From: Rhodospirillales bacterium
GTDB lineage: Bacteria; Pseudomonadota; Alphaproteobacteria; Rhodospirillales; Magnetospirillaceae
Assembly: GCA_015654615.1 (NCBI GenBank)
Contig: JAATGN010000298.1
Location: 1 to 40,787 of the forward strand
Length of the DNA stretch: 40,787 bases
Direction: 5' to 3'
The translations under genes were made by a program, and so were the position numbers. The notes beneath the pieces are model-generated. The model saw nothing but the letters and a program-made list of their open reading frames with translations. It was not told the DNA's origin and ran no database searches. Below are positions 1 to 40,787 of this stretch, piece by piece (the stretch's first letter is position 1; every line of letters begins with the position of its first letter).

Positions 1-390
1 GTGAAGCTGCCGACCTTCATCAGCAGCACCTTCAATTACCTCGGCAGCATGACGACACCGCTGGCCATGCTGTTCATCGGCATCGCGATCTATATCGCCA
101 ACCTGCGCAAGGTCCGCATCTCCACCGACATGGCCGTCCTGATCGCCGCCCGCTTCCTCATCGCGCCCGCCGTGGCCCTTACCGCCTGCTATTTTTTCCC
201 GGTTCCGGAACTGATGCGGAAGGTTTTCATCATCGAAGCCGCCATGCCGGTGATGACCCAGGTCTCCATCGCCGCCCGCGCCTACAAGGCCGACGCCAAT
301 TATGTGGCCGTGATGACGGCCCTGACGACGGTGCTCTCGCTCATCACCATCCCGCTCTACTTCATCCTTCTGACCTTCGGAATTCTCTGA
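1..390 (+). CDS. AEC (auxin efflux carrier)-like transporter, C-terminal part, probably truncated by the window edge
   Basis: Open from base 1; hydrophobic helices, PVMTQVSIAARAYKADANYVAVMTALTTVLSLITIPLY resembles the C-terminus of AEC family permeases. Confidence 0.7.
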   Translation: MKLPTFISSTFNYLGSMTTPLAMLFIGIAIYIANLRKVRISTDMAVLIAARFLIAPAVALTACYFFPVPELMRKVFIIEAAMPVMTQVSIAARAYKADANYVAVMTALTTVLSLITIPLYFILLTFGIL

Positions 391-476
391 ATTCGCAAGA
401 AGAGGATTCGCGGAGATGCGCGAACATCCACGGGTCCCCTTCCTGAATCGCGCTCGCTCGAACAAGGACGACTGAG

Positions 477-2159
477 TTGTTGAAGAATGTCAGAATATCC
501 CGCAAGCTTTCCCTGCAGATCGGCCTGGCCGTCGCGGTCATGCTGAGCCTGGTCGGCTTCGACCTCTATAACCTTCGCCAGACCATGATCGACGAACGCA
601 AGGCCGCGGTCCGGCAACTCGTCGAGACCGCCGTTTCGATCGTCACGCATTATCAAAAGAAGGTCGAGGACGGCTCCCTGAGCGTCGCGGAGGCAAAGGA
701 ACGGGCCGGGACCGACCTGCGGTCCATCCGCTTCGACGACAATAACTACGTCTATGTCTTCAATACCAACGGCGTCACCGAATTCCACGGCGGCCGCAGG
801 GAATTGGAAGGCAGGAACCGCATCGACGAACAGGACGTCAATGGGGTGCGGAGCGTTCGCCTGCAGATCGAAAATGCGAAGCGCGGCGGAGGCTACACGG
901 TCTTCCACGCCCCCAAGAGCGGCGGCGGCGCCGTTTTCCCCAAATTGTCCTACGCCACGCTGTTCGCGCCCTGGGATTGGGTGGTCGGCGCCGGAATCTA
1001 TATCGACGACATCGACCAGGCCTTCCGCGACCGCGTCTTCTCGATGGCTTTCAAGATCGGCGGCGCCATCCTCGTCATGCTGCTCCTCGGCCACCGGATC
1101 AGCCGCGGCATCGCCCGTCCCATCACCACGCTGACCGGCACCATGCGCCGCCTGGCCGAACGGGACCTCGGCGTCGAGGTGGCCGACGTCGACCGCGGCG
1201 ACGAGATCGGCGGGATGGCGAGAACCGTCCAGATCTTCAAGGACAACGCGATTCAACTGGAGGACCTGCGCCAAGAGCAGGAGGCCGTCGCCGCCCGGAT
1301 GGCGGCGGAGCGCCAGCAGGCGTTTCGGCAGATGGCCGACGGTTTCGAGGCCAGCGTCATGGGCGTGGTGAACGTCGTCGCCTCCGCCGCCGACGACATG
1401 CATCGGACGGCCCAATCCATGTCGTCCATGGCCGGACAGGCGACGACCCAGGCGGAAACCGCGGCGACCGCGGCGACGGAGACGACCAGCAACGTCCAGA
1501 CCGTTGCCGCGGCGACGGACGAGCTGTCGTCGTCGATCGCCGAAATCAGCCGCCAGGTCACCGCCGCGGCCCGCATTTCGACCGAGGCTTCGCAGAACAT
1601 CACCCGGACCAACGCCCTGGTCCAAGGATTGGCCGACACGTCCGACCGTATCGGCAGCGTGGTGCAATTGATCAACGGCATCGCCAGCCAGACCAACCTG
1701 CTGGCCCTGAACGCCACCATCGAGGCGGCCAGGGCGGGAGAAGCCGGCAAGGGCTTCGCCGTGGTGGCGGGCGAGGTGAAAAGCCTGGCCAACCAGACCG
1801 GCCGAGCGACCGAGGAAATCACCGGACAGATCGCCGCGGTCCAGGCCGAGACCCGTCAAGCCGTCGACGCCATCCGCACGATCGGCACGGTGATCGCCCA
1901 GATACGCGAAATTTCCGCCGGGATCGCCTCAGCGGTCGAACAGCAGGGGTCCGCGACGCAGGAAATCGCCCGCAATATCCAGCAGGCGGCCGCCGGAACG
2001 CAAGAGGTGTCGCATCATATCGGCAATGTGTCGCAGTTGGCGGCCAGCACCGGTTCCGCCGCCGCCGGCGTCTCGACGGCAACCGGCGCCCTCGTCAGGA
2101 ACTCGGAACTGCTCCGGAGCGAAGTCACCAAATTCCTCGGCTCGGTCCGCGCCGGTTGA
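477..2159 (+). CDS. Methyl-accepting chemotaxis protein (single Cache-type sensor, HAMP, MCP signalling domain)
   Basis: N-terminal TM, Cache-like [32 protein letters not shown], signalling hairpin [44 protein letters not shown] start with AAGGA upstream. Confidence 0.93.
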
Positions 2160-2262
2160 CGACGGCAGGCACATGCCGACTTTGGTCGGTGGGGCGGGCC
2201 TCCGCGCCCGCCCGGCTCCGCCAGACGCGGGCAGAGACGCCCGCGCCACTGGGGGTTGCGCC

Positions 2263-3279
2263 TCAGGCCATCTTCTCCGTTCCGGCCGCCGTCGCGGCGA
2301 CCGCCGGAACCGTCCGGGCGGCATAGCGCCGGGCGATGACGGCGCAGGCCATCAATTGGATTTGATGGAACAGCATCAGCGGCAAGACCATCAGACCGAC
2401 CGACGTTCCGGCGAACAGAATGTTCGCCATGGGAATCCCGCTGGCCAGACTTTTCTTCGAGCCGCAGAAAACGATGGCGATCTCGTCCTCCTTGTTGAAG
2501 CCGAGGCGGCGGCTCAGGAATGTCGTCGTCAGCAGCACGGCGCCCAGCAGGACGATATTGACGAGCAGCAGCAAGGCAAGATTGCCCAGAGCCAGCCGGT
2601 GCCAGATGCCGTGGACCACCCCGTCGCTGAAGGCGGTATAGACCACCAGAAGGATCGACCCCCGGTCGACGAATCCGAGAATGCGGCGGTTCCGCTCCAA
2701 CCACCGGCCGATCCACCGGCGCAGCACCTGTCCGGCGAAAAACGGAAGAAACAGCTGAATCGTGATATCGCGCAGGGCGTCGAGCGAAAATCCCTGTCCG
2801 TGGGCGCTCAAAAGGGCCCCGACCAGAAGCGGCGTCACCACGATGCCGGCCAGATTGGACAGGGACGCGCAGCACACCGCCGCCGGAACATTGCCCCGGG
2901 CGATCGAGGTGAAGGCGATCGAGGATTGGACGGTGGAGGGCAGCATGCTGAGAAAGACCAGACCCAGCGATAATTCCGGCGACAGCAGCGGCCGGGCCAG
3001 ATAGCCGATGCCCAGGCCGAGAGCCGGAAACAGAGCGAAGGTGCAGAGGAACACCGTCAGTTGAAGGCGCCAATGGGTGACGCCGGCCATCACGGATTCC
3101 CTGGACAGCCGTCCGCCGTAGAGAAAGAACAGCAAGGCGATGGCCCAGTTGGTGACGGTGCCCATCACCACGGCGCCCTGGCCATGACAGGGCAGAACCG
3201 AGGCGAGCGCGACCATCCCGACGATCGCGACGATATAGGGATCGACCTTGAGACGAGCCATAAGGGACGTGCCAGCCAT
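2263..3279 (-). CDS. Bile acid:sodium symporter (BASS / SLC10A7-like) family transporter
   Basis: Start moved to MAGTSLMARL (GAGGAG RBS) from the 3351 ORF start; multi-TM, PSTVQSSIAFTSIARGNVPAAVC motif typical of the family. Confidence 0.85.
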   Translation of the reverse strand: MAGTSLMARLKVDPYIVAIVGMVALASVLPCHGQGAVVMGTVTNWAIALLFFLYGGRLSRESVMAGVTHWRLQLTVFLCTFALFPALGLGIGYLARPLLSPELSLGLVFLSMLPSTVQSSIAFTSIARGNVPAAVCCASLSNLAGIVVTPLLVGALLSAHGQGFSLDALRDITIQLFLPFFAGQVLRRWIGRWLERNRRILGFVDRGSILLVVYTAFSDGVVHGIWHRLALGNLALLLLVNIVLLGAVLLTTTFLSRRLGFNKEDEIAIVFCGSKKSLASGIPMANILFAGTSVGLMVLPLMLFHQIQLMACAVIARRYAARTVPAVAATAAGTEKMA

Positions 3280-3387
3280 AAAGAACTCCTCTTCGGCGTC
3301 AATTCCGCAATGTCGAATTTTTCTCGGCAATAAACAATGGCAATGCCACAATTAACAGTTATTTTAATTTCGAATGACAGGTGCCGC

Positions 3388-4239
3388 GTGTTCGATATCG
3401 TCCTGCTCAAAAGCTTCCTCGCGGTCGTCCAAACGCGCCATTTCACCGAAGCGGGAAAGCGCCTGGGCCTCAGTCAATCGACGGTCAGCCAGCACATTCG
3501 CAAGCTCGAGGCGGCGGCCGGACGGCAGTTGCTGCTGCGCGACACCCACAAGGTGGTGCTGACCACCGACGGCGAGGCGATGGCCGGATTCGCCCGCGGC
3601 ATTCTGGAGACCCACGACCGCGCCGAGCGCTATTTCACCGGCTCGGAACTGCGCGGGCGTCTGCGCTTCGGCGTCGGCGACGATCTGGTGCTGACCCGCT
3701 TGCCGGAGATCCTGCGCGACTTCGTCCGGGCCAACCCTTTCATCGATCTGGAATTCACCGTCGGACTGAGCGCCTATCTGTACGAGAGGCTGGATGCCGG
3801 GGATCTCGATCTGGTCTTCGCCAAACGGCGCAAGGGCGAGGACCGCGGTCGGCTGATCCGCCGGGAAATGCTCACCTGGGTCGGCTGCAAAGGATTCCAC
3901 GTCGAACCGGGCCAGCCGATTCCGCTGATCCTCTACCATTCCCCCAGCGTCACCCGCGACCAGACGATGGAGACCTTGGAGCGGGCCGGCCTGGCGTGGC
4001 GGGTCGCCTGCACCAGCGGCAGCTTCAGCGGCCTGATGGCGGCGACCCTGGCCGGGCTGGGCGTCACGGCTCAGGCCAAACCGTTCGTTCCGGCCGCCCT
4101 CGAGGATGTCTCCAGTCTGCTGCACCTTCCCGACCTGGGCGAAGTGGAATTCGTCGTCGTGGAGCGCAAGTCGGGCAGCAGCGGACCGACCCGCGCGCTG
4201 GCCGCGGCCATCCAGGCCAACAGCGACCGGCTGCATTGA
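3388..4239 (+). CDS. LysR family transcriptional regulator
   Basis: HTH FLAVVQTRHFTEAGKRLGLSQSTVSQHIRKLEAAAGRQLLLRDTHKVVLTTDGE plus substrate-binding domain; likely GTG start at 3388. Confidence 0.9.
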   Translation: MFDIVLLKSFLAVVQTRHFTEAGKRLGLSQSTVSQHIRKLEAAAGRQLLLRDTHKVVLTTDGEAMAGFARGILETHDRAERYFTGSELRGRLRFGVGDDLVLTRLPEILRDFVRANPFIDLEFTVGLSAYLYERLDAGDLDLVFAKRRKGEDRGRLIRREMLTWVGCKGFHVEPGQPIPLILYHSPSVTRDQTMETLERAGLAWRVACTSGSFSGLMAATLAGLGVTAQAKPFVPAALEDVSSLLHLPDLGEVEFVVVERKSGSSGPTRALAAAIQANSDRLH

Positions 4240-4297
4240 GAGCCCACGCCGGACGATGAGGAACGGTCCATGCGGTCCGGCGTCGTCCTGTTTCTCG

Positions 4298-4852
4298 TCA
4301 GGAAAGGCGAACGGGTTCGTCGGTCCGCATCGCGCAGATCCGCTGGACGACCCGGGGACCGGTCGGCCGCTGCTCGATCCCGGCCTCGTAGGCCAGGACC
4401 TGCAACCGCCCGCCGACCGCCGCCAGCAACTCTCCGGGCAGCAGCAAATGGTCGGGATTGCGCGGCCGGTCATAACGCTCGTTGCCTTTTGCGAAGGTTT
4501 CGTAGAGGAAGATCCCGCCCGGCGCCACCGCATCGATCAATCGGGCCATCAGGGGCCGAAACAGATAATTCGCCACGACGACGGCGTCGAAAGCCCGCCC
4601 GGCCAAAGGCCAGGGCAGGCCGATTTCCAGGTCGGCCGCGATGATTTCCGCCTTTCCGGCCAGATCGGCCACCGACGAGACGTCCCGATCGAGACAGGTC
4701 ACCCGCGCGCCGCTTTTCAGGAAAAGCCGGCCGTGACGGCCGCCGCCGCAGGCCAGATCGAGAACCCTGCCGCCGGCCGGCAGCAGGGGGGCAAACCTTT
4801 CGATCCAACGGCTGGGCTCATTGGAGCGGCGATGCGGATCAAATGGCGGCAT
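4298..4852 (-). CDS. Class I SAM-dependent methyltransferase
   Basis: GGRVLDLACGGGRHGRLFLKSGARVTCLDRD (SAM motif I/II). Confidence 0.85.
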   Translation of the reverse strand: MPPFDPHRRSNEPSRWIERFAPLLPAGGRVLDLACGGGRHGRLFLKSGARVTCLDRDVSSVADLAGKAEIIAADLEIGLPWPLAGRAFDAVVVANYLFRPLMARLIDAVAPGGIFLYETFAKGNERYDRPRNPDHLLLPGELLAAVGGRLQVLAYEAGIEQRPTGPRVVQRICAMRTDEPVRLS

Positions 4853-6287
4853 GACACTTTGTCTCTTCGTCCTGTTCGGCCCGACGAACGATCTCGCGGA
4901 TCAGACCGCGAAAAAGCACCTTGTGAATCGGCAGCAAGGCATTCCAATAGGTTATACCCGCCACGCCGGCCGGATGAAAATGGGCCGTCACGCTGATCAG
5001 GCGCCTTCCCCCGGCCAAGTCCTGTATTTCCAATTCGAAGGTCGCCGAGCCGGGAATGCGCATTTCGGCAAGAAGCGTCAGCCGCTTGCCGGGGTCCACG
5101 CCGATCACCCGCCAGAAATCGAGGGCGTCCCCCACGGCCAGGACACCGCCGGCCGGCCGGCCGCGCCGCATGCCGACGCCACCGACCAGCAAATCGAAAA
5201 AACCGCGCATCTGCCATAGGACATCGAGGAAATAATAGCCGTTGTCGCCGCCGATGCCGTCGACCTGCCGCCACAGGGCCGCCGCCGAGGCGTCGGTTTC
5301 CCCCTCCGCCCGCAAATGCTTGGCATAGAAGCCGAAATCCGGCCTGTTCTGCCGATGCAGCATGGAGCCTTCGACCCAGCGGGGCCTTTCGTCGGCGGTC
5401 CGCTCGGCGTGAAGAGCCGCCTCGACCGCGGCCCGGTAAGGTTTGAGCGGCAGAGGAATCAGCCGGCGAAGCGCCTGGTCGTCGACCAGGAGATCGTGCT
5501 CGAGCCCGCCGATCAGGGCCCGGGCGACATTGGCCGGGACCGACGTCACCAACGTTATCCATAACGAGGACAGATGGGGCGACAGCAGCGGCAGCTGCAG
5601 AATCCGCGGATGCCGCCCGACCAGGGCGCCGAACTCCTTCATCATGTCGGCATAGGAAAGCGCGTCGGGGCCGCCGGCCTCGAAGATGGCGCCGGCGGCC
5701 TGGTCGATTTCGGGCAACCGCACCAGATAAGCCACGATATCGTCGAGGGCGATCGGCTGGGTGCGCGAACGCACCCAGCGTGGCGTCACCATCGCCGGCA
5801 GATGGAAGACCAGATCGCGAATCACCTCGAAAGCGGCCGACCCCGGTCCGATGATGATGCCCGCCCGCAATTCGGTCACGGCGACCGCCCCGGCCCGCAG
5901 GAGAGCCCCGGTCTCGCGGCGCGACTCGAGATGGATCGAGCTTCCGGTCGCCGGCTGCAGCGCCCCCAGATAGACGATCCGCCCGAGACCGGCCGCCGCC
6001 GCCGCCTCTCGGAAATTGACCGCGGCCTGCCGGTCCAATTCCGGAAAATTCGCCCCCTCCGCCATGGAATGGACCAGATAATAGGCCACGTCGGCATCGG
6101 CCAGGGCGGCCGGCAGGCTGTCCGGCTGCAGGGCATCGGCCTTGACGCAGGCGACGTCGCTCCACCCGCGGGCCTCCAAAGCCTCCAGACGCCGGCCGAC
6201 CGCGCGGACCCGATGCCCGGCCGCCTGCAGGGCCGGCACCAGATTGGTTCCCACGTAGCCCGTGGCCCCGAACACGACGGCTCGCAT
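4839..6287 (-). CDS. SDR family NAD(P)-binding oxidoreductase with C-terminal DUF2867 domain
   Basis: MRAVVFGATGYVGTNLVPALQAAGHRVRAVGR Rossmann start; C-terminal DUF2867-like region. Confidence 0.85.
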   Translation of the reverse strand: MRAVVFGATGYVGTNLVPALQAAGHRVRAVGRRLEALEARGWSDVACVKADALQPDSLPAALADADVAYYLVHSMAEGANFPELDRQAAVNFREAAAAAGLGRIVYLGALQPATGSSIHLESRRETGALLRAGAVAVTELRAGIIIGPGSAAFEVIRDLVFHLPAMVTPRWVRSRTQPIALDDIVAYLVRLPEIDQAAGAIFEAGGPDALSYADMMKEFGALVGRHPRILQLPLLSPHLSSLWITLVTSVPANVARALIGGLEHDLLVDDQALRRLIPLPLKPYRAAVEAALHAERTADERPRWVEGSMLHRQNRPDFGFYAKHLRAEGETDASAAALWRQVDGIGGDNGYYFLDVLWQMRGFFDLLVGGVGMRRGRPAGGVLAVGDALDFWRVIGVDPGKRLTLLAEMRIPGSATFELEIQDLAGGRRLISVTAHFHPAGVAGITYWNALLPIHKVLFRGLIREIVRRAEQDEETKCHAAI

Positions 6288-6479
6288 GACGGCGTCCTTT
6301 CACTCACAACGCGAAAGCGAGAGTTGCATATCGCCGCAAGACGTCAAGCCATTCGACCTGGTCCCGGCGGCTCTCATGACGATGGGACGCCCCTTCCCCT
6401 TGTGGGGAGGGCCGCGCAAATATAAAATACGCTCAATATATCAATCTCTTGCCTCTCTCGCGCGTAAGTGGGGCATACC

Positions 6480-6585
6480 CCCGGGCCCGCAGATGCGGCA
6501 ATTCCCAAAGTCGTCATGCCCGTGCTTGATCCACGACTGTCCGGCCATGACGGAAAGAGAAATTGCCGCACCTTGCGTGCCCGGG
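6480..6585. repeat. Imperfect palindromic intergenic element
   Basis: cccgggcccgcagatgcggcaatt (6480-6503) pairs with aattgccgcaccttgcgtgcccggg (6561-6585), with an inner cgtcatgcccg / ccggccatgacgg pair. Confidence 0.6.
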
Positions 6586-6591
6586 ATTTTG

Positions 6592-6626
6592 CCCCTCCCT
6601 CTGCCGCCTGGCGGCAGAGGGAGGGG
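6592..6626. repeat. Perfect 17-bp inverted repeat, single-base centre
   Basis: cccctccctctgccgcc-t-ggcggcagagggagggg. Confidence 0.75.
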
Positions 6627-6706
6627 GAGAAGAAGCGCCGAGCCGGGGTCCTGCTCTGCGAAATGGTCAAGGGACAAGTCTTTTGTTCTGCATTATTTTT
6701 CAGCAA

Positions 6707-6736
6707 TTGACATCACTGCCCTGGAAATGGGCATAT
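6707..6736 (+). promoter_or_regulatory. Possible sigma70-type promoter upstream of nifA
   Basis: TTGACA (6707-6712), 18-nt spacer, GCATAT (6731-6736); 235 nt leader, so tentative. Confidence 0.3.
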
Positions 6737-6945
6737 CTTATGGCTAAGTTGTGAAGACACGGGAACGCGCGGGCTGGGGAGTCCCGACGACAGGAGGTCA
6801 GGTCCCGAGGTGACAGAGAGAGCGACACACCTTATCTTTGAACGAAACGCGCGCGGCGGCCGGTGCTGCGTCGAGAAAACAAGAACGATGGGGGAGTACG
6901 GCCGTCTTGATCCGTGCAGACTGGAGATGGTGAGGGAAGACCCCC

Positions 6946-8598
<1,653 letters not shown>

Positions 8599-8653
8599 CC
8601 GGCCATGGGGGCGCGCCGCCGGTCCGGACATCTGCGGCGCGGGTAGGATATCA

Positions 8654-8819
8654 AGCAACACGGACGGACACGGACAGCCACGGATGGCACGGACGAGCGC
8701 CGCAGGCATGCCCCTCTTCTCCAACCGAATACGGGGGGTGAAGATAGGGAAGAATGCCTGCGGCGCTTTTTCTTAAAATCCGTGTTCGTCCGTGGCTGTC
8801 CGGATCCGTCCGTGTTGCT
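8654..8819. repeat. Nested palindromic element between the convergent nifA and draT genes
   Basis: agcaacacggacgga (8654-8668)/tccgtccgtgttgct (8805-8819); ggacagccacgga (8672-8684)/tccgtggctgtcc (8789-8801); agcgccgcaggcat (8696-8709)/atgcctgcggcgct (8754-8767) followed by a T-run. Confidence 0.75.
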
Positions 8820-8855
8820 CAAAGCCCTCCGGCACCCCGAAACGCTTCGCCCTCG

Positions 8856-9731
8856 CTAAAAATAACTGGCGCTGACCAGATAGTCGCCGCCGATCACCAG
8901 GCATTCGCCTTCGCCCTTCAGGGGATGGATGGGCAGCAGATGGTTGAAGAAGACGATCTTCACCTTGGGCACCAGGACGGTCAGGATGGTATCGCCGAAA
9001 CAGTCGGCGACCTCGCGGTCGGTGCTGAAGGAGGCGAGATTGTTGAGACGCATCACCACGGTCTTCTTGTCGATGCGATGGACGACCTGATGTTCGTCGA
9101 ACGAATTGACGCCGCGGTAGAGCGTCATCTGCGCCTGTTCGGGAGCGCCGAAGCGCTCGAAAATCCATTGGCAGAATTCATAGAGCATATCGAGCTGGGT
9201 ATAGATCGAATTGTTGTGGAAACGGCTCGACATTTTCTCCGACACATAGGCCATCCAGGCCTGTGAGGAAAAGCGGGTGATGACCTCCTTGTGATAAGTC
9301 GGGAAAAGGCCGAAGCGGCTTTCCACCCAGCCCTTCAGCACAGCCCCTTCGGGAGCGTTCGAATCATACCCCCACCCTTTCAGCAGACGCAGAAAACTGG
9401 CGCGATAATGACGCACCGCATGCTTGCCGTTGGCTTGCTCGGTCCGCTCGCGATCCTGCTGTTCGGGATCGATCCCGAACATCGCCATCATATATTTGTA
9501 GAAGGCCTCGCCGGCCTCTTCCTGGCTTTCGGCCTGCGACAGCATTTCGAACAGGCTGGGGTTCATCTCGCGCAGGCCCGAGATATGCAGCGGCACCGGA
9601 TGCGCATTGAAGGCCGTGCTGGCCAGCAGATCGGTGGGCATCCCCACCAGATTGGTGCTATGCCCAAGCCGACGGGGTTCCGTCTCCTCTTCGATGCGCA
9701 CGAACGTCCCCCTCATCTTGCTTTTGAGCAA
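8856..9731 (-). CDS. draT: NAD+-dinitrogen-reductase ADP-D-ribosyltransferase (DraT)
   Basis: STNLVGMPTDLLASTAFNAHPVPLHISGLREMNPSLFEML and LYRGVNSFDEHQVV; start uncertain (TTG 9731 or ATG 9716). Confidence 0.88.
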   Translation of the reverse strand: MLKSKMRGTFVRIEEETEPRRLGHSTNLVGMPTDLLASTAFNAHPVPLHISGLREMNPSLFEMLSQAESQEEAGEAFYKYMMAMFGIDPEQQDRERTEQANGKHAVRHYRASFLRLLKGWGYDSNAPEGAVLKGWVESRFGLFPTYHKEVITRFSSQAWMAYVSEKMSSRFHNNSIYTQLDMLYEFCQWIFERFGAPEQAQMTLYRGVNSFDEHQVVHRIDKKTVVMRLNNLASFSTDREVADCFGDTILTVLVPKVKIVFFNHLLPIHPLKGEGECLVIGGDYLVSASYF

Positions 9732-9784
9732 GATCTATACCTTAGGGACGGCTGATGATGGAACGATAATTGGTCGGGCCGGCG

Positions 9785-9814
9785 GCGAAGCGGCGAAACG
9801 ACTCGCCGCTTCGC
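9785..9814 (-). terminator. Strong hairpin directly after the nifW stop; no clear U-tract, so terminator or RNA-stability/processing element
   Basis: gcgaagcggcga-aacgac-tcgccgcttcgc, perfect 12-bp stem and 6-nt loop. Confidence 0.5.
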
Positions 9815-10147
9815 TCAGGACGTCTTGCGCGAAACCGCCGACAGCGGCACGAAATTGGCCTTCTTGCCGGCTTCCGCCCGCTGGAACACCTTGAAGACTT
9901 TCTCGGTGGCCGCATTGGACGTGACGAAATCGGCATAGGCATGCTCCAGGGCCTGGGTATAAGCCTGACTGAGGGCGGCCGAATCCGTTTGCTCGGACAA
10001 TTCCGCTTGGGCGATGTAATCGTGAAAGCGTTTCAGGATATGCAGCCGGTTCACCCGCACCACCTGAGGGTCGTAGGGCACCTTGAGAAAGTCGAGGAAT
10101 TCCTCGGCCGAGGACAATCCTGCCAATGTGTCGAGAAATTCACGCAT
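9815..10147 (-). CDS. nifW: NifW nitrogenase-stabilising/protective protein
   Basis: MREFLDTLAGLSSAEEFLDFLKVPYDPQVVRVNRLHILKRFHDYI; start trimmed from the ORF track. Confidence 0.9.
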   Translation of the reverse strand: MREFLDTLAGLSSAEEFLDFLKVPYDPQVVRVNRLHILKRFHDYIAQAELSEQTDSAALSQAYTQALEHAYADFVTSNAATEKVFKVFQRAEAGKKANFVPLSAVSRKTS

Positions 10148-10205
10148 CGATCGTCTCCTGCACGCGTTCTTCGGTCGATTTCGGCGGCACCGGCTTCGCG
10201 GGCCC

Positions 10206-11450
10206 TCAACTCGGCCAATGACCGCCAACCGCGGCCATGTCGGCCAGCGGCCGCGTTTCCCGATAAAGGCTCAGCAACTCCTCGGCCCCCGGCGAGCGTT
10301 TGGTGGTGGCGGCAAAAATCCGAAGACGGGCCAGCACGGCGCGGGCCTGCGTTTCCTCGATGGCGATGCCCAGTTCGCCATAGGCCCAGAGGACCGAGGC
10401 CAAACCCGAATGCTTGCCCAGCACCAGGCGATGCTGCCGGCCCAGTTCCTGGGGGTCGATCGCCTGGTAATTGGCCGGATCGCGCAGCAGGCCGTGGACG
10501 TGAATACCTGATTCGTGGGTGAAGATCCCCTCGCCGACGATCGACTTGTTGACCGGCACCGGCCGCCCGGAGGCTCCGGCCACCAGGGCCGAGATCGACC
10601 GCAGATCGCGCACCGCGACACCGGACGGACGTCCATACAGATGGCGCAGGGCCACCACCACCTCTTCCAGCGGCGCATTGCCGGCCCGCTCGCCGAGGCC
10701 GTTGACGGTGGTATTGACGTGGGTGGCCCCCCCCTTGACGGCCGCCAGGGAATTGGCCGTCGCCAGACCGAGATCGTCATGGGCGTGGATTTCCAGTTCC
10801 ATCGCCGTCGCCCCTCGCAGCCGCACGAAGGCGTCGTGGGTGGCGAAAGGATCGAGAACGCCCAGGGTGTCGGCGAAACGGAACCGCCGCGCCCCGGCCT
10901 TTTCGGCGACCTCGAGAACCCGCAGCAGAAAATCCGGGTCGGCCCGCGAGCTGTCCTCGCCGCCCACCGCCACTTCGAGCCCGCCATCCCGCGCCTTGCG
11001 CACCATCCGATCGATCTCGGAAAGAACCCACAGGCGGTCGCGCTGGAGCTTGTGGGTGATCTGCTGGTCGGACACCGAAATCGACAAATTGACCATCGAG
11101 ACGCCGGTGGCGACCGCTCCCGCCAGATCGTCGTCGCGCATCCGGCACCAGGCGATCGGCCGGGCCGTCAGACCAAGCGCGACGATGGCGCGGATATCCT
11201 CCTGCTCCTCGCGGCCCATCGCCGGAATGCCCACTTCCAATTCCGGCACGCCGGCGGCCGACAGGGCGCTGGCGATCGACAGCCGTTCCTCGCTGGTGAA
11301 GGCGACGCCGGCCATCTGTTCGCCGTCCCGCAAAGTGGTGTCGTTGATGACCACGAGAGCCTGATCCGACCAAGCTTGGACGGGCCCTCGATTTTCACAT
11401 GACGGCTGCGACGAGCTCAAATGCCGCTCGGGCTTTGATTTGTCCATCAT
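10206..11450 (-). CDS. nifV: Homocitrate synthase NifV
   Basis: [88 protein letters not shown]; start [10 protein letters not shown]. Confidence 0.92.
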
Positions 11451-11461
11451 CGCGAGGCTCC

Positions 11462-12682
11462 TTACGAATAGGCCGGCTGAAAGTTTGCCGGCGCCGCCGT
11501 CTCGTTCGACCAATAGGGAGACATGGCGCGCAAGCGCTCGATGATGCCCGGCAAGACGGCGATCACCTGATCGACGTCCTGGTCGGTGTTGTCGCGCGAC
11601 AGCGAAAATCGCGTGGCGCCATGCGCCGCCGTGAAGGGAATTCCCATCGCCCGCATGACATGCGACGGCTCCAGCGACCCCGACGTGCAGGCCGATCCCG
11701 AGGAGGCGGCGATGCCGGCCCGCGACAGCATCAGCAGGATGGCCTCGCCTTCGACGAATTCGAAGGCGATGGTGGTGGTGTTGGGCAGCCGTTGCTCGAT
11801 GTCGCCGGTAACGATGCTGTTGGGAATGCGCGCCACCAGTTCGCTTTCGAGGCGATCGCGCAGGGCCCGCACGCGGATGTTTTCGTCCTTGATGCCGGCC
11901 AGGGCCAATTCGGCGGCCTTGCCCAGGCCGATGATCCCGGTGGTGTTCTCGGTGCCGGCGCGCCGGCCGCGCTCCTGGTGGCCGCCGCGGAACAGCGGGC
12001 GAAATTTGACGCCGCGCTTCAGATACAGGGCGCCGACGCCCTTCGGGCCATGGATCTTGTGGGCGGAGAGCGACAGCATGTCGACCGCCGAATTCGACAG
12101 ACGAAGCGGAATCTTGCCGACCGCCTGCACCGCGTCGGTATGGAACAGGATGCCGAACGGCTTGGCCATCTGCGCCAGATGCTCGATCGGAAAGATGGTG
12201 CCGGTTTCGTTGTTGGCCCACATGATGGAAACCAGCGCGACATTTTCCGACAAGGCGTTTTCATAGGCCTTGAGATCGAGACGCCCCTGGCCGTCGACCG
12301 GAATGATGTGGAGCTTGTAGCCCTCATGTTTGGCCAGATGCTCGCAGACGCTCAAGACCGCATGATGCTCGACCGCCGAAATGACGATCTCGCGGCGTTC
12401 GGGCAAGGCCCGCAGGGCCGAGGTGATCGCCGTCGTGTCGGATTCGGTGCCGCCCGAGGTGAACACCAGTTCGGTGTCGTGGGCGGCGCCCAGAAGCTTC
12501 TGCAGCCGTTCGCGCGCCGTGCGGATCGAGGGCGCGACGCCGGCGCCGATCGCATGGATCGACGACGGATTGCCGAACTGCTCGGTGAAAAACGGCAGCA
12601 TCTCGGCCACCACTTCGGCCGCGCAGGGTGTCGTGGCATTGTTGTCGAGATAGACCGCACGGGGCGCCGGGCTCATCGTCAT
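11462..12682 (-). CDS. nifS: Cysteine desulfurase NifS
   Basis: [37 protein letters not shown] (PLP lysine), [17 protein letters not shown] (active Cys loop). Confidence 0.95.
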
Positions 12683-12694
12683 CGCATCGCTCCT

Positions 12695-13582
12695 TCACGC
12701 CGCCTGGGCGGGAATGACCCGCACCGGCTTGCCGAGCACCGTCATCAGGCGTTCCTGGACGCCCGACAAGGTGATCGACGACATCTGACATCCGACGCAG
12801 CTGCCGCGCAGATTGACCATGACCGTATCGCCGTCGATATCGACCAATTCGATATCGCCGCCGTCGCGCTGCAAGGTCGGCCGGAGATCTTCGATCGCCG
12901 CCGTGATCATCTTGATCTTCTGCAGATTGGTCATCGGCGTATGGACAGGGGCCGAAGGCGCCACCGGACAAGAGGGGGCAGGGATTGTATCGATGACACC
13001 TTCGGCCGCCATAGCCGTCAGCACTTCTGAAAGAACATCCTCGATTTTCTCGTGGCAGGTCTTGCAGGCGCCGCCGGCTTTTGTGTAATTGGTGACCTCT
13101 TCGAGCGAGGTCAGTTTGTTGACGCGCACGGCGCGCTCGATCATGCCGGCGTCGACGCCGAAGCATTTGCAGATCAACGCCCCTTCTTCGTGATCGTCGT
13201 CGGCCCAGACTTCACCGCGATAATTGGCGATGGCGGCCCGCAGGGCCTCCGCCCCCATCACCGAACAGTGCATCTTCTCGGGTGGCAGGCCGTCGAGATA
13301 ATCCGCGATGTCCTGGTTGGTCACGCCCAGCGCCTGGTCGATCGTCTTGCCGATGATGATCTCGGTCAAAGCCGAGGAGGAGGCGATCGCCGAACCGCAG
13401 CCGAAGGTTTGAAAGCGCGCGTCGGTGATGGTCTCGCTGGCCGGATCGATCTTCAGGAACAGCTTCAAGGCGTCTCCGCAGGAAATCGAGCCGACTTCGC
13501 CGATCCCGTTGGCGTCGTCGAGCACGCCGGTGTTCTTGGGATTGAAGAAATGTTCCTGCACCTTCTCGGAATAGTTCCACAT
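12695..13582 (-). CDS. nifU: Fe-S scaffold NifU (IscU-like, [2Fe-2S] and Nfu domains)
   Basis: [40 protein letters not shown]...[13 protein letters not shown]-terminal [13 protein letters not shown]. Confidence 0.95.
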
Positions 13583-13596
13583 CGGCTTGTTCCCCC

Positions 13597-13917
13597 TCAG
13601 CAGAACGATTTGCCGCAGCCGCATGTGGCCTTGGCATTCGGATTGTTGAAAACGAAACCGGCGCCCGAGACGTCGTTGACGAAATCCACCTCGGCGCCGT
13701 CGAGCAACGTCCAGCTGTCCGGATCGACGAAGACTTTGACGCCGGCGAAATCGACCACGGCGTCGCCGTCTCCCGGTTCGACTTCCAGGCCAAGCTTGTA
13801 GAGGTAGCCCGAGCAGCCTCCCGTCTCCACGCTGATCCGCAGTCCCCCCGCCACGTCTTCGGCGTCTTCCAGGACGCGGCGCACGGCATCCACGGCATTA
13901 TCGGTAAGAGCGATCAT
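13597..13917 (-). CDS. iscA: IscA/HesB-type iron-sulfur assembly protein, first gene of the nif operon
   Basis: [45 protein letters not shown]. Confidence 0.9.
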
Positions 13918-13959
13918 CGTCGAACCTCCTTCGCAGGCCTGGCCTACGAGAGAAGAAAC

Positions 13960-13975
13960 AGCAAATGCCGTGCCA
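13960..13975 (-). promoter_or_regulatory. Sigma54 -24/-12 promoter of iscA-nifUSVW
   Basis: Minus strand TGGCACG-GCAT-TTGCT, full consensus, 42 nt upstream of the iscA ATG. Confidence 0.92.
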
Positions 13976-13979
13976 GGAG

Positions 13980-13993
13980 TTAGTGCATTGATT
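13980..13993 (-). promoter_or_regulatory. Possible IHF site between NifA sites and promoter
   Basis: Minus strand AATCAATGCACTAA against WATCAANNNNTTR, one mismatch. Confidence 0.35.
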
Positions 13994-14010
13994 TTAAAGG
14001 ATTGACTGTT

Positions 14011-14026
14011 TGTCGGAGATACGACA
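14011..14026 (-). promoter_or_regulatory. NifA upstream activator sequence 1
   Basis: TGT-cggagatacg-ACA, exact TGT-N10-ACA. Confidence 0.85.
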
Positions 14027-14037
14027 TCACCGGCACT

Positions 14038-14053
14038 TGTCGCAGATGCGACA
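14038..14053 (-). promoter_or_regulatory. NifA upstream activator sequence 2
   Basis: TGT-cgcagatgcg-ACA, exact TGT-N10-ACA. Confidence 0.85.
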
Positions 14054-14150
14054 ATACCGACGACCGACAGGCGGCGAAGCGCCAAGGCGTCGATCGCGGC
14101 CCCCTGAACCGGTGGCCGGATCAACCGGAGGGGCCCCCGAGTTTTGAGTC

Positions 14151-14320
14151 ACCACGAAGGCGCGAAGGAGAGTGAAGAAGATTTTTGCTCTTTATTTTCG
14201 TCATTGCGAGCGAAGCGAAGCAATCCAGAAGCCGGCGGTATGGCTGGATTGCTTCGCTTCGCTCGCAATGACGAAAAAATAGGAATAATTCCTTCTTCCT
14301 GTCCTTCGCGCCTTCGTGGT
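14151..14320. repeat. Nested palindromic repeat: family A arms enclosing a family B palindrome
   Basis: Outer accacgaaggcgcgaagg (14151-14168)/ccttcgcgccttcgtggt (14303-14320); inner perfect 34-bp arms ttttcgtcattgcgagcgaagcgaagcaatccag (14195-14228) and its reverse complement (14244-14277). Confidence 0.9.
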
Positions 14321-14361
14321 GAATAAAGTTTTCACCCGTCGGCGGCGGAAACCCGAATCCG

Positions 14362-15264
14362 TTGCCAGGCGAGATCAAAACATTGGAAGCCAATCGCGAG
14401 ATGATCCTGCGTGACGGGCGCCGCATCGGACTCCTCGAGGTCGGAGCGCCCGACGGCATTCCGCTGTTTCACTTCCACGGCAGCGGGTCGTCCCGCTTGG
14501 AAGTCCTGTTCCTCGCCGCGCCGGCGCGCCGGCTCGGCGTGCGCCTCATCGGCCTCGACCGGCCGGGCGTCGGCGGCAGCGATCCAACGGCGCGCCGCCG
14601 TATCCTCGATTGGCCGGACACCGTGGCCGCAGTGGCCGACCGCTTGGGCATCGACAGATTCGCGGTGGAGGGCATGTCCGGCGGCGGCCCTTACGCGCTG
14701 GCCTGCGCCGTCAGGATCCCCGAGCGGCTGATCGCCTGTGGTTTGATCGATGCCCTTGCCTCACCCGACCTGATGGCGCGGGCGGGACCTCCCCTCATCA
14801 GGATCGTCTGGTGGCTGGGCAGGCGTTTTCCGCAGGTCTTCCGCATCGGCCTCCGCCTCCTCATCGGCGATTTCGCCTCCGACACCGAGGCGATCGCCAA
14901 GCGCATCCGCTTATGGTCGTCCTGGGCCAGCGCGGCGGACCGTGCGTTGCTCGACACCCCCGGGCTTCGCGAGACGCTGGTCCGGGTAATCGCGGAAAAT
15001 GTACGGCAGGGCGCCGACGCGGCGCGCCATGCGATGGCCAACGACCTCGCGCCCTGGGAATTCGAGCCTCGCCGGATCGGCTTCGCGCCGATCCATCTCT
15101 GGCACGGCGAGCAAGACCGCATCGTGTCAGTTGCGGTAGCCCGCTTGCTGGCCCGGATACTGCCCGGCTGCCAGGCGAAATTTTATCCCGGCGAGGGGCA
15201 CTTCTCGGTCTTGCTGACGCATACGGAGGAAATATTCCGGACGCTGGCGGCTCCCCTCGAATGA
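14362..15264 (+). CDS. Alpha/beta hydrolase
   Basis: FHFHGSGSSRLE, EGMSGGGPYALACAV nucleophile elbow, late GEGHFSVLL histidine. Confidence 0.85.
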   Translation: MPGEIKTLEANREMILRDGRRIGLLEVGAPDGIPLFHFHGSGSSRLEVLFLAAPARRLGVRLIGLDRPGVGGSDPTARRRILDWPDTVAAVADRLGIDRFAVEGMSGGGPYALACAVRIPERLIACGLIDALASPDLMARAGPPLIRIVWWLGRRFPQVFRIGLRLLIGDFASDTEAIAKRIRLWSSWASAADRALLDTPGLRETLVRVIAENVRQGADAARHAMANDLAPWEFEPRRIGFAPIHLWHGEQDRIVSVAVARLLARILPGCQAKFYPGEGHFSVLLTHTEEIFRTLAAPLE

Positions 15265-15275
15265 ACCGAAGGGCG

Positions 15276-15455
15276 TTAACCCTTGGGTTCCCCGCCGACC
15301 GCGAAATGTTCGCCGGGGACCTCGCGCAGGATGACGCGCACCGATTGCGGCGGGGTCTCCAGGCTGTGCACGATGGCGTCGGTCACCTCCTTGATCAGGG
15401 CGCATTTCTTTTCCTTACCCCTGCCCTCGACCAGAGTGATCTCGCAAATGGGCAT
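15276..15455 (-). CDS. dmpI: 4-oxalocrotonate tautomerase (59 aa; absent from the ORF track)
   Basis: MPICEITLVEGRGKEKKCALIKEVTDAIVHSLETPPQSVRVILREVPGEHFAVGGEPKG; mature Pro1, Arg11, Arg39 and Phe50 match the 4-OT active site. Confidence 0.93.
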   Translation of the reverse strand: MPICEITLVEGRGKEKKCALIKEVTDAIVHSLETPPQSVRVILREVPGEHFAVGGEPKG

Positions 15456-15458
15456 GTC

Positions 15459-16226
15459 TCAAACCTCCACATGAAAGGAAACCGCACCGAGGGACTGAAC
15501 CTGCGCCCGCACATGGGTTCCCGCTGCCAAAGGCTGGGCGGCGGTGGCGCCGCCGGCCAGGACGATCGAGCCGGCTTCCAGGCGTTCGCCCCACAGGGCG
15601 ACGAGGCGGGCGGCGGTCACCAGGGAGCGAAGCGGATGGCCGAGAATGGCGGCGGACGAGCCGACCTGCACCGGACGGCCATCCACCTCGACGACGATGC
15701 CGAGATTGCCCACGTCGGTATCGGCCGGATGCCAGCCGCCGACGAAGAAGGACGACGACGACGAATTGTCGGCCACCACATCGGCCCAGGTAAATTTGAA
15801 GTTTTCATAACGGCTGTCAATGATCTCGATGGCCGGCGCCACCGCCTCGACCGCCGCCAGAGCCTCGACGGCCGTCACCTTCCCGGCCAGCGACCGGCGC
15901 AACAAAAAGGCGACTTCCGGTTCGGCCCGGGGATGGATATAGGATTTGAACGAAAGGCCGCCCCCTTCTTCGCATTGCATGGCATCGGTCAACCGTCCCC
16001 AGACCATTTCCGCAACGCCGACCTGGAGCATCTTGGCGCGGCTGGTCAGTCCCATCTTCATGCCCACTCGCCGCTCGCCGCGCTCATACCGGCGGGCCAT
16101 GGACAGGGCCTGGATGGCATAGGCCTCCTCGACGGTCAGAGGCGTCGAGGAGGTCAACTGGGGAATGGCGACGGCCGTCCGCGCCGCTTCGTCGACGGCT
16201 TCGGCGAGTTTTCTCAGATCGGTCAT
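15459..16226 (-). CDS. dmpH: 4-oxalocrotonate (2-oxo-3-hexenedioate) decarboxylase
   Basis: FAH-fold: [44 protein letters not shown]; position next to dmpG/dmpI. Confidence 0.88.
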
Positions 16227-17248
16227 GCGGCTTCTCCGCCTTTCACGAGGTCGAGGGCGACGTCGATGATCATGTCTTCCTGACCGCCGACCATCCTGCG
16301 CCGCCCCAATTCGACGAGGATCCGGCGGGCGTCGAGGCCGTAGGTCTTGGCCGCCGTTTCGGCATGGCGCAGAAAACTGGAATAGACGCCGGCATAACCG
16401 AGAGACAGCGATTCGCGATCGACCCGGACCGGCCGGTCCTGCAGCGGGCGGACCAGGTCGTCGGCGGCATCCATCAGCGTGAAGAGGTCGCATCCATGCT
16501 GGACGCCCATCCGTTCGAGGACGGCGATGAGGATTTCCAGGGGGGCATTGCCGGCCCCGGCTCCCATGCCGGCCAGGGAGGCGTCGACCCGGGTGGCTCC
16601 ATGCTCAATGGCGACGATGGAATTGGCCACGCCCAGCGAGAGATTGTGATGGCAGTGAATGCCGACCTGGGTTTGCGGCTGGAGCACCTGGCGGAAAGCT
16701 TCGATGCGTTCCGCCACCTGACCGGGCAGCAAGGCGCCCGCCGAATCGACCACATAGACCGTTTCGGCCCCGTAGGATTCCATCAGCAACGCCTGTTCGA
16801 CCAGGTCCGCCGCAGGAATCATATGGGCCATCATCAGGAAGCCGATGGTGTCCATGCCGAGATTGCGGGCAAATTCGATATGCTGCCTGGAGACGTCGGC
16901 CTCGGTGCAATGGGTGGCGACGCGCACGCTACGGGCGCCTGCGTCGAAGGCCCGCTTGAGGTCCGTCTTGGTGCCGATGCCGGGAAGCTGCAGCACGGTG
17001 ACCTTGGCATGCTCGACGACCTCGGCCACCGCCCCGATCCATTCGGCGTCGGTATGATTGCCGAAACCATAGTTCATGCTGGCCCCGGCGATGCCGTCGC
17101 CATGGCAGATTTCGATGGCGTCGACCCGGGCCAGATCAAGGGCGCGGGCAATCTCGACCACCGTGTCGAGACTGTAGCGATGCCGCAGGGCATGCATGCC
17201 GTCCCGCAGGGTGACGTCCTGGATATAAAGCTTCTTCTGTTCGGTCAT
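16223..17248 (-). CDS. dmpG: 4-hydroxy-2-oxovalerate aldolase
   Basis: [62 protein letters not shown]. Confidence 0.95.
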
Positions 17249-17253
17249 GGCGC

Positions 17254-18180
17254 TTACCCCAGCTTCCGTTCGGCCCAGCGCTCAGCCGTCGCCAGCGCCG
17301 CGGAGGTCATGATGTCGAGATTGCCGGCATAGGCCGGAAGGTAATGGGCGGCCCCCTCCACTTCGAGGAAGATCGCCGATTTCAGCCCGCTGAATTCGCC
17401 GTAGCCGGGGATCCGCAGGGGATTGTTGTCGCCGATATGCTCGAACTGCACCGTCTGCTTCACGCGGTACCCCGGGACATAGCTCCGCACCTCGGCCGCC
17501 ATCGCCGCGACGGAACGCTCGATGTCCTCGGGCTCGGCTCCCTGGCTCAGGGTGAAGACGGTATCGCGCATGATCATCGGCGGCTCGGCCGGATTGAGGA
17601 TGATGATCGCCTTGCCGCGCACGGCTCCCCCCACCGTCTCGATGGCCCGCGCCGTGGTTTCGGTGAATTCGTCGATATTGGCCCGCGTCCCCGGCCCGGC
17701 CGAGCGGCTGGCCACCGAGGCGACGATCTCGGCATAGGGCAAGGCCCGCGACACCCGTTTCACCGCATAGACCATGGGAATCGTCGCCTGTCCGCCGCAG
17801 GTGACCATATTGACGTTGGGCTGGTCGAGATTGGCATCGATATTGACCGGCGGCACCGTGTGCGGTCCGATGGCGGCCGGCGTCAGGTCGATCACCTGCT
17901 TGCCGGCCGCGAGGCAGATCTCACTGTGCCGCCGATGGGCATAGGCCGAGGTGGCGTCGAACACCACCTTGATGTCCGGCCATTCGGGCATGGCGACCAG
18001 ACCGTCGATCCCCTGGTCGGTGACGGCGACGCCGAGGCGTCTGGCCCGGGCGAGACCGTCGGAGTCGGAATCGACCCCGACCATGACCCCCATGGCGAGA
18101 CGCTTCGAGGTGCGCATGATCTTGATCATCAGATCGGTGCCGATGTTGCCGGAACCGAGGATGGCGACTGTGTGCGGCAT
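17254..18180 (-). CDS. dmpF: Acetaldehyde dehydrogenase (acylating)
   Basis: [46 protein letters not shown]; start trimmed. Confidence 0.95.
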
Positions 18181-18187
18181 GACCGGT

Positions 18188-19015
18188 CTACTCCTTGGCG
18201 AAAACGGCACGGACCGAACCCAGTCCGTTGATCCGGGCTTCGAAGACCTCTCCCGGCTTGACCGTCGCCATGGGGCCGAGGGCTCCCGACAGAACGGTAT
18301 CGCCGGACTTGAGGGGCCGCCCGGCCCGCGCCATGACCGCGGCGAGCCAGACCGTCGCGTTGAGGGGATTGCCGAGACAGGCGGCGCCGGCGCCAGTCGA
18401 CACCGGTTCGCCGGCCGATTCCATGACCATGCCGCAACGCTGCAAATCGACATCGGTGAGACGCTTGATGTCGCCGCCCAGCACGTAAAGACCGGAGGAC
18501 GCATTGTCGGCGATGGTATCCTGCAGGCGGATATCCCAATCCTTGATCCGCGAATCGACGATCTCGATGGCCGGCAGGACATAATCGACGGCGCGGATGA
18601 CATCGGCCAACGTCACCTGCTCGTGGTCGAGGTCGCGTCCCAGGACAAAGGCCACCTCGGCCTCGACCTTGGGCTGGATGAAGCGGGAAAACGGTATTTC
18701 GACGCCATCGAGGGCCGCCATATCGGCGAACAGCAGGCCGTAATCGGGCTGGTCGACCCCCAGTTGCTGCTGCACCGCCGGACTGGTCAGGCCGATCTTG
18801 CGGCCGACCAGGCGGCGTCCCTCGGCCAAGTTCCGCTTGCTGTTGATCTCCTGCACCGCGTAAGCCGCCTGGACGTCGCCCTCGACCAGCAGCGAGCGGA
18901 TGGGATCGCAGGGGCGGCCGCTTTTGGCCGCCTGCCACAACAGGTCGGCGGCTTGTTCGATCTTCTCTTGAGATGAGGGCACGGGAAGTCTCCCTTTACA
19001 GATGAACGCAGACAT
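18188..19015 (-). CDS. dmpE: 2-oxopent-4-enoate hydratase
   Basis: [60 protein letters not shown]; exact start uncertain. Confidence 0.9.
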
Positions 19016-20507
19016 TGCGCAATTCGGAATAGAACTCGAGGGAATGGACGCCCCCTTCGCGTCCGATGCCCGACTGCCTGGCGCCGCCGAACGGTGTCCT
19101 CAAATCGCGCAGGAACCAGGAATTGATCCAGCAGATCCCGACCTCGAGGGCGCCGGCCAGACGGTGGGCCCGCGAGATGTCCTGGGTCCACACCGACGCC
19201 GCCAATCCGTAAGGCGTGTCATTGGCCAGGCGAACGACCTCGTCCTCGCCATCGAAGGGACGGATATGGCAGCAGGGCCCGAAGATCTCTTCCCTGACGA
19301 CGGCGGAGTCGTCGCCGAGACCGGTCCAGATGGTGGGTTGCACCCAGGCGCCGTTCTGCAGGGCCGCCGGCATCTCGGGAATGCCGCCGCCGGTGACGAC
19401 GGTGGCGCCGTCCGCGACCGCCTTCCTGTAATAGGACAGCACCTTTTCGCGGTGTCCCCGGCTGATCAGCGGCCCCAATCCGGTCGCCGCGTCGTGCGGC
19501 AGGCCCGGCGTCAGGCTTTCGGCCCGCTGCTTCAACGCCTGAACGAAGCGTTCGAAGAGGGGCCGCTCGACATAGACCCGCTCGGTTCCCAGGCAGACCT
19601 GACCGCAATTGGCGAAAGCGGATCGCGCCGTGCCCTCGATGGCGGCCTCGAAATTCGCATCGGCGAAGACGATGGCCGGATTCTTGCCGCCCAGTTCGAA
19701 CGAAACGGCGCGGACGCCGTCGGCGGCCGCCTTCATGATGGCGGTCCCCGTGGCGGTCTCGCCGGTAAAGGTGATGGCGTTCACCCCCAGATGGCGGGTC
19801 AGGAACTCGCCGGCCGATTGGGGGCCGAAGCCGTGCACCACGTTGTAGACGCCGTCGGGAACACCCACGGTCTTCATGACCTCGCCCAGCAGGGCGGCGG
19901 TGGTGGGCGTCTCCTCCGACGGCTTGACCACCACGGCATTGCCGCAGGCGAGAGCCGGCCCAACCTTCCAGGTCATCAGCAGCAGCGGCAGATTCCACGG
20001 GCAGACGACGGCGATGACGCCCTTGGGCCGGCGCACCGCGTAATTGATCACCCGCGCCCCGTCGGGGGCGGTCATCTCGAAGGATTCGGTGGGAACATTC
20101 TTCACCACGTCGGCGAAGATCTTGAAGTTCGCCGCGCCGCGCGGAATGTCGAGATGGCGGGTGAGCGAGGCCGGCTTGCCGGTGTCGGCCACCTCGGCCT
20201 CGACGAAATCGTCGAAACGACGGTTGATCTCGTCGGCCACCTGATGCAGCAACGCCGCGCGCTCCGGAATGCCGAGCCGTCCCCAGGCGCCGTCGAGGGC
20301 GGTCCGGGCGGCGCGCACCGCCCGGTCGACCTCCTCCCGACCGGCCTCATAGACCAGCGAAATCAGCGAGCCGTCGACAGGACTGCGGTTTTCGAAGGTG
20401 CGCCCCAGGCTGCCCTTGACATATTCGCCGTCGATGAAGTTGAGCACTTCCCGTCGGCTTTTCGTGAGATTGGCGATTTCTGTCACTTGCACTTGCATCG
20501 GCTCCAT
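18996..20507 (-). CDS. dmpC: 2-hydroxymuconic semialdehyde dehydrogenase
   Basis: [68 protein letters not shown]; start may be an internal Met. Confidence 0.92.
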
Positions 20508-20541
20508 CCTAAGTCCGCCTGCCGGGCCGTAAGGCCCTCCC

Positions 20542-20967
20542 TCAATTCAAACCGAGCGCGGCCAGGCCGGCCCGGGCGCACGCGAGGTCCTGCTGTTCAC
20601 TGGCCCCCGAGACGCCGATGCCGCCCACCACCACGCCCTCCACCGCGATGGGCAGACCGCCGCCGATCATCACCAGGCGGGGCACTTGCCGCAGGCCGTC
20701 CCGCAAGTCGCGGTCCCCTTGCAGCAACGCCGCCCATTCGCCGCTGGGAAAGCCGAAGCTGGCGGCGGTATAGGCCTTGTCGGTGGCGATGCCGATGGAA
20801 TGCAGGAAGGCTCCCGGGCAGCGCAGGAAGGCCAGCAGATTGCCCCCGGCGTCGACCACCGCGACATTGACGCGCACGCCCAGGGCTTCCGCCGCCTTCA
20901 CCGCCGCGCCGACGGCGGTGAAGGCGGCTTCGGCCGAAAGGGCCAAAGACGGCTGCGTCAATCGCAT
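20542..20967 (-). CDS. GlcG/HbpS (DUF336) family protein in the meta-cleavage operon
   Basis: VRVNVAVVDAGGNLLAFLRCPGAF, TAASFGFPS, GGGLPIAVEGVVVGGIGVSGASEQQDLACARAG; ATGA overlap with the dioxygenase stop. Confidence 0.85.
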   Translation of the reverse strand: MRLTQPSLALSAEAAFTAVGAAVKAAEALGVRVNVAVVDAGGNLLAFLRCPGAFLHSIGIATDKAYTAASFGFPSGEWAALLQGDRDLRDGLRQVPRLVMIGGGLPIAVEGVVVGGIGVSGASEQQDLACARAGLAALGLN

Positions 20968-21893
20968 CAGGTGACCACTGTGAGGAAGCGGTCGTTCAGC
21001 GCCTTCTGGTAATAGAAAATGCCACGGCCGATTTCGTTCTGGTCCCAGGTCCGGAGCGGGTCGTCCGGGTAATAGGTATAGCCGCCGGCATAGACCTCGT
21101 TGCGATTGCCCGAGGGGTCGAAGAAATAGATGGTCTGGCCGCGGGTGACGCCGTGACGGGTCGGACCGATGTCGATCGGCACGCCGTTGCGGATCATCAG
21201 GTCGGCGGCATGGCCGATGGCGTTCCAATCCTCCAGAAAGAAGGCCAGGTGATGGAACTTGCCCGGCTCGGCATGCTTGACGAAGGCGATGTCGTGCGCC
21301 TTGTTCGAGCAGGAAAGCCAAATGGCCAGCACCCCGTCGGGCAACTCGATCTTCTCGGTGAGCTTGAAATCGAGGACCTCGGTAAAGAAGGCCAGCACCT
21401 GCTCGATGTGCGGGCCGTAGAGCAGGCCGTGATCCATGCGGATCGCCCCCATGCCGTGCGGCGCCTGCCGCCAGATGTAGGGATTGTGGACTTCCGGGTG
21501 CTCCGCGGCCGGTTCGATCGCATGATAGAACTCGATGCGATGCCCCGAAGGAATGGCGACGCCGAGACGCCGCCCAACGCCGGGCTGCTGGCCGGCCGGC
21601 ACATGATCGACGGCCAGGCCGAAGTCCCCGATGCGCTTCTCGAACTCCGTCAATGAGGCGTCGCTGTCGACCTTGAAGGCGAACAGGTCCAATCCGGCAT
21701 GATCGGCTTCGCGCAGCACCACGGAATGCCGGTCGAACTCGTCCCAGGCCTTCAGATAGACCCGGCCGTCTTCCCCCCGCGAGACGACGCTGAGGCCGAC
21801 ATAGTCGACGTAATGTTTGAGAGCCGCTTCCATATCGAGAACCCGCAACTGGACGATGCCAGGACGCAGAACACCTGTAATAGCCATCGACAA
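20967..21893 (-). CDS. dmpB: Catechol 2,3-dioxygenase, copy 1
   Basis: MAITGVLRPGIVQLRVLDMEAALKHY, DHGLLYGPHIEQVLAFFTEVLDF, FHHLAFFLEDWN, GNRNEVYAGGY. Confidence 0.94.
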   Translation of the reverse strand: MSMAITGVLRPGIVQLRVLDMEAALKHYVDYVGLSVVSRGEDGRVYLKAWDEFDRHSVVLREADHAGLDLFAFKVDSDASLTEFEKRIGDFGLAVDHVPAGQQPGVGRRLGVAIPSGHRIEFYHAIEPAAEHPEVHNPYIWRQAPHGMGAIRMDHGLLYGPHIEQVLAFFTEVLDFKLTEKIELPDGVLAIWLSCSNKAHDIAFVKHAEPGKFHHLAFFLEDWNAIGHAADLMIRNGVPIDIGPTRHGVTRGQTIYFFDPSGNRNEVYAGGYTYYPDDPLRTWDQNEIGRGIFYYQKALNDRFLTVVT

Positions 21894-22024
21894 CCCTCCC
21901 TTTTTTGAGCCGGTCCCGTTTTTTCACGGGCTCCTGGCTTCCCACGAGTCGAATTCCTGAACGGTACGCGCCGGGTGTTTTTCTTGGCCTCGATGATCGC
22001 GAACCCGGTTTCGCGAGTCAACAA

Positions 22025-22036
22025 AATATCGATATT
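22025..22036. promoter_or_regulatory. Candidate regulator operator (12-bp palindrome) upstream of catechol dioxygenase copy 1
   Basis: AATATCGATATT, in an AT-rich segment; identical palindrome at 37598-37609. Confidence 0.5.
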
Positions 22037-22148
22037 ATTTAAAAAGACGGTATTTAAATATAAACTCGCTATATAAAAAAGCCTTGGCCATATTGCTTGT
22101 GACCGTCATTGCGAGTTCCGCACCGGCCGAGGCCGACCCTCCTGGATG

Positions 22149-22242
22149 AAAATGCCGTCACTGCGAGCGAAGCGAAGCAGTCCAGGACAGCCTGGCACTC
22201 TGGATTGCCGCGTCGCTTCGCTCCTCGCAATGACGGCATTTT
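22149..22242. repeat. Degenerate family B palindrome between the two catechol dioxygenase genes
   Basis: aaaatgccgtcactgcgagcgaagcgaagcagtccagg against ctggattgccgcgtcgcttcgctcctcgcaatgacggcatttt. Confidence 0.75.
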
Positions 22243-22279
22243 CCTCTTAGCGAAGCGAAGCAATGACGATGGAGTCCCC

Positions 22280-23200
22280 TCACGTCACCACCGTGAGGAA
22301 ACGGTCGTTCAGCACTTTCTGGTAATAGAAGATGCCGCGGCCGATCTCCGTATGGTCCCAGCACCGCACGGGTTCGTCGGGATAGAAGTGATAACTGCCG
22401 GCAAACACCTCGTTGCGATTGCCCGAAGGATCGAAGAAATAGATGGTCTGGCCGCGGGTGATGCCGTGACGGGTCGGGCCGATGTCGATCGGCACGTCGT
22501 GGCGGATCATCAGGTCGGCGGCATGGCCGACGGCGTTCCAGTCCTCGAGATAGAAGGCCAGGTGATGGAACTTGCCGGGCTCGGCATGCTTGACGAAGGC
22601 GATGTCGTGCGCCTTGTTCGAACAGCTCATCCAGATGCCCAGCAGACCATCCGGCGTATCGACCTTTTCGGTGAGCTGGAAATCGAGAGCCCCTGTGAAG
22701 AAAGCCAGCACCTGTTCGATGTTCGGACCGTAGAGCAGGCCGTGATCCATGCGGATGGCCCCCATGCCGTGCGGCGCCTGCCGCCAGATATAGGGATTGT
22801 GGATCTCCGGATGTTCCTCGGCCGGTTCGATCGCGTGGTAGAGTTCGATGCGATGACCGGAGGCGATGACGACGCCGAGACGCCGCCCGACGCCGGGCTG
22901 CTGGCCGGCCGGCACATGATCGACGGCCAGGCCGAAATCCTCGATGCGTTTCTCGAAGCGATCGAGCGAGGCCTCGCTGTCGACCTTGAAGGCGAACAGA
23001 TCCATTCCGGCATGGTCGGCTTCGCGCAGCACCACGGAATGCCGGTCGAACTCGTCCCAGGCCTTCAGATAGACCCGGCCGTCCTCCCCCCGCGAGACGA
23101 CGTCGAGGCCGACATGGTCGGCGTAATGTTTGAGCGCGGCCTCCATATCGAGAACCCGCAACTGGACGATGCCAGGGCGCAGAACACCGGTCATGGCCAT
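22280..23200 (-). CDS. Catechol 2,3-dioxygenase, copy 2
   Basis: MAMTGVLRPGIVQLRVLDMEAALKHYADHVGLDVV, collinear with copy 1 over the full length. Confidence 0.94.
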   Translation of the reverse strand: MAMTGVLRPGIVQLRVLDMEAALKHYADHVGLDVVSRGEDGRVYLKAWDEFDRHSVVLREADHAGMDLFAFKVDSEASLDRFEKRIEDFGLAVDHVPAGQQPGVGRRLGVVIASGHRIELYHAIEPAEEHPEIHNPYIWRQAPHGMGAIRMDHGLLYGPNIEQVLAFFTGALDFQLTEKVDTPDGLLGIWMSCSNKAHDIAFVKHAEPGKFHHLAFYLEDWNAVGHAADLMIRHDVPIDIGPTRHGITRGQTIYFFDPSGNRNEVFAGSYHFYPDEPVRCWDHTEIGRGIFYYQKVLNDRFLTVVT

Positions 23201-23520
23201 GAGATGGCTCCCTCTGACTTGTTGGCGGAACGGGGCGGGACCTCCGCGCAGGTAATCGCCAAATCGCTTTGCGGATAGAGACGGCAGGCCAAGGCGACCC
23301 CATCGGCCTGTTCGGCCGCGCTGAGGTGGCTGCGGCTGATCTTGCCCAGACGGAAGCGGCCGGCGACGACACGGACCCGGCAAACGCCGCATCCGCCGCC
23401 CCGGCAGCCGACCGGGACCGCCCCCCGTCCCGTTCGCATCATGGCCGCCAGGACGGACTCGTCGGACCGGCAAAAGCAGGACCCGTCGCCGTCGATATGA
23501 ATGAGAAAGCCCTCCGCCAT
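23191..23520 (-). CDS. dmpQ: Plant-type [2Fe-2S] ferredoxin (DmpQ/XylT-like)
   Basis: PVGCRGGGCGVCRVRVV...ALACRLYP; position between dioxygenase and P5 reductase. Confidence 0.88.
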   Translation of the reverse strand: MAEGFLIHIDGDGSCFCRSDESVLAAMMRTGRGAVPVGCRGGGCGVCRVRVVAGRFRLGKISRSHLSAAEQADGVALACRLYPQSDLAITCAEVPPRSANKSEGAISWP

Positions 23521-23522
23521 CG

Positions 23523-24590
23523 TCAAATCTTCTGAAACAGCGGCGAGCGGGCCTTCGCCTGATTGGCATCGGCCGCCGACAAGAAGCGTTCGGTGAAGAT
23601 ATCCCGCTCGAACAGGCGCCCCTTCATCAGGGTGGCGACCCCGGCCTCGATCATCGCCGGCGGACCGCACAGATAGGCCTTCATGCCGCCGAAGCGACCG
23701 CCGGTCATCCGTTCGGCCACCTCATGGACGAAGCCGGTCTCGCCTTGCCACGGCTGGCCGTCGGGCTGGGACAGGGCCGGAACATAGGAAAAATTCGGAT
23801 GAAGCACCGCAAGCTCTTCGAACAATTCGCGAAAAAAGACGTCGCGGGCCGTCCGTACGCCGTGAACGAGGGTGATCGGCTGTTCCCAGCCGCGCTCCAG
23901 AAGATCGAGAATCATCGATTTCGGACTCGACAGCCCCGAGCCGCCGGCCAGGAACAACGTCGGCACCCGCTGCGACTTGCGCACGAAGAAATGGCCATAG
24001 GGGCCGCTGAAGGCGACCTGGTCGCCTTTCGCCAGAGTCCGGTGGACATAGGTGGTCGCGCGTCCCCCGGGAACGAGCCGCACATGCAATTCGATCAAGG
24101 ACTTCCGACTGGGCGGGCTGGCCAGCGAGAAGGCCCGCGACGCCTCCAGGCCGGGCAGATCGAGATTGATATATTGCCCGGCCTGGAAGTCGATGCCGTC
24201 GCCGTCCACCTCGATCCACACCCCCTTGATATCGGGGGTGAGATCGATCAGCTGCACGACCCGGCCCCGGTAATCCCGGACGGGGTGACCCTCGGCATCG
24301 GGATCGACGTCGATGTCGGCCTCGATGCCGATGTCCGAAAGCGGCGTGGCGCAGCAGGCCAACACCTTGCCCTCCTCGCGCTCGAAATCCATCAGGGCGA
24401 AGGGCGAGGCCGCTCCGAAATCGACGTCGCCTTCCGTCACCGCGATCTTGCAGCTGCTGCACAGGCCGTGTCCGCAGGCATGGGGAAGCCAAATCCCGGC
24501 CCGCAGACAGGCGTCGAGGATGGTCTGATCGTCGCGGATGTCGATGGTTCGGCCCAGCGGTTCGACGGTCAGGCGGTAACTTGCGCTCAT
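23523..24590 (-). CDS. dmpP: Phenol hydroxylase P5, FAD/[2Fe-2S] reductase
   Basis: MSASYRLTVEPLGRTIDIRDDQTILDACLRAGIWLPHACGHGLCSSCK, AFSLASPPS, FLAGGSGLSSPKSMI, YLCGPPAMIEA. Confidence 0.93.
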   Translation of the reverse strand: MSASYRLTVEPLGRTIDIRDDQTILDACLRAGIWLPHACGHGLCSSCKIAVTEGDVDFGAASPFALMDFEREEGKVLACCATPLSDIGIEADIDVDPDAEGHPVRDYRGRVVQLIDLTPDIKGVWIEVDGDGIDFQAGQYINLDLPGLEASRAFSLASPPSRKSLIELHVRLVPGGRATTYVHRTLAKGDQVAFSGPYGHFFVRKSQRVPTLFLAGGSGLSSPKSMILDLLERGWEQPITLVHGVRTARDVFFRELFEELAVLHPNFSYVPALSQPDGQPWQGETGFVHEVAERMTGGRFGGMKAYLCGPPAMIEAGVATLMKGRLFERDIFTERFLSAADANQAKARSPLFQKI

Positions 24591-24607
24591 TTCGGTCACC
24601 CCGGCCA

Positions 24608-24970
24608 TCAGGTATGGCTGTTGTCGATGCCGGTCAGGCCCGGCGTGACGAAGCGCAACAGCGATTTATGGCCGACACCGTTATCGGCCAGGCTTTTGGC
24701 CGGATCGGGCGTGAAGGAGCGATGATCCAGGTCCCATTGCGTTGTGGACCAGTCGATCTTCGCCCAATCGGGGTGCACGCCGTAATGTTGCGGCAGCAGA
24801 TCGTTCAGCACCGCCCCGAACGGCATGCCGGGCGGCAACGGAAAAGCCAAAGACGAACAGAACATCAGATGGTCGACCCAGTTGAAATAGACCACGATGT
24901 TGCCGTGGAATTTGTCGGCGCTGTCTTTGGCGACGCCGACGTAATCGGCGACGATGGCGGTGACGGGCAT
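24608..24970 (-). CDS. dmpO: Phenol hydroxylase P4
   Basis: MPVTAIVADYVGVAKDSADKFHGNIVVYFNWVDHLMFCSSLAFPLPPGMPFGAVLNDLL. Confidence 0.9.
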   Translation of the reverse strand: MPVTAIVADYVGVAKDSADKFHGNIVVYFNWVDHLMFCSSLAFPLPPGMPFGAVLNDLLPQHYGVHPDWAKIDWSTTQWDLDHRSFTPDPAKSLADNGVGHKSLLRFVTPGLTGIDNSHT

Positions 24971-25025
24971 GGACGTTTACCTCCCTTTGTCTTTTCGTCA
25001 TGCCCGGGCATGACGATGATGAGGC

Positions 25026-26543
25026 TCAACCGGCGACGCGGCTCTTCATGGCGACCCACTCTTTCCAGGTCTTCTCATCGGGCGAGCCGGCATAATCCAT
25101 ATTGTCGACCCCCTTTTCGATCCCGTACCAGTCAAGCACCTGATCGAGAGAGGCTCCGCCACAATTTCCCTGGAATATCTGATGGACCGGCAGCCACGCC
25201 TGAATGTATTTCTCGGGTTAGTGATCGAAGATGTTCTTGCAGCCATCCGAGCAGAAGTGATAGCGATCGCCCTTGTACTGCGATTCCCGGAAGGCGATTT
25301 TCGTCGGATCGTCCGGCTCGGTAAAAGCCATGGGAATTTGGCAAACCTGGCACAGTTGCGGCAGGGCGTTGTTGTAGTAACGCTTGCCGTCCTTTTCCAG
25401 CTGCCGCCAATATTCGAAACGCGGGCGATACAGGCGATCCCATTCCGCGCCATAGGATTGGCTGAGCCAATCCAGCTCCTCGTCGGCCGGGATCCAGGTA
25501 TGGAAGGCCGCCGCATGGGTATATTGGTAGAAAATCGCCCAGGCCTCGGTGGACAAACGGTCGACCTCCTTGGCCGGAACGTCGGCAAATTTCGGCAGCC
25601 GGATTCCGTAGCGGGCCAGGTCGGCGAACAGCGCGCCGCCGGCATCGTTGAAATAGATGTTCCAGGCGTCCTTCCACGACATGACGCGCTTGGGCAGCAT
25701 ATAGTCCATCATCATCGCCACCAGGGTCAGCACGCGGTAGCCGCGCCAGAACCATTTGTCGATCCAATGCTGGACGATCGGCACATTGTCCTCATGCTGC
25801 TCGAGCACGAATTTGATGGCCTCCAGACCCAGGGTCATGTGCCGGGCTTCATCGGATTGGGCGGAAAAACCGAAGGTCACGGTGGCCATGTCGCCGTTGA
25901 AGGCGGCGCCGGACATGAAGGGAACGAACAGCAGGTTGGTCAGCACATATTCGAAGGAAAAGCCGATGGCGATCATGAATTCGAACGGCCCGGCGCTGAA
26001 GGCGTCGTCGAAGAAGGATTTGGGCACCGAGAGGTACCAGACGCGATCATGCATATGGCGGAAGGAATGCAGGCCACTGAAATGCTTGTTGTATTGAGCG
26101 ATGGTGTGGACCTGCGTCTGGACGTGGCGCAGTTCGTCCAGCGACTGCATCTGCGCGGCGACCCGCAGGCCGGCATTGGGAAGTTGCCGCCCGATATGGG
26201 CGAAGCCGCGATGGGCCATATATTCGTCGGGTGAAATGCCGGTCAGGAACAGCTTCAAGGCGTTGACGTAACGGCCGTCGGTGATGGCGGTCTGGCCGTT
26301 GTTCTGCTGAAAACTGTCGAGGACGGCGTAGAGTTTCCGCTCCTTCTCCGCCTGATACTTCCAATAGGCGTCCATGGTCAGGCGGAAGGGGTCGTTGAAA
26401 TCGTCCCAATTCCTGATCTTGATGCCTTCGAACGCGGCATCGGGAAAGACCTTTTCCGGCGGCTGGTAGGTGGTTTTCCAATCCAGTTCGCGGGTCAGGA
26501 TGCGGTAACGATCCTTGAGGGGAATCTTCTTGATGGCGTTCAT
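25026..26543 (-). pseudogene. dmpN: Phenol hydroxylase P3 large di-iron oxygenase subunit, interrupted by an in-frame TAA at 25218-25220 (nonsense mutation or sequence error)
   Basis: ORF 25218-26543 carries DELRH and DEARH di-iron ligands; after TAA the same frame continues PEKYIQAWLPVHQIFQGNCGGASLDQVLDWYGIEKGVDNMDYAGSPDEKTWKEWVAMKSRVAG to TGA at 25026. Confidence 0.88.
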
Positions 26544-26558
26544 GGCGCGGATTCCTTC

Positions 26559-26828
26559 TTAATGATTCCAATGGATGATGAAATAGTCATCATCCTCATC
26601 GACATGCCCGGCCAGCGAGATGACGGACAGATGAATTTCATTAACGTCCCACGATCTGCCAATCTCGGATTCGACAGATTCTCGGAATATCACCAGTCTA
26701 TTTGGACAATCTATTTTTACTATTCCTGGATATATATTTGTCAGTGCGTCTGGATTGTCCTTTTGAATGGCGACGATCAAACCACGCGCCTCATCATTAT
26801 TATGTAATGTGATCGAGACATTACTCAT
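26559..26828 (-). CDS. dmpM: Phenol hydroxylase P2 regulatory/coupling protein
   Basis: MSNVSITLHNNDEARGLIVAIQKDNPDALTNIYPGIVKIDCPNRLVI; position. Confidence 0.9.
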   Translation of the reverse strand: MSNVSITLHNNDEARGLIVAIQKDNPDALTNIYPGIVKIDCPNRLVIFRESVESEIGRSWDVNEIHLSVISLAGHVDEDDDYFIIHWNH

Positions 26829-27834
26829 GGCCGTTCCCTCTCAAGCCAAGCTTGGCGACACGCGCATCCAGGTCGGCCTTGACGACGGCGACCTGCGCCG
26901 GCCCCGCCTCGGCCCCGAGGACGGCGGCGGCGAGCGGCATGACCGCCTTGACCGCACGCTCGCTCCAGGCGTCGTACCAATCCTTGATCCATTGCCGATT
27001 GGCGGCGCTTTCGCCGGCGGCGGTCTTGACCACCGCATCGACCCAACGACCGGTCTCGTCCTTCCAATCGCTGATGAAGCCGCACAGGATGGGAATGGCG
27101 ACGGCCCCGTTGAGATCGCCCTCTCGGGCGAAAACGTCATAGACCAGCGCATGGACGATTCCATCCATGGCCAGATTCTGGGCGACGAAAAGCTCGAAGA
27201 AATCCTCGACCACCAGCGAATCTTCGACCATATGGCGGAGAGCTTGCCAGATCGGATCGTGCAACCAGCGGTCCTTCGCTTCGGTCAGTGCCTCTTCGCT
27301 GTTGTGGCCGAGAGCCAGGCCGATCCGGCTGATCAACTGGGCAATCCCCAAGCGATCGCCCATGGCGAAACAGGTCGCCGCCGTCAGCGCCGCCCCCCAG
27401 CCGAAGACGGTGATGGAGCAATTGTTCATATTGGCGCCCCACTCGTAGTGGCGGAGCGGCAGGAGATAGGCCCGTACCTTGTCCCGCCACGCGTCCGGAA
27501 TGGCGGCCAGAAGATTGCGCCGTTCGACCATGTCGAAGTTGTGCTCGACGGCCTCCTGCTGCCTGGCCCGGGCGATGTTGTAGGTGGCGTAATAATATTG
27601 GCGCGGATCCTTCAGGGCGTACCAATCCGCCATCACCACCTTGGTGCGCCCCTTGTCGAATTGTTCGAACTGGGGCGCCCACAGCGGGCGATAATGGAAA
27701 TTGACCTCCGCCTGCAGATCCAGCGTGCCTTCGTCGTAACGGCTCGCCGCCCGGTCCCCGCCCAACCGGTCGGCAATGTGCTTGAAGGTCTGGCGTTTCG
27801 GCGTAATGACTTGCGTCTTGATCTCGATGGTCAC
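26821..27834 (-). CDS. dmpL: Phenol hydroxylase P1 beta subunit
   Basis: IEIKTQVITPKRQTFKHIADRLGGDRAASRYDEGTLDLQAEVNFHYRPLWAP. Confidence 0.92.
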   Translation of the reverse strand: MTIEIKTQVITPKRQTFKHIADRLGGDRAASRYDEGTLDLQAEVNFHYRPLWAPQFEQFDKGRTKVVMADWYALKDPRQYYYATYNIARARQQEAVEHNFDMVERRNLLAAIPDAWRDKVRAYLLPLRHYEWGANMNNCSITVFGWGAALTAATCFAMGDRLGIAQLISRIGLALGHNSEEALTEAKDRWLHDPIWQALRHMVEDSLVVEDFFELFVAQNLAMDGIVHALVYDVFAREGDLNGAVAIPILCGFISDWKDETGRWVDAVVKTAAGESAANRQWIKDWYDAWSERAVKAVMPLAAAVLGAEAGPAQVAVVKADLDARVAKLGLRGNGHE

Positions 27835-27855
27835 GGCCTGCCCTCCCCTTAGCGG

Positions 27856-28128
27856 CTAGACGACGTCGCCCGGATCGAGCGTGCCGTGACGCCACTGCGC
27901 CCGTTCCACGTCGATGCTTTCGCCGTCGTCACGGCCGATGATGATGGTGCGGTAACGGCGACAGAATTCTTCAAACAGATCGACCGGCATCACCAGTTCA
28001 ACCGCCAGATCCGGAGAACCGATGGCGAAATCGAATTCGATGAAATTCCGCCGCTTTCCTTTGACGCGGACGAAATATTTCACATCGTCATTCGCTGAAT
28101 TATCTCTTACGAACATTTCCATCGCCAT
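27856..28128 (-). CDS. dmpK: Phenol hydroxylase P0 assembly subunit
   Basis: YFVRVKGKRRNFIEFDFAIGSPDLAVELVMPVDLFEEFCRRYRT; first gene of the operon. Confidence 0.9.
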   Translation of the reverse strand: MAMEMFVRDNSANDDVKYFVRVKGKRRNFIEFDFAIGSPDLAVELVMPVDLFEEFCRRYRTIIIGRDDGESIDVERAQWRHGTLDPGDVV

Positions 28129-28193
28129 TTTGCCGTCCCCTGGCGAGCCGCATTTACGATCCCGATAGAGACGGCCAAGTTTGATGCTCTAAG

Positions 28194-28209
28194 AGCAATG
28201 GGCGTGCCA
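28194..28209 (-). promoter_or_regulatory. Sigma54 promoter of the phenol hydroxylase operon
   Basis: Minus strand TGGCACG-CCCA-TTGCT, full consensus, 65 nt upstream of dmpK. Confidence 0.9.
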
Positions 28210-28328
28210 AATCTCCGAAGGGGTCGCGGCACCGGGAATTTTCGCGTCGCAGCAATTCAAGAGCGCGAAAACCTTGGCCTTTTTCCGTGGCAAAGCCGGA
28301 ATTTGTTGCGATGCGGCAGCGACAGGCC

Positions 28329-28344
28329 ATGATCCGATGATCAT
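28329..28344 (-). promoter_or_regulatory. Candidate DmpR/XylR-type upstream activator site
   Basis: aTGATCcgatGATCAt, with the TGATC-N4-GATCA arms of XylR-type sites, about 120 bp upstream of -24. Confidence 0.55.
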
Positions 28345-28463
28345 TTGCCGACCGGGCCGGCCTGCGGTCTTTGGCAATTTCACGATTTGATGAATTCCGC
28401 TGGCGGAGCCCTCCATAGGGCGCGGCAAACCCCCGTCCGGAAATCGCTGCTTCGTTTTCTTCT

Positions 28464-28543
28464 CCGTCATTGCGAGCGCCAGCGAAGCAATCCAGGATCC
28501 CGCCGCTGTTGCTGGATTGCTTCGCTGGCGCTCGCAATGACGG
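28464..28543. repeat. Family B palindrome, perfect 32-bp arms
   Basis: ccgtcattgcgagcgccagcgaagcaatccag (28464-28495) and its exact reverse complement (28512-28543). Confidence 0.9.
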
Positions 28544-28644
28544 CGTCGGGCCCCTATCCGTGTTCATCCGTGTTGCTCAAATATCTTGCCCGCGCCGCAG
28601 GTCGTCGGGCAGCGGGCCTTCGCGCCCGCCTTTTTCTTAGAGGC

Positions 28645-28661
28645 GCGGGCCTCCGCGCCCG
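28645..28661. repeat. Copy of a 17-nt element also at 2194-2210
   Basis: gcgggcctccgcgcccg identical at both places; a one-base variant occurs at about 28614-28628. Confidence 0.6.
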
Positions 28662-28681
28662 TCCCACTGGGGCCGAAGTCA

Positions 28682-29986
28682 TTAATTGGCGGACCGCAGA
28701 CCATCGACGGCGAACCGCGAGGCCGGCGACAGCTGGGGGTCGACCTGGCCTTTGAACTGCCCGGTGGTGCAATGCTGGGACTGCATGTCGATCATGGTGA
28801 AGGAATCGTCGATGCCGATCCCGGACCCCTTGTTGACCGGCAGGTGATAATCGGGATGGGATTTTCCGACGGTGAAGGTCTTCCACAGCTTGCCGGTGCG
28901 GTCATAGGTCAGGGTGCGGTTGGAGAACATGGTCTGGGCGTCGAAATACATCACCCGTTTGGAAATCGGATGGTTGGGATCGACCGGCACCACCTCGACC
29001 TCGTAGACCTTGCGCAATTCCCAGGTGATGTCCGGAAAACAGCCCCCCTTGCCGCCGAACGCCACATATTTGTAGTCGGGCTCGGCATGCTCCTCGGCCA
29101 GCTTCATCTCATTGTGATGGTAATAGGGCATGAGGATGAAACGGGTCCCCTTGAAGGTCCATTTCATGTCCGAGATGCGGCCGTTGTAGGCCTCGAGATC
29201 CTCGATCATCAGGTCCGAACCGAGGAAGGCATCGGTGATCTGTCCGGTCGACAGCTTCCGCACGCGGCGCTGAAAGCCGAGATAGAGCCAGGCGGAATCG
29301 AGCTTGGTGTCGTCTTCATAGCGATGGATGAGCAGTTGGGTATCGGCCAGATCCTGGGGTTCCAGCACTTTCACATAGATGGCCCGATACATCTGGGAGG
29401 GATTGGGGTCCAGGTTGGGGATGGGATCGAATTTCGTGCGATGCGTGAAATTGAGGAAATGCATGTTCATCTTGATCACCCGTTCGACACTGCCCGAGGC
29501 CATGTTCCGATAGGTCCAATAGAACGGGTAAATGGCCGCCGAATCACCCCAGTTGATGCCATATTTGAAATTCCAGGCGATCTTCTCGCCGGCCCGCGGG
29601 TCGCTGATCGACGGTTCCTCGGGAAACGGCCGGCCGGCGACGAAACCGGAGATTTCCCCCAACTTTTCGCCCAGCTTGACATCGGCGTGGTTTTTCCGCG
29701 TCGCCTCGACATAGGAGGGCAGCAGATCGAAGGATTCGGTGGCTCCCACCTTTATTTCGTACCAGCCGTTCTTGATCCATTCATAGGCGGCGCCATCCAG
29801 CACGTCCTTGGCCTGCTCGACGTTGGCGGCATTGATCGTCACGCCCGGCTTGACGAAGGGATGGGCGGGCAGCCCGGCCTTGTAGGGATAGAAGCTGTCG
29901 TCGACGACATCCGCGGCAGGGGCCGCCGAAGCGAAACCGGTGACGGCGACCGCCACGGCAAGGGCAGCGATGATGTGGATCTTCAT
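28682..29986 (-). CDS. DUF1329 family periplasmic protein
   Basis: Signal peptide MKIHIIAALAVAVAVTGFASAAPAA; YGINWGDSAAIYPFYWTYRNM, YDRTGKLWKTF consistent with DUF1329. Confidence 0.82.
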   Translation of the reverse strand: MKIHIIAALAVAVAVTGFASAAPAADVVDDSFYPYKAGLPAHPFVKPGVTINAANVEQAKDVLDGAAYEWIKNGWYEIKVGATESFDLLPSYVEATRKNHADVKLGEKLGEISGFVAGRPFPEEPSISDPRAGEKIAWNFKYGINWGDSAAIYPFYWTYRNMASGSVERVIKMNMHFLNFTHRTKFDPIPNLDPNPSQMYRAIYVKVLEPQDLADTQLLIHRYEDDTKLDSAWLYLGFQRRVRKLSTGQITDAFLGSDLMIEDLEAYNGRISDMKWTFKGTRFILMPYYHHNEMKLAEEHAEPDYKYVAFGGKGGCFPDITWELRKVYEVEVVPVDPNHPISKRVMYFDAQTMFSNRTLTYDRTGKLWKTFTVGKSHPDYHLPVNKGSGIGIDDSFTMIDMQSQHCTTGQFKGQVDPQLSPASRFAVDGLRSAN

Positions 29987-30029
29987 TCTGGTCGTCTCCA
30001 TCATTCTTGGTTGTGCGCCCCGCTTCCGG

Positions 30030-31961
30030 TCAGAAGCGGAACGTGGCGTTGGCGAAAACTTCGGTTTCGTGATGCGCCATGCCGATGACGCCGTCCTTGA
30101 AGCGGCCCAAAGGCTCGAAGCCCCAATCGCCGCCCAGATTGGTGCCGGTCACGGGAAACCCGGAGGCGTTGTTGCTGGCGCCGGTGTAGGGATTCTGGCT
30201 GTGGGCGTCGTCGAACGAGGTCCGGTAGTCGCCGAACTTGACGTTGGCCCCCAGACGGAACCGCCAACGGCTGGATGGCGTCCATTCCACCGACGGCTCG
30301 ATGACATTGGCCCGCGCCTTGAAATCACGGGCGAAGACCGTCTGCGGACTGATGGTATCGCTGACGTACCAGCCCTTGATCAGCAGGGTGCCGATCCAGC
30401 TGTCCTGGAAATCGGGCATGCCCACCGTGCCGTACCCGGTGTTGCGGAGCTCGTAGTCGTTGATGTGCTGCCCGAACAGCTGGGCGCTGAACAGAAAAGC
30501 GCGGTTGGGGTTCAGGAACCGAATGAAGGTGTTGCGGTCGGCCCCGATGACATAGCGGATGACGTCGGATTTCTTGTAAAGCTGCGGCTGGGCCGTATCG
30601 GCGAACTCTTCGCCCTGGGTGTAGACGGTCTCCATGCGGATCGCCGTGTCGATCGGCTCGATGTTGAAGTCGAGCGAGCCGCCGTAAAGCGTGATCTGCG
30701 GAAAATTGATGTCGAAGGCGATCATATAGGGATAGGAGACATTGTTGGCCCCCAGCAGCGGGCCGAAGGTATTGACCGACGGAATGGCCCCACGCAGGGA
30801 CGGCATCTGCGAGCGGAAGCGCAGGGCATTGACCGAGAAGCCGACCCCTTTCAGCTCGCCTTCCACCTTGCCGCCGAAGGTCGTATTGGACAGCGTGTAG
30901 TTCGGCGTATTGGCCTGGCGGATGCCGATCTGATGCGGGCCGAAGTCGGTGGCGACGGCGCCATTGGCGAAATTGGCCACCGTGCAGCCGTTGTCCCAGC
31001 AATTCTTCAGCCCGCGGAACAGCTGGGCGGCGCCCAGCGGATTGTTGGTCGAGCCGGCCTGGCCCAGATTGTTGGGCCGCCACGGTTCCAGCACCCAGAC
31101 GCCCTGAACGTTGAGGTCATCGAACGGTCCGCGCGCCCCCATGCGATAGTCGGCCCGCAGCATTCCCATGGGAATGCGGATGTCCTGCAGATCGTCATAG
31201 ATATTGTTGCGCGAATAATCGACCGGATTGACCACGTCGAGCACCCGGAACAGGTCGGTCCGTCCCCACACCAGCTGCTGGCGGCCGACACGCAGGGCCA
31301 GCGTATTGTTGCCGATGGGAATGTCGCCGTCGACATAGGCCTCGCGCAGGAAATCCAGCCGATCGTTGAACTCCGGCGCGGCAAGCTCCTGCGCGTTGTA
31401 ATCCATGTAACCCTTGATGCAGCCGCGATGGTCGACGTCGCAGGGCCGCACCGGCGTGGCGAAGGCGACCCCCTTGTCCTGGCCGGCCCAGGCATCGACC
31501 AGCACCAGGCCCTGGTTGGGGTTGTTGGCGGTGTTGAAGCCGGCGTTGTTGCCGGGGGGAAGGGCCGCATTGGGAACGCCGGAGGTATTGTTGGCGCTGC
31601 CCAACCCCTGGCCGAACGGCACCACGGCGCCGTTGTTGTTGGTGAAGGACACCGAGCCGCCGGCCGTATTGCCGAAATGCCGGGCATTGAGATCGTAGGC
31701 GGCGTCGTAGGAGGCCCGCAGCGTCGTATGCAGGCGCAGCGACGAGAAGGTATCGGTGTGATCGACCAGATCCTTGTCGATATCGCTCTGGGCCGAGATC
31801 CGCCCCTTCGACAAGCCGGGGCCGTCGCGGAAGCGGATCTCCTCGTCGACCTTGTTCTTGATCCGCAGGTCGTCATCCTCGGCCACGGCCGACGGAGCCC
31901 AAGAAAACCATCCGACCACGCCGACGGCGCCCAGGACGGCGAGTTTCTTACGCAGAGTCAT
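30030..31961 (-). CDS. DUF1302 family outer-membrane (porin-like) protein
   Basis: Signal-like N-terminus MTLRKKLAVLGAVGVVGWFSW; LRVGRQQLVWGRTDLFRVLDVVNPVDYS; C-terminal ANATFRF. Confidence 0.83.
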   Translation of the reverse strand: MTLRKKLAVLGAVGVVGWFSWAPSAVAEDDDLRIKNKVDEEIRFRDGPGLSKGRISAQSDIDKDLVDHTDTFSSLRLHTTLRASYDAAYDLNARHFGNTAGGSVSFTNNNGAVVPFGQGLGSANNTSGVPNAALPPGNNAGFNTANNPNQGLVLVDAWAGQDKGVAFATPVRPCDVDHRGCIKGYMDYNAQELAAPEFNDRLDFLREAYVDGDIPIGNNTLALRVGRQQLVWGRTDLFRVLDVVNPVDYSRNNIYDDLQDIRIPMGMLRADYRMGARGPFDDLNVQGVWVLEPWRPNNLGQAGSTNNPLGAAQLFRGLKNCWDNGCTVANFANGAVATDFGPHQIGIRQANTPNYTLSNTTFGGKVEGELKGVGFSVNALRFRSQMPSLRGAIPSVNTFGPLLGANNVSYPYMIAFDINFPQITLYGGSLDFNIEPIDTAIRMETVYTQGEEFADTAQPQLYKKSDVIRYVIGADRNTFIRFLNPNRAFLFSAQLFGQHINDYELRNTGYGTVGMPDFQDSWIGTLLIKGWYVSDTISPQTVFARDFKARANVIEPSVEWTPSSRWRFRLGANVKFGDYRTSFDDAHSQNPYTGASNNASGFPVTGTNLGGDWGFEPLGRFKDGVIGMAHHETEVFANATFRF

Positions 31962-31995
31962 CGGTCCCCCCCTTTTATATGTTTCTTGGAGTCGT

Positions 31996-34359
31996 TCAGG
32001 CCGCCGCCACCTCTGGCGCGACGGCTGGCGCGACCTCGCGAACGATGAAGCGAGGCCGGAAGGTGGCAATCCACGCCGGGACGAAGAGCAAGGCGGAGAT
32101 GGCGCACAGAGCGATCATGAAGATCAGGAGTTTGGCGGCATCGGCCTGGAAGCGCAGATCCGAGACGAACACCCAGGCGACGATGCCGCCCACCAGCGTC
32201 GTGAAGGTGCAGGTGACGGCGAGGCCGGTGGTGGCGACCGCCTTGCTCACCGCCTGCTGGACGTCGGAATGCTCATGCAGTTCGTCGCGGATGCGATCGA
32301 TGATATAGATGGCGTAATCGATGCCGATGCCCAATCCGACGGAAATCAGCGGCACCGTGTTGATGTTCAGCCCGAGACCGAAGAGCGCCAGATAGGCGTA
32401 GGTCAGCGCCGTCGGCCCGGCCATGGCGGCGAACATCAGGGCGCCGGCCTGCAAAGCCCGGTAGGTGACGCCGACGATCCCGCAAATCAGCACGAAGACC
32501 AGTGGAATGACGCGCAGATTGTCATGGAACACTTCGTGATTGACCGCCGCGGTAATCCCCAGAAGACCGCCGGCCAATGCGATGGTGACGCCCTTGTCGG
32601 CCTTCGCCACCTCCCGGGCCCCGTCTTCGGCCAGGGCGATGGCCCGATCGACGGTCGGCCCCTGGTGGTCCTTGTAGAAGAAGGTCAGATCGGCCTTGTT
32701 GTAATCCGGCGTGATGAAATCGTTGAGGATGCCGGGGATCGGACTCGACGCCATATAGGCGAACAGGACGCCTCCCACCAACCGGGGTTCCTGCGGAATC
32801 TGCTCCCAGCGCTGATCGCCGTTGTGAATCAGCTTGTTGACCTGGCGCAGCAGATTGGGCACCGCTTTCACGCCCCCCAGGGCGGGATCCTGCATCATGT
32901 GATTCTGGAAGTGCTCGATCTCCGCCAGGGCCTGCGGATCCTTGAGTCCGCCCGACTTTTCGGCCCGGGCCACCAGCATCAATTGTTCGGAGCCGGGAAA
33001 CAGCTTGTTCACCGCGCTCGACGAGACGTTGTAGTCATGGTCGCGATAGAGCAGGGGCGACCCCGGTTCCGACTCGCCGATGGTGATGTCGCGGGTGACG
33101 ACGAGCACGAAGACCAGGGCGATACCGGACATCGCGGTCAAAGCCAGGGCGCTCCGCCGGTCGGCCACCAGATGGCCGAGGCGCCCGAGAACGGCCTTGA
33201 GGCCGCCGTGGCGGACCACCGGATTCTTGGGCGTCGGCAGGATGCTGAGCAGCAAGGGCACGGTGATCAGCACATTGAGAATGCCGGAGATCGCCCACAG
33301 GAAGGTGAAGACGCCGAGCTCGACGTTGAGCGGGATCGACCCGGTGCACAACAGCAGAAGCCCGATGGCGTCGCAGGTGATGCCGAGCGATCCGGGGTGG
33401 ATCATTTCCTTCAAGGTGGCGTGCGCCGCCCGGTGACCGTCCTTGAAACGGCCGAGTTCCTGGTACCAGCGCTCGACGATCTGGATGCCATGCGACATCG
33501 AGCGCGCCGCGATCAGAAAAGGGATCACCAGCATCAGCGGGTCGAGGTGGTAGCCCAGCAGAACGATGAATCCCAGTCCCCAGATCGACGAGATGCTGAT
33601 GCCCACCAAGGGCAGCAGCACGCCGTAGAAGCGTCGAAAATAGACGACGAGAAGCAGCACGATGATGACGGCGGTATAGGCGAAGACCTGGATGCTTTGC
33701 GGCAGGTAATGGTAGACCCAACCGATCAGGGCCGGCTGTCCGGTGGCGTAGATCTTCACCCCGGGCCGGACCTCCTGCCGACGCAGCTTTTCGAGGCCGT
33801 TGAAAATGCCCAGATAGTCGAGTTCGCCGTCGACCAGCTGCGCCTTGATCAGGGCCGCCCGTTGGTCGGCCGAGACGAGAAGCCCGAAGACCCGGGGGTC
33901 CGTCAGGACTTTCTCCCGCATGACGGCCAGTTCGTCGCCCACCGGCGGCTTGGCGGGATTGTAATAGACCTCGGAGCGGACATTGCCGTCCTCGGTCAGC
34001 GAGATGTGGCGCGTCGTCCGGTGCGTCAGGCTGGAAACCTGGTTGTGATTGACCCCCGGCAGATTGTCGACATCGCCGGTGACGCGATCGATCAACGCCA
34101 GGTTTTCCGGCGAAAAGATCGTGCCGTCCTCGACCTCGATGGCCACGGACAGGACGTTGGCGCCGCCGAACAGACCGCGGATTTCGTTGTGCAGCTTGAT
34201 GAAGGGGTGCTGTTGCGGCAGCAATCCTTCGAAATCGGTATAGATCCGCAAACCCGGGATCGTGACGGCGAAAAGGGCGGTGATCAGAAAGACGACCGCC
34301 AGGACCGCCAGGCGAAATCTGAAAAGCTGGTCCGGCAAGGCATCGAGAAGCTTGCTCAT
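31996..34359 (-). CDS. RND/MMPL superfamily permease
   Basis: 788 codons, two TM bundles; GIGIDYAIYIIDRIRDEL and IRGLFGGANVLSVAIEVEDGTIFSPENLALIDRVT. Confidence 0.87.
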   Translation of the reverse strand: MSKLLDALPDQLFRFRLAVLAVVFLITALFAVTIPGLRIYTDFEGLLPQQHPFIKLHNEIRGLFGGANVLSVAIEVEDGTIFSPENLALIDRVTGDVDNLPGVNHNQVSSLTHRTTRHISLTEDGNVRSEVYYNPAKPPVGDELAVMREKVLTDPRVFGLLVSADQRAALIKAQLVDGELDYLGIFNGLEKLRRQEVRPGVKIYATGQPALIGWVYHYLPQSIQVFAYTAVIIVLLLVVYFRRFYGVLLPLVGISISSIWGLGFIVLLGYHLDPLMLVIPFLIAARSMSHGIQIVERWYQELGRFKDGHRAAHATLKEMIHPGSLGITCDAIGLLLLCTGSIPLNVELGVFTFLWAISGILNVLITVPLLLSILPTPKNPVVRHGGLKAVLGRLGHLVADRRSALALTAMSGIALVFVLVVTRDITIGESEPGSPLLYRDHDYNVSSSAVNKLFPGSEQLMLVARAEKSGGLKDPQALAEIEHFQNHMMQDPALGGVKAVPNLLRQVNKLIHNGDQRWEQIPQEPRLVGGVLFAYMASSPIPGILNDFITPDYNKADLTFFYKDHQGPTVDRAIALAEDGAREVAKADKGVTIALAGGLLGITAAVNHEVFHDNLRVIPLVFVLICGIVGVTYRALQAGALMFAAMAGPTALTYAYLALFGLGLNINTVPLISVGLGIGIDYAIYIIDRIRDELHEHSDVQQAVSKAVATTGLAVTCTFTTLVGGIVAWVFVSDLRFQADAAKLLIFMIALCAISALLFVPAWIATFRPRFIVREVAPAVAPEVAAA

Positions 34360-34373
34360 GGAAATCTGCCCCT

Positions 34374-35369
34374 TCAATTGGCGGCTGGGGTCTCGGCAAG
34401 AGGGAGCGCCGCGAGGGTGGCGGTACCGGCGATCAGAACGGCGTTCCGGGTCAGGGCCAAGCCCCGCAAGTCGGCCTTCGGCACATCGCCCGGCAACGCT
34501 TCCCAGACTCCGGCCGCCAGACGGAACGCCGCACCCCCGGCCCCGACGGCGATCACTTGGCCGTCGGGCCGCATCAGAACGCCGTAGAAAGGAGCCGGAC
34601 TGGGCGATTGCAGCGTTCGCCAGCTGTGGCCGCCGTCCCTGGTTTCCTGCACCACCCCCGCCAATCCGCCGACCACTCCCCGGTCGGCGTCGAGAAAGTG
34701 CATGGCATAGGGATAGAAGGTCTCGCCCAGGGACCCGGCCTGGTCCCACGAGGCGCCGCCATCCCGGCTGATCAGGGTCCGGCCGAACTCGCCGGTGACG
34801 ACGCCGAAGGACGGCGTGGAAAATTGGATATTCAACAGCTGAATATCCTCGTCGAGGGATTGGTCCCGCCAATTCCGGCCGGAATCGGCGCTGGACAGCA
34901 GCGCCCCGCGGGCCCCGACCACCCAAATCCGGTTATCGGGCGTACAGGTGATGCCGAGCAGGGAATCGGCGGCCGGAATCTTGGCCGACTGCCATTTTTC
35001 CGCGTCCTTGTCGCTTCTCCACAGGGTGCCGGCGAAATCGAGGGCGGCGAACCCTCCGTCGCCGCACACCGCGATGCCGATCAGGGCCGGCGCCGTCGAC
35101 AGCTCATGACGGACCCAGGTCTTTCCCTGATCGCTCGACACCGCGACGACGCCATAAGCGCCGACGGCGACGAAACGCCGGTCGTTGCCGGCGACGGCCT
35201 GAAAGCGGTCGGATCGTCTTATCGGGTTGGCCGGCCCCGACGCGGCGGTGCCGGCGGCCTCGTCATTCTTCCGGCAAGCGCCGGTGCCGGCGCCGAGCGT
35301 CACGGCGCAACACAGGGCGACGACGAGGCGACGCCAGCCGTTCCTGTTGCGGATCCAAGTCTCCCACAT
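34374..35369 (-). CDS. YCF48/BNR-repeat-like beta-propeller protein with a lipoprotein-like N-terminus
   Basis: GAGTGACRKNDE after hydrophobic segment; repeated SSDQGKTWVRHEL, SSADSGRNWRDQSL, SRDGGASWDQAG, TRDGGHSWRTLQ. Confidence 0.8.
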   Translation of the reverse strand: MWETWIRNRNGWRRLVVALCCAVTLGAGTGACRKNDEAAGTAASGPANPIRRSDRFQAVAGNDRRFVAVGAYGVVAVSSDQGKTWVRHELSTAPALIGIAVCGDGGFAALDFAGTLWRSDKDAEKWQSAKIPAADSLLGITCTPDNRIWVVGARGALLSSADSGRNWRDQSLDEDIQLLNIQFSTPSFGVVTGEFGRTLISRDGGASWDQAGSLGETFYPYAMHFLDADRGVVGGLAGVVQETRDGGHSWRTLQSPSPAPFYGVLMRPDGQVIAVGAGGAAFRLAAGVWEALPGDVPKADLRGLALTRNAVLIAGTATLAALPLAETPAAN

Positions 35370-35450
35370 TCTCCCCGTCCTTTTCTTTTCGCGCCACCTG
35401 TCGGTGGGGGATCGCCGGCCCGTTTCTTGAGTCGGCTTTTTTCGGACAGT

Positions 35451-35466
35451 GGCAATCTCCGTGCCA
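35451..35466 (-). promoter_or_regulatory. Sigma54 promoter of the YCF48-RND-DUF1302-DUF1329 operon
   Basis: Minus strand TGGCACG-GAGA-TTGCC, 81 nt upstream of the YCF48-like ATG. Confidence 0.87.
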
Positions 35467-35629
35467 AAAGCACTGAGGCGCGGTCATGACTATTTTCGTG
35501 ACGAGAAAGCCCTTGGTGACTCTGACATTATTGGGTTTTGGTAATTTTTTTGCCGACGCTATTGCAACGCACCATGGCGGTCTCTCCGCGAGATCTTCAC
35601 AAAATGGTTAAGACCGGGAGAAAGGCGTG

Positions 35630-35645
35630 TTGATCAAATGCTAAA
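35630..35645. promoter_or_regulatory. Candidate DmpR/XylR-type upstream activator site
   Basis: TTGATCAAATGCTAAA matches TTGATCAATTGATCAA at 13 of 16, about 164 bp upstream of the -24 element. Confidence 0.45.
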
Positions 35646-35770
35646 GTTCCACCTTCGGCCCGGCTCCGCTTTTCGACGTTTGCCGGGAGGGGCGTCCAGG
35701 GCAATCGCTCGAACGAATATAGAACATGGGTTAAAGACGCAGCCAAATAGTGGTATTGGAGAGATGTCTC

Positions 35771-36214
35771 ACCACGAAGGCGCGAAGGCACGAAGAAATT
35801 GGAAGGCGATAAAGAATTCGACCCGATCAGCCGGCAGGTGATCGGGCTGGCAATTGAGGTGCATAAGACCTTGGGTGCTCGAATCGGCGTATGAGCAATG
35901 TCTTTGCCACGAGCTTGCACGACACGATCTCGCGTTTCGTCGCCAGGTGCCGGTTCCGGTAAATTATAAAGGACTTCAACTTGACTGCAGCTACCGGCTC
36001 GACATCGTCGTTGACGAATGCATTGATTATCGAGATGAAGGCTATCGATAAGTTATTGCCTGTGCATAGCGCACAGTTGCTAACGTATTTAAAATTGACC
36101 GGCATTGGCGTCGGCCTTCTATATCAATTTCCATACGGTTGTCCTTCGTGATGGGCTGCGTCGGATAGTATTATCATAACTTCTTATTTCTTCGTGCCTT
36201 CGCGCCTTCGTGGT
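35771..36214. mobile_element. Inverted-repeat-bounded cassette (family A arms) containing a GxxExxY-type gene remnant
   Basis: accacgaaggcgcgaaggcacgaagaaat (35771-35799) and exact reverse complement (36186-36214), 29 bp. Confidence 0.7.
35799..36179 (+). pseudogene. GxxExxY family protein remnant with several frameshifts
   Basis: Three-frame mosaic: DPISRQVIGLAIEVHKTLG / [46 protein letters not shown] / [26 protein letters not shown] / [18 protein letters not shown]. Confidence 0.85.
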
Positions 36215-36409
36215 TCATGTCATCGCTCTCCCGATATCGCCGGAGCGGACGCCTCATGGAAATCGCCAGCTCCGCTCCAATTGAAATCATTCGAGCGATT
36301 GCCCTGGAGGGGCGTCTCTGCGGGTTGACCGCGGCGCGGCGATGACTCACCATTGGAACAGGTCCGAAGCGGGCCGGGACGACCGACATCGGATGGAAAG
36401 GAAAGCGTG

Positions 36410-36763
36410 ATGACGGTGCAGGAGGTGTTGACTGTGCTGAGGTCAGCGACCGCGCCAAGCCGGGACGTCGACTTTCATATCGCCGAGGTGGTCTCGGCCG
36501 GGCATTGGACCGGACGCGCCTATTGGAGGCCCGACGACGACGCCCCCAGCCAATTCCGGCATGCCGATACCTATACGGCATCCCTCGACGCTGCCTTGGC
36601 CCTGGCCGAACATATGCTTCCGAAGGCTCGCGTCGCCTTGCAGTGGCATCCCGAGCACAAAATCGCCGAAGCGACCGTCGGAGACGGCGCGACGGTGGAG
36701 GCGGCGACCCCCGCCCTTGCCGTCGTCACGGCGCTGTTCGAGGCTTTGGCCGTTCGAACCTGA
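36410..36763 (+). CDS. Small hypothetical protein, possibly phage ABA-sandwich-like
   Basis: AAAGGAAA RBS; YTASLDAALALAEHMLP...ATPALAVVTALFEAL resembles phage ABA-sandwich pattern. Confidence 0.5.
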   Translation: MTVQEVLTVLRSATAPSRDVDFHIAEVVSAGHWTGRAYWRPDDDAPSQFRHADTYTASLDAALALAEHMLPKARVALQWHPEHKIAEATVGDGATVEAATPALAVVTALFEALAVRT

Positions 36764-36773
36764 GTCCGATCGA

Positions 36774-37559
36774 TCAGGCTACGGCGTTCTCGGTGAGGCG
36801 GATGATTTCGGACAAGGTCCGATCGATGTGCTCTTCCGTCAGGGCGCAGGCCAAGTCGGCGTTGCGCGCCAGCACAGCCTCCATGATGCCCTTGTGTTCG
36901 GCGTGCACATTGCGCCCGGTGTCCCGGGCAACCAGGCAGAAGCGCCGATAGCGTTCCGACTGCTGATAGAGGATGCCCCGAAAATGGTGCAGCCACTTCG
37001 ACGCGCAGCCGGCAATCAGCGCCTCATGGAAGGCGCGATTGCGCTCTTCCCAACTTTCGGCCACTTCATCGGCTTCGCGTTCAAGCCGTTCTTCGACCAG
37101 GCTCAGGCGGTGGAAGGCGGCAACCACGCCGGCCTCCCAATTGTCGTCGCCGTTTTCGATGGATTCCCTGAGAGCCAGCGTTTCCATCATCTTTCTGAGA
37201 CGCGTGATGTCGCGAAAATCGTCCATCGAAACCGGCGAGACCTTGAAGCCGCGCTGGCCTTCCGCGGTGACGAGGGCATCGGACAGCAAGAGCGTCAGGG
37301 CTTCCCGCAGCGTGCTGGAGCCGACCTGATAACGGGCGCGCAGCTGCTCGATCCGCAGCTTGCTGCCGGGCTGCAAAATTCCCCGGACGATGTCTCTTCG
37401 GAGATTCTGATAGGCATATTCGATGAGCGTCTTGGCGTTCTGCCGGATGTGCTCGTCGTCTTCCGCGGACGCAAGGGGAGCCGTACCGTCCATCGTTCGC
37501 CTCTGCATTTTTGTCGCTGCCGAAGCCCCCACTCTAGCGCAGGGAGCCTCATCTGCCAA
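36774..37559 (-). CDS. GntR family (FCD-type) transcriptional regulator
   Basis: AYQNLRRDIVRGILQPGSKLRIEQLRARYQVGSSTLREALTLLLSDALVTAEGQRGFKV plus FCD domain. Confidence 0.93.
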   Translation of the reverse strand: MADEAPCARVGASAATKMQRRTMDGTAPLASAEDDEHIRQNAKTLIEYAYQNLRRDIVRGILQPGSKLRIEQLRARYQVGSSTLREALTLLLSDALVTAEGQRGFKVSPVSMDDFRDITRLRKMMETLALRESIENGDDNWEAGVVAAFHRLSLVEERLEREADEVAESWEERNRAFHEALIAGCASKWLHHFRGILYQQSERYRRFCLVARDTGRNVHAEHKGIMEAVLARNADLACALTEEHIDRTLSEIIRLTENAVA

Positions 37560-37597
37560 GATAAACGATTATATTGATATTATCGCTCCAATACAAA

Positions 37598-37609
37598 AAT
37601 ATCGATATT
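37598..37609. promoter_or_regulatory. Candidate operator palindrome between the GntR gene and dmpR
   Basis: AATATCGATATT, with near-copy ATATTGATAT at 37571-37580 (29-bp spacing); same palindrome at 22025-22036. Confidence 0.5.
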
Positions 37610-37804
37610 CCTGATTGACATCCTTTTGCAAGTTGCGCAGATTTGCAATTCCCCTCGGGGTTGAGAAAGCATCATCCGAAGGCTTCGAACCGAGCCCCCG
37701 GATATCCTTTTCGCAGATGGCGGCCGCCGCCGTTTGAGGCGCCGCCCCTTGGGAAAACCAGCGAGGCCGATGCCATCGATTTCAATGTCCCGTGTCAGGA
37801 AGAA

Positions 37805-39592
37805 ATGATGCACATATCACCAGCCGCATCGAGCAAAACCTGTCTGCCCCCCCCTGAGGTGGATCGCCGCAAGGCGGGCGCCTCGGCGGCAGGGACAAAG
37901 GACGATTTGAGCGTATTGCCGGACTGGGACGATCTGCGCGCCAAACTGCGCTTCTCGGTGCGCGACGGACGAATCTGGCTGGACGATCAGCGCATGCTGC
38001 TCATCCATCTGTCGTCCTTTGCCGCTTTGCGGCGCGAACTGATCGACATGTTCGGGGTCGAATGCACCCGCGGCCTGTTGACCCGCATGGGCTATGCTTC
38101 GGGCACCCGCGACGCCGAGATCGCCCGCAAGGTCCGTCCGGGAGCCAGCTATTTCGATATCCTGGCCGCCGGCCCGCAGTTGCACGCTCTCGAGGGGATC
38201 GTGGCCGTCGATCCCGGAAAGGTCGAAGTCGACGTGGCCAAGGGGATTTTCTACGGCGAATTCATCTGGCGCGATTCATCCGAGGTCGACAGCCATCTCG
38301 CCCATTCGGGGGGCAGCGTCGAACCCGTCTGCTGGATGCAGATCGGTTACGCCATGGGCTATACCAGCGCCTTCATGGGCAAGCAGATTTTCTTTCGCGA
38401 GGTCCAATGCCGCGCCATGGGCCATCCGGTCTGCAGGATCGTCGGCAAGCCGGTCGAGGAATGGCACGATGCCGAGGAGGATCTGCGCTATCTGCAGCCG
38501 GAAGGCATGGTCTCCTTCGCAAATCCAGCCAAAAAACAGGCGGTCAGCCTTCCCGAGCCGCGCGATCACATGATCATCGACCAGTTGGTCGGCACCTCGT
38601 CGGGCTTTTCCTCCACCTGTCACATGATTCAGAAAGTGGCCAAGACCAGCGCCACCGTCCTCTTTCTGGGCGAAACCGGCGTCGGCAAGGAAATGTTCGC
38701 CCGCGCCCTGCATCGCCTTTCGAACCGGGCCGAACAGCCCTTCGTCGCCATCAATTGCGCGGCTATTCCGGAAAATCTGGTGGAATCCGAACTGTTTGGC
38801 GTCGAGAAGGGCGCCTTCACGGGCGCCCTGCAGTCTCGCCCCGGCCGGTTCGAACGGGCGGAGGGCGGCACGCTCTTCCTCGACGAGGTCGGTACCCTCA
38901 ACCTGATCGCCCAGAGCAAGCTGCTGCGCGTTCTGCAGGAGCGCGAAGTCGAGCGCGTCGGCGACATCCGCAGCCGCAAGATCGATGTCCGCGTCGTCGC
39001 GGCGACCAACGTCAATCTGCAGGAGGCGGTCCGGGACGGCCGTTTCCGCGAAGACCTCTATTTTCGCCTGAACGTCTTTCCGGTGCGCATTCCCCCGCTC
39101 CGCGAGCGGCGCGACGACGTTCCGATGCTGATGGAGCATTTCCTCAAGCGTTTCACCGCATTGCACGGCCGCCGCATCGCCGGTTTTTCCGAACAGGCCG
39201 TCGGAGCCATGTTCGACCATAATTTCCCGGGAAATATCCGCGAGATGGAGAATATGATCGAGCGCGCCGTCATCCTCGCCGCCGACGACTCGGTCCTCGA
39301 TATCGGCCATCTGTTCCCCGGCGACGGCACCTTCGGCGCCGGCATGATGGGCATCGATCGCCAGGGACGATGTCATGCCGAGCCCCCTCGCCCGCCGCCC
39401 GGTCAGGATACCGGCCTGGCCCACCTCATCGACCGCGCCCTCGAAGACAACACCCCTCTCGAGGAGGTCGAAACCATGCTCATCCGCGCCGCCGTCCAGC
39501 GCGCCGGCGGGAACCTCTCCCTCGCCGCGCGAAGCCTCGGCATGACCAGACCCCAGATCGCCTATCGCTTCAGCAAACTCGACGAGGAATAG
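37805..39592 (+). CDS. dmpR: DmpR/XylR/MopR-type sigma54-dependent aromatic-sensing activator
   Basis: XylR_N/V4R sensor ([35 protein letters not shown]), [32 protein letters not shown], Fis-type [22 protein letters not shown]. Confidence 0.93.
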
Positions 39593-39648
39593 GGCGGATC
39601 GCCGGGAACCGTCCCCGCACGGTCGCGGCGCCGGCCATGGACGAACGA

Positions 39649-40284
39649 TCAGGCGACCTTCAGGCCGAGACTGCTCAGCAGAACGGCGGCCTGCTGCTTG
39701 GAGATGATGGCCCCTTTGAACTTGGACGCATCCAGAAGCCGCAGCGCCCCCAGGTCGGCGCCTCGCAGGTCGGCGCCTTCGAAGCGGGCGCTCGTTACGT
39801 TCGCCTCCCGCAGGTTGCAATCCGTCAGCACGGCGTCCCTGAAATCGACTTCGGTAAGATCCGCCCCCTGGAAGTCGATGCCGTCCAACTCGGCGCGACG
39901 GAACGACAGCCCGTGAAGCTGTGCGCTGACGAGAAGACATCTCTCGAAGGCCAGCCCGAGCGTATGGGCATCGACGATCTGAACTCCGGTCAGCTTGCAG
40001 TCCTGAAATGTCGCCGCAGACAGAACCGTCCGACGCCAGTGCGTGTTGTTGAAATCGCAGGACATGAACTGGGCTTCGGTGAGGTCGCACGATGAAAAAT
40101 CGGCCCGGGCGCCGCGACAATGGAAGAATGCGCAGCCGTGAAGATCGAGCCCCTTCAGGGAAACCTCGGTCAAATTCCACCCGACGAATTGAACGGGCTC
40201 GGCATGGCGCCGCAGCGTCGCTTCGATCTCATGGCGGGTCGGGATTCCATCCGGTGCGGGCGCTTCGATCAATGTGCTTTCCAT
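39649..40284 (-). CDS. Pentapeptide-repeat protein
   Basis: A(D/N)Lxx repeats: AELDGIDFQGADLTEVDFRDAVLTDCNLREANVTSARFEGADLRGADLGAL; start MESTLIEAP. Confidence 0.88.
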   Translation of the reverse strand: MESTLIEAPAPDGIPTRHEIEATLRRHAEPVQFVGWNLTEVSLKGLDLHGCAFFHCRGARADFSSCDLTEAQFMSCDFNNTHWRRTVLSAATFQDCKLTGVQIVDAHTLGLAFERCLLVSAQLHGLSFRRAELDGIDFQGADLTEVDFRDAVLTDCNLREANVTSARFEGADLRGADLGALRLLDASKFKGAIISKQQAAVLLSSLGLKVA

Positions 40285-40380
40285 CGGAATTCGATCCCTC
40301 CCGCCGATACGCGGACATCCAACCGGACCGGACATGGATATTCCCAACACCAGCCGAGATCAAGCCGGCGCGACGCCATG

Positions 40381-40607
40381 CCAGGGCTCCGAACTCAGAT
40401 AAAAAACGTTAAACTCATTCGTCATTCCCGCGAAAGCGCTATTGAATTGACACATCTTCGCTCTTTTGCCCCTCGCCCGCTTGCGGGAGAGGGGATTAAG
40501 GTATTGATACATTGAGAGTATTCGAGATGTGTGCCTGCCCTAGAGCAGTTTGCGCGGGGATGACGGACTCAAATTAACGATTTCAAATTCTGAGTTCGGA
40601 GCCCTGG
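40381..40607. repeat. MITE-like imperfect palindromic element
   Basis: Perfect 19-bp ends ccagggctccgaactcaga (40381-40399)/tctgagttcggagccctgg (40589-40607), further imperfect pairing inward, central hairpin cccctcgcccgcttgcgggagagggg (40469-40494). Confidence 0.75.
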
Positions 40608-40624
40608 ACACCGGGCTGGATCGG

Positions 40625-40787
40625 CTACCCGGCCTTGCGCAGCAAAGGGCTCTCCGTCTCGAAACAGGTCCCGAGATCGGGGCACTGCTGGCAATTCGGC
40701 GACTTGCAGAGACGCAGCCCCTCCTGCTCGCACATCATCCGATAGAAGAATTTCTTCCAGCGCATGTTCTTGTCGTTCAAGGCGAAA
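40625..40787 (-). CDS. nifQ: NifQ, C-terminal part (runs off the window edge)
   Basis: FALNDKNMRWKKFFYRMMCEQEGLRLCKSPNCQQCPDLGTCFETESPLLRKAG; C-X4-C-X2-C-X5-C motif of NifQ. Confidence 0.9.
   Translation of the reverse strand, partial: FALNDKNMRWKKFFYRMMCEQEGLRLCKSPNCQQCPDLGTCFETESPLLRKAG

Follow-up and report, generated by a model that had tools for sequence, protein, structure and literature searches.

The gene for the large (alpha) subunit of a phenol hydroxylase, dmpN, carries an in-frame stop codon in a bacterial draft genome, and the question is whether the cell harbours a broken allele, produces a working protein in spite of the stop, or has an intact gene which was misread in the assembly. 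The window, i.e. the whole stretch of 40,787 nucleotides which was analysed, is one whole contig of a draft of 466 contigs (completeness 95%, contamination 7.3%) that has the appearance of a metagenome bin. On its minus strand dmpN occupies positions 25026..26543 and comprises 505 codons before the final TGA, with the interruption at codon 442. The open reading frame begins with the ATG at 26543 and runs for 441 codons up to a TAA at 25218..25220 (TTA in the letters of the plus strand), after which codons 443-505 (25029..25217) are open as far as the TGA at 25026-25028; the frame contains no third stop. The preliminary description of the locus had thus placed the stop, and counted the 63 codons that follow it, correctly.

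The interrupted gene is recognisable over its entire length. When the TAA is written as X, the translation aligns end to end with the alpha subunit of the multicomponent phenol hydroxylase PHN of Pseudomonas sp. OX1 (PDB 2inn and 3u52, with 2inp a further structure of the system; query residues 4-498, E about 1e-237), which it resembles in the full-length match, the domains and the operon partners, and from which it differs by the premature TAA. The Phenol_Hydrox domain (Pfam PF02332) covers residues 22-249 with 236 bits against a cut-off of 24.4. As it holds the di-iron site, the earlier statement that the iron ligands lie upstream of the stop is confirmed; the YHS region has its four cysteines upstream of it as well. 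The YHS match itself (PF04945, residues 408-450) contains codon 442, and the TAA prevents the YHS domain and the conserved C-terminal tail from lying in one open frame. No second dmpN was found in the draft assembly.

The surrounding operon, all on the minus strand, is in good order. It starts with a small dmpK-like open reading frame (27856..28128), named by its position and taken from the ORF list, where it has no internal stop, and continues with dmpL (beta subunit, PF02332, 26821..27834) and the regulatory protein gene dmpM (PF02406, 26559..26828), both ending in TAA. Downstream of dmpN follow the intact dmpO (PF04663, 24608..24970) and the intact reductase gene dmpP (PF00111, PF00970 and PF00175, 23523..24608). 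The four genes which define the context of dmpN, dmpL, dmpM, dmpO and dmpP, are all open, no frameshift was seen in the dmp operon, and the cluster, which includes meta-cleavage genes further downstream, is kept in a genome of the same genus (G004).

Comparison with relatives bears most directly on whether the stop could be compatible with function. In the same-genus dmpN, 87% identical, codon 442 is GAG and the tail is complete; the copies within the family likewise have a sense codon at this position. On a broader scale, 80 DmpN relatives were collected from GTDB genomes; as the query stopped at residue 441, the comparison of their tails is unbiased. All 80 have Glu at position 442 (GAG in 69, GAA in 11), followed by 59 to 101 further residues, and none of the other DmpN-like matches of the class-wide search contains an internal stop. 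The derivation proposed earlier, in which a single substitution turned GAA into TAA, is possible, but the codon of the same-genus gene and of 69 of the 80 relatives is GAG, and the route may have passed from GAG through either GAA or TAG to TAA.

A functional, tolerated truncation of DmpN would fit the position of the Phenol_Hydrox domain and of the four cysteines, all upstream of the stop. However, the tail is kept in every one of the 80 relatives, residues 443-470 are conserved to the same degree as residues 396-441 (mean conservation 0.79 vs 0.78), the stop cuts through the YHS match and the tail of the window gene still bears signs of selection, all of which makes this explanation very improbable. 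Readthrough of the stop, either programmed or through an ochre suppressor tRNA, would restore the full protein and agrees with a downstream frame that is intact and under purifying selection. Against it, the stop is present at codon 442 neither in the same-genus gene nor in any of the 80 relatives, where a programmed site would be expected to be conserved; TAA is moreover the terminator of dmpM, dmpL and dmpC and of 44 of the 249 long gene-like ORFs sampled, and a comparable stop in another gene of the draft, ettA, is a TAG, outside the reach of ochre-only readthrough. Readthrough is accordingly rated as still less plausible than truncation. The sequences thus reveal no conserved short form of the protein, nor do they show codon 442 to be a conserved site of readthrough. 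It is just as hard to credit that a truncated DmpN, or a mixture of short and full forms tuned by readthrough, works in this organism with altered enzyme activity or partners.

The tail also provides an indication of the age of the stop. Relative to the same-genus gene, 58 of its 63 residues are identical and there are no indels; pN is 0.050 and pS 0.62 (dN 0.052, dS 1.33), in comparison to pN 0.069 and pS 0.52 before codon 379 and pN 0.086 and pS 0.58 for codons 379-441. Purifying selection has therefore acted on the tail as much as on the other parts of the gene, with no relaxation, which bears out the earlier description of the tail as DmpN-like and free of frameshift or decay. Even if all 7.5 nonsynonymous changes of the tail are placed after the stop, the age of the stop would not exceed roughly one tenth of the time elapsed since divergence from the same-genus genome. 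A tail with neither relaxed selection nor indels means that the stop is either very recent or not in the organism at all.

The second of these options, an error of sequencing or assembly in the consensus of the draft, possibly due to low coverage or mixed strains and leaving the real dmpN intact, was weighed against the background rate of internal stops, estimated from five large domain families across the genome and from 643 kb of contigs. In the five families, about 360 domain copies comprising roughly 55,000 codons, there is one internal stop: a clean in-frame TAG in a full-length ettA, the gene of the energy-dependent translational throttle protein, with both sides intact (L170, contig C174, positions 1877-1879, plus strand). 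A first scan for clean stops based on codon usage was swamped by antisense frames and was dropped in favour of an in-frame dicodon scan of the window and 60 further contigs (643 kb), run together with the contig of ettA. Most of its hits were gene boundaries; it also yielded one further clean stop in the middle of a gene, a TAA within a dehydratase of the enolase superfamily close to a contig edge (L032, contig C3, position 397, minus strand). This dehydratase is similar to talarate/galactarate dehydratases, its score for an exact family being below the cut-off. The scan narrowly missed dmpN on one threshold, and the count of clean stops is for this reason a lower bound. Conserved genes of this draft thus carry clean single stops at a low level, at least two besides the one in dmpN, and such stops are not peculiar to dmpN; a few to some tens may be expected genome-wide, an estimate of wide uncertainty drawn from one or two events.

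The stops in ettA and in the dehydratase, the fragmentation and contamination of the draft and the absence of decay in the dmpN tail all speak for a consensus error. On the other hand, the dmp operon has no visible frameshifts, a single internal stop in about 360 domain copies indicates a draft which is not grossly error-ridden, and real recent pseudogenes occur in some number in bacterial genomes. With at least two other clean stops in conserved genes, including ettA, the error is a close rival, a serious possibility to which we assign somewhat less than even chances.

Slightly favoured, at little better than even chances, is a null allele of dmpN that arose by a recent nonsense substitution in the strain or population, the consensus error being almost as likely. 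The presence of the stop in living cells is what we infer; the stop itself, the intact tail, the occurrence of a single dmpN in the draft and an invariant Glu442 are seen directly. With such an allele the ribosome would halt at codon 442 and the product would be 64 residues short, having lost the end of the YHS domain as well as the conserved tail. The loss of this end, together with a block as conserved as the region preceding it, suggests an alpha subunit that is probably unfolded or inactive; the cell would then be without this phenol hydroxylase, and the other genes of the operon would still be intact because the change is young. Of the four options originally put forward for the stop, a recent null mutation and a sequencing error are the ones supported, whereas a tolerated truncation and readthrough are argued against by the Glu442 and tail shared by all 80 relatives, by the ordinary use of TAA as a terminator and by the other clean stops.

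An AlphaFold2 model of the read-through protein was poor (mean pLDDT 48, from 12 aligned sequences) and is not used as structural evidence. Neither nonsense alleles of dmpN nor the tail of PHN turned up in literature searches, and passages of a paper on T4MO (PMC4200526) held nothing useful about the alpha-subunit C-terminus. The dmpN stop is an ordinary finding either way, null allele or error, involving no new mechanism: no difference was found between it and the recent nonsense pseudogenes seen in draft genomes of bacteria, with which it shares one clean stop in an otherwise intact conserved gene and two more in the same draft. It matters mainly for annotation, as a call of this genome as a phenol degrader depends on a gene which is either broken or misassembled, and it calls for caution in that the clean single stops of this draft extend beyond dmpN.

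Two further features of the locus were recorded. Two catechol 2,3-dioxygenase genes lie in tandem on the minus strand (20967-21893 and 22280-23230), 88% identical at the DNA level, compared with apparently one copy in the same-genus cluster. Genes for DUF1329 and DUF1302 proteins and an RND-type transporter adjoin the phenol operon, also on the minus strand (28682-34900).
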